The notes under the pieces: model-generated
Databases searched by the model: none
The model's input: the letters and a program-made list of their open reading frames with translations, nothing else
What the model was told of the DNA's origin: nothing
Source: Jiangella gansuensis DSM 44835
GTDB taxonomy: Bacteria > Actinomycetota > Actinomycetes > Jiangellales > Jiangellaceae
Assembly: GCF_000515395.1 (NCBI RefSeq)
Contig: NZ_KI911782.1
Location: forward strand, 5,362,070 to 5,426,069
Length of the DNA stretch: 64,000 nt
Direction: 5' to 3'
Part shown: one piece after another, positions 1 to 64,000 of the stretch
How positions within the stretch are numbered: position 1 is the first letter of the stretch
Layout of the letters: every line of letters starts with the position of its first letter
Made by a program: the position numbers and the translations under genes

Positions 1-434
1 TGGAGCTGGCCCGCCGGGCCGGCGCCACCGTCGTCGTCGACGGGTCCGCCGAGCCCGACGTCGCCGCCGCGGTCCGCGATGCCACCGGCGGCGGAGCGCA
101 CGTGTCCATCGATGCCCTGGGCTGCACCACCACGTTCCAGAACTCCCTACGCGGGCTGCGCAAGCGCGGCCGGCACGTGCAGGCCGGGCTGCTGCTGGCC
201 GAGCACGCCACCCAGGCCGTGGCCATGGGCCCGGTCGTGGCGAACGAGTTGGAGATCCTCGGCAGCCACGGCATGGCAGCACACGACTACCCGCCGATGC
301 TCGCGGAGATCGCGGCCGGGACGCTGCGGCCGGAGCTGCTCATCGGCCGCGAGCTGACGCTGGAGGACGGCGTGGACGCACTGCTGGCCATGTCGCACGG
401 CTCACCCGCGGGCGTCACGATCCTGCGCCCGTAG
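1..434 (+). CDS. zinc-type alcohol dehydrogenase, 3' end only
   Basis: C-terminal 143 residues of a medium-chain dehydrogenase/reductase; the first complete codon is at base 3 and the start lies outside the window. The visible part runs from the end of the nucleotide-binding Rossmann fold (GATVVVDGS, then TGGGAHVSIDALG, the usual MDR pattern) through the segment GLRKRGRHVQAGLL to the C-terminus. The family oxidises or reduces alcohols/aldehydes with NAD(P)H in the cytoplasm; the catalytic zinc ligands would be in the missing N-terminal half, so zinc dependence is inferred. The stop is followed directly by a heptanucleotide tandem repeat. Substrate unknown. Confidence 0.8.
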   Translation, partial: ELARRAGATVVVDGSAEPDVAAAVRDATGGGAHVSIDALGCTTTFQNSLRGLRKRGRHVQAGLLLAEHATQAVAMGPVVANELEILGSHGMAAHDYPPMLAEIAAGTLRPELLIGRELTLEDGVDALLAMSHGSPAGVTILRP

Positions 435-476
435 CCTGCCGCCTGCCGCCTGCCGCCTGCCGCCTGCCGCCTGCCG
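435..476. repeat. six perfect CCTGCCG heptanucleotide repeats
   Basis: Six uninterrupted copies of CCTGCCG start at the first base after the TAG stop of the dehydrogenase and run into the dispersed palindromic element at 478. A perfect 7-bp array of this kind is expected to vary in copy number by replication slippage. It is not translated in frame with the preceding gene. Confidence 0.9.
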
Positions 477-477
477 C

Positions 478-547
478 GAAATGATCACGTGGACCATGGG
501 TGCTCCCGCTCCACCAGGAATGCTTGCCTGCCGGAGCGGGAGAACGC
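478..547 (+). repeat. dispersed palindromic element, copy 1
   Basis: One of five copies in the window. It starts with AAATGATCACGT, continues through CATGGGTGCTCCCGCTCC, contains the core CACCAGGAATGCTTGCCTG and ends with GAGCGGGAGAACGCC. CTCCCGCTCC pairs with GGAGCGGGAG around the core, so the element can fold into a long hairpin. It lies between the dehydrogenase and the first DUF1906 gene. Confidence 0.85.
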
Positions 548-592
548 CTGGTGGTGTCCGCGAACCCCTTACCGTGACCGATCCGAGGTGAT

Positions 593-1462
593 ATGACTGA
601 TGGCATGACTCTGCGACGAGGCCCCGTCATGGCTGTGCTGGTGTCCCTGGCCGCGGTTCTGACCGGCAGCACGGCGGCGGCCACCATGTCGCCCGTGTCT
701 CCGACGGCGGAACCCGAACAGGTACCGGTGGCGATGCCGGAACCCACCATCGCCCAGGGTCTCGGGTTCGACACCTGCACGGCGCCCTCGGTCGCCGCCC
801 TGCAGGCCTGGTGGGGCACCTCGCCGTACGAGACGGTGAACATCTACTTCGGCGGGCTCAACCGGGGCTGCCGGCAGCCCAACCTCACCCCGGAATGGGT
901 TCAGTCGGTCACCGGCATCGGCTGGGGCCTCCTGCCCACCTACATGGGTCACCAGCCCAGCTGCATGCTCGGCAACAAGCCGCACCGCTTCACCGAGGCC
1001 AACGCCAGCTCCATCGGAACGTCCGACGCCGAGGACGCTGTCGCGCAGGCGCAGGCCCTCGGGCTACTCTCGGGCAGCGCCCTCTACGCCGACGTCGAGC
1101 ACTACGACCGCACCGACTCCTCGTGCGTCAACGCGGTGCGCAACTACGTGTCCGCGTGGGTGCGCACGCTGCACGCGGCCGAGTACCGCGCCGGTGTCTA
1201 CGTACACCAGAACTCGGGGCTGATCGACCTCTCCGCCGTCTACGACTCACCCGACCACGCCCGCCCGGACGCCGTCTGGATGGCCCGTTGGGATGGCAAC
1301 CCAGCGCTGACGGGCTGGCCCACCGCACCGGACAGCCAGTGGTCGAATCATCAGCGGGCCAAGCAGTACCTGGGCGACCACGACGAGACGTGGGGCGGCG
1401 TCACCATCAACATCGACAGCGACTCCCTGGACGCGCCCATCGCCACGGTTGCAGGTCGGTAA
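593..1462 (+). CDS. secreted DUF1906 (Rv2525c-like glycoside-hydrolase-like) protein, single domain
   Basis: 289 residues. An N-terminal signal peptide (RR at 8-9, hydrophobic run 11-25, Ala-rich end near 30) is followed by a DUF1906 domain from about residue 56 to the C-terminus, recognised by GFDTCTAPS, FGGLNRGC, ALYADVEHYD and YVHQNSG. The fold is a TIM barrel related to glycoside hydrolases; mycobacterial Rv2525c is the reference member and no substrate is established. ATG at 593 sits very close to GAGGTG (585-590), so ATG at 605 is an alternative start. It is followed after 72 bp by a longer paralogue on the same strand, indicating a local duplication. Confidence 0.85.
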   Translation: MTDGMTLRRGPVMAVLVSLAAVLTGSTAAATMSPVSPTAEPEQVPVAMPEPTIAQGLGFDTCTAPSVAALQAWWGTSPYETVNIYFGGLNRGCRQPNLTPEWVQSVTGIGWGLLPTYMGHQPSCMLGNKPHRFTEANASSIGTSDAEDAVAQAQALGLLSGSALYADVEHYDRTDSSCVNAVRNYVSAWVRTLHAAEYRAGVYVHQNSGLIDLSAVYDSPDHARPDAVWMARWDGNPALTGWPTAPDSQWSNHQRAKQYLGDHDETWGGVTINIDSDSLDAPIATVAGR

Positions 1463-1534
1463 CGTCTGCGAATCCGCACGTCAACCGCCCGTTCCCCGGA
1501 GCACACTCAAGGAGGTAGGGACGGGGGGTCGGCC

Positions 1535-2863
1535 ATGAGACGCTGGACGCGCAGCTTCACCCGGGCGGCCGGCGTCGTCATCGGATCGGCGACGCTCGTG
1601 GTCGCCGCACTCACGGCGCCGGCCAGCGGCTACCCGGCCACCCCTGGCATCTACCCGCCGGGGTCGTCGGCCACCATGACCACCGGGCGCGGCTTCGACA
1701 CCTGCACGGCACCGTCGCTGGCGGCGCTGCGGGCCTGGCTGGCGTCGCCGTTCCGCACCGTCAACATCTACTTCGGTGGCGTGAACCGCGGCTGCGCGCA
1801 GCCGAACCTCACCGCGGCGTGGGTCCGGGACGCCACCTCGATGGGCTGGCGCCTGCTGCCCACGTATTTCGGCCGGCAGCCGTTCTGTATGGTCGGCAAC
1901 AAACCACATCGCTACACCGCAGCCGACGCCGGCTCGTTCGGCACCTCCGACGGCCAGGACGCGGTGGCCCGGGCTCGCGCTTTGGGGCTGCTGCCGGGCA
2001 GCGCCCTGTATGCCGACGTCGAACACTACGACCGCTCCAACACGTCCTGCGTACTGGCGGTGCGGCGGTACGTGTCGGCGTGGACGCTGGCCGTGCATGC
2101 CGCGGGCTATCTGGCCGGCGTGTACGTGCACCAAGACTCGGGTCTGGTCGACCTCGCCGCCACGTACAACTCGGCGAGCTATGCCCGGCCGGATGCGGTG
2201 TGGATGGCTCGCTGGGACGGCAACCCCGCGTTGACCGGCTGGCCCACTGCGTCGAACAGCGCGTGGGCCGGACACCAGCGGGCCAAGCAGTACCTGGGCG
2301 ACCACAACGAGACGTGGGGCGGCGTCACCATCAACATCGACAGCGACTCCCTGGACGCGCCGGTCGCCACCGTCGCCCGCGGGTTCCGGGTGACCAGCAC
2401 GGTCGGGCTGGCCACCCGCAGCGGACCGTCGGCGACGTACCCGCAGGTGGGCCGGCGCGACCCGGGCAGCACGCTGGCGGTCGTCTGCCAAGGGCTCGGT
2501 CAGCGGGTCGGCACCACGTCGGTGTGGGACCGATTGTCCGACGGCTCCTGGGTCACCGACCTCTACGTCTCCACCCCGTCGAAGACGACGTTCTCGGGCG
2601 GGCTGCCGCGTTGCACATACCCGGGCCAGGTGACGAGCGCGACAGCGCTGACCGCGCGCACTGGACCGGGCACGTCGTACCCGGCCACCGGCGCCGCCTT
2701 GCCGCCCGGCGCGCTGGCGTGGGTGATGTGCCAGGCACTCGGCTCGCCGGTCGGCACCAGCCGGGTGTGGAACCGGCTGCACGACGGGCGCTGGGTCAGC
2801 GACTACTACGTGTCGAACCGTTCGGCGTCCACATGGAGCACACCGGTCCCACGGTGTCCCTGA
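1535..2863 (+). CDS. secreted DUF1906 protein with two C-terminal SH3-like domains
   Basis: 442 residues. It has a signal peptide (RRWTRSFTRAAG, then a hydrophobic stretch to about 30), a DUF1906 domain at about 50-280, and two tandem bacterial SH3-like modules at about 285-360 and 365-440, each with a TARTGPGTSYP- or ATRSGPSATYP-type motif. SH3b modules usually bind peptidoglycan peptides, so a cell-wall location is inferred. The start is supported by GGAGGT at 1511-1516. It is a paralogue of the preceding gene; an 86-bp stretch near the end of the catalytic domain (about 2276-2361) differs from the same stretch in the upstream gene at one base only, although the rest has diverged. Confidence 0.87.
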   Translation: MRRWTRSFTRAAGVVIGSATLVVAALTAPASGYPATPGIYPPGSSATMTTGRGFDTCTAPSLAALRAWLASPFRTVNIYFGGVNRGCAQPNLTAAWVRDATSMGWRLLPTYFGRQPFCMVGNKPHRYTAADAGSFGTSDGQDAVARARALGLLPGSALYADVEHYDRSNTSCVLAVRRYVSAWTLAVHAAGYLAGVYVHQDSGLVDLAATYNSASYARPDAVWMARWDGNPALTGWPTASNSAWAGHQRAKQYLGDHNETWGGVTINIDSDSLDAPVATVARGFRVTSTVGLATRSGPSATYPQVGRRDPGSTLAVVCQGLGQRVGTTSVWDRLSDGSWVTDLYVSTPSKTTFSGGLPRCTYPGQVTSATALTARTGPGTSYPATGAALPPGALAWVMCQALGSPVGTSRVWNRLHDGRWVSDYYVSNRSASTWSTPVPRCP

Positions 2864-2924
2864 CCGGCGACGACGCCGAAAACCCGTTGCCGGCCCACCG
2901 GTGGTGCCGTAGCGTCCTGGAGCC

Positions 2925-3302
2925 ATGGCGGCCCTGCGCGAGATCGTGATCGACTGCCGGCACGCACCGAGCCTGGCCCGATTCTGGGCGGCGGCGCTCG
3001 ACGACTATGACGTCCTGCCCTACGACGACGCCGAGATCGCCCGGCTCGCGGCGCTCGGCCTCACCCCGGAGACCGACCCGACGGTGGCCGTCGGCGGTTC
3101 CGGCCCGACGCTGTTCTTCCAGCAGGTACCCGAGCCGAAAACCACCAAGAACCGCATCCACCTCGACATCGAGGCGGTCGACCGCGACACGGAGGTCCGG
3201 CGGCTGGAGGCGCTCGGCGCGACGGTCCACCGCCGGTTGGAGCGGTGGACCGTCATGCTCGACCCCGAGGGCAACGAGTTCTGCGTCGCTTCTCCCGACT
3301 GA
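2925..3302 (+). CDS. VOC/glyoxalase-like domain protein
   Basis: 125 residues, one vicinal-oxygen-chelate module: IVIDCRHAPSLARFWAAAL at the N-terminus (first beta-alpha unit) and HLDIEAVDRDTEVRRLEALGA followed by VMLDPEGNEFCV at the end. This matches small actinobacterial glyoxalase-like proteins often annotated as VOC family. The second-half DPEGNEFC motif is the usual metal/ligand-side strand. GGAG lies just before the ATG. It converges on the ABC permease gene with only 12 bp between stops. Substrate unknown. Confidence 0.85.
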   Translation: MAALREIVIDCRHAPSLARFWAAALDDYDVLPYDDAEIARLAALGLTPETDPTVAVGGSGPTLFFQQVPEPKTTKNRIHLDIEAVDRDTEVRRLEALGATVHRRLERWTVMLDPEGNEFCVASPD

Positions 3303-3314
3303 ACCGAGCCCAGC

Positions 3315-5558
3315 TCAGTCCACAGCGACGGCTGCGGCCGCTGCCCTCCCCCGGACGGCGCGCCAGCCCGGCAGCAAGGATGCCGCCAGCGTGAGCACCA
3401 GCGCGGCACCGACCACCCCCAGGTAGATCAGCGGCGAGCCCGACGGCGTCAGGGAATCGGTCCGGGCCAGGCTGAACGGCACCAGCGTCGCGAGGGACGC
3501 CACCGTCCCCAGCACGACCCCCACACTCGCGACCAGCAGCCCTTCCAGGCTCACCATCCGCAGTACTTGGGCGCGGGTGGCTCCGGTGAGCCGCTGTAGG
3601 CCGAACTCGCGACGGCGTGCCCCTGTGCTGGACGACAGCGTGTTGATCACGGAGATGGCCGCGTACGCGCCGATCATGGCCAGGATCGTGTAGTTGGCGA
3701 AGGCCTGCGTCTGCTGCTGCTCGCCGTGTGCCTCGAACAGCGCGTCCCAGTCGTCGACCGTGAGGCCCGGCTCGGCCGCGGCCAGCTCGGTCAAGGCGCC
3801 GACGACGGCGTCCGGGTCACCTCCGGCGGCCACCAGCACTTCGTGGACCGCGCCGTCCGTCGTGTGCGGCGCCAGCACGTCGGCCGGGAGCAGCAGGCTG
3901 TCGTAGTCGTCGGCGGCGTCGAACGTGGCGGCGACAGCGACGTCCAGGGCGCTGCCGTCGCCGAGCCGCAGCGTCATCGTGTCGCCGATGCCGACACCCA
4001 AGCCGGCCGCGTGGTCGGCAGCCAGCGCCACGGCCTCGCCGCGCAGGTCGCTCAGGTCGCCGTCGACGGTGGCGACGGCGGTGGTGGCGGCCGCGCCCGC
4101 AGGCGTCACGCCTCGAAGGGTCCAGCCTTCTTCACTCTGCGAGCTGTCGCGCGGGCTCTCGACGAACCCGGTGCTGCGAACGTGCGCCGAGGCGCCGGCG
4201 ACTCCTGGGAGGGCGGTGATCCGCTCCACCAGGTCAGGGTCGGCCGGGTCCGCCGAGGTGACGACGGCGTCGGCGACCAAGCCGTCGGCGAAGGCCTCGC
4301 GGGTCGCGGCGTTCTCGGTCGACTGCTGGTACAGCATGCCGGTCGCGATCCCGGTGAGCAGGACGACCGGGGTGACGACGGCGGCCGTCCGGCCGACGCG
4401 AGCCCGGGTGTTCAGCACCGCCAGGTGACCGGCCGTTCCGGTGACCGCTCGCAGCGGCCACTGCAGCACCGCCGTGACGGCTCGCGTCAGCATAGGGCTG
4501 AGCAGCGCCAGCCCGATGGCCCACAGCAGGACGGCGGGGCCGGCGGTGCTCGCCGTCAACGGCCCGCTCATCACCGTGATCGTGACCACGCCGAGCGCGG
4601 TGCCGCCTGCGAGCGCCAACAGCGCGAAGAACACGCGCCACCGGCTCATACGCGCGCGATCCAGGCTGACCTCGGCCAGCGCCTCGGCCGGCCGGACGGT
4701 GCCCGCGCGCCGACCGGCCACCAGAGCCGCGCTGACTGCGGCGAGGGTGGCCGCACCAACGGCCGTCACCAACGGGATCCATCCCTGCCGGAACTCCACG
4801 CGCCCGGAAACCACTCCGGCGTCGGCCATGCGGTCGAACAGGAACTCGCCGAGCCAGCTGCCGGGCACCACGGCCAGCGCGGTGGCGATCAGCGACAGCA
4901 CCAGCGTCTCGCCCACCACCATCCGGCGCAGCTGGACCGGCGTCGCGCCGACCGCGCGCAGCAGCGCCAGCTCGCGGCCGCGCTGCTGTATCGAAAGCGC
5001 CATCATCGAGGCGACGCCGAACATCGAGACGACGATCGCGAACCCACCGAACGCACCCGCCAGAGCGATCAGGTCCTCACTGCTGGCGCTGGCCTCGGGG
5101 AGCTCCGCGACGCCGCGGTCGTCGCCGGCGAGCGTCGTCGTCGCGGTGCCGTCCAGGACGTGACTGACCCGGTCGTCGAGAGACTGGGCGTCGACGCCCG
5201 GTTCGGTCGTGACCGCGATGACGTCGACGGTGCCGGCCGGGGCCGGGTCGTCCAGGACGAGCCCTTCGGCGTTGCGCACCCCGTCGACGGCCGCGACCGA
5301 GCCGACCAGGTCAGCGTCGACCCGGACCCGCTCGGTCAGCACCGCCGACTCCTCCGACCCGGGAATGTCGTACCGCTGGTCACCGGCGACGACGACGTCG
5401 GCACCGGCCAGTTCCTGAGGTGGCACCGCGGTGCGGATGCCGGTCTCCATCAGGCCACCGCAAGCCATCACGATGGCGGCGCCGAGGAACATCGCGACGA
5501 ACGCCGCGGTGAAGGTGCCGGCGCGGTGCCGCAGGGTGTGGGCGGCCAGCCGAATCAT
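3315..5558 (-). CDS. FtsX-type ABC transporter permease (MacB/LolC-like), no adjacent ATPase
   Basis: 747 residues. Architecture of a large FtsX-family permease: an N-terminal transmembrane helix (about 15-35), an extracytoplasmic domain, a first FtsX block at about 160-290 (MALSIQQRGRELALLRAVGAT is the cytoplasmic loop), central helices, a second periplasmic-type domain, and a second FtsX block at about 630-745 (RRREFGLQRLTGATRAQVLR). Such permeases work with a MacB-like ATPase, normally the gene just upstream. Here none is present: the 145 bp before the start hold only a short open frame ending in an ATGA overlap with this ATG. It may use an ATPase encoded elsewhere, or the partner has been lost. 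Confidence 0.85.
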   Translation of the reverse strand: MIRLAAHTLRHRAGTFTAAFVAMFLGAAIVMACGGLMETGIRTAVPPQELAGADVVVAGDQRYDIPGSEESAVLTERVRVDADLVGSVAAVDGVRNAEGLVLDDPAPAGTVDVIAVTTEPGVDAQSLDDRVSHVLDGTATTTLAGDDRGVAELPEASASSEDLIALAGAFGGFAIVVSMFGVASMMALSIQQRGRELALLRAVGATPVQLRRMVVGETLVLSLIATALAVVPGSWLGEFLFDRMADAGVVSGRVEFRQGWIPLVTAVGAATLAAVSAALVAGRRAGTVRPAEALAEVSLDRARMSRWRVFFALLALAGGTALGVVTITVMSGPLTASTAGPAVLLWAIGLALLSPMLTRAVTAVLQWPLRAVTGTAGHLAVLNTRARVGRTAAVVTPVVLLTGIATGMLYQQSTENAATREAFADGLVADAVVTSADPADPDLVERITALPGVAGASAHVRSTGFVESPRDSSQSEEGWTLRGVTPAGAAATTAVATVDGDLSDLRGEAVALAADHAAGLGVGIGDTMTLRLGDGSALDVAVAATFDAADDYDSLLLPADVLAPHTTDGAVHEVLVAAGGDPDAVVGALTELAAAEPGLTVDDWDALFEAHGEQQQTQAFANYTILAMIGAYAAISVINTLSSSTGARRREFGLQRLTGATRAQVLRMVSLEGLLVASVGVVLGTVASLATLVPFSLARTDSLTPSGSPLIYLGVVGAALVLTLAASLLPGWRAVRGRAAAAAVAVD

Positions 5559-5703
5559 CGAGCCACCGCCTGGAATGTCGGGTGCACCGGAACTCCCTCG
5601 TCGGTCGCGCGGGATGCGCGAGATCGAAACCGACGCTACGGAGCCAGGGCGGCCGGTCCCATGGCGCTGACCGGCGAGTGCGCGGTGGGGACAGCCCCAG
5701 GGG

Positions 5704-6267
5704 TCAGGCGTTGCGGGCGTCCCATTCCGGCCGGAGAATGCTCATGAGCAGGGCGTCGTAGCGCTGGCCGTCCCACACCAGCGCGTCCCGCAGCCGCCCC
5801 TCGAGCACGAAGCCGCACTTCTCGTACGCCCGCTGACCACGCTCGTTGAGCGAATACACCTCGAGCCCGACCCGGTGCACGCGGACCTCCTCGAACAGGT
5901 ACCGCAGGATCAGCCCGATAGCCTCGGGGCCGAGGCCGCGGCCCTGGTACTTCGCGACCAGGTCGATCCGGAACCCCGCGGACTCGTTGTCCGCGTCGGT
6001 CTCGTTGACGCTCAGTCCGCCCGCGTACTCGCCCGTCTCGACGTCCTCGATGGCGAAGTCGAGCCGGTCGTCCTGGTCGGCCCGGGTGGCGCAGAAGCGC
6101 TCGATCTGTTCGAGCGTGAAGGTCTGGTGCGTGCCGGTGAGCCGGTTGGACTCGGGGTCCTGCAGGGACGCGAAGACGGCAGCGGCGTGCCTGGGCTCCA
6201 GTGGGACGAGTCGGATGCGGTCTGCGGTGAGAGTCGGCGTGGTGGCGAGCGCAGCGGCGTTGATCAC
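5704..6267 (-). CDS. GNAT N-acetyltransferase, RimJ/RimL-like
   Basis: 187 residues matching GNAT acetyltransferases of the RimJ/RimL type (acetyl-CoA-dependent N-acetylation of protein N-termini or small amines). The acetyl-CoA pyrophosphate-binding loop is seen as YQGRGLGPEAIGLILRYLF (about 107-125), followed by the conserved VYSLNERGQRAYEKCGFVLEGRLRDAL. The N-terminal beta strand is RIRLVPLEPRHAAAVF. Same strand as the ABC permease with a 145-bp gap; a palindromic repeat element lies upstream. The natural acceptor cannot be predicted. Confidence 0.87.
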   Translation of the reverse strand: MINAAALATTPTLTADRIRLVPLEPRHAAAVFASLQDPESNRLTGTHQTFTLEQIERFCATRADQDDRLDFAIEDVETGEYAGGLSVNETDADNESAGFRIDLVAKYQGRGLGPEAIGLILRYLFEEVRVHRVGLEVYSLNERGQRAYEKCGFVLEGRLRDALVWDGQRYDALLMSILRPEWDARNA

Positions 6268-6331
6268 GCGAACTGTCTACCCGGGCCCGGATCGTGCCGG
6301 CAACGGGTTTACCGGGTTGCCCGGCCACCCC

Positions 6332-6403
6332 CAGGATTCCTTCCGCGCCACAAGGCAAGCATTCGTGGTGGAGCGTGAGGACCCATGCCGGACGTGATCA
6401 TTT
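6332..6403 (-). repeat. dispersed palindromic element, copy 2
   Basis: Read on the minus strand it starts AAATGATCACGTCC, continues CATGGGTCCTCACGCTCC, has the core CACCACGAATGCTTGCC and ends in GAAGGAATCCTGG. It is the most diverged copy in its second half. It lies upstream of the GNAT gene, so the element is not confined to 3' ends of genes. Confidence 0.75.
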
Positions 6404-6471
6404 CGAGGGTGGACGACGGGGTGAGGCGCGCAGGTGGGCGTGAGACAATGACGCGCGGTTCCACGCACGGC

Positions 6472-6506
6472 GAAGGCCCCTCGGAGTAAGGGTCCGAGGG
6501 GCCTTC
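6472..6506. terminator. perfect 14-bp stem-loop, terminator-like
   Basis: GAAGGCCCCTCGGA and TCCGAGGGGCCTTC pair perfectly around the 7-nt loop GTAAGGG. The shape and GGCCCC composition are those of actinobacterial intrinsic terminators, which often lack a long T tract; CTTCTC follows on the plus strand. No gene ends nearby on the plus strand. A 13-codon ATG frame (6449 to its TAA at 6488-6490, in the loop) leads into the stem, so a short attenuator-like RNA is possible. Confidence 0.55.
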
Positions 6507-6943
6507 TCAGACGACCGGAACCATCCATGCCGGCTGCCCGGCCGGATGTTCACCGCGCCCGATGTCACGGCTAGGGCGACGAAGCACACGATCAGCTCGC
6601 GGCTTCAGGGCTCTTCCGGTCTGCCGCACGGCTCCGTCAGTCACCCCGCGCATCGGACGCGGTCACCGGGTGGTCCCGGCGCGGTGAGCTGCCGTTCTCC
6701 GGACGGCCCGTCCTCGGCTCTCTCGACGCCTTCGACCAGGTCACCCTGGTTTCGAGCTTCGAATCGCCGGGGACGATGGAGCATTTCTAGTCCTCACCGG
6801 CAACCCGCACAAGAGGATCCGGGGAAGAAAATCCGGGTCCGGCGGAACCCACAGGACTGTCCACAGCCCGGCAGGCGTGGACGCTGCTGTTACGCACACC
6901 CCTGTGCACAGAATCTGTGGACAACCGTGCGCCGAGGACCGGC
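6507..6943. other. non-coding stretch with three TGTCCACA-like motifs
   Basis: No convincing gene on either strand. Close to its right end are CTGTCCACAG (6857-6866), CTGTGCACAG (6902-6911) and CTGTGGACAAC (6915-6925). The first and third resemble actinobacterial DnaA boxes (TTGTCCACA). The stretch is at the 3' end of the large minus-strand gene that follows. Confidence 0.4.
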
Positions 6944-9900
6944 TCAGCGCCGGTTCAGCACCCGGGTCACCGCGGCCACGACGGTGGTGGCGAGCACCGC
7001 ACCGGCGAAGACGAGCCCGTAGGCCACGATCAGATCGGGCCCGCGCGGGTCCCAGGCGGCGTCCTGGCCGAGACTCAGCAGCGGGATCAGCAGGTCCAGT
7101 GCGTAACCGAACGGGTTGAACGTGGGGTGGACGTTCACCTCGACCGGGTCGAGTTCCTTGTTCCAGAAGTACCCGGTGCCGAAGAGCAGGAGCCCGGCGA
7201 ACCACACCGCCGCCAGGCCGGGACGGTAGCCGTACCCGACGGTGGAGTCCTGGAGATATCCCCAGGCCTTCATGAGCCACTGCCCCAACGACGCCGAGCC
7301 CAGCAGGTCGCGCCGGTGCCGCAACCGGGCCAGCATCACCGAGCGCGCCGCGGCGTCGTCGCCGGCGCGCCGGTAGTGCGCCGCGAGCTGTTCGTACACC
7401 TGGTGCTGGTAGCCGGTCGGGTCGCGGCGCAGCCACGCCAGCGCGGTCTCGACGTCGGCGTCGCCGGGGTCGTCGAACGTCAGGCCGGACAGCATCACCA
7501 TGGTGGTGTCGGTGGGGTCCATGACCAGCGTGCGGATCTCCGAGTCGCGCAGGTCGACGGCGATCTCACCGGCGGGCAGTTCCACCGTGCCGGCCTGCAT
7601 CTCGGACAGGTCCACGACGGCCGGCCGGCCCGGGTTGGCCGTGCCGACGATGCTCAGCCCGTTCATCATCACCCGCCGGGCGACGACGGATTCGTGCAGG
7701 GTCACCAGCGGCTTCACCTCGTCGGCCGCGCCGTCGCCGGGGTGCTCGACGGCACCCGGCCGCAGCGTGACCCCCTCCCACGAGATCTCGCCGAGGTGGG
7801 CGCGGTCCAGGCGGACGTCGCCGACGATGTCGAGCGCACCGCCGTCGTCGCCGGACCCGAACTCCACCGACCCGGCAACCCGCAGGTTGAGCGCGTACAC
7901 GGCTGTCCGGCCGGGGTTCGTGAAGCGGTTGGCGCCGCGCACGACCAGCCGGCCCGTGAGCACGGCCTCGGCGAGAGAGAACTGCCCGTCCAGGGTGAGG
8001 TCGCGACATTCGACGTTGCCCTCGACCCGCAGCCCGGCCGCGGCGATGACCTGGTCGACCGGCGCCCGGCCGTCCACCCGGCTGCCGACCGTGCCGTGCA
8101 ACGACGTCATGACGACGCCGAACCCGACCTCGGCCCGGCGCAGGGACAACCCGCCGGTGAGTTCGGCCTCGCGGACGACGAACAGGCCGCCGACCGTCAC
8201 CTGAGCGGCGTCGACGGCGATGCGCCCCGGATGGCGGTAGGTGCCGGCGTCGACGAGCAGGTCACCGCCGATCCGTGAGCGGGCCACGATGACGGCACCG
8301 TCGACGTCGAGCCGGGTCAGCCGGACCACGCCGCACGTGATGTCGGGGACCAGCAGCGCCGTCGGGCCGGGCGAGTCGATGCGCGCGTCGCGCATGCTCA
8401 GCCCGGCGGCGAACGTGGAACCGGTCAGCCGCAGCGCGCCGTGGAAGACGCCGCCGTCGACCAGGAACTCGTCGGACATGGTCTGGATCGCGCTGAACAC
8501 GATCGGCCCGTCGGTGGATCCGACCCCGTGCCCGGCCAGCACCGCGTCGTTCAGGACGAACCGGCGGCGCACGTGCGCCTGGTCGAACGAGACCGCGCCC
8601 TCGATGCGGGCGCTCTCAATCGAGACCTTGCCGCCGACCTGGACGCCGGTGGCGTCGAGCACGCGGTGGTCGGGGCGGCGCAGCAGGGCACCGTCGAAGA
8701 CGAGGTCGCCGCCGACCTTGCCGTCGCGCAGGACGATGCCGCCGTCGGACCAGAAGCCGCCGAGGTCGGACGAGTAGGGGTCGTTGCCGACGATGAAGTC
8801 GCCGCGCACCTCGATGCGCGGCGCGATGAGCGCGTTGCCGTCCGGGTTGTACACCTGGGCGCCGGTCAGCACGACGCTGTCGGCCACCGCCGCGGTGAGC
8901 CGGACAGCGCCGTCGCAGACCAGGCCTCGCGCCGTGAACCGGCCATCGACCCGCAGCCCGATGGCGTCGATGCCCATGCCGGAGGATTCGATGTAAGCGC
9001 CACGCAGCAGGACGTCGCTGCGAATCCGCGCCTGGAACAACCGCACCTGGCCCTGCACCCGGGAACCGTCCAGGTTCAGGCTCTTGCCGAGGTCGGCGTG
9101 GGCGAGGTCGATGTCGCCGCGGCAGTGGAACCGACGGCCGAACACCACCCGCTCCCCGACCACGGCACGGGAGGCGGCCAGCGCACGATGGCCGCCGTCG
9201 AGGCTGGCACCGGCCAGGAAGACGCCGGCGGCGACCCGCACGCCCTTGATGTTCAGCCCGCCCCGCGCGGTCAGCCGTTCCAGGTTGAGGTCGCGCCGCA
9301 CCGTCGCGGACTGCAGGCTCAGCGCCCACGAGTCACCCGGATTCGTCACCCGGGCGCCGACCAGCCGGACCGACGTGGCCTCCAACTCGTCGAGCACCAC
9401 CCGGCCGACCAGCCGGGCGCGGTCGGCGACCAGCGAGCCCACCGTCGTGCCGATTGCCACCATGGCGTACCCGCCGGGGTTGCTGATCTCCACCCCGCGC
9501 AGGGCCAGGGTGTCGCGGATCACGCCGCGCGGTACGAGGAGCCGGCCCAGGATGCGGGTGCCGTCCTCGACCTCGATGCGGTCCGCTTCGATGTCACCGG
9601 CGCGCAGCGCATCGCCGCCGGGGTTGGCAAGGACGGCGGCGTCGAACGTGACACTCCCGGCGATGGTGGCGTGCCCGAGGTCGATGGCGCCGCTGCACCG
9701 CAGGCCGCGGCCCTGGATCCCGCCGGCGACCAGACGGCGGGCGTCGAGCGCCACGCCGTCGCGGTGCCGCAGGACCGCGTCGGTGAGGTCCACCCGGCCG
9801 GCGACGGACGCCCCGGACAACACCACCGGCCCACGGGTCCGGGCACCTACCAGGCCGAGCCCGCCGTCGACCATCAGCCGCTCTGCGTCGAGAGCGACCC

Positions 9901-10459
9901 CGCCCTGGGCGAACAGCCGGGCGCGGTTGAGCAGGAGGTCGCCGCCGACCCGGAGGTTGCGCGCGTGGAACAGCGTCGACGGCCCGACGAACCGGGTGTC
10001 CTCGAACGATGCCGAGCGGTGTACCCGGGTGTCCACCAGAGTGGCCGAGTCGACCAGGCACTCGCGTACCGACACCGTGCTCTGCACGTCCACGGACTCG
10101 GTGCGCAGGTCGCGCACCCGGCAGCGGACCAGTTCGACGCCCGCGGCGGTGAGCTCGGCGAGCACGACGACGTCGTCGATCCAGCACAGGTCCAGCCGTA
10201 GCGGCCGCTCCAGCCGGCCGTACCGCAGGCGCAACCCGCCGGTGATGCGGGCCCCGGTCAGCCGCACGGCGGCGCCGGGCACCCCGGTGGTGTCGCGCAG
10301 CAACTCGTCGATGACCTTGGCGCGGACCGTGCGGCCGGTGTCCCAGGCGTCCGGTGAGACGACGGCTCGCGGGTCGATGTCGCGGCCGAGGTCGGCTTCA
10401 CCACCGTTGGCGACGGCTGAGCGCAGGGCCGACTCCGCCCGACTCAGCTTGTCACGCAC
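6944..10459 (-). CDS. giant beta-solenoid repeat protein with C-terminal membrane domain
   Basis: About 1171 residues. After a short N-terminal region (about 1-60), residues about 60-1000 form a long series of degenerate ~20-25-residue repeats with the pattern V-x-L-x-G-A-x-[IV]-x-G-x-[LV]-x-L-x-x-A (examples: VRLTGARITGGLRLRYGRL, VSIESARIEGAVSFDQAHV), as expected for a beta-solenoid. A helical segment (YEQLAAHYRRAGDDAAARS) and a membrane domain close the protein: WFAGLLLFGTGYFW, then LDLLIPLLSLGQ, then IVAYGLVFAGAVLATTVVAAV. Related Streptomyces proteins are labelled membrane-associated oxidoreductase, but I see no cofactor motif supporting that name. GTG at 10459 after CAGGAGG is preferred over the in-frame GTG at 10474, which lies upstream of that ribosome-binding site. 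Function unknown. Confidence 0.75.
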   Translation of the reverse strand: MRDKLSRAESALRSAVANGGEADLGRDIDPRAVVSPDAWDTGRTVRAKVIDELLRDTTGVPGAAVRLTGARITGGLRLRYGRLERPLRLDLCWIDDVVVLAELTAAGVELVRCRVRDLRTESVDVQSTVSVRECLVDSATLVDTRVHRSASFEDTRFVGPSTLFHARNLRVGGDLLLNRARLFAQGGVALDAERLMVDGGLGLVGARTRGPVVLSGASVAGRVDLTDAVLRHRDGVALDARRLVAGGIQGRGLRCSGAIDLGHATIAGSVTFDAAVLANPGGDALRAGDIEADRIEVEDGTRILGRLLVPRGVIRDTLALRGVEISNPGGYAMVAIGTTVGSLVADRARLVGRVVLDELEATSVRLVGARVTNPGDSWALSLQSATVRRDLNLERLTARGGLNIKGVRVAAGVFLAGASLDGGHRALAASRAVVGERVVFGRRFHCRGDIDLAHADLGKSLNLDGSRVQGQVRLFQARIRSDVLLRGAYIESSGMGIDAIGLRVDGRFTARGLVCDGAVRLTAAVADSVVLTGAQVYNPDGNALIAPRIEVRGDFIVGNDPYSSDLGGFWSDGGIVLRDGKVGGDLVFDGALLRRPDHRVLDATGVQVGGKVSIESARIEGAVSFDQAHVRRRFVLNDAVLAGHGVGSTDGPIVFSAIQTMSDEFLVDGGVFHGALRLTGSTFAAGLSMRDARIDSPGPTALLVPDITCGVVRLTRLDVDGAVIVARSRIGGDLLVDAGTYRHPGRIAVDAAQVTVGGLFVVREAELTGGLSLRRAEVGFGVVMTSLHGTVGSRVDGRAPVDQVIAAAGLRVEGNVECRDLTLDGQFSLAEAVLTGRLVVRGANRFTNPGRTAVYALNLRVAGSVEFGSGDDGGALDIVGDVRLDRAHLGEISWEGVTLRPGAVEHPGDGAADEVKPLVTLHESVVARRVMMNGLSIVGTANPGRPAVVDLSEMQAGTVELPAGEIAVDLRDSEIRTLVMDPTDTTMVMLSGLTFDDPGDADVETALAWLRRDPTGYQHQVYEQLAAHYRRAGDDAAARSVMLARLRHRRDLLGSASLGQWLMKAWGYLQDSTVGYGYRPGLAAVWFAGLLLFGTGYFWNKELDPVEVNVHPTFNPFGYALDLLIPLLSLGQDAAWDPRGPDLIVAYGLVFAGAVLATTVVAAVTRVLNRR

Positions 10460-10581
10460 ACTGCCTCCTGGCACCGCCGGTCACGCCGCGGTGATCAATG
10501 TAACCCGCTCGCGCAATAGGCACGGATCAGGATGGACCGTGTCGAAGTGAACTCGGCCCGGGCGCGTGTCGTCACCGGGTT

Positions 10582-10800
10582 TCACGTGGCCCCGATCCGG
10601 CACTGGCCCACAGGGTGTGGATCAGTTGTGGAAAGTCGCATGAACCATGACAAACACCCGGCGGCGGTGGTCAACCGCCGGCCGCCGCCCCAAGCCTTCT
10701 CGGTGGCGTTCTCCAGGGGTGAGCGGGCGACAGGTCCACCGCCGTCGCCGCAGGCGGCCAGCGAGGCGATTGTGCCCAGCAGGCCGAGGCCGGCCGGGCG
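10582..10800 (-). pseudogene. possible relic of a second lipoprotein gene
   Basis: Downstream of the META-domain gene and in another frame, the minus strand reads GLGLLGTIASLAACGDGGGP, a convincing lipoprotein signal end with an LAAC lipobox (codons at 10750-10761), then PLENATEKAW. No start codon precedes it and no recognisable domain follows; the frame stays open to a TGA at 10582. META lipoproteins often occur in pairs, so this may be the remnant of a second copy. Confidence 0.25.
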
Positions 10801-10807
10801 CTCCGGG

Positions 10808-11305
10808 TCAGAGCTCCGTGGAAGGCTGGTCGGACGCCTGCAGGGTCAGCGTGCCGCCTTCGGCATTGGTGATGGTGAGAACGTCGCCGGAGATCTCGGC
10901 GGTGACCTCGCCGCGCAGGACGCTGAGCATGGCGTTGTCGATCTCGCCCAGCTCGCCGGAGCAGCCGCGGCGGGTGGAGATCAGCGGCTGGAAGGTGATG
11001 CTGGCGTCGCCCACCTCGGCCGCACCACTGAAGCCGTTGCAGCCCGTGGAGCCGGTGACGTCGCCGTTCTCGCCGATCTCGAACCAGGCCTCGGACTCGC
11101 TCGGCGCCTGCAACGAGGCCTCCGCCGTCTCGAGCTGGTCGAGCACCCACCGGCTGCTGACGATCGAAACAGCCGGCTCGGACGAGCCGCCGGAGCCGGA
11201 GCCGTCCTCGGGTACCGCCGTGGTGCCGTCGTCGCTGTCATTGCCACCGCACGCAGCGATCAGGGCGATGCTCGCCACGGCGGCCAGGGTTCCTAGTCGT
11301 CGCAT
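10808..11305 (-). CDS. META-domain lipoprotein
   Basis: 165 residues from the ATG at 11305 (an in-frame ATG at 11341 would give a 12-residue extension before the signal peptide and is less likely). The signal sequence RRLGTLAAVASIALIAAC ends in a lipobox with Cys at about residue 19, so the mature protein should be lipid-anchored outside the membrane. An acidic/Ser/Gly linker follows and then a META/HslJ-like domain: WVLDQL, GDVTGSTGCNGFSG and ISTRRGCSGELGEID, the classic G-x-x-G-C-N-x-[FY] and second-Cys pattern. META proteins are linked to envelope stress or secretion, without known catalysis. Confidence 0.85.
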   Translation of the reverse strand: MRRLGTLAAVASIALIAACGGNDSDDGTTAVPEDGSGSGGSSEPAVSIVSSRWVLDQLETAEASLQAPSESEAWFEIGENGDVTGSTGCNGFSGAAEVGDASITFQPLISTRRGCSGELGEIDNAMLSVLRGEVTAEISGDVLTITNAEGGTLTLQASDQPSTEL

Positions 11306-11388
11306 GTCTATGGGACGGAGCCGGGACGCCCTCAGTTCCATGCCGCGGCCAACTGATCGACGAGTCGGGCCAACCGGGGTTGCGCGAA

Positions 11389-11428
11389 GTTACTCACTAG
11401 TAGCATCATGGTGTTACTCGCTGGTAGC
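11389..11428. promoter_or_regulatory. paired operator-like repeat upstream of acyl-CoA dehydrogenase
   Basis: GTTACTCACTAGTAGC (11389-11404) and GTTACTCGCTGGTAGC (11413-11428) are near-identical partial palindromes 24 bp apart, ending 27 bp before the acyl-CoA dehydrogenase start. The TTACTNRCTRGTA form resembles operators of TetR-type fatty-acid regulators in actinobacteria. The regulator is not in this window. Confidence 0.6.
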
Positions 11429-11455
11429 TATCGGCACGGCCGCACGGAGGAACGC

Positions 11456-13348
11456 ATGGGCCACTACAAGTCCAACCTGCGCGACATCGAGTTCACCCTG
11501 TTCGACGTCCTCGGCAGCGGCGAGCAACTGGGCAGCGGCCGGTACCCGGATTTCGACATCGACACCGTCAGGAGCATCCTGGCCGAGGTCGACCGGCTCA
11601 GCCGCGACGACCTGGCCGCGTCCTATGTCGACTCCGACCGCAATCCCCCGGTCTACGACCCCGCCGCCCGCACGGTCACACTCCCCGAGTCGTTCAAGAA
11701 GAGCTTCGCCGCACTCATGGACTCCGAACTCTGGCGCTTCGCGCTGCCGGAGGGCCTGGGCGGAACCCCGCTGCCGCCGTCGGTGTTCTGGGGCGCCGCC
11801 GAGCTGATCCTCGGCGCCAACGCCGCGGCCTGGATGTACGCGTCCGGCCCGTCCTTCGCCAGCGTCATCTGGCGCAACGGCACGCCTGAGCAGCGGCGCA
11901 TTGCCGAGATCATGATCGACCGGCAGTGGGCGGCCACCATGGTGCTCACCGAGCCCGACGCCGGCTCCGACGTCGGCGCCGGCACCACGAAGGCGTACCC
12001 GCAGGACGACGGCAGCTGGCACATCGAGGGCGTCAAGCGGTTCATCACCTCCGGTGAGCACGACATGAGCGAGAACATCATCCACCTGGTGCTGGCCCGG
12101 CCGGTCGGCGTTGAGGGCGCCGGCGGTCCCGGCAGCAAGGGCCTGTCGCTGTTCATCGTGCCGAAGTTCCGGTTCGACCCGCAGACCGGCCAGCTCGGCG
12201 AGCGCAACGGCGTCTACGCCACGAACGTCGAGAAGAAGATGGGCCTCAAGGTCTCGTCGACGTGTGAGCTCACCTTCGGCCGCGACGCGCTTCCCGGTCG
12301 GGGCCACGAAGCCGACGGCGAGCCGGCGGTCGGCTGGCTGCTCGGCGACGTGCACGACGGCATCGCGCAGATGTTCCAGGTCATCGAGTACGCGCGGATG
12401 ATGGTCGGCACCAAGGCGATCGCCACCCTGTCGTCGGGCTATCTCAACGCGCTGGAGTACGCCAAGGAGCGCATCCAGGGGGCCGACCTCACCCGAGCGA
12501 CGGACAAGACCGCATCACGGGTCACCATCACGCATCACCCGGACGTGCGCCGGTCGCTGATGACCCAGAAGGCCTACGCCGAGGGCATGCGGGCGCTGGT
12601 GCTCTACACAGCCACCATGCAGGACCGCGTCGCCGCCGCGGACGCCCGGGGCGAGACCGACGAGACCGCCGAGCGGGTCAACGACCTACTCCTGCCCATC
12701 GTGAAGGGCTACGGATCGGAACGGTCCTGGGTGCTGCTCGGCTCCGAGTCGCTGCAGACCTTCGGCGGCTCCGGGTTCCTACAGGACTACCCGCTCGAGC
12801 AGTACGTCCGCGACGCCAAGATCGACACCCTCTACGAAGGCACCACCGCGATCCAGGGCCAGGACCTGTTCTTCCGCAAGATCGTCCGCGACAACGGCCA
12901 GGCCATCGGCTGGCTGTCGCAGCAGATTCAGCAGACCATCGACGACGAGCTGGGTGGCGGCCGGCTCAAGGTCGAGCGCGAACTACTGGCCCAGGCGCTG
13001 CAGGACGTGCAGGGGATGCTCGGCGCCCTGGTCGGCTTCCTCATGTCGTCCGACCCCAGCGCCGAGGGCGGCGACGTACGCAACATCTACAAGGTCGGCC
13101 AGAACACCACTCGGCTGCTCCTGGCCGCCGGCGACCTCGTCGTGTCGTGGCTGCTGGTCCGGCAGGCGGCGGTCGCATTGAGCCGGCTCGACGACGATCC
13201 GGCCGCGAAGGACCACGCGTTCTACGAGGGCAAGGTGGGCGCCGCGCAGTTCTTCGCCCGCCAGGTGCTGCCGCGGCTGACCGCCGAACGGGCCGTCGCC
13301 GAGGCGACCGACAACGCACTCATGGACCTCGACGAAGCCGCGTTCTGA
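11456..13348 (+). CDS. acyl-CoA dehydrogenase, FadE5-like long form
   Basis: 630 residues, the long acyl-CoA dehydrogenase type (FadE5/AcdA-like) that oxidises acyl-CoA to trans-2-enoyl-CoA with FAD. Order: a short conserved N-terminal segment ([19 protein letters not shown]), acyl-CoA dehydrogenase N and middle domains ([18 protein letters not shown] is the FAD/substrate motif), a C-terminal helical domain with [21 protein letters not shown] and the catalytic-Glu loop [15 protein letters not shown], then an extra ~130-residue C-terminal domain. The start at 11456 follows CGGAGG; the preceding in-frame ATG lies in the operator region. No electron-transfer partner is adjacent. Likely fatty-acid beta-oxidation. 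Confidence 0.93.
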
Positions 13349-13412
13349 CCCAATCCCCAGTCGGGCCCGCGCCGCGCCCGCCGCCCGCGTGCTCGCGCCC
13401 GCGCCCGCGCCG

Positions 13413-13488
13413 GCGTTGATCTTGGAGTTTCCGCAAAAACTATCGGACATTTCGGGCGGCAGTTCTGCGATTACTCCAAGATCAACGC
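13413..13488. repeat. palindromic element family B, intergenic copy
   Basis: Perfect 16-bp arms GCGTTGATCTTGGAGT and ACTCCAAGATCAACGC separated by 44 bp. It lies between the acyl-CoA dehydrogenase and malate synthase genes. The same arms (TTGATCTTGGAG / CTCCAAGATCAA) recur inside nrdA at 52632-52708, so this is a mobile or duplicated hairpin rather than a unique terminator. Confidence 0.85.
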
Positions 13489-13547
13489 GGGTGCGGGGTT
13501 TCGGCTGGTATCAGTCGCGGGTTGACCCCCGTCGCGCCACGGCAATA

Positions 13548-13583
13548 TTCTGTTATGCAGATTCCAGTTTCCGCATAACGGAA
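13548..13583. promoter_or_regulatory. tandem IclR-type operators before aceB
   Basis: TTCTGTTATGCAGAT (13548-13562) and TTCCGCATAACGGAA (13569-13583) are two 15-bp palindromes of form TTCYG-N5-YRGAA with starts 21 bp apart (two helical turns), ending 13 bp before the aceB ATG. The second is a perfect TTCCG...CGGAA. The same motif occurs between the malic enzyme and iclR genes and at glcD. Confidence 0.65.
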
Positions 13584-13596
13584 GTCAGGAGCGACC

Positions 13597-15173
13597 ATGA
13601 CTGGCCTTCAGGTCACCGGGCCCATGCACGACCGTTTCGACGAGGTGCTGACGCCGCAGGCGCTCGACCTCATCGAGCGCCTGCACCGGGAGCTCAACCC
13701 CCGCCGGGTGGAGCTGCTGCGCCGACGGTCCGATCGCGCCGCCGCCATCGCGGCCGGCGCCGACCTCGACTTCCTCGCCGAAACGAAGCAGGTCCGCGAC
13801 GACGACTCCTGGCGCGTCGCCCCGCCCGCACCGGGCCTGGAGGACCGCCGGGTCGAGATCACCGGCCCCACCGACCGCAAGATGACCATCAACGCGCTGA
13901 ACTCCGGCGCCAAGGTGTGGCTGGCCGACCAAGAGGACGCCAACACCCCGCTGTGGGAGAACGTCGTCGGCGGGCAGCTCAACCTCAGCGACGCCATCGA
14001 CGGCACCATCGAGTTCACCAGCCCCGAGGGCAAGCACTACGCCCTGCGTACCGACCAGCCGCTGGCCACCATCGTTGTCCGGCCCCGCGGGTGGCACCTG
14101 CCGGAGAAGCACATCACCGTCGACGGCGAGCCCACCTCAGGCAGCCTGGTCGACTTCGCGCTCTACCTCTCCACCAGCGGGCGCAAGCAGATCGAGCGCG
14201 GCCAGGGCCCGTACTTCTACCTGGCCAAGATGGAGAGCCACCTCGAGGCGCGGCTGTGGAACGACGCGTTCGTCCTCGCGCAGGACGCCCTGGGCATCCC
14301 GCGCGGCACCATCCGGGCCACCGTCCTGATCGAGACGTTCCCCGCCGCGTTCGAGATGGAGGAGATCCTCTACGAGCTGCGCGAGCACTCCGCGGGCCTG
14401 AACGCCGGCCGCTGGGACTACATGTTCAGCGTCATCAAGAACTACCGCACCCGCGGATCGAACTGGGTGCTGCCGGATCGCAACTCCGTCACCATGACGG
14501 TGCCGTTCATGCGCGCCTACACGGAGCTGTTGGTCCGCACCTGTCACAAGCGCGGCGCGCACGCCATCGGCGGCATGGCCGCGTTCATCCCGAGCCGCGA
14601 CCCGGAGATCAACGAGGCGGCGTTCGCGAAGGTCCGCGACGACAAGACGCGCGAGGCAGGCGACGGCTTCGACGGCTCGTGGGTGGCGCACCCGGGCATG
14701 GTCGACGTCTGCCGCGAGGCCTTCACCGCCGTGCTCGGCGAGCGTCCGAACCAGCTCGAACGCACCCGCGACGACGTCCGCGTCATCGCCGCTGACCTGC
14801 GCGACGTCGCGTCCACCCCGGGCGAGGTCACCGAGGCGGGGCTGCGCAGCAACGTGTCCGTCGGCATCCAGTACCTGGCCGCCTGGCTGGGCGGCACCGG
14901 CGCCGTCGGCATCAACAACCTCATGGAGGACGCCGCCACCGCCGAGATCAGCCGCAGCCAGGTCTGGCAGTGGCTGCACGGGAACGTGAAGCTGGCCGAC
15001 GGGCAGCAGGTCACCCGGGATCTGGTGCAGCGAGTCATCGACGAGGAGTGCGCCGCCATCGAGCAGGAGGTGGGCGCCGAGGCGTTCGCTGCCGGGCACT
15101 GGGCCGAAGCCAGGGCCACCTTCACCGAGCTGGCCCTGGCCGACGACTACATCGACTTCCTCACGCTCCCCGC

Positions 15174-15192
<19 letters not shown>
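13597..15192 (+). CDS. aceB: malate synthase A
   Basis: 531 residues, the length of the MSA isoform. It condenses glyoxylate with acetyl-CoA to malate in the glyoxylate shunt. The family signature is present as [16 protein letters not shown] (about 264-279), preceded by [24 protein letters not shown] cut into the usual strands (ATVLIET carries the metal-binding Glu region), with conserved [12 protein letters not shown] and WVAHPGMV downstream. The ATG at 13597 follows CAGGAG (13586-13591). The last 19 bp overlap the convergent malic enzyme gene. No isocitrate lyase gene is nearby; with glcDEF close by, glyoxylate from glycolate is a likely substrate source. Confidence 0.95.
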
Positions 15193-16571
<1,379 letters not shown>

Positions 16572-16585
16572 CTCGGCCCTCCTAT

Positions 16586-16621
16586 TTCTGTATCGTGGAC
16601 GTTAGTATCTGTAATGTGGAA
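16586..16621. promoter_or_regulatory. tandem IclR-type operators between malic enzyme and iclR
   Basis: TTCTGTATCGTGGAC (16586-16600) and ATCTGTAATGTGGAA (16607-16621) match the TTCYG-N5-YRGAA pattern of the aceB operators with one or two deviations, and their starts are again exactly 21 bp apart. They cover the divergent promoter region and the putative iclR GTG, consistent with autoregulation. Confidence 0.5.
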
Positions 16622-17419
16622 GCCGAACGGCCAGGGGACGACTCCCGCTCCGAGCAGAAGCCCCGCTCGGGCAGTGTGCAGTCCGTCGAGCGTGCCTTCG
16701 GCCTGCTGGAGACCATGGCCGACCACGGCGGGAGCCTGGGGTTGTCCCAGCTCGCCACGGCGTCGAACCTGCCGCTTCCGACGATCCACCGCATCGTCCG
16801 TACCCTCGTCGACCTCGGTTACCTGCGTCAGGAACCATCGCGACGATACGCCCTCGGCCCGCGCCTGATCAGGCTCGGCGAGAGCTCCTCCACCATGCTC
16901 AGCACGTGGGCGCGCCCGCAGCTCACCCACCTGGTCGACGAGCTCGGCGAGTCGGCCAACCTCGCGATGCTCGACGGCGACCAGATCGTATACGTCGCCC
17001 AGGTTCCCTCGCGCCACTCCATGCGAATGTTCACGGAGGTGGGCCGTCGCGTCGCCCCGCACTGCACCGCCGTCGGGAAAGCGGTACTGGCCACCCTGCC
17101 GAACCGCACCGTGCAGGAGATCCTGCAGCGCACCGGCATGGCTCGGCAGACCGAACACACCATCACCGACCCCGGCCAGCTGGCCCGGCAACTCGAGCTC
17201 ACCGCGAAGCGCGGCTACGCCGTCGACGACGGCGAGCAGGAACTCGGCGTGCGCTGCGTCGCCGTCGCCGTCCCCGACGCGCCCGCGCGGCTGGGGCTGT
17301 CCATCTCCGGCCCCGCCACCCGCGTCACCGACGCCCTGGTCGACCGGGCGGTCCCGCTGCTGACCGACGCCGCCCGGGCGCTGTCGATCGAGCTGAACGG
17401 GCAGACGCAGCGGGAGTGA
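16616..17419 (+). CDS. IclR-family transcriptional regulator
   Basis: 267 residues from GTG 16616 (GTG 16595 in frame is an alternative; neither has a clear ribosome-binding site, so a leaderless transcript is possible). The winged HTH (about 20-80) reads SVQSVERAFGLLETMADHGGSLGLSQLA, here broken as SVERAFGLLE and LSQLATASNLPLPTIHRI, with the wing LVDLGYLRQEPSRRYALG. The IclR effector domain follows (HCTAVGKAVLATLPN, VAVPDAPARLGLSISGP). IclR proteins commonly control glyoxylate, aromatic and short-acid metabolism. Position between malic enzyme and glcF and shared operators suggest it controls aceB, mae and glcDEF; its effector (perhaps glyoxylate or glycolate) is a guess. Confidence 0.92.
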   Translation: MEAERPGDDSRSEQKPRSGSVQSVERAFGLLETMADHGGSLGLSQLATASNLPLPTIHRIVRTLVDLGYLRQEPSRRYALGPRLIRLGESSSTMLSTWARPQLTHLVDELGESANLAMLDGDQIVYVAQVPSRHSMRMFTEVGRRVAPHCTAVGKAVLATLPNRTVQEILQRTGMARQTEHTITDPGQLARQLELTAKRGYAVDDGEQELGVRCVAVAVPDAPARLGLSISGPATRVTDALVDRAVPLLTDAARALSIELNGQTQRE

Positions 17420-17424
17420 CGCCG

Positions 17425-18732
17425 TCATCGTCGATCCGGCTCCAGCGGCAGGCCACGGATCGCCGCATCGACGAGCTGCACCGGATGCACCAGAGCGACC
17501 CCCGGCATGAGGAACCGGCGCACCTGGAGCAGGCAGCCGGCGTTCGCGGTGGCGACGACATCCGGCGCCGTCGACTCGATCGCCGCCGCCTTGCGGCGGC
17601 CCAGCTCCTCCGCCGTATCCGGCTGGACCAGGTTGTAGACGCCGGCCGATCCGCAGCAGATCGACGCCTCCGGGATGTCGGTGACCTCCACCCCGGGGAT
17701 CGACCGGAGCAGGTCGCGTGGCTGCTGCCGGACGCCCTGCGCGTTACCCAGGTGACAGGCATCGTGGTAAGCGACCCTGGCGCGCAGTGGCTGCCGCGGT
17801 GCTCGTGGCGGCAGCTGCACCAGCACCTCCGTCACGTCGCGCACCGACGCGGCGAACCGGGCCGCCCGCTCGGCGTACGCCGGATCGTCACCCAGCAGTT
17901 CGCCGTACTCCTTCATCGCCGAACCGCAACCGGCTACGTTGACGACGACGGCGTCGACCTCGTGCCGCTCGAACGTGTCGATGAGCCGGCGGGCCCTGGT
18001 AGCCGCCTCCTCCTCACGGCCCGCATGCCAGCTCAGCGCGCCGCAACAGCCCTGATCCCGCGGCACGAGCACCTCGCAGCCCTCTGCCGCCAGCACCCGC
18101 GCCGTCGCCGCGTTCACCTCACCGAACAGCACCCGCTGAGCGCAACCCTCGAGCAGCGCAACCCGCATTCGCCGCTCACCCACGGCCGGCACCACCGCCG
18201 GCGTCCGGGCGAACAGCGACCGCAGCCGAACCGGCGGCAGCAGGTCCTCCGCCGCACGCAACGACGCCGGCAGCCGGCGTACGATGCCGAGCCGGTGTGC
18301 CAGCGCGCGCAGGCCGAGCCGCCGGTACAGCACGCCGAACCCAGCGGCCACCCGCATCCGCGCGGGATACGGGAACACCGCGAAGATCGCCCCCCTGAGC
18401 AGGCGCTCGGCGCGAGTGCGCGGCACATTGCGTTCGACCTGCGGCCGCACCGACTCGATCAGCAGGTCATAGCGCACCCCCGACGGGCACGCCGGCACAC
18501 ACGCCAGGCAGCCCAGGCACGAATCGATGTGCGCCGACATCGTCCGATCCAGCGGGATCTCGCCGCGCTCAGCCAGATCCATCAGGTAGATCCGCCCCCG
18601 GGGCGAGTCCATCTCCTCACCGTTCACGACGTAGGTCGGGCACGACGGAAGACAGAAGCCGCAGTGAACGCAGTCGTCCAGCAGCTCCCGACGCGGTGGC
18701 CGGTGCGCGTCGAAGGAGGTCCGCTCGTTCAT
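17425..18732 (-). CDS. glcF: glycolate oxidase iron-sulfur subunit
   Basis: 435 residues from ATG 18732. It has two ferredoxin-type 4Fe-4S motifs near the N-terminus (DDCVHCGFCLPSCPTYVV; DSCLGCLACVPACPSGVRYD) and two CCG-type domains (QGCCGALSWHAG; DACHLGNAQGV and ASICCGSAGVYN), the GlcF layout. It passes electrons from the GlcDE flavoproteins to the membrane chain during glycolate oxidation to glyoxylate. The frame is open upstream to an ATG at 18846 that overlaps the glcE stop as ATGA; 38 codons between the two ATGs contain a 23-bp-arm inverted repeat. Either start is possible: the ATGA one is coupled, the 18732 one matches the usual family N-terminus (TSFDAHRPP) but lacks a ribosome-binding site. 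Confidence 0.93.
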   Translation of the reverse strand: MNERTSFDAHRPPRRELLDDCVHCGFCLPSCPTYVVNGEEMDSPRGRIYLMDLAERGEIPLDRTMSAHIDSCLGCLACVPACPSGVRYDLLIESVRPQVERNVPRTRAERLLRGAIFAVFPYPARMRVAAGFGVLYRRLGLRALAHRLGIVRRLPASLRAAEDLLPPVRLRSLFARTPAVVPAVGERRMRVALLEGCAQRVLFGEVNAATARVLAAEGCEVLVPRDQGCCGALSWHAGREEEAATRARRLIDTFERHEVDAVVVNVAGCGSAMKEYGELLGDDPAYAERAARFAASVRDVTEVLVQLPPRAPRQPLRARVAYHDACHLGNAQGVRQQPRDLLRSIPGVEVTDIPEASICCGSAGVYNLVQPDTAEELGRRKAAAIESTAPDVVATANAGCLLQVRRFLMPGVALVHPVQLVDAAIRGLPLEPDRR

Positions 18733-18747
18733 GAGCGGAACCCGGTA

Positions 18748-18834
18748 GGTGGCGCCGGATGGCGCCGTCCCCGCCCGCGGGCTCGTTCCTCGCCCGATGC
18801 GACCGAACCCTGGACGGCGCCATCCGGCGCCACC
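18748..18834. repeat. inverted repeat with perfect 23-bp arms at glcE-glcF junction
   Basis: Arm 18748-18770 starts GGTGGCGCCGGATGGCGCC and is exactly complementary to 18812-18834; the 41-bp spacer contains GCTCGTTCCTCGC, also seen in the tandem repeats at the glcD-glcE junction. The insertion keeps the reading frame between the ATGA-coupled start (18846) and the glcF family start (18732). Confidence 0.9.
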
Positions 18835-18842
18835 CACCTCTC

Positions 18843-19979
18843 TCATAACCATGGCGCGAACCTCCCGGGGCACAGGCGATCGTCGGGGTCGAAGCGACGC
18901 TTCACCGCTCGGAGGAGAGAGACCGCCGGGGGCGGGTCGCCCCAGGGAGTGATCTCGTGCTCCAGATCTGGCGTCCAGCGGCACACGGTCGACGCGGGGT
19001 ACGTCTGCCGGAGGGCGGTGACGACGGCGGCGTGTGCGGCGGCGGGTCCACCGCGGAGGCGGACGGTGTGGACGCCGGCGAACAGGGTGCTGGTCATGGC
19101 GGCTTCCACGGCGTACGTCGCGGCCAAGCGATGCAGGTCGGCCGCCAACGACGGGGTTCGGTCCGGCGCCGTGCCGAGGCGGAGCACCGTGTCGCCCTGC
19201 TCGCCGAGAACGATCCGGTCGACGCCGCGCCACTGCTCCGGCGTGCCTTCCGTCGCCGCCGGACCGGCCAGCTCACGCGCCCGGGCGAGGCGGTCAGCGA
19301 CCCCGCGCGCCGTCCCGTCGAACCGGGCCAGCAGGGTTCCGTCACACCATTCGACGGCGGCCGGCTCCAGCGCCGTCGTGATCAGCTGGCCGCCGAGGTC
19401 GAACGCCGCGGCCGCGTCGCACGGGACCGCGAGCGTGGCCGTCGCAGCCGGCCGCGGGTGCACCCGCAACACCACCTCGGCCACAACCGCGAGAGTGCCG
19501 AGGGAGCCATGCAGCAACTTGCCCAGGTCGTAGCCGGCCACGTTCTTGATGACATGGCCGCCGGAGCGGGCGACGGTGCCGTCGGCCAGCACGAGGGTCA
19601 TGCCGATGACACTGTCGCGGGACCCGCCGTACTGATGCCGCGACGGTCCGGCGTCGGCGGTCGCCACGATGCCGCCGATGGTGGCGCCGCGGGCCGGATC
19701 GAGCGCGACCCACTGGCGGTGCTCGGCCAGCACCTCCTGCAGTCGCGACAGCCGCATCCCGGCCTGCACGGCCACCGTCATGTCGGTCGGGTTGTAGCTG
19801 ATCAGCTCGGACATCGCCGTGGTGTCGAGGACGGCATCGTGCTCGGGCCGGCCACCCCACTGCGAGGCGGTGCCGGCCCCGGAGACGGCAAGCAGCTGCC
19901 CCACGGCGGCGCTCTGGACCATCGCCTCACGCAACTCAGCCAGATCGGCTGGCCGATACGTCACCGCTTCGCCGCTCAT
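18843..19979 (-). CDS. glcE: glycolate oxidase FAD-binding subunit
   Basis: 378 residues from ATG 19979. It has the FAD-binding PCMH domain (VTYRPADLAELREAMV; MRLSRLQEVLAEHRQWVALDP; ATIGGIVATADAGPSRHQYG; AGYDLGKLLHGSLGTLAVV), then a shortened FAD-oxidase C-terminal region ending DPDDRLCPGRFAPWL, matching GlcE, the smaller flavin subunit of glycolate oxidase. Two further in-frame starts, each also MSGEA, lie at 20078 and 20177 because of a 99-bp tandem duplication; the one at 20177 overlaps the glcD stop as ATGA. Translation from there would add 66 Arg/Glu-rich residues. Order glcD-glcE-glcF on the minus strand, one operon. Confidence 0.9.
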   Translation of the reverse strand: MSGEAVTYRPADLAELREAMVQSAAVGQLLAVSGAGTASQWGGRPEHDAVLDTTAMSELISYNPTDMTVAVQAGMRLSRLQEVLAEHRQWVALDPARGATIGGIVATADAGPSRHQYGGSRDSVIGMTLVLADGTVARSGGHVIKNVAGYDLGKLLHGSLGTLAVVAEVVLRVHPRPAATATLAVPCDAAAAFDLGGQLITTALEPAAVEWCDGTLLARFDGTARGVADRLARARELAGPAATEGTPEQWRGVDRIVLGEQGDTVLRLGTAPDRTPSLAADLHRLAATYAVEAAMTSTLFAGVHTVRLRGGPAAAHAAVVTALRQTYPASTVCRWTPDLEHEITPWGDPPPAVSLLRAVKRRFDPDDRLCPGRFAPWL

Positions 19980-20177
19980 CGTCCATGGTCGCGCTCCGGT
20001 CCTCGTTCCCTCCGCGGGCGGCTGCGCTCGTTCCTCGCTACGCCGACCACGGCGCTCACTCGTCGCTTCGCCGCTCATCGTCCCTGATCGCGCTCCGGTC
20101 CTCGTTCCCTCCGCGGGCGGCTGCGCTCGTTCCTCGCTACGCCGACCACGGCGCTCACTCGTCGCTTCGCCGCTCAT
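19965..20177. repeat. two 99-bp tandem repeats plus a 15-bp partial copy at glcD-glcE junction
   Basis: Units 19980-20078 and 20079-20177 are 99 bp each and differ only in a short stretch near one end (ATGG versus CTGA, plus-strand sense); the 15-bp unit end CGCTTCGCCGCTCAT also occurs at 19965-19979. Each unit end contains the start ATGAGCGGCGAAGCG on the minus strand, giving three in-frame ATGs 33 codons apart. Body motifs include CTCGTTCCCTCCGCGGGCGG and GCGCTCGTTCCTCGCTACGC. This recalls mycobacterial MIRU elements, which also sit at overlapping stop/start codons; homology to MIRUs is not claimed. Confidence 0.92.
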
Positions 20178-21637
20178 AGCCGCTCGATCACGCCGGCGGC
20201 CTCCAGCGGATGCGGCCGATAGGGACCCGGACGCTCACCGCACAGCCGCGGAGTCGGGAACACCTTGCCGGGGTTGCACAGGCCGTCCGGGTCGAACGCG
20301 GCCCGCAGCCGCAGCATCGTCGCCAGATCGTCCTCGCCGAACATCCGCGGCATGGAGCAGGCCTTGTCTGTGCCGATGCCGTGCTCCCCGGACAGCGACC
20401 CGCCCAGCTCCACGCACAGCTCCGCGATCTCACTCGACAGCCGCTCGGCACGGTCGTGCTCGCCGTCGGCCTCGCAGTACAGGACCAGCGGATGCAGGTT
20501 GCCGTCGCCGGCGTGGAAGACGTTCGCGACCCGCAGCCCGGCGGTGTCGGCCATCGCGCCGATCCGGTCCAGTACCTCGGCCAGCCGGCCGCGCGGCACC
20601 ACGCCGTCCTGGACGAAATAGTTCGAGCTGATGCGCCCGACGGCGGCGAACGCGGCCTTGCGTCCCTGCCAGATGAGCGCCCGCTCGGCCGGGTCGGCAG
20701 CCACCATGATCTTCGTGCTGCCTTGGGCCCGGCAGATCCGCTGCACATGGTCGAACTGCTCGGCGACGTCGTCCGGCGGCCCGTCCAGCTCGACGACGAG
20801 CGCGGCGGCGGTGTCGGCGGTGTACACGCTGTGGGTGGATGCGCCGACCGCCTGGATCGCGAGGTTGTCGAGCATCTCGATCGCGGCCGGGACGATGCCG
20901 GCGGCCACGATGGCCGTCACCGCGTCACCGGCGCCGGCCACCGTCGCGAAGTCGGCGACCATGGTCTCAACATGCGCCGGCTTGGCCAGCAACCGCACCG
21001 TGATCCGGGTGACGATGCCGAGCGTGCCCTCGGACCCGATGAACGCGCCCAGCAGGTCGAAGCCGGGCTGGTACTGCGCCGGGCCACCGAGCGTGGTGAC
21101 CGTGCCATCGGCCAGCACCACCTCGGCCTCCAGCACGTGGTTGACGGTGAAGCCGTACTTCAGACAGTGCGCACCGCCGGAGTTCTCCGCCACGTTGCCG
21201 CCGATGGTGCACACCTGCTGGCTCGACGGGTTGGGCGCGTAGTACAGACCGTACGGCGCCGCCGCCCGGCTGATGTCGAGGTTGGTGACCCCCGGCTCGA
21301 CGACCGCGCACAGGTTCACCGGGTCGACCTCGATGATGCGCCGTAACCGTTGCAGCGAGATGACGATGCCGTCGGCGACGGGGAGGGCACCACCGGACAG
21401 CCCGGTGCCGGCACCCCGCGCGACGAACGGGATGCCGTGTCCGGCGCACACCCGCACGGCCGCGGCGACCTCGGCCGTGGACCTGGGCAGCGCGACGGCG
21501 GCCGGCACCACCCGATACCCGGTGAGGCCGTCGCACTCGTACGTGCGCAGCCGCGCTGGGTCCGTGATGACGTTGTCCGGGCCGAGCGTGGCGAGCAGCT
21601 CGGCGAGCCAGCCGGTGTCGATGGCGTGGCTAGTCAT
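20174..21637 (-). CDS. glcD: glycolate oxidase FAD-linked subunit
   Basis: 487 residues. The PCMH-type FAD-binding domain has the motifs VVEPGVTNLDISRAAAPYGL, SSQQVCTIGGNVAENSGG and GFDLLGAFIGSEGTLGIVT; the FAD-oxidase C-terminal domain has NVFHAGDGNLHPLVLYC (His near the flavin) and SGEHGIGTDKACSMPRMF. This fits GlcD, which dehydrogenates glycolate (or D-lactate-like 2-hydroxy acids) to glyoxylate. It is the first gene of glcDEF. A perfect TTCCG-N5-CGGAA palindrome abuts the ATG, so initiation may be leaderless or a transcript start lies within the operator; an FCD-type GntR gene diverges. Confidence 0.94.
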   Translation of the reverse strand: MTSHAIDTGWLAELLATLGPDNVITDPARLRTYECDGLTGYRVVPAAVALPRSTAEVAAAVRVCAGHGIPFVARGAGTGLSGGALPVADGIVISLQRLRRIIEVDPVNLCAVVEPGVTNLDISRAAAPYGLYYAPNPSSQQVCTIGGNVAENSGGAHCLKYGFTVNHVLEAEVVLADGTVTTLGGPAQYQPGFDLLGAFIGSEGTLGIVTRITVRLLAKPAHVETMVADFATVAGAGDAVTAIVAAGIVPAAIEMLDNLAIQAVGASTHSVYTADTAAALVVELDGPPDDVAEQFDHVQRICRAQGSTKIMVAADPAERALIWQGRKAAFAAVGRISSNYFVQDGVVPRGRLAEVLDRIGAMADTAGLRVANVFHAGDGNLHPLVLYCEADGEHDRAERLSSEIAELCVELGGSLSGEHGIGTDKACSMPRMFGEDDLATMLRLRAAFDPDGLCNPGKVFPTPRLCGERPGPYRPHPLEAAGVIERL

Positions 21638-21652
21638 TTCCGCATTCCGGAA
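21638..21652. promoter_or_regulatory. IclR-type operator at glcD start
   Basis: TTCCGCATTCCGGAA is a perfect TTCCG-N5-CGGAA palindrome directly adjoining the glcD ATG. It shares 13 of 15 positions with the TTCCGCATAACGGAA site at aceB. No second site is evident 21 bp away. Together they suggest that glcDEF and aceB are co-regulated. Confidence 0.65.
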
Positions 21653-21751
21653 TACAAACCCTCACCATACGGATAGCCTAGGACCGGCTCATGCGACGGT
21701 CAACAGTCGCCCCGCACTGTTTCGGCAGCGGCGGAGTCACGCCGCCAAAAA

Positions 21752-21762
21752 CCTATAGGATC
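21752..21762. promoter_or_regulatory. possible GntR operator
   Basis: CCTATAGGATC contains the palindrome CCTATAGG and lies between glcD and the divergent FCD regulator; related half-sites ATAGGATT (21866-21873) and GATAGCCTAGGA (21672-21683) flank it. Operators of FCD regulators are often of this form, usually in the regulator's own promoter. Weak evidence. Confidence 0.3.
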
Positions 21763-21900
21763 ACCATGCTGTTACCGGCTCATGTCGTCGCCGTAAAGCC
21801 GCAGCAGCCCGCCTTCTCCTGGGTATTCACTCGCGTCTGGTCGGCCGCGGCATCGGCCCGATCAGATAGGATTCCGGTGATCTCGCGGAGGGAGTGCATC

Positions 21901-22593
21901 GTGGCAACGGGCGCCGTCCCCGTCGGCATCGCCGGGCTCGCACCGCTGAACCGCGTGCAGCGCGCCGGCCGCACCGCCCCGCATGTGCGCGATCTCCTGG
22001 AGGAGGCCATCCTGCGAGGGGTGCTCCTGCCCGGCGCGCACCTCAATGCCGACGCTCTGGCCAAGCAGCTGGGCATCAGCCACATCCCGGTCCGCGAGGC
22101 GCTGCGCGCCCTCGGCGTCGACGGCTGGATCGAGTTCCGGCCGCACCAGGGCGCGTTCGTCCGCGGCCGTAGCGAGCAGGAACTGGCCGACCTGTTCGAG
22201 AGCCGGACCTTCCTGGAGTCCCAGGCCGCCGCCCTGGCCGCCGAGCGGCGCACCGGCGAACAACTGGCCATCCTCGACGACATCCTGGACCGGCAACGCC
22301 GCTCCACCGACCCGGTCGAGCTGGCCCGCATCAACGCCGAGTTCCACAGCGCGCTGGCCGACTGCTCGCAGAACAACCTCATCGCCGGTTTCGTCCGCAC
22401 GCTCAGCATGCGGGCCCGCTTCTACTTCTCCACCGTCCGGCCCGAGCGACAGGTTTCGTCACGGGAACAGCACGAGGCGCTGGTCGACGCGGTCCGCCGG
22501 CGCGACTCCACGGCCGCCGGCCACCTGGCCCGTGAACACGTCACCGCCAGCCGCCGCGACGTGCGCAACGAACACCTGACGCCGTCCCCCTAA
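21901..22593 (+). CDS. GntR-family regulator, FadR/FCD type
   Basis: 230 residues from GTG 21901, chosen because GCGGAGGGAG lies 7-15 bp upstream; the frame stays open further upstream without homology. The wHTH (about 20-85) reads RDLLEEAILRGVLLPGAHLN, LAKQLGISHIPVREALRAL and WIEFRPHQGAFVRG. The FCD effector domain contains DLFESRTFLESQAAALAA, NAEFHSALADCSQNNLIAGF and a final REQHEALVDAVRRRD...AREHV with the metal/acid-binding His residues. FCD regulators sense carboxylic acids. Divergent from glcDEF, so control of glycolate or a related acid is plausible. Its 3' end faces the palindromic repeat at 22606. Confidence 0.9.
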   Translation: MATGAVPVGIAGLAPLNRVQRAGRTAPHVRDLLEEAILRGVLLPGAHLNADALAKQLGISHIPVREALRALGVDGWIEFRPHQGAFVRGRSEQELADLFESRTFLESQAAALAAERRTGEQLAILDDILDRQRRSTDPVELARINAEFHSALADCSQNNLIAGFVRTLSMRARFYFSTVRPERQVSSREQHEALVDAVRRRDSTAAGHLAREHVTASRRDVRNEHLTPSP

Positions 22594-22605
22594 CGTGCGA
22601 GACAA

Positions 22606-22693
22606 AAATGATCACGTCCGCCATGGGTGCACCCGCTTCACCAGGAATGCTTGCCTGGTGAAGGAGGAGTACCCCAACGTAACGTGATCATTT
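22606..22693. repeat. dispersed palindromic element, copy 3 (full length)
   Basis: The most complete copy: 88 bp with terminal inverted repeats AAATGATCACGT and ACGTGATCATTT, inner CTTCACCAGG / CCTGGTGAAG arms and the loop AATGCTTG. It fills the space between the convergent GntR and DEAD-box genes and may serve as their bidirectional terminator, but its recurrence elsewhere marks it as a repeat family. Confidence 0.9.
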
Positions 22694-22738
22694 GAAGAGG
22701 GGACGGACGGCGTTGGGCACCGGCCGTCCCCCGGTGGA

Positions 22739-24277
22739 TCAGTCGCGCCCGCGGCTGCGGTACGGGCGGCCGCCGTCACGACGGCGACCCTTGAAGCCCG
22801 AGCGGTCCCGGCCGCCGCCGGCGCCCCGGCCGCCGCCGGTCCGCGGCTGCTCGCGCTGCACCATGGCCGGCGCCTCGGACAGCGCATCGGGGGTGATCGG
22901 GCCGTCGACCAAGCGGGCGTCGACGTTCTTCGCCGTCACACCGGCCCGGCGGAACAGGTCACCCAGTCCGCGAGCCTGTCCCGGGGTGGCCACCGTGACG
23001 ACCGCGCCGGACGCGCCGGCGCGCGCGGTGCGGCCGGAACGGTGCAGGTAGGACTTGGACTCACCGGCCGGGTCGAAGTGCACGACCATGCCGACGCCGT
23101 CGACGTGGATGCCGCGGGCGGCGACGTCGGTGGCGACGACCACCTTGGCGCGCCCGTTGCGGAACCGGTCGAGGTTGCGCTCGCGGACCCGCTGGGAGAG
23201 GTCGCCGTGAAGGTCGACCGCGGGGACGCCGGCGTGCTCGAGGTCCTCGGCCAGCCGGGTCGCCGCACCCTTGGTGCGGGTGAACACGATGCTGCGCGGG
23301 TTGGCGCGCAGCAGCTCGGTGGTGATGTCGAGCTTGTTGTGCGGGCCGACCACCAGCACGTGGTGGTCCATGGTGGTGACCGAACCCGCGTCGGGGTCGA
23401 TCTCGTGCTTGGCCGGCTGGTTCAGGTGCCGCCGGACCAGCCGGTCGACGTCGCCGTCGAGCGTGGCCGAGAGCAGCAGCCGCTGCCCGCCGGTCGGGGT
23501 CTGGCTGAGCAGCTCGTCGACCACCGGGAAGAAGCCGAGGTCACACAGGTGGTCGGCCTCGTCGAGAGCGACGACCTCGACAGCGTCGAGTTTGCAGGAG
23601 CCCTTCTCGACCAGGTCGCCGAGCCGTCCCGGCGTGGCGACGACGACGTCGGCGCCGCGGTCGAGCCGGCGGATCTGGCGGTCGTACGGTGCGCCACCGT
23701 AGACGGTGACCATCCGCAGCCGCAGGGCCTCGGCCAGCGGCTCCAGCGCCTCGGTGACCTGGCCGGCCAGTTCGCGCGTCGGCACGATGATGAGTGCCCG
23801 CGGGTGGTTGGGCTGGCTGCGCTCGCCCTCGAGGCGGGCCAGGATGGGCAGCCCGAACGCGAGCGTCTTGCCCGATCCGGTGCGGGCCCGCCCCAGCACG
23901 TCGCGGCCGGCGATGGCGTCCGGCACGACCGCCGCCTGGACGGGGGTGGGCTCGACGATGCCGTCGACGCCGAGGATCTTGACGACGCGGTCGGGCACGC
24001 CGTACCCGGCGAAGACCGAGCCGGCCGGGTCGAACGCCTCGATGGCGGCGCGACGGGCCGGGTCGAACGCGCGGCGGTCGCGGTGCTGACCGCCGCCTCG
24101 GCGGTCGTTGCCGCGGAACGGACGGCGCCCGTACGGCCGGCCTCCGTCGCGGCCGGAGCGAGCGGCACCGCCGTCGCGGCTGTAGCCCTCGCGCCGGTTG
24201 GACCCACCGTCACGGCGGTAGCTGCGCTCGGCACGGTCCTGGGTACCAGCAGTCCCGCTGGCAGGGGTGTACGTCAT
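22739..24277 (-). CDS. DEAD-box RNA helicase
   Basis: 512 residues from ATG 24277 (CGGAGC just upstream). A basic, Gly/Arg-rich N-terminal tail (about 1-75) precedes the two RecA-like domains: Q motif IVEPTPVQAAVVP, motif I ARTGSGKT, Ia VPTRELA, Ib TPGRLGDL, II DEAD (VVALDEADHLCDLGF), III SAT, then SIVFTRTK, VVATDVAARGIHVDG and VI HRSGRTARAG. A second RGG-rich tail (RGAGGGRDRSGFKGRRRDGG) closes it, suggesting RNA binding by both ends. Such proteins remodel rRNA and mRNA, often in cold adaptation. The ~240-bp upstream region may give a long 5' leader. Confidence 0.94.
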   Translation of the reverse strand: MTYTPASGTAGTQDRAERSYRRDGGSNRREGYSRDGGAARSGRDGGRPYGRRPFRGNDRRGGGQHRDRRAFDPARRAAIEAFDPAGSVFAGYGVPDRVVKILGVDGIVEPTPVQAAVVPDAIAGRDVLGRARTGSGKTLAFGLPILARLEGERSQPNHPRALIIVPTRELAGQVTEALEPLAEALRLRMVTVYGGAPYDRQIRRLDRGADVVVATPGRLGDLVEKGSCKLDAVEVVALDEADHLCDLGFFPVVDELLSQTPTGGQRLLLSATLDGDVDRLVRRHLNQPAKHEIDPDAGSVTTMDHHVLVVGPHNKLDITTELLRANPRSIVFTRTKGAATRLAEDLEHAGVPAVDLHGDLSQRVRERNLDRFRNGRAKVVVATDVAARGIHVDGVGMVVHFDPAGESKSYLHRSGRTARAGASGAVVTVATPGQARGLGDLFRRAGVTAKNVDARLVDGPITPDALSEAPAMVQREQPRTGGGRGAGGGRDRSGFKGRRRDGGRPYRSRGRD

Positions 24278-24409
24278 GGTGCTCCGATTCTGTCGAGCGC
24301 GAGCGCACCCCAGTACTTCCGCACGGTGCGGAAACACGGTGAGCCGTCGGGGGCGCGGGTACCCGACTTTCCCTCGACGCTCCACCGTCACAGAATTCGG
24401 GCACAGATG

Positions 24410-24434
24410 AGGCCTCGCTACGATCACGAGGCCT
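24410..24434. terminator. stem-loop after the PH-domain operon
   Basis: AGGCCTCG and CGAGGCCT pair perfectly around a 9-nt loop, 85 bp downstream of the stop of the PH-domain operon and upstream of the helicase gene on the same strand. It is a short GC stem without a clear T tract, so a terminator role is tentative. Confidence 0.4.
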
Positions 24435-24518
24435 TGGCTTGATCATCAGTCTACCCGGCCGCGGGCCGTGGAGCACAACTGGGGCGCGGAGACCCTCGTC
24501 ACCCGACTCCTGTGATCG

Positions 24519-26183
24519 TCAGGGCGCTGGTATCTCGGGGCGGGTGGCACCGGCCCGTCGATCACCGGACGAACCCGGGGCGAGGAACGGCGTCAACAGC
24601 CCCGGTACCGCGCGATCAGCGAGCTCCACCGCGTCGGCGGACTCCACGTCCAATGCTGTGTACGCACCCACACCGGCTGCGGTCGGGGTCTCGACGGTGG
24701 CCAGCCGCAGCCGCCGCTGCAGCAGCGACTGCCGGAACGTCACACCGACCGCGGCGCGGCTCTGCAGCGCAGCGGTAGTGCGGCTCAACGCACCGGACCG
24801 GGTGACGAAGTAGCCGTCGACGACGGTATGCCCGAGCGATCGGAACGCCACGACGGCCAGTCCCAGGGCGACCGGCAGGAGCGCCGGGCCGGCCAGCCAC
24901 AGCCGGTTCGGCAGCGCGTCGACGAGTGTGCCCAACCAGGCGAGCAGACCGGTCACCGCGACCACCGTCATCAGCGCCCAGCTCACCCGGCGCCGCAGCG
25001 CGCGCCGAGGGTGCCGTCGCAGTGGGGCATCCAGCGGACTGGTGTCGGTGTCGAGGACCTCGGCCACCACGCGACGGGCCACCGAAACCGGTCCGCGCGG
25101 CAGGATGGTGGCCGACGGCGTCATGCTCCAGATGGTGAGGCCGGTCGAGATGACGCTGGTGTCGGACATGCCCATCCAACGCCACAGCAGCGGTTCGGCG
25201 ATCTGCGCGCCGCGCAGGCGATCGTCGTCGCGGTTGACCTCCCGGGTCTTGAACAGCCCCTGGCTGGTGCGCAGCAGGGAGCCGCCTTCGGTCCGGACCC
25301 GGGACAGGGTGAACCTCCAGTTCTCGCTGAAGAAGTTGGCGGCCAGGCCGACGACGCCGAAGGCGCCCACAGCGAGGAGCGCCACCACGACCGTCCACGT
25401 GGTGCCGATGGCGTCCCAGTCGGCCAGACCACGCACGACGCCGGCCGGGTCGAGACCGAACATCCGCGCCAGCCAGTAGCCGCCCCACAGCACGCCCGCG
25501 GCCAGGAAGTAGGCCCAGATGGTGAACATGTTATAGAGCACCCACGATGGCTGCAGGCGAGCCAGCACCCGGCCTTCGTCGACCGGCTCGGTGCTCTCGC
25601 CGGTGGCGAGGTCGGCCCCGGTAGCGGTCCCGGCGACTGCGGTGCTGTCGACGCGCTGAGTGGCGGCCGCGACCCCGGGCATCCGCGACCGCCGCAACAG
25701 GTCGGAGCGCAGCCGCTCGGCGACGTCCGCCCGTACGGCGTCGAGCACCAGCGCCGCCTCACCGGCCGCGTACTGCTGACCGGCGCCGACGGTGACGATC
25801 CGCAGGCCCGTGAGCCGGTGCCGGAACTTGGCCGACGTGTCGACGCTGCGGATGCGGTCGCGGCGGATGGAGCGGTGTTTACGCACCAGCAGGCCGGTAC
25901 GCCGCTCCACGTACTGGTCGGTGATGCGGTAGCGGGTCTTGATCCACCGCAGCAGGTCGGACACGCCACCGATCACGCCCAGGCCGCCGACGATGAGCAT
26001 CGGGATCAGGGTGGCCCGGTTGAGTTCGGCGTCGAACAGCCCGACGGCGATGCCGGCCGGGACGAGCGACACCACCGTCTTGGCGAGGTCGACCCACACC
26101 ACCCTGGTGTCCAGCCGCTGCCACGGCAGGTCGGAGTGATCGTCCGGCGGCTGATCGTCCACGACGACGTCCGGCTCGCTCAT
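24519..26183 (-). CDS. large bacterial PH-domain membrane protein (YdbT-like)
   Basis: 554 residues. Three bacterial PH2-type domains, each after paired transmembrane helices: TRYRITDQYVERRTGLLVRKH...RIRSVDTSA at about 85-160, NWRFTLSRVRTEGGSLLRTSQGLFKTREVN at about 300-390 (shown in parts: WRFTLSRVRTEGG), and GYFVTRSGALSRTTAALQSRAAVGVTFRQS in the last ~100 residues (GYFVTRSGALSRTTAALQ). Helical pairs are at about 35-75, 225-285 and 420-465. This matches YdbT-like proteins, whose function is unknown beyond a reported link to antimicrobial resistance in Bacillus. The ATG at 26183 overlaps the previous stop (ATGA). Confidence 0.85.
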   Translation of the reverse strand: MSEPDVVVDDQPPDDHSDLPWQRLDTRVVWVDLAKTVVSLVPAGIAVGLFDAELNRATLIPMLIVGGLGVIGGVSDLLRWIKTRYRITDQYVERRTGLLVRKHRSIRRDRIRSVDTSAKFRHRLTGLRIVTVGAGQQYAAGEAALVLDAVRADVAERLRSDLLRRSRMPGVAAATQRVDSTAVAGTATGADLATGESTEPVDEGRVLARLQPSWVLYNMFTIWAYFLAAGVLWGGYWLARMFGLDPAGVVRGLADWDAIGTTWTVVVALLAVGAFGVVGLAANFFSENWRFTLSRVRTEGGSLLRTSQGLFKTREVNRDDDRLRGAQIAEPLLWRWMGMSDTSVISTGLTIWSMTPSATILPRGPVSVARRVVAEVLDTDTSPLDAPLRRHPRRALRRRVSWALMTVVAVTGLLAWLGTLVDALPNRLWLAGPALLPVALGLAVVAFRSLGHTVVDGYFVTRSGALSRTTAALQSRAAVGVTFRQSLLQRRLRLATVETPTAAGVGAYTALDVESADAVELADRAVPGLLTPFLAPGSSGDRRAGATRPEIPAP

Positions 26184-26674
26184 GTCGCGTCGCCGGGGGT
26201 GCGCTGGGTGATGCGGCTGAGCTCCTCGGCGACCCGGCTGGCAGTCCCCGAGGCGAGGCCGGGGATCTTGACCGCGCCGCGCGACGACGCCGTCGTGACC
26301 ACCAGGGTGGAGAGCCCGAGCAGTTGCTGGATGGGGCCGCGGATAGTGTCCACGGTCTGGATGCGCGAGATGGGCACGACCCGCCACTCACGCACGATCC
26401 AGCCGGTGACGGCGTAGACGGCCTCGTCGGTGACCTCCCACCGGTGCACCGCGTACCGCCACAGTGGCATGCCAGGGATTTGCAGCACGGCCCACACGAT
26501 GGCGGCCACCAACGGCGGCCCGAGCCAGGGCCGGGCTGCGTCGGCCAGTACATAGGCGACGGTCAAGCCGCCGATCAGCACGGCGAACCCGGCGGCGGAC
26601 TGCAACGCCCAGCCCAGGATGGCCTTGCGCTCGACGCGATGCTCGGGCAGCCGCAGCGCGATCTGCTCAGCCAC
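26180..26674 (-). CDS. small bacterial PH-domain membrane protein (YdbS-like)
   Basis: 164 residues: two transmembrane helices (about 20-70) and one PH2-type domain (YAVHRWEVTDEAVYAVTG, VVPISRIQTVDTIRGPIQ, LVVTTASSRGAVKIPGL). It is the usual partner of the larger YdbT-like protein, here translationally coupled to it, and it overlaps the end of the tetR gene by 8 bp, making tetR-ydbS-ydbT one operon. Presumably the two form a membrane complex. A TetR regulator in the operon suggests that expression responds to a small molecule or envelope stress. Confidence 0.85.
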   Translation of the reverse strand: MAEQIALRLPEHRVERKAILGWALQSAAGFAVLIGGLTVAYVLADAARPWLGPPLVAAIVWAVLQIPGMPLWRYAVHRWEVTDEAVYAVTGWIVREWRVVPISRIQTVDTIRGPIQQLLGLSTLVVTTASSRGAVKIPGLASGTASRVAEELSRITQRTPGDAT

Positions 26675-27311
26675 GGGATACCCGGCCCAGCCGGGGGCGG
26701 CGTACCGCCAGGTCGAACGTCATGGCCAACTCCTTCGCGTAGTGGTCGACGTCGGTTCCGGGGCGGGCGAACAGCTCTGCCGGGACGGCCTCGAGCGCCG
26801 CCATCAGCGTGACGGCCATCAGCCGCGGAGAGAACCCTCGGAACTCGCCGTGCTGCTGCCCCTCGAGCAGCATCTGCTCGAACTGGCCGACGGAGACCGA
26901 CCGTTGCTCGACGGCGAGGTCGCGATTCTCCTGGCCACCCGCACCGGCCAGCACCTGACCGAGAGCGAGGACCTCGCGGCGATGGCTGTCGCAGAAGTGC
27001 ACGAAGCCCTCGATCAGCTGCCGCAGTGCCTCGCGATAGTTCCGGGCGTCCTGGGTCCGCTCGGTCAGCCAGGCCTCCATAGCGGCGTTGACGTCCGAGA
27101 CGACCTGCTGGAAGAGCTCGCGCTTGTTCTCGAAGTGGTACGAGATGAGCCCCGCGCTGATACCCGCCTGCCGCGCGATGCTTGTGAACGACGCCTTCCC
27201 GTAGCCCGCGTCGACCAACGTGTCGATGGCCGCCTGGACAATCTGGTCGCGCCGCGCGGCCTCGATGAAGGACCGACCTCTTTGGTCGGACGCTTCATTT
27301 CTTGGTCGCAT
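26667..27311 (-). CDS. TetR-family regulator
   Basis: 214 residues from ATG 27311. The N-terminal HTH reads RDQIVQAAIDTLVDAGYGKA, FTSIARQAGISAGLISYHFENKRELFQQV in parts (IARQAGISAGLISYHF), typical of TetR; the ligand domain (about 75-205) is variable. The start codon lies inside the perfect palindrome TTGGTCGCATGACCAA, indicating autorepression. First gene of the operon with the two PH-domain proteins; the ligand is unknown. Confidence 0.9.
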   Translation of the reverse strand: MRPRNEASDQRGRSFIEAARRDQIVQAAIDTLVDAGYGKASFTSIARQAGISAGLISYHFENKRELFQQVVSDVNAAMEAWLTERTQDARNYREALRQLIEGFVHFCDSHRREVLALGQVLAGAGGQENRDLAVEQRSVSVGQFEQMLLEGQQHGEFRGFSPRLMAVTLMAALEAVPAELFARPGTDVDHYAKELAMTFDLAVRRPRLGRVSRG

Positions 27312-27317
27312 GACCAA
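27302..27317. promoter_or_regulatory. TetR operator TTGGTC-GCAT-GACCAA
   Basis: Perfect 6-bp arms around GCAT, overlapping the tetR ATG; a further TTTGGTCGG half-site lies about 20 bp into the gene (27278-27288 region). The position fits autoregulation of the tetR-PH operon. Confidence 0.7.
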
Positions 27318-27369
27318 AATTCTAGCGTCACAATCAGGGAGACGCTGCGGTGGTTGCGCTATGTCTTGG

Positions 27370-29211
27370 TCAGCCGGACAGCACGAGCTCGATGCGGCTG
27401 GTGCCACCCTCGACGACGCGCACCGGGATGCCCCAGTCCTGCTGATGGATATGGCACGCGGCGTTCTCACCGCCGTCGTCGCAGGAAGCGGCCATCGCGG
27501 CGACGTGCAGCACGCCGGCGCCGTCGGCTGCGTCGATGCGCAGCCGGCGGGTCAGGGCGCTGTCGCGGCCGCCACCGTCCGCCAGTACCGCTCCGGGTGT
27601 GGCCGACACGACGAGCCGGGTGGCCGGGCCGTACCGCTCGTCGAGCTTCTGGCCGGGCGGCGGGTCGAAGACGACCGCCAGTTCGACGTCGCCGGGGGCC
27701 ACGTCCAGCACGGGCCGCCGGGTCTGGTGCGCCGAACCGGACGCCGTCGCCGCCGATCCGAGCGGCACCCGCGTGAGCCGATGCGCGGCGGACTCGACCA
27801 CCACCAGATGGTCGCCGTCGACCACCGCGCCGCTCGGCTCGCGGACGCCGGTGACCAGCGTCGTCACCTCGCCGGTGGCGGGGTCGTAGCGGCGGACGGC
27901 GTTGTTGTAGGTGTCGCTGACGGCGACCGAACCGTCCGGCAGCGCCGTCACTCCGAGCGGATGCTGCAGCAGCGCCTGTGCGGCCGGGCCGTCCCGGAAG
28001 CCGAAGTCGAACAGGCCCGAGCCGACGGCCGTCTCGACCGTCCCCGTGGACGAGTCCTGGAACGTGACGGCCCGCAGGGACGACGTCTCGGAGTCGGCCA
28101 GCCAGAGCCGGCCGTCGGGACCGACGGCGAGCCCCGACGTCTGGGCGAACCAGGCGTCGCGCAGCTTGCCGTCGACCAGCCCTTCGTTCGTGGTCCCGGC
28201 CAGCAGCCGGACGGACGGCTCCACCGGATCGAACGCCCACAACTGGTGGATGCCGGCCATCGCGACCACCACCGTCATGGCCGCGGGCGACCACACCACG
28301 TCCCACGGCGACGACATGGGGACCGCACGCGGGTCGCCGCTGATGTCGTCGCCGTTCGGGTCGCCCTGCATCCACGCGGTACCGGTGCCGGCGACCGTCG
28401 TGACCTGGCCGTCCGCCAGCCGAACGCCTCGCAGCACGTGGTTGACGGTGTCGGCGACCAGCACCTCGTAGCCGGCCCGGGCGTGCAGTTCGGGCGGCAG
28501 CAGTGTCAGGCCCTGCGGCTCGTTGAACCGTGCCGCGTCCGGGCCTCCGTCGGCGAGGCCCCGCTCGCCGGTGCCGATGCGCCGCACCACCGTCTCGAGG
28601 TCGTCGGCAAGCTCGACCAGGCTGTGGTTGCCGGTGTCGCTCACCAGGAACGTCCCGCCGGGCAGCGCGACGACCTTGCCCGGGAAGCGCAGGACGGTGG
28701 GCTCCGGCTCCGGCGGCACGTACGGGGAGTCGCCCCGGCGTAGCGTGCCCTTCGCCTCGTGCTGCGGTGTCAGCTCGTCGAGGATGGCCTTCAGCGCGTG
28801 GGCGTGCCCCTCGCCGGAGAACTGCGCGACGACGTACCCCTCCGGGTCGACGAGCGTCAGCGTCGGCCAGGCCCGGACGGCGTAGTTCTGCCAGGTGGTG
28901 AGGTTGGGGTCGTCGAGCACCGGGTGGTGCACGCCGTACCGCTCGACCGCCGCCACGACGGCGTCATGATCGGCCTCGTGCACGAACTTCGGCGAGTGCA
29001 CCCCCACCACGGTGAGCACGTCGCCGTACTCGTCCTCCAGCGGCCGCAGCTCGTCCAGGACGTGCAAACAGTTGATGCAGCAGAACGTCCAGAAGTCGAT
29101 CAGAGTCCACCGACCCCGCAGATCCGCGAGGCTGAGGCTCTCGCCACCCGTATTGATCCATCCGCCACGGCCCACCAGTTCGGGAGCGCGGACGCGTGCT
29201 CGTCCCATCAC
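27370..29211 (-). CDS. thioredoxin-like/NHL-repeat protein (NHLRC2-like)
   Basis: 613 residues. An N-terminal thioredoxin-like domain (about 1-150) has the unusual active site WTFCCINC (C44, C45, C48) after LRGRWTLIDF, and RAWPTLTLVDPEGYV carries the cis-Pro. A six-bladed NHL beta-propeller follows (about 165-480; blade examples LVSDTGNHSLVELADD, VADTVNHVLRGV, VSDTYNNAVRRYDPATG), then a ~100-residue C-terminal beta domain. The order matches NHLRC2 and its bacterial homologues. There is no signal peptide, so it should be cytoplasmic. Bacterial function is unestablished; a thiol redox or reductase role is inferred from the CxxC. Conserved D-x-x-N motifs support an intact propeller. Confidence 0.9.
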   Translation of the reverse strand: MMGRARVRAPELVGRGGWINTGGESLSLADLRGRWTLIDFWTFCCINCLHVLDELRPLEDEYGDVLTVVGVHSPKFVHEADHDAVVAAVERYGVHHPVLDDPNLTTWQNYAVRAWPTLTLVDPEGYVVAQFSGEGHAHALKAILDELTPQHEAKGTLRRGDSPYVPPEPEPTVLRFPGKVVALPGGTFLVSDTGNHSLVELADDLETVVRRIGTGERGLADGGPDAARFNEPQGLTLLPPELHARAGYEVLVADTVNHVLRGVRLADGQVTTVAGTGTAWMQGDPNGDDISGDPRAVPMSSPWDVVWSPAAMTVVVAMAGIHQLWAFDPVEPSVRLLAGTTNEGLVDGKLRDAWFAQTSGLAVGPDGRLWLADSETSSLRAVTFQDSSTGTVETAVGSGLFDFGFRDGPAAQALLQHPLGVTALPDGSVAVSDTYNNAVRRYDPATGEVTTLVTGVREPSGAVVDGDHLVVVESAAHRLTRVPLGSAATASGSAHQTRRPVLDVAPGDVELAVVFDPPPGQKLDERYGPATRLVVSATPGAVLADGGGRDSALTRRLRIDAADGAGVLHVAAMAASCDDGGENAACHIHQQDWGIPVRVVEGGTSRIELVLSG

Positions 29212-29369
29212 AGTTCAAGTGTCCCCGACGTACACCCCGACCCGAGGCCCGGGCCGGGACGCGACACTCTGTGGACCGTGTGCACTGAACGTCAAGAGCC
29301 GGGATCATCGACGTGGGAGCGCCTTCTCCGACCGCTTCCAAGGCGCCGCGCCGCGCGGAACACATGAAG

Positions 29370-29413
29370 AGGCCCTCGGCGCGGAACCACAGCATGCCAC
29401 GCACCGAGGGCCT
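29370..29413. terminator. stem-loop upstream of the NHL protein gene
   Basis: AGGCCCTCGGCGCG and CGCACCGAGGGCCT pair with one mismatch around a 16-nt loop. On the minus strand it lies about 160 bp before the thioredoxin-NHL start, where it could act as an attenuator; on the plus strand no gene clearly ends here. Confidence 0.4.
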
Positions 29414-29504
29414 GACCGGGATCAACGGTGTTGACGCACCTCCTCCGGCTACGTCCAATGTAGCCGTTGACGTGGAACTTGGCTGAATGTCATCCGGACA
29501 GGCT

Positions 29505-29534
29505 TACTACATCGGGAATCCGCCCGACGTAGTA
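29505..29534. promoter_or_regulatory. 12-bp-arm palindrome, operator-like
   Basis: TACTACATCGGG and CCCGACGTAGTA form an imperfect palindrome (one mismatch, 6-nt centre) about 70 bp before the possible small gene at 29602. Palindromes with AT-containing outer arms like this usually bind a dimeric repressor; no candidate regulator is adjacent. Confidence 0.35.
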
Positions 29535-29601
29535 CGGAGACGGGCTGCCGGGCGGGCTGTTGACGCGGTTCACCTGGTGCCACCGCGAGGGAAGGGATCT
29601 C

Positions 29602-29700
29602 GTGAACCACAGCGACAGGCGAGGACGCACCACGCTGGAGAGGTTGGAACACCTCAGCCGGCACACCGAGGTGATCGGCCGGACGCTTCGGCATCTATGA
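29602..29700 (+). CDS. possible small protein, 32 residues
   Basis: GTG start with GAGGGAAGGG 7-16 bp upstream; the product is a short, very basic, Arg-rich helix-prone peptide (MNHSDRRGRTTLERLEHL then SRHTEVIGRTLRHL). No signal peptide or known family. A stem-loop with a TTCG loop 80 bp downstream could end its transcript, and a 12-bp-arm palindrome lies upstream. Support is limited to this context; it may be non-coding. Confidence 0.3.
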   Translation: MNHSDRRGRTTLERLEHLSRHTEVIGRTLRHL

Positions 29701-29779
29701 CCATTGGCGGCGATTGCGTCCTTGATTCTGGGTGTCACCCTGCACCACCCCGGCTGAGGTCGGACCGCAGGGAGCGACA

Positions 29780-29799
29780 GGGTCGGCTTCGGCCGGCCC
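29780..29799 (+). terminator. TTCG-loop stem-loop
   Basis: GGGTCGGC-TTCG-GCCGGCCC folds into an 8-bp stem (one G-T pair) followed by CTTCGTG. It lies 80 bp after the possible small gene and 132 bp before the nucleotidase start, fitting an intrinsic terminator between them. Confidence 0.5.
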
Positions 29800-29931
29800 C
29801 TTCGTGCGCTCGCGTGCGGCCTGGTGGGTTTACGGGAGCGTCGGGCTGGTGTCACCGGGCGGCTCTCTTCCGCACACCTTTCGCGCCGAGAGTGGGCGGG
29901 TTCACCCGATTCGTCGACGAGGAGTGCGCGG

Positions 29932-31713
29932 ATGCCCACCAGCTGGAAGACCGCGGCGATCACGACCGCCGCGGCGGCGCTGACGTTCGCCGGCCTGGTG
30001 CCGGCCGCCACCGCCGAGCCACCCGCCGCTGACACCGTCCCCGTCCAGCTACTGTCGATCACCGACCTGCACGGCTACGTCGGCGACTACACCGCGAGCA
30101 TCCGGGGCGCGCACGCCGGCGACCCCGCCCAGACGGTGGGCGGCGGTGCCTACCTCGCGACGCACCTGAAGCAGCTCAGCGCCGGTCACGAGAACTCCAT
30201 CCTGTTCTCCGCCGGCGACGACTTCTCCGGCTGGCCGGACGAGACCGAGTTCTTCTGGAACGAGCCGACCATCGAGTACCTCAACGCCATCGGCCTGGGG
30301 TTCTCCACGGTCGGCAACCATGAGATGGACCGCGGATTCGCCTTCCTCGACCACCTGATGAACGGCACCTGCGAGGGCCGGCCCGACGACGACCTCTGCT
30401 TCCCCGACTCCACCGGACAGGTCTTCCAGGGCGCGGACTTCGACTACTACTCGGCCAACCTGATCGACCGGTCCACCGGCGAGCCGGCGCTCCAGCCGTA
30501 CCACGTGCGGTTCGTCGACGACGGCGACGGCGGCAGGCTTCCGATCGGTTTCGTGCACGCGACGACGGCGCTGACGTCGAGCGAGCAGATGTCGTACACG
30601 CCCAGCGGCTACGACTACACCGCGGAGACGGAGGCGATCAACGCCGCGACGCGGGAGCTGACGGATCAGGGCGTCGAGGCCGTCGTCGTCGTGCTGCACG
30701 AGGGCTTCTCGCAGCAGGCCGGCACCGGCTACAACGACTGCGTGGACCCGTTCGGCCCGGCGGTGGACTTCAACGCCGAGATCGATCCCGCGGTGGACGC
30801 CATCATCACCGGACACTGGCACGGCCTGGTCAACTGCATGCTTCCCGACCCCGACGGGGTGCCGCGCCCCGTGGTGCAGGCCGGCAACCACGGCCACCTG
30901 ATCAGCGAGATCACCCTGGAGCTGGACCCGTCGACCGGCGATGTGGTGCGCGAGCGCACCGGGTCCACCAACCACCCGAACACCCAGGATGTGGCGCCGG
31001 ACCCGGAGGCGCTGCGGATCGCCGAGTACTGGCGGGCCCGGCTGGCCGAGCGCAACGCCACCGAGGTCGCGACCATCACCGCCGACATCCGGCGGGCGCC
31101 CGGCGACGCGGCGGAGTCGCCGGCCTACAACCTGGCGGCCGACGCGTTCTGGTGGGCGGCGAACCAGGACGGCGAGGCCGACCTCGCCGTCGCGATGCCG
31201 GGCATCCTGCGTGGCGACCTCACCTACGCGCCGAACCCGGCACGTCCCGGTGACGCTCCCGGGCGGGTTCTCTTCCCGGAGATCGCGGTGGGCCTGGTGT
31301 ACGACTCCGGGATCGGCGTGGGGATCGTGCGCGGCACCGTGACCGGGCACGAGCTACTGGACTTGCTGGAGAGCCAATGGCAGCGCGCGGCCGACGGCAC
31401 CGTCACGTTCCGGTCGATGGCGGTCTCGAGCAACATGACCTATACCTATGACACCGACCGGCCCGTGGGCCGGCGCGTCGTTCCCGGCAGTGTGCGGATC
31501 GACGGGCGCCCGCTGCGGCCGAACGCGGACTACCGGGTGGCGACGCTGGCGAACAACTTCTACGCCAAGAACGCCACCCCCGGCTTCACGGCCCTGTTCG
31601 ACGCCAGGGACCAGGACCGCAGCCTCTTCAACGGCGGTGACGCGCTGTGGCGCTACGCGGAGGCGAACTCGCCGCTGGCGCCGCCCGCGGTCGGCCGGGC
31701 CACCGCCCGCTGA
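29932..31713 (+). CDS. secreted bifunctional metallophosphatase/5'-nucleotidase
   Basis: 593 residues from ATG 29932, preceded by CGAGGAG. Signal peptide 1-28 (KTAAITTAAAALTFAGLVPAATA). The metallophosphatase domain has the dinuclear-metal motifs SITDLHGY (D45, H47), SAGDDFSG, VGNHEMDRG and ITGHWHGLVNC; the C-terminal 5'-nucleotidase domain (about 365-580) has YNLAADAFWWA and the substrate-binding VSSNMTYTYD with SVRIDGRPL...ATLANNFY. It should hydrolyse extracellular nucleotides to nucleosides and phosphate. No LPXTG or C-terminal helix is visible, so it is probably released. It converges on the S9 peptidase gene over a strong hairpin. Confidence 0.93.
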   Translation: MPTSWKTAAITTAAAALTFAGLVPAATAEPPAADTVPVQLLSITDLHGYVGDYTASIRGAHAGDPAQTVGGGAYLATHLKQLSAGHENSILFSAGDDFSGWPDETEFFWNEPTIEYLNAIGLGFSTVGNHEMDRGFAFLDHLMNGTCEGRPDDDLCFPDSTGQVFQGADFDYYSANLIDRSTGEPALQPYHVRFVDDGDGGRLPIGFVHATTALTSSEQMSYTPSGYDYTAETEAINAATRELTDQGVEAVVVVLHEGFSQQAGTGYNDCVDPFGPAVDFNAEIDPAVDAIITGHWHGLVNCMLPDPDGVPRPVVQAGNHGHLISEITLELDPSTGDVVRERTGSTNHPNTQDVAPDPEALRIAEYWRARLAERNATEVATITADIRRAPGDAAESPAYNLAADAFWWAANQDGEADLAVAMPGILRGDLTYAPNPARPGDAPGRVLFPEIAVGLVYDSGIGVGIVRGTVTGHELLDLLESQWQRAADGTVTFRSMAVSSNMTYTYDTDRPVGRRVVPGSVRIDGRPLRPNADYRVATLANNFYAKNATPGFTALFDARDQDRSLFNGGDALWRYAEANSPLAPPAVGRATAR

Positions 31714-31717
31714 CCAC

Positions 31718-31775
31718 CGGTGATCGACAGGGCGTTGCTACCGCCAGAGGGGTGGCAACACCCTGTCGATCACCG
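31718..31775. terminator. 25-bp-arm hairpin between convergent genes
   Basis: Arm 31718-31742 (starts CGGTGATCGACAGGG) pairs with 31751-31775 (ends CCCTGTCGATCACCG) with two mismatches and an 8-nt loop. It fills the space between the convergent nucleotidase and S9 peptidase stops and is a good bidirectional terminator candidate. The outer TGATC is shared with other palindromes in the window. Confidence 0.6.
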
Positions 31776-31784
31776 CGATGGGCC

Positions 31785-33848
31785 TCACGTGAGGATGGCC
31801 GGAGTCTCCCAGTCCTTGCCGAGCACGTTGTGGCCGAGGAACGCGAAGACGGTCTGGTACCAGACCTTCGCGTGCTGCGGCGACAGGATCCAGTGGTTCT
31901 CGTCCGGGAAGTAGAGGAACTTGTGCGGCATCTCGCCGTCCTCCGCCTCCGTCTGGGACGCCAGCTCGAACCACAGCCGCAGCGCCTCGCCGATGGGCAC
32001 CCGGTAGTCGCGGTCGCCGTGGATGACCAGCATCGGCGTCGTGATGGAGCGGACGTGGTGGTGCGGCGAGTTGGCCGCGGCCATCTCCGCGGTCATCTCC
32101 TTGACCCAGTAGAACGCAGCGTCGGTGGTGGGCCCGAACTGGTCGAGAGCCCAGAGACTGGCGTGGGTGACGATGGCGTCGAAGCGGTCGGTGTTGCCGG
32201 CCACCCAGTTGGCCATGTAGCCGCCGAACGAGCCGCCCATGGCCGCGGTTCGGGTCTCGTCGATGTCGTCGCGGGCGACGGTGGCATCGGTGATGGCCAT
32301 CAGGTCGGTGAACGGCGCTTGACCCCACGAACCCCAGCCGCGACGGATGAAGTCGAGCCCGTAACCGGTGGACAGTGCCGGGTCGGGAAGCAGCACGGCG
32401 TAGCCCTGCGCCACCGCGATCCACGGGTTCCACCGCCACGACCACGCGTTCCACGACCCGAGCGGGCCACCGTGGATCCACAGCAGCAGCGGCGCCGGGC
32501 TGGTGGCCGAGGCACCCTCGGGTAGCGCCAGCCAGGCGCGCACCCGCACGCCGTCCGGCGTCGTCGTCTCCACCTCGGTGATGTCGCCGGGCAGCAATGG
32601 TGCGGGCGCCGGCGCGGGCAGTGGCGCCGACAGCTGGTCGGCGACCTCGGCGGACAGCTTCACCGGTGTCGGCGGCTCCAGGTATGAGGTGCGCATCGCG
32701 TAGACGGTGGAGCCGTCGGGCGAGACGACGACGTCGCTGTAGGCGTAGTCGTCGGACGTGAGCTTGGTGACCGCGCCACTGGCGACGTCGATGCGGAAGA
32801 CCGGCGCGCGGCCGTCGTCGTCGGCCACCACGATGAGCGCGGAACCGTCCGGTGTCCACCGCGCCGCGCCCGGCCAGCGGTCCCAGTCGGCGGTCAGTGA
32901 CCGGACGGACCCGTCGGCGACCGTGATGATCACGAGCTCCTGGTCGACCGGTTCGGTGGGCGTGGACCGCTTGCCGCGTACGACGGCGACCGCCGACCCG
33001 TCCGGGCTGAAGCGCGGCGTCTCGAACTCGTAGTCGGGGTGGTCGGCCAGCACCCGGCGCTCTCCGGTGGCGACGTCGACGACCACGAGCGACTGCCGCA
33101 GGCCGCCCCGCTCGGGCATGTTCCACATGGTGACCACGGTGGAGCCGTCGGGGCTGATGTCGTAGCCGGCGGAGTCCAAGGACCGGCCGGCGTCCGGCGT
33201 GAGGTCGCGCAGCTCGACGGAGGGGTCGTCCAGCGGGGTCTCGCCGTCGCTCAGCCTGCCGGCGAACAGCCGCGGCGCGTCCGGGCCGAGGTCGTGGTCC
33301 CAGTACCGCACCGGGTACCGCTCGTGCAGGATCGCGGAGACCTTCTTCTCCGTGCGCTCCTTGCGCTTCTTCTCCTCCGACTCGACGTCCGTGGACGACG
33401 GGAACGTGTCGGAGGCGACGAGGATGGTGCCGGACTCGCGTGCCACCACCACGCCACCGATGCCGCCGGGCCGCTTGGCCACGACGCGAGCCTCTCCACC
33501 GTCGGCCGGCAGCAGCCACAGCAGCGGCGCCTCGTCATCATCCTTGGTGGCCGGGTCGGGGCGGGCGGAGCCGAACAGCAGCGAGCCGTCGGGCAGGAAC
33601 GCGGCGCCGCTCTCGCCCTTGGCGCTGCGGGTCAGCCGCCGGGCCGGGCGACGGCCCTCGGGATCGATCTCCCACAGTGCGGTGACGTACCTGGTCTTGT
33701 CCGGGCTCAGTGTGGACACGGCGGTGACGAGGCGGCTGCCGTCCGGCGACAGCGCGAGCCCGCCGAAACGCGGCAGGGCCACGTAGGCGTCCAGGTCGTG
33801 GAACGGGGTCGGCGGGGTGTCCGGCGTCTCCGGCGCGGTTTCTGTCAC
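31785..33848 (-). CDS. S9-family prolyl oligopeptidase/acylaminoacyl peptidase
   Basis: 687 residues. An N-terminal beta-propeller of WD40/TolB-like blades (repeated LSPDGSRLV, ISPDGSTVV, FSPDGSAVAVV, VSPDGSTVYAMR) at about 25-410 and a C-terminal alpha/beta hydrolase domain: LLLWIHGGPLGSWN (oxyanion), catalytic Ser in AAMGGSFGGYM, Asp in VIHGDRDYRVP and His in FPDENHWILSP. It cleaves small peptides in the cytoplasm; no signal peptide is seen. The start is GTG 33848 after AAGGAAG. It is divergent from the hsp20 gene. Confidence 0.94.
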   Translation of the reverse strand: MTETAPETPDTPPTPFHDLDAYVALPRFGGLALSPDGSRLVTAVSTLSPDKTRYVTALWEIDPEGRRPARRLTRSAKGESGAAFLPDGSLLFGSARPDPATKDDDEAPLLWLLPADGGEARVVAKRPGGIGGVVVARESGTILVASDTFPSSTDVESEEKKRKERTEKKVSAILHERYPVRYWDHDLGPDAPRLFAGRLSDGETPLDDPSVELRDLTPDAGRSLDSAGYDISPDGSTVVTMWNMPERGGLRQSLVVVDVATGERRVLADHPDYEFETPRFSPDGSAVAVVRGKRSTPTEPVDQELVIITVADGSVRSLTADWDRWPGAARWTPDGSALIVVADDDGRAPVFRIDVASGAVTKLTSDDYAYSDVVVSPDGSTVYAMRTSYLEPPTPVKLSAEVADQLSAPLPAPAPAPLLPGDITEVETTTPDGVRVRAWLALPEGASATSPAPLLLWIHGGPLGSWNAWSWRWNPWIAVAQGYAVLLPDPALSTGYGLDFIRRGWGSWGQAPFTDLMAITDATVARDDIDETRTAAMGGSFGGYMANWVAGNTDRFDAIVTHASLWALDQFGPTTDAAFYWVKEMTAEMAAANSPHHHVRSITTPMLVIHGDRDYRVPIGEALRLWFELASQTEAEDGEMPHKFLYFPDENHWILSPQHAKVWYQTVFAFLGHNVLGKDWETPAILT

Positions 33849-33948
33849 CCTTCCTTACCTATCACGCTGTTCTGCCCTGCTGACAGGACTGCGTACGTAA
33901 CGGCTCAGCCTCGGTCCGCTCACACCCCACGCCGGCCTCTCCAACTCA

Positions 33949-33975
33949 CTGGCACTCTCGCCATGAGAGTGCTAA
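33949..33975. promoter_or_regulatory. CIRCE element (HrcA operator) before hsp20
   Basis: CTGGCACTC-N9-GAGTGCTAA matches the CIRCE consensus TTAGCACTC-N9-GAGTGCTAA with two mismatches in the left arm and the exact 9-bp spacer. It lies 71 bp before the hsp20 start codon, so HrcA repression relieved by heat is expected. Confidence 0.85.
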
Positions 33976-34046
33976 TTTCGATGGTGCAGTGACCGCTGGT
34001 TCGCCCTCGCGGGGGCGAGGGCGAGTGGTGACAGGAGGTGGTTGAT

Positions 34047-34490
34047 GTGGTCACCCGCTTTGACCCGTTCCGCGACATCGACCGTCTGGCCGAGCAGATG
34101 TGGGGTGCTGCTCGCAACGCCGCGACGATGCCGATGGATCTCTACCGGTCCGGCGACCACTACGTCATGCACTTCGATCTACCCGGCATCGACCCCGGGT
34201 CGCTGGACGTCAACGTCAAGGACCGCACGCTGACCGTGCGAGCCGAGCGCAGCGGACGCTCCGAGGACGTCGAGTGGCTCAACCGCGAGCGTCCGGTCGG
34301 CACCTACGTCCGCCAGCTCAACCTCGGCACGGGCCTCGAGCTCGACCGCATCGAGGCGAGTTACGCCGACGGCGTCCTCACCCTCACCGTCCCGGTCGAG
34401 GAGGAGGCAAAGCCGCGCCGCATCGAGGTCTCGCATCCGAGCAAGACCCGGGTCATCGAGGCGGGCCCCAGCGAGAGCCCAGCCGGCTGA
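34047..34490 (+). CDS. Hsp20/alpha-crystallin small heat shock protein
   Basis: 147 residues from GTG 34047, 8 bp after AGGAGG (an in-frame GTG at 34038 overlaps that site). The alpha-crystallin domain (about 33-122) has MPMDLYRSGDHYVMHFDLPG, LTVRAERS and the C-terminal ASYADGVLTLTVPVEE motif; the C-terminal extension is PRRIEV. It is an ATP-independent holdase that keeps unfolding proteins soluble. A CIRCE operator precedes it, and a strong hairpin (about 34001-34022, TCGCCCTCGC...GCGAGGGCGA) in the 5' leader lies close to the ribosome-binding site, so temperature-sensitive translation is possible as well. Confidence 0.93.
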   Translation: MVTRFDPFRDIDRLAEQMWGAARNAATMPMDLYRSGDHYVMHFDLPGIDPGSLDVNVKDRTLTVRAERSGRSEDVEWLNRERPVGTYVRQLNLGTGLELDRIEASYADGVLTLTVPVEEEAKPRRIEVSHPSKTRVIEAGPSESPAG

Positions 34491-34516
34491 CCGGCGGCGG
34501 GTATCCCCACGGCACC

Positions 34517-34546
34517 GCTCCCGCCGCGCACCCGCGCGGCGGGAGC
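34517..34546. terminator. bidirectional terminator-like stem-loop
   Basis: GCTCCCGCCGCG and CGCGGCGGGAGC pair perfectly (12 bp) around a 6-nt loop between the convergent hsp20 and lacI-type genes. Confidence 0.65.
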
Positions 34547-34568
34547 ACGCCGCACGGCGCCCGGCCCA

Positions 34569-35579
34569 TCAGCCCGGCGGGCGTGCGGTGCTCTCGCGCA
34601 CGATGAGCTTCGTGGCGACGGTGGTGACCTCGGGCTCGACGTCAACGCCGGAGCGCAACCGCTCCACCAGGGCGGCCGCCGCCAACCGGCCCTCCTCGCG
34701 GACGTCCTGCGCCACCGTGCTCAGCCCGAACAACCAGGACAGGTCGTGGTCGTCGACCCCGACGACGGAGAGGTCCTCCGGCACCCGCAGGCCGCGCCTG
34801 CGGGCCTCGTACATGACACCCATCGCCACCTCGTCGGACACGGCGAAGACCGCGGTCGGCGCGGTCCCGCGCGCGGCGAGTTCGGCGAATGCGGCGATGC
34901 CGGCCTCGACGGTGAACTTGGCCGGCACCGTCAGCGCCGGATCCGGTTCGACGCCGACCGAGTGCAACGCCTCGGCGTAACCGAGCCGGCGATCCGGCGA
35001 CACCGGGAAACCGAGATGATCGTCCGGGTCGCCGCCGGCGAACGCGATGCGCCGATGCCCGAGCTCGACCAGGTGGCCCGTGGCGGCCCGGCCGACCTCG
35101 ACGTCGTCGACCCGCACGCACGACAGGCCCGGCACGATGGGCCCGACGACGATGACCGGCCGGTGCATCGCGTGCAGTGCACCCACCTCGTCGGCGGTGA
35201 GCGGCAGGCTCATGATCAGTAGTGCGTCGGCGCGCTTGCGCAGCAGCTGGGTGTCGAAGACCTTGCGCCGGTTGGTCTCCACCTCGGACAGGTCGTACCG
35301 CAGGACGTCGTAGCCGTTGGCCGTCAGGACCTCCTGCGCGCCCTCCAGGACCGCGGTGAAGTACCAGCCCCGCGCCACCGGCGAGACGACGGCGACCGCC
35401 CCGGTGCGCCCGGTCGGCAGGCCGGCCGCGCTGGGCGACGCGACGTAGCCCAGCTCGGCCGCGATGTCCTGCACCAGACGACGGGTCGCCTCGGACACGC
35501 CGGGGAGGCCGCGCAGCGCCCGGGACACCGTCGCCACGGAGACGCCGGCCCTGGCCGCTACGTCAACGATGCCGGTCAT
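34569..35579 (-). CDS. LacI-family regulator of the sugar transporter operon
   Basis: 336 residues. N-terminal HTH GIVDVAARAGVSVATVSRAL (about 3-22) with hinge helix region GYVASPSAAGLPTGRTGAV, and a periplasmic-binding-protein-like ligand domain (VVSPVARGWYFTAVLEG, FAVSDEVAMGVMYEARRRGL, LSVVGVDDHDLSWLFGLSTV). It is the last gene after the three ABC transporter genes with a 33-bp gap, so it probably regulates them. The candidate operator is the palindrome CGAAAACGTTTACG upstream of the binding-protein gene. Confidence 0.93.
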   Translation of the reverse strand: MTGIVDVAARAGVSVATVSRALRGLPGVSEATRRLVQDIAAELGYVASPSAAGLPTGRTGAVAVVSPVARGWYFTAVLEGAQEVLTANGYDVLRYDLSEVETNRRKVFDTQLLRKRADALLIMSLPLTADEVGALHAMHRPVIVVGPIVPGLSCVRVDDVEVGRAATGHLVELGHRRIAFAGGDPDDHLGFPVSPDRRLGYAEALHSVGVEPDPALTVPAKFTVEAGIAAFAELAARGTAPTAVFAVSDEVAMGVMYEARRRGLRVPEDLSVVGVDDHDLSWLFGLSTVAQDVREEGRLAAAALVERLRSGVDVEPEVTTVATKLIVRESTARPPG

Positions 35580-35612
35580 CACACATGTCCCCGCGGCGGC
35601 CAGACCTGCACA

Positions 35613-36527
35613 TCACCCCTTGACGCTACCTGCGAGCAGGCCGCGGACGAAGTAGCGCTGGAGGAACAGGAACACGATCACCGGGACGACGATGGACACG
35701 AACGCGCCGGCCGACAGCAGGTGCCAGGTGCTGCCGCGGCTGCCGACCAGCTCGGCCAGCCGGGCCGTCAGCGGTTGGACGTCCTGCGCACCCGTCGCCA
35801 TCGTGATCGCCACCAGCAGGTCGTTCCAGACCCAGAGGAACTGGAAGATCGCGAACGCTGCGATGGCGGGTGTGACCAGCGGCAGCATGATCCGCATGAA
35901 GATCGCCACATGGCCGGCGCCGTCGACTCGGGCGGCCTCCATCAGCTCGACCGGAACTTCCCTGAAGAAGTTGTGCAGCAGGAAGATGGCCAGCGGCAGC
36001 GCGAAGATCGTGTGCGAGATCCACAGCGGCCAGAAGGTCCCGTTGAGGTCGGCGCCGACGTAGATGCGCAGCAACGGGATCAACGCCACCTGCAGCGGCA
36101 CGATCTGCAACGCGAACACGGCCACGAAGATCGTGTCCCGGAACGGGAACTTCATCCAGGCGAACGCGTACGACGCGAGGCACGCGATCGTCACCGGGAT
36201 GATCACCGACGGAATCGTGATGACGATCGAGTTGACGAAGTACGTGGCCAGCGACGTGCCGCCGAAGAGCACGTCGTCGTAGTTCGCCAGGGTCAGCTCC
36301 GGATCGGAGAACCAGTTCCACCAGCCGGAGGTCCGGATGGCCAGCTCCGGCCGGAACGACGTCAACAGCAGGCCGAACGTCGGCAGCGTCCACAGCACGG
36401 CGATGACGACCGCCGCGAGTGAAGCCCAGCGCGAGGTCAGCCGCTTCTTGGCGCGGCCGCTGACGGTGGCCGGCTCGACCCCGGTGAGCTCCTCCTGGAG
36501 GTCGGGCGTGGGAATCGCGGCGGTCAT
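35613..36527 (-). CDS. sugar ABC transporter permease (MalG/AglG-like)
   Basis: 304 residues, six transmembrane helices. The cytoplasmic EAA loop is seen as VELMEAARVDGAGHVAIFMRIMLPLVTP in parts (ELMEAARVDGAGH), which docks with the ATPase. The start overlaps the upstream permease stop by 4 bp. It forms a heterodimer with the adjacent MalF-like permease. No ATPase is in the operon; as in many actinobacteria a shared MsiK-type ATPase encoded elsewhere is expected. Confidence 0.93.
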   Translation of the reverse strand: MTAAIPTPDLQEELTGVEPATVSGRAKKRLTSRWASLAAVVIAVLWTLPTFGLLLTSFRPELAIRTSGWWNWFSDPELTLANYDDVLFGGTSLATYFVNSIVITIPSVIIPVTIACLASYAFAWMKFPFRDTIFVAVFALQIVPLQVALIPLLRIYVGADLNGTFWPLWISHTIFALPLAIFLLHNFFREVPVELMEAARVDGAGHVAIFMRIMLPLVTPAIAAFAIFQFLWVWNDLLVAITMATGAQDVQPLTARLAELVGSRGSTWHLLSAGAFVSIVVPVIVFLFLQRYFVRGLLAGSVKG

Positions 36528-37489
36528 CGCAGGTCCGCCTTTCGCAACTGTCGGATGTTGTAGGCCACGATCGGGACCACCAGGATGAACAGCACCACCG
36601 CGAGCGCGGAGGCGAGCCCGGTGTCACCGAGCTGGAAGCCCTGGGTGTAGAACTCGTTCGCCACGACGCTGGTGTCGAACTGTCCGCCGGTCATGGTCCG
36701 GACGATGTCGAAGACCTTGAGGGTTCCGATCGAGATGGTGGTCAGCACCACCACGAGCGCCGGACGGATGCTCGGCACGGTGATGTACCGGAACATGCGC
36801 ACTCCGGTGAGACCGTCGAGCTGGGCGGCCTCGGTGATGTCGGACGGGATCGCCTTGATCGCCGCCGACAGCACGGTCATCGCGAACCCGGCCTGGACCC
36901 ACACCATGACCACGATCAGGAAGACCGTGTTCAGCGGCGAGTCGACCAGGAAGTGGCGCGGTTCCATCCCCAGCCAGACCAGGATCTGGTTCAACAGCCC
37001 GACCTGCTGGATGTTCTGCTGGTCCGGCCGGTACTCGTAGACGTATCGCCAGATGATCGACGCACCGACCAGCGAGATGGCCATCGGCAGGAAGATGACG
37101 GCCTTGGCGGCCGCCTCGACCCGGGACCGATCCACCAACACGGCGTACACCAGGCCGATGAACGTCGCCAGCAGCGGCGTCAGGATCACCCAGATCGCCG
37201 TGTTGCGCAGCACCGTCAACATGCTCGAGTCGGTGAAGATCGACGCGAAGTTGTCGAGACCGACGAACTCGCTGCTGGTGCGGTCGAAGAACGACTGGTA
37301 CATCGTCCGGAGGCCGGGATAGATCAGGCCGACGGCGAGCATGGCCAGCGCGGGCAGGACGAACGCCAGCGACTGCCAGAGGTCGACCCGGCGCTTGGCC
37401 CGGCCGACCACCAGCAGGATCAGGCCGATGACGCCCACGAACAGCGCCACGGCCAGCGCCATCTGTCCGAACTTCTCAAGAGTGCTCAC
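36524..37489 (-). CDS. sugar ABC transporter permease (MalF/AglF-like)
   Basis: 321 residues with an extra N-terminal helix (FGQMALAVALFVGVIGLILL) and six core helices. The EAA motif is DITEAAQLDGLTGVRMFRYI. Conserved NTAIWVILTPLLATFIGLVYAVL marks the MalF-type core. Second gene of the operon after the binding protein, separated from it by 93 bp that contain a stable hairpin. Sequence features match alpha-glucoside-type transporters, but the sugar cannot be fixed. Confidence 0.92.
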   Translation of the reverse strand: MSTLEKFGQMALAVALFVGVIGLILLVVGRAKRRVDLWQSLAFVLPALAMLAVGLIYPGLRTMYQSFFDRTSSEFVGLDNFASIFTDSSMLTVLRNTAIWVILTPLLATFIGLVYAVLVDRSRVEAAAKAVIFLPMAISLVGASIIWRYVYEYRPDQQNIQQVGLLNQILVWLGMEPRHFLVDSPLNTVFLIVVMVWVQAGFAMTVLSAAIKAIPSDITEAAQLDGLTGVRMFRYITVPSIRPALVVVLTTISIGTLKVFDIVRTMTGGQFDTSVVANEFYTQGFQLGDTGLASALAVVLFILVVPIVAYNIRQLRKADLR

Positions 37490-37526
37490 AGGTCACCACC
37501 TTCGAACGCGAAGAGGCCAGCGGGAC

Positions 37527-37571
37527 CCGGGCGAACGGGATGCGCAGCCTCGCCGCATCCCGTTCACCCGG
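37527..37571 (-). terminator. intercistronic stem-loop behind the binding-protein gene
   Basis: Arms 37527-37544 and 37554-37571 (CCGGGCGAACGGGATGCG with its complement, one mismatch) form an 18-bp stem with a 9-nt loop just after the binding-protein stop. Such hairpins in sugar operons raise the amount of binding protein over permease by partial termination or mRNA protection. Confidence 0.65.
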
Positions 37572-37582
37572 ATCGTCAGCCC

Positions 37583-38941
37583 TTACGGCCAGGCCGCTTC
37601 GATGGCGTCAACGGTCTGCTGCGTCGACGCGCCGGTGACCCAGTCGACCATGCCGGTCCAGAACGCCACGGTCCCGACCTGCGCGGGCATGAGGTCCGAT
37701 GCGTCGAAGCGGAACACCGCCTCCTCGTCCTGGATGATCTCCGCCGAGAGCTGGTTGACCGGGCTCTCGTACGCGTCGATCGGCACCGTCCGGTTCGCCG
37801 AGACGAAGTTGCCGTGGCTGGCCCGCTCGGCGTGCCAGTGGTCGCTGGACAGGTACGTCTGGAAGGTCTGGACCTCCGGACGCTCCGCGAACGCGGCCAC
37901 GAACTCGCCGCCGCCCAGGACCGGGTTGCCGTGCTCTTCTTCGATGCCCGGCAGGTAGAACGCGAAGACGTCGCCGTCCTCGGCCACCTCGACGCCCTCA
38001 CCCCAGTTGGCCTGGTAGAACGACGCCTGGTGGTGCATCCAGCAGGAACCGTCGAGGATCGGCAGGCCGGCGTCCTCGAACCGGGTGGTGGCGATGCTCG
38101 CCACGTCGCCGAGTCCGCCGTTGACGTACTGGTCGTTCTTGAGGATCTCGCCGACCGTGTCGAACGCCTCGACCACCTGCGGGTCGTTGAACGGGATCTC
38201 GTGCAGATACCACTGGTCGTAGACGTCCGGCCCGGCGGTGCGGAGCATGACCTCTTCGACCCAGTCGGTGCCCGGCCAGCCGGTGGCGTCACCGGAGCCG
38301 AAGCCGGCGCACCACGGGATGCCGCCGTCCTCGACGATCTGGTCCGAGATCTCGATCATGTCGTCCCACGTTTCCGGGATCTCGTAGCCCGCACCCTCGA
38401 AGGCCGAGGGCGAGTACCAGACGAAGGACTTGACGTTGGCGCCGAACGGCGTGCCGTAGTAGGTGCCGTCGACGGTGCCGTACTCGATCCACGACGGGTC
38501 GAACGACGCCTCGACGTTGGCCGTGGCATCGTCGGGCACGGGGATGACCGCGTCGAAGTCGCGGACCAGCCTTGCCAAAAGGCCCGGCTGCGGGATGATC
38601 GCCAGGTCCGGCGGCGAACCGCCCTGGATGCGGATCGGCAACTGGGCCTCGAACTCGTCGGAGCCCTCGTAGACCACCGTCGCGCCGGTGCATTCCTCGT
38701 ACTCGTCGAAGGACGCCTCCAGCGGTGCGTCCTCCGGCGCGACGATCGTGCTGTACACGGTGACCTCGGTGCCGCTCAGGTCGCCGTAGTCCTCCGCGAA
38801 CGCGCAGTCCGTCTCTCCATCGCCGTCGCCCCCCGCTGTGGGATCGTCGCCGTCGTCGCCACCACACGCGGCAAGGACGAGCGACACGCTTGCAGCGAGG
38901 CCGACAGCCGCCCAGCCCTTGCGGGCGCTGCTCTTCGCCAT
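37583..38941 (-). CDS. sugar ABC transporter substrate-binding lipoprotein
   Basis: 452 residues. A lipoprotein signal GLAASVSLVLAAC ends in a lipobox Cys at about residue 26, followed by an acidic linker and a family-1 extracellular solute-binding domain (YEGSDEFEAQLPIRIQGGSP, PPDLAIIPQPG, TYYGTPFGANVKSFVWYSP, TWDDMIEISDQI, GGEFVAAFAERPEV). The ATG follows GGGAGGGAG. It delivers a sugar or oligosaccharide to the two downstream permeases. Related proteins are AglE-like alpha-glucoside binders, but substrate assignment is uncertain. Confidence 0.92.
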   Translation of the reverse strand: MAKSSARKGWAAVGLAASVSLVLAACGGDDGDDPTAGGDGDGETDCAFAEDYGDLSGTEVTVYSTIVAPEDAPLEASFDEYEECTGATVVYEGSDEFEAQLPIRIQGGSPPDLAIIPQPGLLARLVRDFDAVIPVPDDATANVEASFDPSWIEYGTVDGTYYGTPFGANVKSFVWYSPSAFEGAGYEIPETWDDMIEISDQIVEDGGIPWCAGFGSGDATGWPGTDWVEEVMLRTAGPDVYDQWYLHEIPFNDPQVVEAFDTVGEILKNDQYVNGGLGDVASIATTRFEDAGLPILDGSCWMHHQASFYQANWGEGVEVAEDGDVFAFYLPGIEEEHGNPVLGGGEFVAAFAERPEVQTFQTYLSSDHWHAERASHGNFVSANRTVPIDAYESPVNQLSAEIIQDEEAVFRFDASDLMPAQVGTVAFWTGMVDWVTGASTQQTVDAIEAAWP

Positions 38942-39005
38942 GTGTCTGTCTCCCTCCCAGAAGGGATCGGTCCGAGCACTTGCCGCTCGAATCCCAGTGC
39001 ATGAA

Positions 39006-39019
39006 CGAAAACGTTTACG
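39006..39019. promoter_or_regulatory. LacI-type operator upstream of the sugar operon
   Basis: CGAAAACGTTTACG has the symmetrical core AAACGTTT with outer CG/CG, the standard LacI-family form with a central CG step. It is 65 bp before the binding-protein start. The LacI protein encoded at the end of the operon is the obvious candidate. Confidence 0.6.
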
Positions 39020-39053
39020 CTCGAAAAATGCAAGAGTGGTTCGGCAACTTCGC

Positions 39054-39066
39054 CGTAACGATTACG
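39054..39066. promoter_or_regulatory. second palindrome CGTAA-CGA-TTACG
   Basis: A 13-bp palindrome with 5-bp arms, 48 bp further from the sugar operon start than the LacI-type site and 50 bp downstream of the paaN stop. It could be a second operator or activator site. Confidence 0.3.
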
Positions 39067-39115
39067 TCACGTCGACCAGCAGGTGTCCGCTATGTCACAC
39101 CGAATTACCCAGTGA

Positions 39116-40795
39116 TCAGGAGTGACGGCGGGAGGTGACCACCCGGAACCGCGGCGCGACGAACGCCGCGTCAGTGAGGCAGGCGTTCGCGGCCGGGTTG
39201 GCGCCGGTGCCGTGGAAGTCGGAGAAGGCTGCCGACTGGTTGACGTAGACGCCGCCGGTGAGGTTCACCGACAGCGGCACGCCGGCGTCGATGGCAGCCT
39301 GCTCCGCGGCGTCGAGCACGGCCGGGTCGGTCGAGTACACCGACGCCGTCATGCCGCCGTGCTCGCGGACGCCGGTGGCGAACCGCTCGACCGACTCCTG
39401 GGTGGAGCCGGTGGCGACGAGGAAGGAGACCGGCCCGAAGCACTCGGCGGAGTACGTCTTCTCATCCGCGGCGTCGACCGCCACGATGGCCGGCGTCCGG
39501 ATGGTGGCGTCGGGCCACGCCGGGTGGACCACCGGGCGAGACTCGAGCACCGTCCGGGGGTCGCCCTCGAACGCGTCCACCCGGCCGCGGACCCCGTCGT
39601 TGACCACCGCGCCGAGGATCTCCACCGCACGCGCGTCGTCCCCCAGCAGCTTGTCGACGGCGCCGGCCAGCGCGGCACCGAACTCGTCGAAGCTGACGCG
39701 ACCCTGGTCGGTGAGCACCCCGGTGCGCGGCACGAACACGTTCTGCGGCGCCGTGCACATCTGCCCGGTGTAGAGGCTGAACGAGAACGCGAGATTGTCC
39801 ACCAGCCCGTGCAGGTCGTCCGTGGAGTCGACGACGACGATGTTGAGCCCGGCCTTCTCGGTGAACACGACAGCCTGGTGCGCGGTGTCCTCCAGCCACT
39901 GCCCGAACACGGTCGACCCGGTGAAGTCGATGATCCGCACCTCCGGCCGGACGGCGAGCACAGCGGCGAGCTTGTCGGCCGGGTCCTCGGCGGCCAGGGT
40001 GACCAGGTCGGGGTCGAAGCCCTCTTCGGCCAGCACCTCGCGGATCACCTGGACGGTCAGCGCCAACGGCAGCACCGCGTTCGGATGCGGCTTGACGACG
40101 ACCGCGTTCCCGGTGGCCAGCGACGCGAACAGACCGGGCCAGGAGTTCCACGTCGGGAACGTGTTGCACCCGATCACCAGCGCCACGCCACGGGGCACCA
40201 CGTGGTAGGTCTTCGTCATGCGCAGCGGTTCGCCCCTGCCCGGCTTCTCCCATACCACCTCGGCGGGGATGCGGCGCTGTTCGGCGTGGGCGTACGCCAC
40301 CGCCTCCAGCGCCCGGTCCAGCGCATGCGCCCCACCGGCCTGGAACGCCATCACGAACGCCTGGCCGGACGTGTGCATGACGGCGTTGGCGAGCTCGAAG
40401 ATCCGCTCGTGCAGGCGGCTCAGGACTTCCAGGCAGACCGCGGCCCTGCCGTCCACGCCGGCCCGCCGCCAGGCCGGCATCGCGGCTCGGGCGGCCGTGA
40501 GCAGGGTCGTCACGGCGTCGTCGGTCGCCGGGAGCCGCGGATACCGCACGCCGAGCTCCGGCCCGAACGGGCTGCGCTCGGTGGCCACGGTGCCGTCGGC
40601 TCCGGGTGTGGCCAGCGGGAAGTCGCTGCCGAGCCAGGCGTCGTACGCGGCCCGCCCGTCAGCGGCGGCCGTCTCGCCGTACACCCGCGGACTCGGGGAT
40701 TCCGGGAACGCCGAGAACCACGCGCGCGTGGCGGTGGCCTTCTCCGCCTGCTCGAGGAGGTCTCGGTGCCGATCGATCAGAACGCCCAGCGACAT
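39116..40795 (-). CDS. paaN: phenylacetic acid degradation protein PaaN (aldehyde dehydrogenase type)
   Basis: 559 residues, the length and sequence of actinobacterial stand-alone PaaN. It has an aldehyde-dehydrogenase fold: substrate/NAD region VVIGCNTFPTW-type segment (ALVIGCNTFPTWNSWPG), VVVKPHPNAVLP, DFTGSTVFGQWLE, catalytic Cys in YTGQMCTAPQNVFV, and YSAECFGPVSFLVA. In the phenylacetyl-CoA route the related domain oxidises the ring-opened semialdehyde. ATG 40795 is preferred over an upstream in-frame GTG because GGAGGT precedes it. Divergent from a hydroxyacyl-CoA dehydrogenase/thiolase pair fitting the same pathway, but the paaABCDE oxygenase genes are not in the window. Confidence 0.88.
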   Translation of the reverse strand: MSLGVLIDRHRDLLEQAEKATATRAWFSAFPESPSPRVYGETAAADGRAAYDAWLGSDFPLATPGADGTVATERSPFGPELGVRYPRLPATDDAVTTLLTAARAAMPAWRRAGVDGRAAVCLEVLSRLHERIFELANAVMHTSGQAFVMAFQAGGAHALDRALEAVAYAHAEQRRIPAEVVWEKPGRGEPLRMTKTYHVVPRGVALVIGCNTFPTWNSWPGLFASLATGNAVVVKPHPNAVLPLALTVQVIREVLAEEGFDPDLVTLAAEDPADKLAAVLAVRPEVRIIDFTGSTVFGQWLEDTAHQAVVFTEKAGLNIVVVDSTDDLHGLVDNLAFSFSLYTGQMCTAPQNVFVPRTGVLTDQGRVSFDEFGAALAGAVDKLLGDDARAVEILGAVVNDGVRGRVDAFEGDPRTVLESRPVVHPAWPDATIRTPAIVAVDAADEKTYSAECFGPVSFLVATGSTQESVERFATGVREHGGMTASVYSTDPAVLDAAEQAAIDAGVPLSVNLTGGVYVNQSAAFSDFHGTGANPAANACLTDAAFVAPRFRVVTSRRHS

Positions 40796-40870
40796 CGCGG
40801 GACCTCCACATTGTGTGACAGACTTACGCACGTTCGCTCCAACTCTGTCACATCGAACGGACTCCGTCCA

Positions 40871-40920
40871 TGATCATCGGCGATCGGCCACACCAGCGCG
40901 GGGCGGATCGCCGATGATCA
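40871..40920. repeat. inverted repeat with perfect 15-bp arms before the hydroxyacyl-CoA dehydrogenase
   Basis: TGATCATCGGCGATC and GATCGCCGATGATCA are separated by 20 bp. The right arm ends 1 bp before the GGGAGAGGGAGG ribosome-binding site of the + strand gene, so the hairpin could affect its translation. It lies in the divergent paaN promoter region. Confidence 0.7.
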
Positions 40921-40939
40921 CGGGAGAGGGAGGCTGCTG

Positions 40940-42406
40940 ATGCACCCGGTCGGCGTGGTCGGCGCCGGCACCATGGGCGCCGGCATCGCCCAGGTGGCGG
41001 CCCTCGCCGGCCACGAGGTCCGCCTGCACGACACCCGCGACGACGCCGCGAACGGAGCCGTCGACGCCGTGCTGCACCGGCTGGCCCGAGCGGTGGACAC
41101 CGGACGGCTGCTGGCCGACGAGGCCGAGGACGCGGCGGCCCGGCTGCGCGCGGTCCGCACCGTCGACGACCTCGCCGGCTGCGGGCTCGTCATCGAGGCC
41201 GTCGTCGAGGACCTCGCGGTCAAGCAGGCGCTGTTCGCGGCACTGGAGGCGATCTGCGGCCCGGACACGATCCTGGCCACCAACACATCGTCGCTGTCCA
41301 TAGACGCCATCGCGGACGGCCTGCGACACCCCGGACGGGTGGCCGGGATGCACTTCTTCAACCCCGCGCCGGTGCTGCCGCTGGTCGAGGTGGTCAGCGG
41401 GACGTCGACCGATCCGGCCGTGACCGACCTGCTGGCCGAGACCGCGACGGCATGGGGCAAGACCCCGGTGCGCGCGGCGTCGACGCCGGGGTTCATCGTC
41501 AACCGGGTCGCCCGCCCGTTCTACGCCGAGGCGTTCCGGATGCTGTCCGCCGGCACCGTCGACGCCGCCACCGCCGACGCGATGTTCCGCGAGTCGGGCG
41601 GATTCCGGATGGGCCCCTTCGAGCTCGCCGACCTGATCGGCCACGACGTCAACCTCGCGGTCGGCCGCTCGGTCTGGACCGCGTTCGGACACGACCCGCG
41701 GTTCGAGCCGTCGACGCTGCAGGCCCAGCTGGTCGCCGCCGGCCGGCTGGGCCGCAAGACCGGCCGCGGCATCTACGTCACGGACGAGCCCCGACCGGAG
41801 CCGTCGACCGCGGCGCCGGTCCCGCCGCGTGACGACGCCTGGGCCGGGGACGGACCGCGCGACCAGACGGCGGCCGGCGCGGTCCACTGGCAGGTCGGCA
41901 CTGCGGACGTCCGGCTCCGGCCGTCCGACGGACGCACCGCCGCCCAGCTCACCGGCGGCGGGCCGGCCACCGTCGTCGTCGCCGACCTCGCACTGGACTA
42001 CGCCGGTGCCACCCGCATCGGCGTCGCCGCCCCCGAACACGCACCGCGCGAGCACGTCGACGCCGTCGTCGGCTACCTGCAAGGGCTCGGATACGCGGTG
42101 ACCGTGCTGCCGGACACGCCGGGCCTGCTCGTGGCGCGGACCGTCGCCATGCTCGCGGCGTTCGCGGCCGACGCCGTCGACGCGGGCGTCGCGTCCGCCG
42201 CCGACGTCGACATCGCCATGCGGCTGGGGGTCAACTATCCGCTCGGCCCGTACGCGTGGGGCGCCGAGCTGGGCTGGGACTGGGTGGCCGGAGTGCTCGA
42301 CGCGCTGGCCGCCGACGACGACCCGCGCCGCTACCGGGTCTCGCCGGGCCTGCGGGCCAGGGCGACCGTGACCGAGCCGGTCGACGAGCTGGAGGGTGAA
42401 CCATGA
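40940..42406 (+). CDS. 3-hydroxyacyl-CoA dehydrogenase (PaaH/PaaC-like)
   Basis: 488 residues. N-terminal NAD-binding domain with [18 protein letters not shown] (Rossmann GxGxxG) and [14 protein letters not shown]...[16 protein letters not shown] (catalytic His in HFFNP), followed by the dimerisation domain with [22 protein letters not shown] second, degenerate C-terminal 3HCDH domain ([19 protein letters not shown]) is present, as in PaaH-type enzymes near 500 residues. The reaction is NAD-dependent oxidation of 3-hydroxyadipyl-CoA or similar. The ATG overlaps neither neighbour upstream; the stop overlaps the thiolase ATG (ATGA). Confidence 0.92.
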
Positions 42407-43608
42407 CCGAGGCTTACCTGGTCGACGGCGTCCGCACACCCATCGGTCGTTACGGCGGCGCGCTGGCCACCGCCCGCCCCGACGACCTCGCCGCGCACGT
42501 GCTGCGGACCCTGCTGGAGCGGCACGCCGCGGTGCCACCCGACGCCGTCGACGAGGTCGTGCTCGGCTGCGCGAACCAAGCCGGCGAGGACAACCGCAAC
42601 ATCGCCCGGATGGCCGTGCTGCTGGCCGGCTGGCCGGTCTCGGTGCCGGGGGTGACGGTGAACCGGCTGTGCGGCTCCGGACTGGATGCGCTGGCCTACG
42701 CCGCCCGGGCGGTGCGCACCGGCGAGGCCGACGTCGTCGTCGCCGGCGGGGTGGAGTCCATGTCACGGGCGCCGCTGGTGATGCCCAAGGCGCAGACGGC
42801 GTTCGACCGCGGCCAGGCGCGGCTCTACGACTCCACGATGGGCTGGCGGTTCGTGAACGCCGCCCTGGAGGCCGTGTACGGCACCGACTCCATGCCGGAG
42901 ACGGCGGAGAACGTCGCCGCCGCCGAGGGCGTGGCGCGCACCGACCAGGACGCGTTCGCACTACGCAGCCAGCAGCGCGCGTCGTCCCGGCGCAAGGAGC
43001 TGGCCGCGGAGATCGTCGCGGTCGAGGTCCCGTCGCCGCGGCGAGGCGCCGGGCCGGTCGTCGTCGATCTCGATGAGCACCCGCGGGAGACGTCGCTGGA
43101 CGCGCTGGCGGCGCTGCGCCCGGTGGTCCGGCCGGACGGCACCGTCACCGCGGGCAACGCCTCCGGTATCAACGACGGCGCCGCCGCGCTGCTGGTCATG
43201 AGCGCGGCTGCGGTGTCACGCTACGGCGTCGACCCGGTCGCCCGGCTGACGGGCGCCGCGACCGCCGGGGTCTCGCCGCGGACCATGGGACTCGGCCCGG
43301 TGCCGGCGACCCGCAAGCTGCTCGCCCGCACCGGCGTCCGCCTCGCCGACGTCGGCGTCGTGGAACTGAACGAGGCGTTCGCCACCCAGGCCCTGGCCTG
43401 CCTGCGCCAGCTCGGCCTCCCCGATGACGCCGAGCACGTCAACCCGAACGGCGGGGCCATCGCGCTCGGCCATCCCCTCGGCATGAGCGGTGCCCGGATC
43501 GCCCTCTCGGCCGCCCTGGAGCTGCGCCGGCGCGACGCCCGCTACGCCCTGGCCACCATGTGCATCGGAGTCGGCCAGGGCATCAGCCTGCTGCTCGAAC
43601 GCCCCTGA
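42403..43608 (+). CDS. 3-oxoadipyl-CoA-type thiolase (PaaJ/PcaF-like)
   Basis: 401 residues. Thiolase with the nucleophilic Cys in [36 protein letters not shown] (typical of 3-oxoadipyl-CoA thiolases), [35 protein letters not shown] (His) and the second catalytic Cys in [10 protein letters not shown]. It cleaves 3-oxoadipyl-CoA to succinyl-CoA and acetyl-CoA, the last step of phenylacetate and beta-ketoadipate breakdown. Translationally coupled to the dehydrogenase. It converges on the bkd operon over a long perfect palindrome. Confidence 0.93.
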
Positions 43609-43669
43609 CCTGCTCGGCGTGCTGACGGCAGTCCAGACGGCGATCCGCGGGCGGTACCGTCCGGGGCGA

Positions 43670-43729
43670 TTTGCAATGAGCACCTGTACGCACCGGCGCA
43701 CGCCGGTGCGTACAGGTGCTCATTGCAAA
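43670..43729. repeat. perfect 29-bp-arm palindrome between convergent operons
   Basis: Arm 43670-43698 begins TTTGCAATGAGCACC and is exactly complementary to 43701-43729; only 2 bp (CA) separate the arms. It lies between the thiolase stop and the E2 stop. It may end transcription from both sides, but perfect symmetry with a 2-bp centre is more extreme than usual terminators and would form a cruciform. Confidence 0.85.
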
Positions 43730-43772
43730 AGGCGGGCGGACAGCGGCCCGACCAGGCAAGTCGCGAGCGGGC

Positions 43773-45209
43773 TCAGCCCCAGACGAGCGCGTTGCCGGGG
43801 TCCTCCAGCAGTGCGGCGAGATCAGCCAGGAACCGCGACCCCTGCTCGCCGTCCACCAGCCGGTGATCGAAGGACAGCCCCAGGGTGGTGACCCAGCGCG
43901 GCTTGACCTTGTCCTTGTGGACCCATGGCTGCTTGCGGATGGCACCGAACGCGACGATGGCGGCCTCGCCCGGCGGCAGGATCGGCGTGCCGGTGTCGAT
44001 GCCGAAGACGCCGACGTTGGTGATGGAGATGGTGCCGCCGAGCATGTCCTCCGGCGGTGTCTTTCCCTCCCGTGCCGTCGCCGCCAACTGGTTGATGGCG
44101 ACGGCCAGTTCGCGCAGCGAGAGCCGATGGGCATCCTTCACCTTGGGCACGACGAGCCCGCGTGGGGTCGCCGCCGCGATGCCGAGGTTGACGTACCGCT
44201 GCATCACGATCTCCCCGGCGACGTCGTCCCAGCGGGCGTTGACGTCCGGCGTGCGGCGTGCCGCGATGCACACCGCCTTGGCCAGCACCGCCAGCGGCGA
44301 CAGCTTGACCTCGCGGAACTCCCGCGAGTCGCGCAGCCGCTCGACGAGCTTCACCGTGCGGGTGACGTCGACGGTGACGAACTCGGTGACGTGCGGCGCG
44401 GTGAACGCCGACGTCGTGACCGCCTGGGCGGTCGCCTTGCGAACCGAGCGGATGGCGACCCGCTCCTCCCGCGGCAGCCCGTCCCAGCCGGTCCCGGACG
44501 GGGCCACGGGCGCGGTGGCCGGTTCGGCGACGGCACCAGCCGCGGCCGCCTGGACGTCGTCGCGGGTGACGGTGCCGTTCGGCCCGGTCGGCGTGACGGT
44601 GGTGAGATCGACGCCGAGGTCCTTGGCGAGCTTGCGCACCGGCGGCTTGGCCAGCACGACCGGCGACGGCGGTTCCACGGGCGCGACGGGCTCCGGCGGA
44701 GCGGCCTGAGCGGGCGGCGCGGGCGGCGGCGCCTCGACGGTCGCCGAGCCGTTCGCGGCCGGCGCCGCGGTGGCCGCGGAGGCCGGCGCCTTGCGCTGGC
44801 GACGCCGGGCTGCCGTCGTCCGCGGTCCGTAGCCGACGAGGACCGCCTGCCGCTCCGGCGGAGCTTCCGCCGGGGCGTCCGAGGGTGCGGGAGGTGTGGG
44901 TACCAGGTCCTGCGTCGGGCCACCGACCCGGCCCGCGCTACCCGGCGCGGGAGGTGAGCCGGCCCCGTCGCCGGTCCGGACGGCGATGATCGGGGACCCG
45001 ACGTCGACCGTGACGCCCTCCTCGACCAGCAGGGTCTCGACCACGCCCGCGAACGGGGACGGCAACTCGACCAGCGACTTCGCGGTCTCGATCTCGACGA
45101 GGACGTCGTTGACCTTGACCTCGTCGCCCGGCTTGACCCTCCAGGAGACGATCTCGGCCTCGGTCAGCCCTTCGCCGACGTCGGGCAGGTTGAAGTGCGA
45201 CACGCTCAT
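43773..45209 (-). CDS. bkdC: branched-chain 2-oxo acid dehydrogenase E2 (dihydrolipoamide acyltransferase)
   Basis: 478 residues. One N-terminal lipoyl domain (about 4-80) with the lipoylated Lys in EIETAKSLVELP (K44), an Ala/Pro-rich linker, a peripheral subunit-binding domain (VRKLAKDLGVDLTTV, TGPNGTVTRDDV, about 205-245) and the acyltransferase domain (about 255-478) with the active-site LSFDHRLVDGEQGSRF. It transfers acyl groups from E1 to CoA in the BCKDH complex. Last of three genes; 9 bp separate it from E1 beta. The E3 gene is not here and is presumably shared. Confidence 0.92.
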   Translation of the reverse strand: MSVSHFNLPDVGEGLTEAEIVSWRVKPGDEVKVNDVLVEIETAKSLVELPSPFAGVVETLLVEEGVTVDVGSPIIAVRTGDGAGSPPAPGSAGRVGGPTQDLVPTPPAPSDAPAEAPPERQAVLVGYGPRTTAARRRQRKAPASAATAAPAANGSATVEAPPPAPPAQAAPPEPVAPVEPPSPVVLAKPPVRKLAKDLGVDLTTVTPTGPNGTVTRDDVQAAAAGAVAEPATAPVAPSGTGWDGLPREERVAIRSVRKATAQAVTTSAFTAPHVTEFVTVDVTRTVKLVERLRDSREFREVKLSPLAVLAKAVCIAARRTPDVNARWDDVAGEIVMQRYVNLGIAAATPRGLVVPKVKDAHRLSLRELAVAINQLAATAREGKTPPEDMLGGTISITNVGVFGIDTGTPILPPGEAAIVAFGAIRKQPWVHKDKVKPRWVTTLGLSFDHRLVDGEQGSRFLADLAALLEDPGNALVWG

Positions 45210-45218
45210 GCCGGCCCC

Positions 45219-46253
45219 CTAGAACGTGAACGTGCGGTCGACGGCATCGAGCACGCGGTCCAGATCGGGCAGGTACTCCTCCTCCACCCGCGCCGGCGGG
45301 TAGGGCGTGTCGTAGCCGGTGACCCGCTGGACCGGGGCCTCGAGGGAGTAGAAGCACTCCTCGGTGACCCGGGCGGCCACTTCGGCGCCGATACCCAGGG
45401 TGCGCTGCGCCTCGTGCACCACGACCAGCCGGCCGGTGCGCCGGACCGACTCGTACACGGAGGTGAGGTCCAGCGGCGACAGCGTGCGTAGGTCGATGAC
45501 CTCGAGCGACCGGCCGTCCTCGGTGGCCGCCGTGGCGGCGTCCAGGCAGGTCTTGACCATCGGGCCGTACGCGGCCACCGTCGCGTCGGTGCCGGGCCGC
45601 ACCACCCGGGCGGCCTCCAGCGGCAGGTCTGGCGACCCGTCGACGTCGACCTCGGCCTTCTCGTAGTAGCGGCGTTTGGGCTCCAGGAACACCACCGGGT
45701 CGTCCAGGTCGATGGCCTGCTGGATCATCCAGTACGCATCGAGCGGGTTGGAGCAGGTGACGACCTTCAACCCCGGAGTGTGGGCGAAATACGCCTCCGG
45801 GCTCTCACTGTGGTGCTCGACGGCGCCGATGCTGCCGCCGTAGGGAATGCGGATGACGATGGGCATCCGCAACCGGCCGCCGGAGCGGAAGTGCATCTTC
45901 GCGACCTGGCTGACGATCTGGTCGAACGCCGGCATGACGAAGCCGTCGAACTGGATCTCGCACACCGGCCGGTAGCCCCGCAGCGCGAGGCCGACGGCGG
46001 TGCCGACGATGCCGGACTCGGCCAGCGGGGTGTCGATGACGCGGTCCTCGCCGAAGTCCTTCTGCAGCCCGTCGGTGACCCGGAAGACGCCGCCGAGCTT
46101 GCCGACGTCCTCACCCATGACGAGGACCTTGTCGTTGTTCTCCAGCGACCGCCGCAGCCCGGCGTTGATGGCCTTGACGAGGTTGAGGGTGGCCGGAGCG
46201 GACGCCCCGGCGTTCTGCCCGCCCGTGGCGGCGTGGGTTCCGGTCTGCGTCAT
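45219..46253 (-). CDS. bkdB: branched-chain 2-oxo acid dehydrogenase E1 beta
   Basis: 344 residues. E1 beta pattern: VLVMGEDVGKLGGVFRVTDG, DTPLAESGIVGTAVGLALRG, CEIQFDGFVMPAFDQIVSQVAKMH in parts (EIQFDGFVMPAFDQIVSQ), VIRIPYGG, HHSESPEAYFAHTPGLKVV and, in the C-terminal transketolase domain, VIDLRTLSPLD. The β subunit completes the thiamine diphosphate site with E1 alpha. Its ATG overlaps the E1 alpha stop by 4 bp. Confidence 0.93.
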   Translation of the reverse strand: MTQTGTHAATGGQNAGASAPATLNLVKAINAGLRRSLENNDKVLVMGEDVGKLGGVFRVTDGLQKDFGEDRVIDTPLAESGIVGTAVGLALRGYRPVCEIQFDGFVMPAFDQIVSQVAKMHFRSGGRLRMPIVIRIPYGGSIGAVEHHSESPEAYFAHTPGLKVVTCSNPLDAYWMIQQAIDLDDPVVFLEPKRRYYEKAEVDVDGSPDLPLEAARVVRPGTDATVAAYGPMVKTCLDAATAATEDGRSLEVIDLRTLSPLDLTSVYESVRRTGRLVVVHEAQRTLGIGAEVAARVTEECFYSLEAPVQRVTGYDTPYPPARVEEEYLPDLDRVLDAVDRTFTF

Positions 46254-47437
46254 CGGGCCACCTCCCCGGAGATGCCTGCTCGGGCGTGGGACTCTTCTTC
46301 CCCCACGTCGAACGTGTCGAGGTAAGCCGCCATGGCCTCGCGCTGGGCGACGAGGTCCGGCGTGGGCTCCACGTAGACGTTGTCGAAGATGGAGGTGGGG
46401 GTGGGTTCGGGCAGCTCCCGGCAGGCCGCCCGCAGGTGCACGGCCAGCTCCTCGGCCTCGGCCTCCACAGCGTCGAAGAACGCCTGGTCGGCGAGGTCAC
46501 TGCGGATCATGTACGCCTTCACCCGCTCGATCGGGTCCTTGAGCTTCCAGTGCTCCAGGTCGGCGTTGAGGCGGTACCGGGTGGGATCGTCGGTGGTGGT
46601 GTGCGCGCCCATGCGGTAGGTGAACGCCTCGACCAGCGTGGGGCCCTCGCCGTCGCGGGCCCGCTGCAGCGCCTCTCGCGTCACGGCCAGGCAGGCGAGC
46701 ACGTCGTTGCCGTCCACGCGGACACCGGGGAAGCCGAACCCGCCGGCGCGCCGGTACAGCGGCACCCGGGTCTGCCGCTCCAGCGGCTCGGAAATGGCCC
46801 ACTGGTTGTTCTGGCAGAAGAAGACGACCGGGGCGTTGGTGACGCTGGCCCAGATGAACGACTCGTTGACGTCGCCCTGGCTGCTGGCGCCGTCGCCGAA
46901 ATACGCGATGACGGCGGCGTCGCGGTCGGGGTCGCCGGTGCCGATGGCGCCGTCACGCTGGATGCCCATGGCGTACCCGGTGGCGTGCAGGGTCTGCGCG
47001 CCGACGACGATCGTGTACAGGTGGAAGCCGGTCTCCCGCGGGTCCCATTCGCCCTGGTCGACGCCGCGGAACAGGGCCAGCAGGCGCAGCGGGTCGACGC
47101 CGCGGCACTGCGCCACGCCGTGCTCGCGGTAGGTCGGGAAGACGTGATCCTGCTGGCGTAGCGCCCGCGCCGAGCCGACCTGGGCGGCCTCCTGGCCCAG
47201 GAGGCTGGCCCACAGCCCCAGCTCACCCTGCCGCTGCAGCGCGACCGCCTCGCTGTCGACGCGGCGGGTCAGCACCAGGTCGCGGTACATCTGCTGGACG
47301 GCGACAGCGTCAACGTCACTGATCAGCGCGTCGTAGTGGTCGTGCGGAACGCGTTGCCCTTCCGGCGTGAGCAGCTGGACGAGCTCGGGTTCGGGCGGAA
47401 CTGCCCCGGCCGGGTCGGCCACCGTCTCGACAGTCAT
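46250..47437 (-). CDS. bkdA: branched-chain 2-oxo acid dehydrogenase E1 alpha
   Basis: 395 residues. The thiamine-diphosphate motif GDG-N(n)-NN is seen as YFGDGASSQGDVNESFIW ... FFCQNNQWAIS (about 173-206); E1 alpha regions GLWASLLGQEAAQVGSA, FPTYREHG and the phosphorylation-loop-like YRMGAHTTTDDPTRYR are present. It decarboxylates branched-chain keto acids from Val, Leu and Ile, giving acyl-CoA primers for branched fatty acids. First gene of bkdABC; AAGGAG precedes the ATG. Length and N-terminal extension match actinobacterial BkdA rather than PdhA. Confidence 0.93.
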   Translation of the reverse strand: MTVETVADPAGAVPPEPELVQLLTPEGQRVPHDHYDALISDVDAVAVQQMYRDLVLTRRVDSEAVALQRQGELGLWASLLGQEAAQVGSARALRQQDHVFPTYREHGVAQCRGVDPLRLLALFRGVDQGEWDPRETGFHLYTIVVGAQTLHATGYAMGIQRDGAIGTGDPDRDAAVIAYFGDGASSQGDVNESFIWASVTNAPVVFFCQNNQWAISEPLERQTRVPLYRRAGGFGFPGVRVDGNDVLACLAVTREALQRARDGEGPTLVEAFTYRMGAHTTTDDPTRYRLNADLEHWKLKDPIERVKAYMIRSDLADQAFFDAVEAEAEELAVHLRAACRELPEPTPTSIFDNVYVEPTPDLVAQREAMAAYLDTFDVGEEESHARAGISGEVAR

Positions 47438-47778
47438 GGGTCTCCTTCACGTCGTGGGCGGCGCAGGGTTGCCGCGCGAGCCCGTGTCTCGTGACCGTCT
47501 CGACGGGGAGGGGAGCTACGGGTGGGTTCCCGCTCCTCGTCGTGACGCCGTCCGTGACCTCCGTCACGACCGTTCTACCGCACACGGTACCCAGAACGCG
47601 GTCGGCGCGGGCACCCCGGCGGCAGAGGCTCTGCCGGCAGCTTCTGTCAGCCTGCCCGGTGGGCTGCCTCGGGGGCGTCGTCGATTCAGACAAAGTTCAC
47701 CAGCGCAACGCTGCACCGACCGCACAAGTCGTCTGTCGTCCGACTAATCCCTAGGTCGTCCGAGCATCATCGCCATAC
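47438..47778. other. bkd promoter region, no gene
   Basis: Long 5' region of the bkd operon. It holds one clear inverted repeat (47539-47570) and otherwise no gene on either strand; the short open frames here have no codon-position pattern or ribosome-binding site I can support. Confidence 0.5.
47539..47570. promoter_or_regulatory. inverted repeat upstream of bkdA
   Basis: GTCGTGACG and CGTCACGAC are perfect 9-bp arms with a 14-bp spacer that also contains GTGAC, so three GTGAC/GTCAC half-sites occur within 32 bp, about 100 bp before bkdA. This suggests a binding site for a dimeric regulator; which one is unknown. Confidence 0.45.
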
Positions 47779-47850
47779 ACGGAGAACTCCCGCTCCACCA
47801 GGCAAGCATTCCTGGTGAAGCGGGAGCACCCCAACGCCACGTGATCATTT
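47779..47850 (-). repeat. dispersed palindromic element, copy 4
   Basis: On the minus strand it begins AAATGATCACGTGG, continues GGGGTGCTCCCGCTTC, has the core CACCAGGAATGCTTGCCTGG and ends GGAGCGGGAGTTCTCC. It lies 9 bp past the stop of the surface-protein gene, where it could act as its terminator. Confidence 0.88.
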
Positions 47851-47859
47851 ACGACGAGG

Positions 47860-49116
47860 TCAGGCGACGAACCTCCGGCGCAGCAGGAAGGCCGCCGCAC
47901 CCATGAGCGCCACGCCCATCGCGACCAGCAGGGCCGGCGAAGCACCGGTGTCCGGCAGGTTCTCCCCCGGCTCGGTCGGCGTCGGCGACGGGGTGTCGCT
48001 CGGCGTCGGCGAGTCGGTGGGGGTGGGCGTCTCCGACGGCGACGGGGTGTCGGTCGGCGTGGGCGTCTCGGTCGGCGTCGGCGTCTCGGTCGGCGTCGGC
48101 GTGTCGGTCGGCGTCGGGGTCGGCGTCTCCGTCGGCGTCGGGGCGACGGTCCAGTCGACCGTGCCCTCGACCGTCAGCTCCGTCTTCGCCGACTGCGCGA
48201 GGATCAGCGACTGGGTCCGGATCTCCTCGGTGGACCCGACGAAGAGCCGCCCGACGTTCAGGTACGCCTCGGCCCGCAGGTGGACCGTGCCCGAACCCTC
48301 CTCGGCCTCGGCCGGGACGTCGACACCGAACGTGGCGCCGTCGCCCACCTGCGCGGGCAGCGCCGCGCCGTCGGCGTCGACCAGCTCGACGCCCTCGGGC
48401 AGCTCGGCCGTGACGTCCACCGTCTCGGCGGTGGTGGTGACGGTGAACGGCCCGATGACGCTGCCGGCCTCACCCGTCAGCGACCCGGGCTCCAGCGCCA
48501 GGGCCGGCGCCGGCTGCTCGCCGATGCCGACGTTGTCGTCGCCGGTCAGGTACTCGTACAGAGCCCGGACGTCGGCGTCGGTGGCGGCGTTCTGGTTGGT
48601 GAAGTCGTCCAGGTTCGGCTGCGCCGCGTCGCTGTAGGACCAGACGGCCGCCTGGGTGGCGGTGATGGCTTCCCGGACCGACAGCCCGTCGTTGAACTCG
48701 ACGTCGCCGGCCAGCGCGGACTCGATCTCCTCGACCGGCACCACGGGGTACGAGTGCTGCAGCACCCAGAGGATGTGGTCGGCGTTCTCGGTGAACGGCG
48801 CGTCGGGCTCGGGGTATGCGTCCCAGGGCACCTCGGTCATCCCGCTGTCGTCGTTGATCGGGACGTCGATCTCGACGCAGTAGGTCTTCAGCTCGGCCCC
48901 GTCGTCGGCGAGCAGGCCGAGCAGGATGGCATTGACGGTGCCACCGCCGGCCCGGTTGACCGTGTAGCCGGGGACGTTGCCTTCGGGGTGGATCTCCGCC
49001 TTCGCCTCGGCGTCGGCGACGTCGAAGGCCACGGCGGTGGTGGGTGTGAGAATCGCCGCCCCGGCTATGACGGCGAGGCCGGCGCCGAGTCGCAGTCTGC
49101 GGACATGCGTGGGCAT
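47860..49116 (-). CDS. LPXTG surface protein with thioester (TQXA) domain
   Basis: 418 residues from ATG 49116 (GAAGGAG upstream). Signal peptide 1-30; thioester domain about 35-205 with Cys80 in LKTYCVEIDV and Gln155 in ITATQAAVWSYSD, the pair expected to form an internal Cys-Gln thioester; a beta domain about 215-335; a Pro/Thr/Ser-Glu/Asp repeat stalk (about 336-385, PTPTETPTPT units, coded by GGCGTCGGCGTC-type DNA repeats); the sortase motif LPDTG at about 387-391, a hydrophobic helix and RRR tail. Thioester adhesins bind host or surface amines covalently; here a soil-surface or cell-cell role is a guess. No sortase gene is nearby. Confidence 0.9.
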   Translation of the reverse strand: MPTHVRRLRLGAGLAVIAGAAILTPTTAVAFDVADAEAKAEIHPEGNVPGYTVNRAGGGTVNAILLGLLADDGAELKTYCVEIDVPINDDSGMTEVPWDAYPEPDAPFTENADHILWVLQHSYPVVPVEEIESALAGDVEFNDGLSVREAITATQAAVWSYSDAAQPNLDDFTNQNAATDADVRALYEYLTGDDNVGIGEQPAPALALEPGSLTGEAGSVIGPFTVTTTAETVDVTAELPEGVELVDADGAALPAQVGDGATFGVDVPAEAEEGSGTVHLRAEAYLNVGRLFVGSTEEIRTQSLILAQSAKTELTVEGTVDWTVAPTPTETPTPTPTDTPTPTETPTPTETPTPTDTPSPSETPTPTDSPTPSDTPSPTPTEPGENLPDTGASPALLVAMGVALMGAAAFLLRRRFVA

Positions 49117-49326
49117 GGAACTCCTTCGTGGATTCAGCAAATGCGAGCGCCCACCAGCTCGCGTGCCTGCCGGCAGGCGCATTCCCCCGAACCGGGGGAT
49201 CGTAGCGGTGATCAACATGAAACGGAAGACTTGTCGTTTATTCGGGCAAGTCGGTCACCGGATGCCCGCCGCCGGGTTGTGACTGGCCCTGTGCAGGCAC
49301 CGTCATGTCGCATAGGGTCTTGACCC

Positions 49327-50124
49327 GTGCCTGACTTCGATGAAGCGTCGGCGACCCGCCAGCAAGCCCCCGGCCTGCACGCCGTGGACATCGACGGGAC
49401 CTGGGCCGTCGGCGACGTACCGAACGGCGGCTACCTGCTCGCCCTCATCCTGAGGGCGGCGCTCAGCGAGTCGACACACCCCCACCCGGTCAGCACCAAC
49501 GCCCACTTCGTCACGCCACCGACTGCCGGCCCGGCCGAGGTCCACGTCGACGTCGTGCGCACCGGCCGCACCATCGAGACCCTGCGGGCGCGGCTGGTTC
49601 AGGACGGCGAGTCCCGCGTCGAGGCCACCATCACCACCAGCACGCTGTCACGGACCTCTCCGGTCGAGTGGGTCGGCCCGCCGCCGGAGCCGGTGGCACC
49701 CATCGACGAGTGCATCCCCGCCGTGGTGGACCTTCCCGACGGCACCCACGTCGGCCTCCTGGAGCACGTCGACCTGCGACTTGACCCGCAGACGCTGGGT
49801 TGGTTCTCCGGCCGCCCAGCGGGCCAGCTGTCCATGCGCGGCCATGTCCGCCTCGCCGACGGCACCCAGCCGGACCCGGTGGTCCTGGCGCTCGCGGTCG
49901 ACTCGCTGCCGCCGACGGTGTTCGGCCTGGGCCGGCTGGGCTGGGCGCCGACCGTGCAGCTGACCGTGCTGACCCGCAGCCTGCCGGCGCCGGGCTGGCT
50001 CACGGTGCACCTGCGCGGCCGGCTGGTCCGCGACGGCTGGTTCGACGAAGAGGCCGAGGTGTACGACGCCGACGGCTCCCTCGTCGCCCAGTCGCGCCAG
50101 CTGGCCCGCATCCGCGTCACCTGA
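49327..50124 (+). CDS. acyl-CoA thioesterase (TesB/4HBT_3-like)
   Basis: 265 residues, double hot-dog protein: first half VPNGGYLLALILRAALSES, HPVSTNAHFVTPPTAGPAEV, RLVQDGESRVEATIT; second half GWFSGRPAGQLSMRGHVRLA, LALAVDSLPPTVFGLG, LRGRLVRDGWFDEEAEVYDADGSLVAQSRQLAR in parts (WFDEEAEVYDADGSLVAQSR). This matches actinobacterial TesB-like thioesterases that hydrolyse acyl-CoA. TAGGGT, a TANNNT -10 box at 49313-49318, ends 8 bp before the GTG, so the mRNA is probably leaderless. It is divergent from the surface-protein gene and converges on mntH. Confidence 0.87.
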   Translation: MPDFDEASATRQQAPGLHAVDIDGTWAVGDVPNGGYLLALILRAALSESTHPHPVSTNAHFVTPPTAGPAEVHVDVVRTGRTIETLRARLVQDGESRVEATITTSTLSRTSPVEWVGPPPEPVAPIDECIPAVVDLPDGTHVGLLEHVDLRLDPQTLGWFSGRPAGQLSMRGHVRLADGTQPDPVVLALAVDSLPPTVFGLGRLGWAPTVQLTVLTRSLPAPGWLTVHLRGRLVRDGWFDEEAEVYDADGSLVAQSRQLARIRVT

Positions 50125-50142
50125 CGCCGCCACCCCGCCCCC

Positions 50143-50212
50143 AAATGATCACGTCCACCATGGGTGTGTTCGCCGCACCACCCATGCTTGCCTGGTGCAG
50201 CGGGAGAACGCC
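50143..50212 (+). repeat. dispersed palindromic element, copy 5
   Basis: Begins AAATGATCACGTCC, continues CATGGGTGTGTTCGCCG, has core CACCACCCATGCTTGCCTGGTG and ends CAGCGGGAGAACGCC. It lies between the convergent thioesterase and mntH genes, 18 bp after the thioesterase stop. Confidence 0.88.
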
Positions 50213-50239
50213 CCGCCCCGGACGGATGGCCGCGCACCC

Positions 50240-51502
50240 CTAGCCGGCGATCGTCAGCACCAGCAGCGCCACGTTCAGCGTCACCACCACCACGCTGACC
50301 AGCACCGCGAGCGTCGTCGTCAGCCGGGAGTTCGCCCACCGTCCCATCACCGACGGCCGCGACGTCACCACCACCAGCGGGATGATCGCGAACGGGATGC
50401 CGAAGGACAGCACCACCTGCGACAGCACCAGCAGCCAGGTCGGCTCCGCACCGGTGGTCAGGATCGCCACGGCCGGCGTCAGGGTGATCAACCGGCGCAG
50501 CAGCAGCGGGATGCGCCGCAGGAGCAGGCCTTCCATGATCACCGCTCCCGCGTAACAGCCGACCGACGTCGACGCGAGCCCCGAGACGAGCAAGCCGACC
50601 GCGAACAGCCCGCCGACGGCGACGCCAAGCCCGGACTCCACCGCCTCATGCGCGCCGGCGATGGTGTCTGTGCCGTCCTCGCCCCGCAACGACGCCGCCG
50701 CGACCAGCAGCAGCGCGATGTTGACACCGCCGGCCACCACCATCGCGACACCGACATCGACGCGTGTCGCGGTCAGCAACCGGCCGATCCGGCCGGGCTC
50801 GGGACGGGTACCGAAGCGGTCCCGGGCCAACGCCGAATGCAGATAGACGACGTGCGGCATGACGGTCGCGCCGAACATGCCGGCCGCGAGCAGGACGGTC
50901 TCGGTGCCCTCGAACCGCGGCACCATGCCGCCGGCCACCCCGGCCGGATCGGGCGGCTGCACGACCAGTCCGGCAACGAACCCCACAGCGATGACCAGCA
51001 ACGCGGTGGTGATCACCCGTTCGAACGCCCGCTGCCCCCCGCCGTCCTGGACGGTCAGGACCGCCATGGAGATGACGCCGGTGATGATGCCGCCGAGCGG
51101 CAACGGGATGCCGAACAGCAGGTTCAGCGCGATGGCACCGCCAACCACCTCGGCGATGTCGGTGGCCATGGCGACGACCTCGGCCTGCAGCCAATAGGCG
51201 ATGCGGCCGCCGCGCGGCATCCGGTCGCGCAACACCTGCGGCAGCGACGCCCCGGTGACCACGCCGAGCTTGGCCGAGAGGTACTGCACCAGCCCGGCCA
51301 TCGCGGTGGCCATGACCAGCACCCACACCAGCAGGTAGCCGTAGCCGGCGCCCGCGGACAGGTTGGTGGCGACGTTGCCCGGATCGACGTATGCGACCGC
51401 GGCCACGAAAGCCGGGCCCAGCAGGCCCAACCCTGCACCGGGCAGCCGGGCTGGCGGCGCGCCGGCCGAATCCGGCCGCCGCCGGCGCACCCGCACGTAC
51501 AT
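50240..51502 (-). CDS. mntH: Nramp-family Mn2+/divalent metal transporter
   Basis: 420 residues, about 11 transmembrane helices. The first-helix metal motif is AYVDPGNVATN (D40, N43) and the sixth-helix motif GATVMPHVVYLHS (Met-Pro-His), both needed for Mn2+/Fe2+ binding in proton-coupled Nramp carriers; a C-terminal helical pair ends the protein. The ATG at 51502 follows TAGGAGA. The start lies only 8 bp after the nrdB stop on the same strand, so it is probably co-transcribed with nrdAB. Since NrdB has class Ic (Mn/Fe) features, manganese supply to the reductase is the inferred role. No MntR box was seen. Confidence 0.93.
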   Translation of the reverse strand: MYVRVRRRRPDSAGAPPARLPGAGLGLLGPAFVAAVAYVDPGNVATNLSAGAGYGYLLVWVLVMATAMAGLVQYLSAKLGVVTGASLPQVLRDRMPRGGRIAYWLQAEVVAMATDIAEVVGGAIALNLLFGIPLPLGGIITGVISMAVLTVQDGGGQRAFERVITTALLVIAVGFVAGLVVQPPDPAGVAGGMVPRFEGTETVLLAAGMFGATVMPHVVYLHSALARDRFGTRPEPGRIGRLLTATRVDVGVAMVVAGGVNIALLLVAAASLRGEDGTDTIAGAHEAVESGLGVAVGGLFAVGLLVSGLASTSVGCYAGAVIMEGLLLRRIPLLLRRLITLTPAVAILTTGAEPTWLLVLSQVVLSFGIPFAIIPLVVVTSRPSVMGRWANSRLTTTLAVLVSVVVVTLNVALLVLTIAG

Positions 51503-51510
51503 GCCGTCTC

Positions 51511-52503
51511 CTACCCTCCGCCGGCCCGAGCGTCGACCTCGTAGCTGGTGTTGATGGACTCGAAGAAGTTCACCAACTGCAGCGTGTCGTTCGCGGTCGC
51601 CATCCACTTCGCTGGATTGGCGACACGATAGTGCGGCTCGAACCCGAGCTCCTCCAGCCGCCGGTCCGCGAGGTACTTGACGTACTGGTTGATGTAGTCG
51701 GCGTTCATGCCCAGGATGCCGGTGGGCAGCAGGTCACGGTTGTACAGCTCCTCCATCGCTACCCCGTCGAGGATCATCTGCCGGATCTCGTCGGCGAACT
51801 CCGGCGTCTGCAGCTCGGGATTCTCGTCCAGCACCGTCAGGATGAGGTTGATGCCGAACTTGAGGTGCAGGCTCTCGTCGCGCACGATCCAGTCGACCAG
51901 CGACGCGAAGTTGCGCAGCAGGTTCCGCTGCCGGAAGCTCAGCGCCACCATGAACCCGCTGTAGAACCAGATGCCCTCCAGCACGATGTTGTAGGCCACG
52001 AGGTTGCGGACGAAGTCACGCTTGCCTTCCAGCGTGGTGACGTCGAGGGTCTGCTCGGACATCCGCTTGATGTAGCGGACCTCGAACTCCTCCTTGGCCA
52101 CCATGGACGGCACCGTGGTGTGCGCCTCGTAGGCCCGGGCGCGGTCGATCGGGAACGTCTCCAGCACGTACTCGAAGGCCATCACGTGGTTGGCCTCCTC
52201 CCACATCTGCTTGGCGAGGTACAGATGCGCCTCGGCCGCGTTGAGGTAGGGGTACACGCCGAACGCCAGTGCCTTGTTGACCAGCAGCTCGTTGGGGTTG
52301 AAGTAGCTCATGAGGAACGTCAGCGCGTGCCGTTCCTCGTCGGTCATCCGCTTGAAGTCGGCCATGTCCTCGCCGAGCTGGACCTCGTGCGGGAACCACG
52401 TGTTGGCGACGGCCTGGTTGTACAGCTCGTAGGCCCACGGGTAGCGGACCGGCTTGAGCAGGAGGCCCTCCTGGATGCCGGTGCCGAGAATCGTCGAGTT
52501 CAT
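51511..52503 (-). CDS. nrdB: ribonucleotide reductase beta subunit, class Ic-like (Phe in place of radical Tyr)
   Basis: 330 residues. The ferritin-like metal ligands are in place: E72 (NPNELL), E103 and H106 (WEEANH), E176 (IVLEGIWF), E210 and H213 (RDESLHLKF). The position four after H106, Tyr122 in E. coli R2, is Phe here (HVMAF, F110), and the first ligand, Asp84 in E. coli, is Glu. Both changes are hallmarks of class Ic R2 proteins such as that of Chlamydia, which use a Mn/Fe cofactor instead of a tyrosyl radical. A C-terminal Tyr for radical transfer remains (NTSYEVD). ATG 52503 follows AGGAGAA. It lies between nrdA and mntH. Confidence 0.93.
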   Translation of the reverse strand: MNSTILGTGIQEGLLLKPVRYPWAYELYNQAVANTWFPHEVQLGEDMADFKRMTDEERHALTFLMSYFNPNELLVNKALAFGVYPYLNAAEAHLYLAKQMWEEANHVMAFEYVLETFPIDRARAYEAHTTVPSMVAKEEFEVRYIKRMSEQTLDVTTLEGKRDFVRNLVAYNIVLEGIWFYSGFMVALSFRQRNLLRNFASLVDWIVRDESLHLKFGINLILTVLDENPELQTPEFADEIRQMILDGVAMEELYNRDLLPTGILGMNADYINQYVKYLADRRLEELGFEPHYRVANPAKWMATANDTLQLVNFFESINTSYEVDARAGGG

Positions 52504-52523
52504 CGGGGCGTTCTCCTCTCCGG

Positions 52524-55178
52524 TCACTGGCAGGACTCGCACTGCAGGCGTTCCTGCGGGTCGACGGGGCAGGCGACTGCGTCGTGACCGGTGTCGACGA
52601 CGTCCAGTTCGGCTCCCGCTCCCCTCCCGTTCGGTTGATCTTGGAGTTCTCGCGGAATCAACTGGGACGAATCGGACGGGGATTCCGCGGTTTCTCCAAG
52701 ATCAACCGGGAGCGGCGGCGCGGGCCGGGTGGCGGCGCCGAAGCCTCGCCGGGAACCAGGCGACGGCGCCGTCCCACCACCGGTGCCGACCAGCGACTCG
52801 GACTTGTTCACTCGGACGGTGCTCTGCTCAGCCGTGTGCCGTGGCTTCACGTGCAGGTAGTAGGTGGTCTTCACGCCCTTGGCCCAGGCCGCGGAGTAGA
52901 TGTCCACCATGTCGCCGATGTCACGGGTCTCGAGGTACATGTTCCGGCTGATCGCCTGGTCGATCCACTTCTGTGCCCGCGCCGCGACCTCGATGAACGC
53001 GTACGGGGAGAGCTGGAACGACGTCTTGTAGACGGCCTTGAGGTCGGCCGGGACCGCTGGCAGCGCCGCCACGTCGCCCTGTGCGCGCAGCAGGTCCTCA
53101 CGCACTTCCTCCCACAGCCCGCGCGCTTTGAGAGCAGCCACCAGGTTGGGGTTGACCTCGAGGAACTTGCCGGAGCTGGTGGCCCGGCTGAACAGCTGCG
53201 AGAACCGCGGGTCCAGACCGGGGGTGGTGCCGGCCACCAGGCCGATGGACGCCGTCGGGGCAATGGCCATGAGGGTGGCGTTGCGCATGCCGCCGCGCAC
53301 CTTGGCACGCAGGCCGTCCCAGTCCAGCCGGCTGGACCGCGACACGGTGACGGGCACCCCGCGCTCACGCTCGGCCACGTCGACGGTGTCGATGGGCACC
53401 ATGCCCTGGCTCCACCGGGACCCCTCGAAGTTGGCGTACGAACCGCGTTCGCGTGCCAGGTCGGCGCTCTGGTCGATGGCGTGGAAGCTGATGAACTCCA
53501 TCACCCGGTCGATGAGGTCGTACGCCTGCTCGCTCTCGTACGACCAGCCGAGCCGCTCCACGACGTCGCTGAAGCCCATGATGCCCAGGCCGACGGCCCG
53601 GTTGAGCTCGTTGGAGCGCTCGGACTCCGGCACCGACGAGATGGTGATGTCGATCAGGTTGTCCAACTGGCGTACCGCCAGCCGGACGCTGTCGCGCAAC
53701 CGGTCCCAATCAATACGAAGGCCCGCTGTACTTCTGGCCGCGTTCGCTTCCTCACCTCGCCGCTCCACGAGGTGCCGGGACAGGTTCACCGACGCCAGGT
53801 TGCAGACGGCGATGTTGTCCCGGTCCTGCGGCAGGGTGATCTCGGTGCACAGGTTGGACAGGTGGATCGTGCCGGTGTTGTTGTTCAGAGCCCGGTTGTT
53901 GATGGTGTCCTTCCAGGTCAGCCAGGGGTGCGAGGTGGTCTGCAGACTGATCAGGATGGCCCGGAACTGCTCGCGTGCCTTCATCTTGGTGAAGGTCCGC
54001 AGCTCCCCGGCCTCGGCGGCGGCGACGTACTCGGCGTAGCGCCGGCTGAAGGCGGCTCCATAGAGCTCGGGAAGGTCCGGGACGTCGAGCGGGTCGAACA
54101 GGTACCAGTCGTCGTCGTTCGCGACTCGGGTCATGAACTCGTCGGAGATCCAGACCGCGGTGTTGGCCGTGCGGACCCGGCGGTAGGGGTCGCCGGCGTT
54201 CTGCCGCAGGTCCAGGAACTGCTGGAAGTCCTGGTGCCAGTTCTCGATGTAGAAGCACAGCGCGCCGAACTTCTTGCCGCCGCGCGAGACCGCCCGCAAC
54301 GTCGAGTCAATGGTGTGCATGAACGGGATCGGCCCGGTCGAGACGGTGTTGTTGCTGCGGATGGGCGAGCCCTCGGCGCGCAGCTTCGTCACCGAGAGCC
54401 CGATGCCGCCGGTGCCCTTCGTCAGCCACATGACGTCGCGCACGCTCTTGGCGATGTGCTCGATGTCGTCGTGCATCTCCATGACGAAGCAGTTCGACAG
54501 TTGCGCGTACGCCGTGCCGGCGTTCACCAGCGTGGATCCGGCCGCGAGATAGTCGAGCCGGGACATCTTCTCGTAGAACGCCAGTGCGGCGGACGTGGCG
54601 GCCGCGGTTCCGGGCTCGTTCAGCGACAGGCCCATCGCCACCCGCATCCAGAAGAACTGCGGCACTTCGAGGCGGTGACCGTCCCGGTCGTTGATCATGT
54701 ACCGGTTGTTCATGGTGACAGCACCGGTGTAGGTGAGCAGGTCGTCGCGGGACGGGTCCAGCGCGCCGGCCAGCCGGTCCAGGTCGAAGTGAGTCGCCAG
54801 CCGCTCGTCGAGGAGCCCGGCGGCCACGCCCTCCGCTACGTAGCCGGGGAACCTCGTGCGGTGCAGGTCGGCGAGCTCCGCAGGGCCTTCGTAGTCGCCC
54901 AGCACTCGCTTGTAGACGGTCTTGAGCAGGACCCTGGCCGCGACGGTGTCGAACGCGGGGTCGTCGCGGACGTTCTGCAGCGCGACCTGGACCACCGCCT
55001 CGTCCAGCTGCTGGCTGGTGATGCCGTCAAAGAGGGTGATCTCGAGTTCGGACTGCAGTTGGGTGACGCGGGCGACCTGGTTGTCCAACCCGACGCTGGC
55101 GGCCTCGATGGCGGCCGCGATCTTGTAGCCGTCGTAGGGCTCGACCGATCCGTCACGTTTGACGACGTTGACGCTCAT
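52524..55178 (-). CDS. nrdA: ribonucleotide reductase alpha subunit (class I)
   Basis: 884 residues. ATP-cone about 1-93; catalytic barrel with the redox Cys pair C230 (AQLSNCFVMEM) and C459 (NIAVCNLASVN), radical Cys C444 (SNLCTEITL), radical-transfer YYLHVKPR near 790, and a flexible C-terminal tail with the regenerating Cys pair (CESCQ, C880/C883). It reduces ribonucleoside diphosphates. The start at 55178 follows GAGGAGAGAG; upstream is a ~390-nt leader with an AdoCbl riboswitch. Residues about 824-849 in the tail are coded by a 77-bp palindromic repeat inserted in frame, lengthening the linker before CESCQ. First gene of nrdA-nrdB-mntH. Confidence 0.95.
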   Translation of the reverse strand: MSVNVVKRDGSVEPYDGYKIAAAIEAASVGLDNQVARVTQLQSELEITLFDGITSQQLDEAVVQVALQNVRDDPAFDTVAARVLLKTVYKRVLGDYEGPAELADLHRTRFPGYVAEGVAAGLLDERLATHFDLDRLAGALDPSRDDLLTYTGAVTMNNRYMINDRDGHRLEVPQFFWMRVAMGLSLNEPGTAAATSAALAFYEKMSRLDYLAAGSTLVNAGTAYAQLSNCFVMEMHDDIEHIAKSVRDVMWLTKGTGGIGLSVTKLRAEGSPIRSNNTVSTGPIPFMHTIDSTLRAVSRGGKKFGALCFYIENWHQDFQQFLDLRQNAGDPYRRVRTANTAVWISDEFMTRVANDDDWYLFDPLDVPDLPELYGAAFSRRYAEYVAAAEAGELRTFTKMKAREQFRAILISLQTTSHPWLTWKDTINNRALNNNTGTIHLSNLCTEITLPQDRDNIAVCNLASVNLSRHLVERRGEEANAARSTAGLRIDWDRLRDSVRLAVRQLDNLIDITISSVPESERSNELNRAVGLGIMGFSDVVERLGWSYESEQAYDLIDRVMEFISFHAIDQSADLARERGSYANFEGSRWSQGMVPIDTVDVAERERGVPVTVSRSSRLDWDGLRAKVRGGMRNATLMAIAPTASIGLVAGTTPGLDPRFSQLFSRATSSGKFLEVNPNLVAALKARGLWEEVREDLLRAQGDVAALPAVPADLKAVYKTSFQLSPYAFIEVAARAQKWIDQAISRNMYLETRDIGDMVDIYSAAWAKGVKTTYYLHVKPRHTAEQSTVRVNKSESLVGTGGGTAPSPGSRRGFGAATRPAPPLPVDLGETAESPSDSSQLIPRELQDQPNGRGAGAELDVVDTGHDAVACPVDPQERLQCESCQ
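52632..52708. repeat. palindromic element family B, in-frame copy inside nrdA
   Basis: Outer arms CGGTTGATCTTGGAG and CTCCAAGATCAACCG, inner arms CGCGGAATC and GATTCCGCG: a nested 77-bp palindrome that shares its outer arms with the intergenic element at 13413-13488. It is read through by nrdA without a stop and encodes about 26 residues of the C-terminal linker. Confidence 0.88.
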
Positions 55179-55365
55179 GCTCTCTCCTCGCGAGCTCGGC
55201 TGGCTCGGCCCGCGGCCGGCGCCGGGGGAAGCCCAGGAGAGATGCGCCGTCGGCGTCGCGCCGGGACGAGAAACGCCCGGAGCGGCGGTGAGTACGTCGC
55301 CGTATCGCCCCCTGGCCCCTCCCTCGGGGGCCGCGGACCACCACACGCGGTTGGGCGTGCGGTGC

Positions 55366-55571
55366 GCTGGCAGGTCTTCGGACTCACGGGCGCGGGGCGG
55401 CCATCCGGATGATGGCAGTCCACCTACTGGCCGTCGCTTCCCAGGCCGCGAACGTGCGGCCCAGTGCTTGATGACGGCGGTCGTTCCCGTTCACCGCTGC
55501 GGGGCAGTCCCGGACTCACACCGGGTTCCCTGTTGCCTCCACCGATCTGGCTGACCGGCAGAACCAGCTGC
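55366..55571 (-). ncRNA. adenosylcobalamin (B12) riboswitch in the nrdA leader
   Basis: The minus-strand leader has the conserved cobalamin riboswitch segments in order: GGTGGAGGCAACAGGGAA, CCCGGTGTGAGTCCGGGACT, GCCCCGCAGCGGT, CAAGCACTGGGCC, CCTGGGAAGCG and GTGAGTCCGAAGACCTGCC. A GGCCCC...GGGGCC stem (55314-55332) downstream could be part of the expression platform. In Streptomyces coelicolor a B12 riboswitch represses the class Ia nrdABS operon so that the B12-dependent NrdJ is used; the same logic is inferred here, implying a class II reductase elsewhere in the genome. Confidence 0.93.
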
Positions 55572-55578
55572 ACCAGAC

Positions 55579-55625
55579 ACACTATCTGGTAGTTACAAAG
55601 ATGCAAGTCACCTACATCTAGTATC
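55579..55625. promoter_or_regulatory. nrdA promoter with tandem NrdR-box-like sites
   Basis: ACACTATCTGGTAGTT (55579-55594) and ACCTACATCTAGTATC (55610-55625) resemble NrdR boxes and start exactly 31 bp apart, the usual NrdR tandem spacing. On the minus strand TTGCAT (55601-55606) and TAGTGT (55579-55584) give a -35/-10 pair with a 16-bp spacer, so the boxes cover the promoter. NrdR, encoded elsewhere, would repress transcription when dATP is high. Confidence 0.6.
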
Positions 55626-55782
55626 TCGCGCGCTGGTCCGCCAAACCGGGCGCAAGACCGCAGGCCGCCCAGGACGCTCACGTGACGCGATGTCTGGACT
55701 AGATGGCGGAAACTCGCTGTCGCCGTGTCGGCCGGCTGCCCCAGAATGTACGCCGGTCCAGCACTCATCCCTGGAGACGCTC

Positions 55783-56733
55783 GTGACGCCCTCGCATGCC
55801 CGGCCGGCCATGATCTGGACGGCGCTCATCGCCGTCTATGTGGTGTGGGGATCGACCTATCTCGGCATCCGGATCATGGTCGAGGCCGACATGCCGCCGC
55901 TGCTCGGCATGGGCGCCCGCTTCTTGGCGGCCGGGCTGCTGCTCGCCGGCTTCATCGCCGTGCGGCACGGACCGAACCGGCTGCGGGTCACCGGCCGCGA
56001 ACTGCGCGGCGCGGCCACCATGGGCCTCCTGCTGCTCGTGCTGGGCAACGGCATGGTCGCGGTCGCGGAACAGACGGTGCCCAGCGGCCTGGCCGCGCTC
56101 ATCGTCGCCGCCGTGTCGCTGTGGTTCGTCCTGCTGCAGGTAGCCGGCGGGCAACGGCCCCCGGCCATGACCTGGACCGGGGTTCTCATCGGGCTCGTCG
56201 GTGTCGGCGTCATCAGCCTGCCGCGCGGCGGAATCGACGGTGTCGAACCGTGGGGCATGCTCGTGCTGCTGTTCGCGACGGTGTCGTGGGCCTGCGGGTC
56301 CTACTTCTCCCCACGACTCGGCCTGCCCCGCAACGCGCTGGTGGCATCGGCCTACGAGATGCTCGCCGCAGGTGTCCTGCTGACGCTGGCGTCGGTCGCG
56401 ACCGGCGAAGCCGCGGGGTTCGACCCCGGCGCCGTGCCGGCCCGCGGCTGGCTGGCGCTGCTCTACCTCATAGTCATCGGATCGATCGTGGGCTACACCG
56501 CCTACGGATACGCGCTCGCCAACGCGCCGCTGTCGCTGGTGGGCACCTATGCCTACGTCAACCCGGTGGTCGCCGTGCTGCTCGGCTGGGCGATCCTCTC
56601 CGAGCCGGTGACGGCGGTGGTGCTGGGCGGCGGCGCGCTGGTGGTGGGCGGGGTGACGCTCGTGGTCAGCAGTGAGCGACCGGCCAGACGGGCGAAGGCC
56701 CGGGATCGGGCGGCGGAGGTCACCAGCGTGTGA
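55783..56733 (+). CDS. EamA-family (RhaT/YedA-like) drug/metabolite transporter
   Basis: 316 residues from GTG 55783, chosen for GGAG 5 bp upstream and because the hydrophobic part begins right after. Ten transmembrane helices in two EamA repeats: first WTALIAVYVVWGSTYLGIRI (DMT signature WGS-TY) with RFLAAGLLLAGF, second GMLVLLFATVSWACGSYFSP with YLIVIGSIVGYTAYGYAL and TYAYVNPVVAVLLGW. DMT proteins export amino acids or metabolites; the substrate is unknown. It converges on the XRE-TPR regulator over a hairpin. Confidence 0.9.
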   Translation: MTPSHARPAMIWTALIAVYVVWGSTYLGIRIMVEADMPPLLGMGARFLAAGLLLAGFIAVRHGPNRLRVTGRELRGAATMGLLLLVLGNGMVAVAEQTVPSGLAALIVAAVSLWFVLLQVAGGQRPPAMTWTGVLIGLVGVGVISLPRGGIDGVEPWGMLVLLFATVSWACGSYFSPRLGLPRNALVASAYEMLAAGVLLTLASVATGEAAGFDPGAVPARGWLALLYLIVIGSIVGYTAYGYALANAPLSLVGTYAYVNPVVAVLLGWAILSEPVTAVVLGGGALVVGGVTLVVSSERPARRAKARDRAAEVTSV

Positions 56734-56750
56734 CCCGCTCTGCACGCGCA

Positions 56751-56804
56751 CATGACCATGTTCCCTTACGGCCCTTTCGCGGACCGCGAGGGAACATGAT
56801 CATG
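56751..56804. terminator. 16-bp-arm hairpin between convergent genes
   Basis: CATGACCATGTTCCCT pairs with AGGGAACATGATCATG with one mismatch and a 22-nt loop. It lies between the EamA gene and the XRE-TPR regulator and fits a bidirectional terminator; the outer TGATC on one arm echoes the other palindromes. Confidence 0.55.
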
Positions 56805-56821
56805 GACGAGCTCGACGGCCC

Positions 56822-58228
56822 CTAGGTGCTGGTCAGCTCCGAACGCGCGATCTCGATACCAGCGGTCGGGTCTTCGTCGACCATGCCGGTGCCCAGCCGC
56901 GGCGCCACCCGGACCGAGCGCAGCGCGTTGTCGTAGGCGTCGAGGGCCTCGTCGGCGCGACCGAGGTCACGGTAGAGGTCGGCCAGCTCACGCCAGGCCG
57001 ACGCGGCGACCCGGGAGGCACCCATGGACTCCAGCATGGTCGCGGCCAGCGCCGCCACCCGGATGCTCTCGTCGACCTCGCCCTGCGCGCGCAGGATGCG
57101 CGCCAGGCTGAGCTGGGCCAGCGCGGTACCGACCCGCGGCTGCTCGCGGCCCAGCTCGGTCAGGGCAGCCTCCGCCGCCGTCCGTGCCTCGTCGAGCCGG
57201 CCCAACTGGAGCAGGGCGTCGGCGCGCCGGACGTGGAAGGTGGCGATGTCGGTCTTGCCGCCGTAACGCTTGATGTTGTCCTCGACGCCGTCGAGTATCT
57301 CGATCGACTTCTGCGCGTCCGGCTCGCTGCCTTGCAGCAGCAGCCACGCGTGCGCCACCCGCAGCCGGGCGAGATTGCGCAGGTCGTCACCCTCACCGAA
57401 CATGGCGAGCGCCCGGTCGACCAGGTTGAGCGCCAGGGCCAGCTCACCACGCGACTCCGCGACGAGGGAGGCGTTCCAGTACGCCGCGCCGCGGGTCTGC
57501 GGGGCGCCGATGCGATCGGCGGCGGCCACCAGCTCGGCGGCGAGCGCCTTGGACCGCACCATGTCGCCGCGGCCGCCGTAGGCGCCCAGCACGGTGCACC
57601 CGAGCCGGATGTACTCGTCGGTGCTCTCCAGGCCGAGGTCGGCCGCCGAGCGGCGGGCCTCCTCACCGATCTGGATGGCCATGTCGAAGTCGCCGGCGCG
57701 GTCATAGCAGCGGGTCAGCGCGATCGCGACGTCGAGCCAGGACTGGACCGCGGGCGACTGGCGCGCCTCGTCGGCCAACTCCGACAGCAGCTCGATGGCG
57801 CCCTCGAGGTCACCCTTGAGCTCGCGGGCGAGGGCCCGGCCGAGCCGAGCGCCACGGCTCTGCTCGTCGTTCAGGCCCGGATCGCCGACCAGCTCGGTGA
57901 ACTGCTCGTACGCCGCGTCGGCGCGGCCTTCGCGCAGCGCCATCTCGGCGCGGCCGAGCGCGAGGCGGGCCTTGGTGCGCACGGACGCGTCGACACCGTC
58001 GCGCAGATACTCGACGTCGATGCGCAGCCGCTCGGCGATGTGCGCGAGCGCCGACGCCGCCGGCTGCCGGCGTCCGCTCTCGACGAGGGAGACGTAACTG
58101 GGAGACAGCATGCCCTCAGCGATCTCGGCCTGGGACAGGCCGAGCTCCAACCGGCGGGACCGGATACGCTGCCCGACGGGCGTCGGGAGCGGCGCCTCGT
58201 CCACTGTTGCTGGCTGGTCTTCTGTCAT
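56822..58228 (-). CDS. XRE-family HTH regulator with TPR domain, peptide-sensor-like
   Basis: 468 residues. N-terminal Cro/CI HTH (about 17-76): VGQRIRSRRLELGLSQAEIA, SPSYVSLVESGRRQPAASAL. The rest (about 85-445) is all-helical TPR-like repeats (examples ARLALGRAEMALREGRADAA, VAIALTRCYDRAGDFDMAIQ, WRELADLYRDLGRADEALDA). HTH plus TPR is the layout of RRNPP quorum-sensing receptors that bind short peptides, although TPR-type XRE regulators with other ligands exist. Directly divergent is a gene for a 40-residue secreted peptide, and an inverted repeat lies between them. No kinase or other partner is adjacent. Binding of that peptide is inferred. Confidence 0.88.
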   Translation of the reverse strand: MTEDQPATVDEAPLPTPVGQRIRSRRLELGLSQAEIAEGMLSPSYVSLVESGRRQPAASALAHIAERLRIDVEYLRDGVDASVRTKARLALGRAEMALREGRADAAYEQFTELVGDPGLNDEQSRGARLGRALARELKGDLEGAIELLSELADEARQSPAVQSWLDVAIALTRCYDRAGDFDMAIQIGEEARRSAADLGLESTDEYIRLGCTVLGAYGGRGDMVRSKALAAELVAAADRIGAPQTRGAAYWNASLVAESRGELALALNLVDRALAMFGEGDDLRNLARLRVAHAWLLLQGSEPDAQKSIEILDGVEDNIKRYGGKTDIATFHVRRADALLQLGRLDEARTAAEAALTELGREQPRVGTALAQLSLARILRAQGEVDESIRVAALAATMLESMGASRVAASAWRELADLYRDLGRADEALDAYDNALRSVRVAPRLGTGMVDEDPTAGIEIARSELTST

Positions 58229-58235
58229 GACAGTA

Positions 58236-58269
58236 TTGGACTACAGCCAGTCACATTTTGCCAGTCCAA
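58236..58269. promoter_or_regulatory. inverted repeat TTGGACT-N20-AGTCCAA between regulator and peptide gene
   Basis: TTGGACT (58236-58242) and AGTCCAA (58263-58269) are perfect complements inside the 68-bp divergent region; the direct repeat GCCAGTC (58246-58252 and 58260-58266) lies within. The left arm is 8 bp from the regulator start codon, the right 28 bp from the peptide start, a suitable position for the XRE protein to control both. Confidence 0.5.
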
Positions 58270-58296
58270 ATGCCGACTTTAGGAGTTCGATCAAGG

Positions 58297-58419
58297 ATGG
58301 GGCGTGTCAAGCGAGTTGCCATCGCCATCGCCGCGGCCTTCGCGCTCTCGTTCGTCGTGTCTGCTCCCGCCGTCGCTGGGACCAACACCGTGAACGACCC
58401 GGGGATGTACTGCTGCTGA
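58297..58419 (+). CDS. 40-residue secreted peptide, candidate signalling peptide
   Basis: ATG 58297 with AGGAG 12-16 bp upstream. The product has a short basic N-terminus (MGRVKR), a hydrophobic core (VAIAIAAAFALSFVV) and a signal-peptidase-like SAPAVA site, leaving a mature tail of about 13 residues, GTNTVNDPGMYCC, ending in two Cys. A strong stem-loop terminator follows 18 bp after the stop, so it is its own transcription unit. It is divergent from the XRE-TPR regulator. Sec-exported pro-peptides next to HTH-TPR receptors are typical of RRNPP signalling; processing and re-import are inferred. It is too short for most gene finders. Confidence 0.7.
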   Translation: MGRVKRVAIAIAAAFALSFVVSAPAVAGTNTVNDPGMYCC

Positions 58420-58436
58420 CGCAGCGGTTCTAAGAC

Positions 58437-58486
58437 CACAGACGGCGTCCGGCGTCTCGCCCCCCGAACGCTGGACGCCGTCTGTG
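58437..58486 (+). terminator. strong terminator after the peptide gene
   Basis: CACAGACGGCGTCC and GGACGCCGTCTGTG pair perfectly (14 bp), with further G-C pairs towards the loop (GCGT/ACGC region); CCTCC follows. It ends the peptide transcript 18 bp past its stop codon. Confidence 0.75.
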
Positions 58487-58661
58487 CCTCCTTCACCCGA
58501 CCGACCCGGGGCGGGTGGCGAAGATTGCCGTCGATGACGTTCGTCGAGGTCACAGCCATGTGAGCGGCTCGCCCGTACCCGAGGGCGGACCGAAGGACCG
58601 AGCTGGGTCCGAACCCGCGCTCGATCGCGCCCGCGGCGCCATGAGCGCGCCCGCGGCGCGG

Positions 58662-59792
58662 TCAGCCTGCCAGCCACGCCCCTGCCAGCCGGATCAGCCG
58701 GTCGTTGGCCTCGGGCTCGGCGACGGTGACCCGGCACCCCTCGCCCGCGAACGGCCGCACGATCAAGCCGGCTTGCTCGCAGTGGCGGGCGAAGTCGAGT
58801 GTGCGTTCCCCCAACTCCAGCCAGACGAAGTTGGCCTCGGTGTGAGGAATCTCCCATCCCTGCGCCCGCAGCGCGGCGACCACCCGTTCCCGCTCGGTGA
58901 CCAGAGCGGTGACCCGCTCCATCAGCTCCGCCTCACGGTCCAGCGACTCGATGGCGGCCTGCTGCGCCACCACGGAGACTCCGAACGGCACCGCCGTCTT
59001 GCGCAGTGCGTCCGCGACGGCGTCGTGCGCCACCGCGAAGCCGACCCGCAGCCCGGCCAGGCCGTACGCCTTGGAGAAGGTGCGCAGCACACACACGTTC
59101 GGGTGGTCGCGGTACAGCCGTAGGCCATCGGCGGCGGCGGGGTCGCGGACGAACTCGCGGTAGGCCTCGTCCACCACCACGAGGACGTCGCCGGGCACCC
59201 GGCCCAGGAACCGCTCCAGCTCGTCGTGACGCACCGCCGGGCCGGTCGGGTTGTTGGGACTGCACACGATGATCAGACGGGTTCGCTCGGTGATGGCGGC
59301 GGCCATGGCATCGAGGTCGTGGCGGGCGCCGGGACCCAGCGGCACGCGGACCGAGGTCGCGCCGGAGATGCCCACGACGATCGGATAGGCCTCGAAGGAG
59401 CGCCACGCGTAGACGACCTCGTCGCCGTCGGCCGCCGTCGCCTGGATGACCTGCTGCAGGATGCCCACACTGCCGGTGCCGGTGGCCAGGTGCGCCGGCG
59501 GCACCTGGAAGCGCTCCGACAGTGCCGCCACCAGCTCGCCGGCGAACATGTCGGGGTACCGGTTCATGGCCCCCGCGGCCCGGATCGCCGCCTCCAGGAC
59601 CCCCGGCAGCGGCGGGTAGGGGTTCTCGTTGGACGAGGCCTTGAACGGCCGCTCGGCTCCCTCGACCGGACCGGCGGCCGGTTTGCCGGGTACGTACGAC
59701 GGCAACCCGTCCAGCGCCCGGCGCAAGCGCACGCCACCCGGACCGGCCGGAGCGGTGGCGACGTCGTCGGGAGTCTCGTCCGTTGGGCTCAT
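58662..59792 (-). CDS. hisC: histidinol-phosphate aminotransferase
   Basis: 376 residues, class I/II PLP aminotransferase of HisC type: [76 protein letters not shown], the PLP-binding Lys in [19 protein letters not shown], and [17 protein letters not shown] at the end. It forms histidinol phosphate from imidazole-acetol phosphate and glutamate; close paralogues act on aromatic amino acids. The gene stands alone, not with other his genes, so an aromatic aminotransferase role (Pat-like) is the main alternative. ATG 59792 is preferred; the frame is open far upstream without homology. Confidence 0.85.
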
Positions 59793-59847
59793 GACCGGCA
59801 CGATAGCTGCTCCCCAGCGGGCCTCCGGATGTGTACGCTCGGCCTTC

Positions 59848-60222
59848 GTGATGTCCTTCCTCATACGCCTGGTCGTCAACGGTATTGCGCTGTGGGTCGC
59901 CACTCGGATCATCGACGGTGTGACCATCAGCTCTGACAGCTCGTCAGACGAGATTCTGACCTTGCTGGTCGTGGCGCTGATCTTCGGCCTCGTCAATGCC
60001 CTCATCAAACCAGTGGTACAGCTGTTGTCATTGCCACTGCTCATACTCACGCTGGGCCTGTTCACGCTGGTCGTGAACGCGCTGATGTTCTGGTTGACCT
60101 CGTGGATCAGCGACCAGCTGGACGTCCCGTTCCACGTGGACGGGTTTTTCTGGGAAGCCGTGCTGGGAGCACTGGTTGTGTCGTTCGTCAGTTGGGTGCT
60201 GAATCTTCTCCTGCCGGGATGA
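59848..60222 (+). CDS. small membrane protein of the phage-holin-like (DUF360/PF04020) family
   Basis: About 124 residues, four transmembrane helices: [100 protein letters not shown] carries the family core. These are widespread chromosomal membrane proteins; the holin label does not imply a prophage. TACGCT, a TANNNT -10 box, ends 8 bp before GTG 59848 (ATG 59851 in frame), so it is probably leaderless. Divergent from hisC. Function unknown. Confidence 0.88.
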
Positions 60223-60418
60223 CGAACGTCCGACCTACGTTCATCCGTCTGGTCTAGTCGTATCGTCACTCGGGCCCACCCCGGCAATCGCTTCTTCCGC
60301 TGCGGCGTCCGATGACGTACCTTTGGCCTAGCATCCTTCGCACGACGGATAGGCGCTCGGACGTGGGCGTCAACGGGGGTTCGTTGTGCCCTGACTTTCA
60401 CATGGGCATGGTGAACAT

Positions 60419-60859
60419 ATGACGATCGGCTACGGCCCCGTCGGTTCGGTTCTGACTGAGCAGCCTCCTTCTGGGCATCAGCGCAACGCCCGGCTGGGTG
60501 ACCGCGGGTTCACCGCGCCGCGCTCGGTACCGCTGGCGGTGACCACGCCGCCCGGATATCCCGAGCCGGACACCAACCGGCACGCACTGGTGGGTTCCAT
60601 GGTGTACGAGGTCGTGTACGACGATCCTCATGGCAAGCCCATGCTCGCGTTCGCCGACGGGCAGTGGTACGACGTCACCTCGACGGCGCCCCGTCCGGTG
60701 TCGGTGCGGCACGCTCTGCGCCGCGATCCGGCCTGGTCCGGCGCCGTCGTGCAGACCATCTGCCTCTGGATGCGCAGCAACCCCAACCACGAGCGGTCCT
60801 TCGACCTCGCCACCGAACTGGCGCTGGCCGTCGGGGAACTCGCCCGCCAGCGCCAGTGA
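60419..60859 (+). CDS. uncharacterised protein, 146 residues
   Basis: I do not recognise the family. The first ~55 residues look disordered and Pro/Arg-rich; the rest (about 56-146) appears folded: [40 protein letters not shown], then [20 protein letters not shown] and [18 protein letters not shown], alternating strands and a terminal helix. No signal peptide or membrane helix. Good coding character and codon use like its neighbours. It lies 16 bp before the LMW phosphatase gene on the same strand, so it may be the first gene of a phosphatase/fructosamine-kinase operon. Confidence 0.7.
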
Positions 60860-60875
60860 GCGGGCGCCACGGATC

Positions 60876-61409
60876 GTGAGTGATTCGAGCCGCCCGTTCC
60901 GTCTCTGCGTCGTCTGCGCCGGGAACATCTGCCGGTCGCCCATCGCCGAGGCCGTCATCCGCGACCGGCTGGCCGACGCCGGCCTGAATCCACTGGTCGT
61001 CGTCGACTCCGCCGGCACCGGTGGCTGGCACGCCGGTGAACCGGCCGACCGCCGCGCACTGGCGACGCTCGCCCGGCACGGCTACGACGGCAGTGCGCAT
61101 CGCGCGCGGCAGTTCAGGCGCGACTGGTTCGACGACGTCGACATCGTGCTGGCCATGGACCGGGAGAACTTCGCCGACCTCTACGCACAGGCACCCGACG
61201 ACGATGCCCGGGCGAAGGTCCAGCTGCTGCGCTCGTACGACACGGCAGCCCTGGCCGCCGACGACACCGACGTCCCCGACCCGTACTACGGCGACGACGA
61301 GGCGTTCGAGCAGGTCCTGCTCATGATCGAGACGGCCGCCGACGGCTTGGTCGATACCATCCGCGATGAACTGGCCCAGCCGCTGGACCCCGATCTCGCC
61401 GGTCGATGA
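60876..61409 (+). CDS. low-molecular-weight protein tyrosine phosphatase
   Basis: 177 residues from GTG 60876. The N-terminal P-loop CX5R is LCVVCAGNICRSPIAEAVI with nucleophile Cys and phosphate-binding Arg; the general acid Asp is in VPDPYYGDDEAFEQV; SAGTGGWHAGEPADRRA is the usual second conserved segment. It hydrolyses phosphotyrosine (or phosphoarginine in some relatives) in the cytoplasm, or is secreted without signal as in mycobacterial PtpA. Its stop overlaps the fructosamine kinase ATG. The same pair is adjacent in several actinobacteria and suggests a link to protein-bound sugar/phosphate repair. Confidence 0.93.
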   Translation: MSDSSRPFRLCVVCAGNICRSPIAEAVIRDRLADAGLNPLVVVDSAGTGGWHAGEPADRRALATLARHGYDGSAHRARQFRRDWFDDVDIVLAMDRENFADLYAQAPDDDARAKVQLLRSYDTAALAADDTDVPDPYYGDDEAFEQVLLMIETAADGLVDTIRDELAQPLDPDLAGR

Positions 61410-62275
61410 TCGACGACGAAGCCGAGCGGCTGACCCGCCTGCTCGACGCGCCGATCACCTCGGTGACGCCGGTCGGCGGTGGCTCCATCTGCGATGCGCG
61501 TCGCGCCGAGCTCGGCGACGGGCGCACGGTGTTCGTCAAGACCCGGCCGGGCGCGCCGGCCGGGTTCTTCGCCGCCGAGGCGGCCGGTCTGCGACGGCTC
61601 GGCGCGGCCAGGAACGGTGTGCCGGTGCCGCGGGTGCTCGGCTACGACGACCATCACCTGGCCCTGGAGTGGGTCGCCACCGGGGTGCCGTCGGTTCAGG
61701 CGGCCGAGCGGCTCGGTCGCGACCTCGCCGCCACGCACCGGCACGGCGCCGAGGTCTTCGGCTGCGCCGACGGCAACGGCTGGATCGGAAGCCTGGAGCT
61801 TCCCGGCGGACCCTGGCGCAGCTGGCCGGAGTTGTGGGCGTTCGGGCGGGTCGAGCCCTACCTGCGGGCCGCACGCAAGGCCGGCGCCGTCGACAGGCGA
61901 ACCGTCGCCGATGTCGAGCGAGTGATCGCCGAACTGCCCCGGCTGGCCGGTCCGGCGGAGCCGCCGGCGCTCATCCACGGAGACCTGTGGGCCGGCAACG
62001 TGCTGTGGACCGACGGCGGCACCACCTACCTGATCGACCCCGCCGCCCACGGCGGCCACCGGGAGACCGACCTGGCCATGCTCGCCCTGTTCGGCCTACC
62101 GCACCTCGAGCGCGTGCTGGCCGCCTACGACGAAGCATGGCCGCTCGCGGCGGGCTGGCGCGAGCGCGTGGCGCTGCACCAACTCCACCCGGTGCTCGTG
62201 CACGCAGTGATGTTCGGCGGTTCGTACGGAGCCCAGGCCGGACAGCTGGCACGCACCGCGCTGCGGGCTGCCTGA
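61406..62275 (+). CDS. fructosamine kinase family protein
   Basis: 289 residues, aminoglycoside-phosphotransferase-like kinase fold. Motifs: VGGGSICDARRAEL (glycine loop), VFVKTRPGAPAGFFAAEAAGL (Lys), ALIHGDLWAGNVLW (catalytic HGDLWxGN) and YLIDPAAHGGHRETDLAML (metal DPA, then GHRExDLAM), as in FN3K and its bacterial homologues. It phosphorylates ketosamines such as fructosyl- or ribulosyl-lysine formed by glycation, leading to deglycation. Translationally coupled (ATGA) to the LMW phosphatase upstream. Confidence 0.9.
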   Translation: MIDDEAERLTRLLDAPITSVTPVGGGSICDARRAELGDGRTVFVKTRPGAPAGFFAAEAAGLRRLGAARNGVPVPRVLGYDDHHLALEWVATGVPSVQAAERLGRDLAATHRHGAEVFGCADGNGWIGSLELPGGPWRSWPELWAFGRVEPYLRAARKAGAVDRRTVADVERVIAELPRLAGPAEPPALIHGDLWAGNVLWTDGGTTYLIDPAAHGGHRETDLAMLALFGLPHLERVLAAYDEAWPLAAGWRERVALHQLHPVLVHAVMFGGSYGAQAGQLARTALRAA

Positions 62276-62410
62276 TCGTTCTGCAGGGGTTCGCCGGAGT
62301 TGCGGCTCCACCTGAAGACGGACACGCAGCCTCGCCATCGCGAATGAGCTGGTCTCGGGTGTCGAGCGGGTAGGTTCGCAGTCGACTCGATCGATCGATC
62401 TGGAGAATCC

Positions 62411-63472
62411 GTGATCACGGCCCAAGGACTGCACAAACGATACGGCGACAAGGTCGCCGTCGACGACCTCTCGTTCGAGGTGCGCCCAGGCATGGTGACA
62501 GGCTTCCTCGGGCCCAACGGGGCCGGCAAGTCCACCACCATGCGCCTGATGCTCGACCTCGACCGCGGCAGCGGCCAGACACTCTTCGACGGCCGCCGGT
62601 TCAGCAGCATCCGGCACCCGATGCGCGAGATCGGCGCGGTGCTGGAGGCCAAGGCGTTCCACCCCACCCGGACGGCCCGTAACCACCTGCGCATGCTCGC
62701 GGCCGGCAGCGGTATCCCGGCGTCGCGCGCGGACGAAGTGCTCGAGTTCGTCGGCCTGTCCGACGTGAAGCGGAAGAAGCCGAAGGGCTTCTCACTGGGT
62801 ATGGCCCAGCGACTGGGCCTGGCCCAGGCGCTATTGGGCGACCCGGGCACGCTGATCCTGGACGAGCCCGCGAACGGCCTGGACCCACACGGCATCCACT
62901 GGCTGCGCGACGTGCTCAAGTCGCTCGCCGCGCAGGGCCGCACCATCTTCGTCTCCAGCCACCTGCTCTCGGAGATGTCGCTGATGGCCGACCAGCTCGT
63001 CGTCATCGGCCGCGGCAGCATGATCTACAACGGCGACGTCGACGGCTTCGTTCGCGAGTTCACCCAGGCCACGGTGCTGGTGCGCAGCCCGCAGGCGAGC
63101 CGGCTGGCGGAGGCGCTGCGGCGCGTCGACGGCGTGACCGTCGAGGAGCTGCCCGCCTCGGCCCTCGTCGACCCGACCATGGGCGACGCCGTGGCCGTGC
63201 TCGCAGCCGGCGCGGCCGATTCGGCTGCGGGCGCGGCGCCGGCCGGCGGCCTGCGGGTGTCGGGCGCCGACGCCGCCACCATCGGCGAGATCGCGTTCAA
63301 CAACTCGATCATGCTGCACGAACTCGCCACCCAGACCGCGTCCCTGGAGGCGGCGTTCATCTCCGCCACGGGCGCTTCGGAGGAATACGTGGCACACGAG
63401 GTCACCGGCGCCCCACCGCCGCCGGAACCGCCCGCCGCGGGCGGCGACGACACCCGTGGAGGTGCCGCGTGA
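62411..63472 (+). CDS. ABC transporter ATP-binding protein (DrrA/BcrA-like)
   Basis: 353 residues. Walker A GFLGPNGAGKSTTMRLML, Q-loop AVLEAKAFHP, signature GFSLGMAQRLGLAQAL, Walker B TLILDEPANGLDPHG, switch VSSHLLSEM. The ~130-residue C-terminal extension with Ala/Gly-rich segments follows the NBD. This is the class of multidrug or antibiotic exporters with a separate permease, here the next gene with a GTGA overlap. Start GTG 62411 with GGAG 8 bp upstream. Substrate unknown. Confidence 0.93.
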   Translation: MITAQGLHKRYGDKVAVDDLSFEVRPGMVTGFLGPNGAGKSTTMRLMLDLDRGSGQTLFDGRRFSSIRHPMREIGAVLEAKAFHPTRTARNHLRMLAAGSGIPASRADEVLEFVGLSDVKRKKPKGFSLGMAQRLGLAQALLGDPGTLILDEPANGLDPHGIHWLRDVLKSLAAQGRTIFVSSHLLSEMSLMADQLVVIGRGSMIYNGDVDGFVREFTQATVLVRSPQASRLAEALRRVDGVTVEELPASALVDPTMGDAVAVLAAGAADSAAGAAPAGGLRVSGADAATIGEIAFNNSIMLHELATQTASLEAAFISATGASEEYVAHEVTGAPPPPEPPAAGGDDTRGGAA

Positions 63473-64000
63473 GCGACGCACTGCACTACGAATGGGTGCG
63501 GCTTCGCACCCTGCGTTCGACCTATTGGCTGATCGGGCTGGGTGTGCTGGTCACGGCCGGCGTCGCGTTCATCATCGCGTTCGCCACCCGTGACGACCCG
63601 GTCACTGCGACCGATGCGGCATCGGTGCTCACCGGCGGCGCGGAGTTCGCCACGTTCATCCCGGTTTTCATGGCGATCATCGGCATCTTCGCCACCGGCC
63701 ACGAGTACCGGCACGGCACCATCCAGCCGACCCTGACGGCCATTCCGCAGCGCTCTCGGCTGATCCTCGCCAAGATCATCGTCACCAGTTTGGTGGCAGT
63801 CGTGGTGGTGGCGATCTCGCTGGCGGTCAACCTGGTCATCGGGCTGATCTTCTGGGGCGAGATGCCGCCGTTCGACGAGCCGCTGAACGAGGTGATCCCC
63901 GGCTACTTCGTGCTGGTGGTGCTCTACACCATCCTGGGCCTGGCGCTGGCACAGCTGTTCCGCGGTGTGCCGTCGGCGCTGGTGGTCCTGCTCGTCACGC
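63469..64000 (+). CDS. ABC-2-type exporter permease, 5' part (3' end outside window)
   Basis: 177 codons visible. Starts GTG (GTGA overlap with the ATPase stop) and reads SDALHYEWVRLRTLRSTYWL, then helices LIGLGVLVTAGVAFIIAF, IPVFMAIIGIFATGHEYRHG, LILAKIIVTSLVAVVVVAIS and VIPGYFVLVVLYTILGLALA. The motif ATGHEYRHGTIQPTL is the conserved GxExxxGT loop of ABC-2 permeases of this type. It forms the membrane part of the exporter with the preceding ATPase. Confidence 0.9.
   Translation, partial: MSDALHYEWVRLRTLRSTYWLIGLGVLVTAGVAFIIAFATRDDPVTATDAASVLTGGAEFATFIPVFMAIIGIFATGHEYRHGTIQPTLTAIPQRSRLILAKIIVTSLVAVVVVAISLAVNLVIGLIFWGEMPPFDEPLNEVIPGYFVLVVLYTILGLALAQLFRGVPSALVVLLVT

Follow-up and report, generated by a model that had tools for sequence, protein, structure and literature searches.

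A conserved pair of TPR regulator and short peptide precursor in Actinomycetota as a candidate RRNPP-like signalling module

The RRNPP systems, which include PlcR-PapR, NprR-NprX, Rap-Phr, Rgg-SHP, and ComR-ComS, combine an HTH-TPR receptor (Rap lacks the HTH) with a short precursor that is encoded beside it and carries an export signal. The mature signal is described, in a passage of PMC6540685, as a linear C-terminal peptide of approximately 5–10 residues. The parts of PMC10075063 available here describe the application of RRNPP_detector to Firmicutes and viruses, and present actinobacterial signals as typically small molecules made by enzymes. Cyclic or modified peptides are also mentioned in a review from 2016 on quorum sensing in actinobacteria (PMC4748050), and a word search of its available text gave no occurrence of RRNPP. 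In the available parts of two reviews from 2026 (PMC13220807, PMC13419125), RRNPP appears in connection with Firmicutes or in the reference list only. The earlier note on this DNA had stated that a comparable actinobacterial pair with a Cys-Cys-ended peptide would be new; no description of such a pair in Actinomycetota was found in the open-access literature exclusive of preprints and subscription papers.

In this study, we examined a regulator gene and a divergent small gene in the window (the whole stretch of 64,000 nucleotides that was analysed). They had been read previously as a peptide-signalling pair, and this reading was supported by conserved pairing, hypervariable tails, and changes in the inner helices of the receptor. 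Judging from sequence features, the two genes probably form a peptide signalling module working like an RRNPP quorum-sensing pair. As in the RRNPP systems, an HTH-TPR receptor is encoded beside a short precursor with a predicted export signal, the tails are hypervariable, and the TPR superhelix is like that of NprR and Rap; the likeness to RRNPP receptors is one of shared fold, homology being a separate matter. The pair differs from them in its phylum, in its divergent orientation, in its precursors of 40–43 aa, in the Cys-Cys end of most members, in the tail, for which the predicted cut would leave 13 residues in the window, and in a receptor family that lies outside the RRNPP_detector survey of Firmicutes and viruses as described in part of PMC10075063.

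Layout of the locus and fold of the regulator

The host genome of the window is 5.59 Mb in a single contig. The features of the locus are summarized in Table 1. The divergent arrangement around a 68-bp gap and the HTH-TPR layout had both been claimed before and agreed with the measured positions; the TPR repeats reach to the C-terminus. The neighbour of the regulator is an EamA transporter gene convergent with it, and that of the peptide gene is a class I/II aminotransferase gene on the opposite strand; the regulator-peptide pair therefore stands alone. Between the convergent EamA and regulator genes, a long near-perfect inverted repeat was observed at 56741–56813 (z -7.5, minus strand), which is probably a two-way terminator; an Rfam microRNA match at this position was far under its gathering score. 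Further away, at 51514–55346 on the minus strand, ordinary genes for the small and large subunits of ribonucleotide reductase were found.

Table 1 Features of the regulator-peptide locus, with positions counted in the window.
Feature	Position	Strand	Remarks
XRE-type HTH + TPR regulator, putative peptide receptor	56822..58228	-	468 aa; HTH_3 + TPR repeats
HTH_3 DNA-binding domain of regulator	58004..58165	-	residues 22-75
TPR superhelix of regulator, putative peptide-binding part	56909..57982	-	approximately residues 83-440
Divergent intergenic region, putative shared promoter/operator	58229..58296	.	68 bp
Inverted repeat TTGGACT N20 AGTCCAA	58236..58269	.	exact in window, partly conserved among relatives
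AGGAG ribosome-binding site of peptide gene	58281..58285	+	11 nt 5' of ATG
Peptide precursor gene	58297..58419	+	40 aa, MGRVKRVAIAIAAAFALSFVVSAPAVAGTNTVNDPGMYCC; ATG at 58297
Predicted signal part (residues 1-27, AVA end)	58297..58377	+	cleavage inferred
Tail GTNTVNDPGMYCC	58378..58416	+	13 residues after predicted cut
Covarying hairpin, invariant apical CGTCTCGCCCCCCGAACG	58437..58486	+	terminator or RNA element

In the AlphaFold2 model, which was built with ten orthologues, the TPR superhelix had block pLDDT values of 74–96 and the HTH was poorly resolved (mean 76.8, pTM 0.66). Among the PDB fold matches listed, NprR (Z 25.8) and Rap:CSF (Z 24.8) were found with other Rap chains near the top, whereas APPBP2 (Z 28.5) and LGN (Z 26.2) exceeded the RRNPP members and MalT (Z 24.6) was about equal to them. 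Since unrelated TPR proteins equal or exceed the RRNPP members, the fold alone decides nothing. In the profile comparison, PlcR was the highest natural chain spanning the HTH and the first TPRs among 60 matches listed (E 4e-15). With regard to shared descent with the Firmicutes receptors, this E value and the Z values of 24–26 for NprR and Rap are to be set against unrelated TPR proteins that score as high or higher. Weak similarity over the TPR part was also observed with the actinobacterial NsdA family of TPR-like regulators (NCBIfam NF053720), at 32.5 bits and thus under the curated family cut-off of 75 bits.

The peptide gene and its flanking elements

The precursor has a charged and hydrophobic N-terminus followed by AVA at residues 25–27 and the 13-residue tail. 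As assessed by charge, hydropathy, and the AxA motif, the signal part is predicted to be an export signal, in the window and among the other precursors. The Cys-Cys-ended tail and the ribosome-binding site proposed in the earlier note were confirmed, and its Sec-type signal with the AVA site stands as a prediction. Among 513 small-ORF stops in the window (25–90 aa, both strands), a CC end was found in 2 and a signal-like N-terminus in 6, and the peptide gene was the only one of the 513 to combine them. The peptides tested gave no match above the cut-offs of NCBIfam and Pfam, and none under E 0.05 in PHROGs.

The reading frame of the peptide gene was kept in the relatives. Its dN/dS was approximately 0.40, both in 13 relatives of equal length and in all 20, and that of the regulator was 0.31 and 0.25 in the same two sets; in the remaining 7 relatives alone, the values were 0.27 for the peptide and 0.10 for the regulator. 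These values are rough, because they were obtained by simple counting at high synonymous divergence. When the 13 peptides that are exactly 40 aa long were compared, pairwise differences were most frequent at third codon positions (1284 vs 897 and 672). Residues 28–34 were variable in these 13 peptides, and the end was well conserved, with P in 13/13, G in 11, a variable position, Y or F in 12, and C in 13 at each of the last two positions, giving the consensus P-G-x-[FY]-C-C with few exceptions. These results show that the peptide ORF is under purifying selection.

The exact inverted repeat between the two genes, which had also been pointed out before, occurs once in the window and was found in 0/100 shuffles. 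Its 7-bp arms are incompletely conserved, one arm being altered in several relatives, and the motif TGAC...ATT..AC.ACA....GTCA in the left part was kept across relatives. A promoter scan called no sigma-70-type site in the 68-bp region. Besides the known site, a search of the own genome for the operator-like motif gave no second site within 2 mismatches and one with 3 mismatches; hence, no regulon was seen.

Downstream of the peptide gene, the stretch 58420–58520 showed marked structure (z -4.7). The apical 18 nt of the hairpin were identical in 20/20 relatives. When 11 of the 20 relatives were compared, leaving out near-copies and locus L024, 9 of 23 pairs had a change in each of the two partners, and pairing was possible in 98% of cells. 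The hairpin is unique in its own genome up to 2 mismatches, and no Rfam family came near its gathering score for it. The earlier note was only partly right in assigning the peptide gene a terminator of its own: a strong covarying hairpin is present, but a T-run is missing from the copy in the window, and a scan for terminators called none there. The hairpin may serve as a terminator, or else as an RNA element whose loop is C-rich. We considered 6C RNA, of which the six-C apical run is presumably reminiscent, and discarded it, with no such match in the Rfam results listed.

The strong hairpin after the Cys codons could also speak for a cysteine-sensing leader, in which the Cys codons stall ribosomes and attenuate the downstream gene. 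Polycysteine leader ORFs in mycobacteria were reportedly described by Canestrari et al. in 2020. Such leaders do exist in actinobacteria and are likewise short ORFs with adjacent Cys codons, as far as the available part of PMC9031893 describes them. Compared with the leaders in that part of PMC9031893, the gene here has a signal-like N-terminus, a ribosome-binding site, Cys-free homologues, and no co-directional downstream gene. The next gene, the aminotransferase gene, lies on the opposite strand, so that no close co-directional gene is left to attenuate. Furthermore, the ORF has a ribosome-binding site, its protein sequence is conserved beyond the Cys codons, and homologues in another class have no Cys in their tails. 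A leader function is thus very improbable, and we continue with the peptide precursor as the preferred reading.

Conservation of the pairing and variation of the tails

The regulator is 94% identical to its Jiangella asiatica orthologue, and a regulator match was obtained in 24 of 60 genomes (own included), 21 of which share the family label of the window. The earlier note had proposed to look for the small ORF beside orthologous regulators, and the refuting result that it named, absence of the ORF there, was not obtained. A divergent, signal-bearing peptide of 40–43 aa ending in CC was found in 20/20 assessable orthologues of the own family, not counting the 21st (L025), which is cut by a contig end, and a CC-tailed one beside 65/116 regulators of the wider family. 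The pair was also present in 9/9 further records (one MAG, and eight genomes bearing the names Jiangella or Haloactinopolyspora), which largely duplicate genomes of the 60-genome search.

With a profile of ten regulators, matches were found in 52/296 genomes of the class at 1e-40 and in 9/396 genomes of the phylum, own included. A broader profile of 24 rows gave matches in 14/27 genomes of a second class, 31/61 of one family, 11/101 of one order, and 15/15 of one genus. Among 122 non-redundant regulators, a set to which the 15-genome genus does not belong, 65 had a divergent signal-like ORF with a CC tail, 10 one with a W-P tail, and 9 another one; 33 had none, including L076, whose CC peptide is co-directional, and 5 were not assessable.

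For the control comparison, L065, in which the contig ends inside the candidate peptide, was dropped from the 117 assessable regulators. The observed counts among these 116 (CC 65, W-P 10, other 9, none 32) were compared with dinucleotide shuffles (CC 0.1, W-P 0, other 7.6) and with the opposite strand of the same DNA (CC 1, W-P 0, other 11). CC and W-P tails are consequently far above chance, and the remaining group as a whole is not. A chance open frame beside the regulator would fit the abundance of small ORFs, with 513 stops in the window, and the 9 remaining ORFs against 7.6 in shuffles. However, the 65 CC and 10 W-P tails against 0.1 and 0 in shuffles refute it, and the kept reading frame and the dN/dS of approximately 0.40 also speak against it, so that its probability is close to nil. 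Within the remaining group, five precursors (L071–L074 and L152) were taken as real, because their signal part and position are like those of CC precursors and they lie in one clade.

CC peptides were spread over 10 family labels and W-P peptides over 3, and 75/116 regulators of the wider family had a CC or W-P tail next to them. A CC peptide was also found in a named record of Nonomuraea gerenzanensis in the plasmid collection. Among 83 regulators of at least 400 bits, 62 had a CC, 5 a W-P, and 5 another peptide; of the 11 left without one, L065 is cut by the contig end, L076 has the other orientation, and nine had none in the scanned stretch. The peptide was absent from 12/22 regulators at 300–400 bits, from 10/12 under 300 bits, and, as a CC peptide, from the second paralogue in family f17. 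The pairing is therefore limited to one part of the regulator family, within which losses have occurred. The tree implies that the CC label changed at least 10 times on starred branches, where gains and losses are indistinguishable and some long branches are unsurely placed. Upstream of the second f17 paralogue and co-directional with it, a conserved 52-aa ORF (MQxKKxLK...) was observed in L029, L090, L091, and L093.

In the plasmid collection, 16 records matched; of the 7 examined, 6 (five Streptomyces and one Streptosporangium) had no CC peptide. On the Streptomyces goshikiensis plasmid NZ_CP115937 (L103:4583–5090), two small hypothetical genes of 215 and 212 bp follow a regulator relative co-directionally, and at least the second small scanned ORF looks secreted. 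A phage origin was considered and rejected: in the viral-contig scan of 14 loci, the best profile score was 76 bits, none being like a full-length family member, and the only phage-collection match, MT836207, which lies at the end of a contig and matches 63% of the query, was without the peptide. Neighbouring genes vary between families. In both f17 loci tested, a CopC-domain gene follows the regulator co-directionally (L071:4351–4944 and L075:725–1309), for which a link to copper and simple neighbourhood are both possible.

Subsequently, the tails were compared. In an order of small genomes, CC was present in the tail at 10/10 assessable loci and was followed by 1–5 residues in six of them. 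In the second class, precursors of 25–33 aa with W-P tails were found in 10 loci of three families, and no peptide at L128, L129, and L132. These tails end in FPWPK, YPWPK, NWPKH, GWPKH, NWPHH, and similar words, as in GFPWPK. Judged by eye, a usual signal-peptidase cut would leave approximately 4–6 residues of these precursors, which is near the 5–10 residues given for RRNPP signals in the cited passage of PMC6540685. Some CC tails contain W-P words (NWPKCC in L087 and DWPGMCC in L020), and such shared words may link the two tail types.

In the genus around G037, the regulator was present in 15/15 genomes. Over the 91 pairs formed by 14 of the 15 peptides (that of L133 was seen separately), the mean identity of the receptors was 0.72, that of precursor residues 1–28 was 0.58, and that of the ten residues preceding CC was 0.09. 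In one pair, the identity was 0.94 for the receptor, 0.89 for the signal, and 0.10 for the tail. The tails were compared ungapped, which lowers the identity where lengths differ, and some close pairs had values of 0.4–0.5. Such tail variation within a genus resembles the pherotypes of known peptide systems.

On the receptor side, helix-by-helix variability in this genus is not decisive, because the outer helices vary too. Fixed differences were found for the f17 clade without CC, when its five receptors were compared with six sister receptors that have CC peptides. Seven differences were fixed (207, 212, 248, 285, 292, 375, and 414 in window numbering), and all of them lie in first TPR helices. 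By TPR convention, these helices form the inner face. The changed sites were 7 of 76 conserved inner-helix sites vs 0 of 141 others (Fisher 0.0005, or approximately 0.004 when corrected for eight contrasts), in a test that concerns one clade, depends on the phylogeny, and leaves out L107, a plasmid locus inside the CC-less clade without a peptide. For the remaining seven clade contrasts, of which some are reciprocal, the values were 0.057–0.93. As for a thiol partner, neither of the regulator cysteines 174 and 211 tracks the CC class. At receptor column 70, Cys is the most frequent residue (61%) among the CC receptors that do not belong to the own family, Val in W-P receptors, and Ile is present in the window; accordingly, column 70 offers the window receptor no simple thiol partner.

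These results bear on whether the peptide could be an exported effector, for example metal-binding, thiol-binding, or antimicrobial, under the control of a TPR regulator that itself responds to a different cue. A metal or a thiol could plausibly be bound at the Cys-Cys end, and the CopC genes of the two f17 loci would suit such a role. However, three families of the second class have homologous pairs whose tails contain no Cys, and the f17 clade lost the CC, although the CopC locus L071 belongs to that very clade. Moreover, the neighbours differ between families, and hypervariable tails together with inner-helix changes that track the tail type would be unexplained by an unrelated ligand. An effector is thus an unlikely explanation, and we return to the signalling module as the preferred one.

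Proposed mechanism and its meaning

In the proposed signalling module, the precursor would be exported via Sec and cut by signal peptidase, and the C-terminal tail, probably its last 5–8 residues with the Cys-Cys end, would accumulate outside. Uncut, the tail in the window would have 13 residues, longer than the usual 5–10. The tail would then be re-imported by an oligopeptide permease. The own genome encodes 25 SBP_bac_5 proteins, a precondition for uptake and no more, such proteins being common (found in 11/14 control genomes). Inside the cell, the tail may bind to the regulator within the inner groove of its TPR superhelix, as the covariation suggests, and binding would alter the hold of the regulator on the 68-bp region and perhaps on other sites. 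Given the layout, such an altered hold on the 68-bp region would mean that the pair controls itself.

On their own, adjacency and coevolution do not require export and re-import, and the small protein might instead act on the regulator inside the same cell, or report the state of the export machinery, with no signal between cells. Against this, many precursors have a charged start, a hydrophobic core, and AxA-type ends, and a conserved signal part followed by a hypervariable tail fits export and cutting. In addition, the precursors of the second class would leave the short remainders mentioned above after a standard cut, as judged by eye. Action within the same cell is accordingly quite unlikely, and signalling between cells by the exported tail is retained as the preferred reading. 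More tentatively, the pairs may represent an Actinomycetota-wide family of intracellular pheromone receptors with diversifying pherotypes, in which the Cys-Cys that ends most signals of the class seen in the window is read by the receptor and the signal is perhaps gated by thiol redox or metal; we regard this wider proposal as possible rather than probable.

Taken together, these findings point to peptide signalling of a kind that, in the open literature searched, is described only from Firmicutes. A gene-encoded pair of receptor and peptide in at least 13 family labels would give a phylum that is known for its antibiotics a signalling route that can be tested directly. As the genome itself provides the sequence of the candidate signal, such signalling can be tested immediately with synthetic peptides and reporters, for which the naturally varying tails serve as specificity controls.
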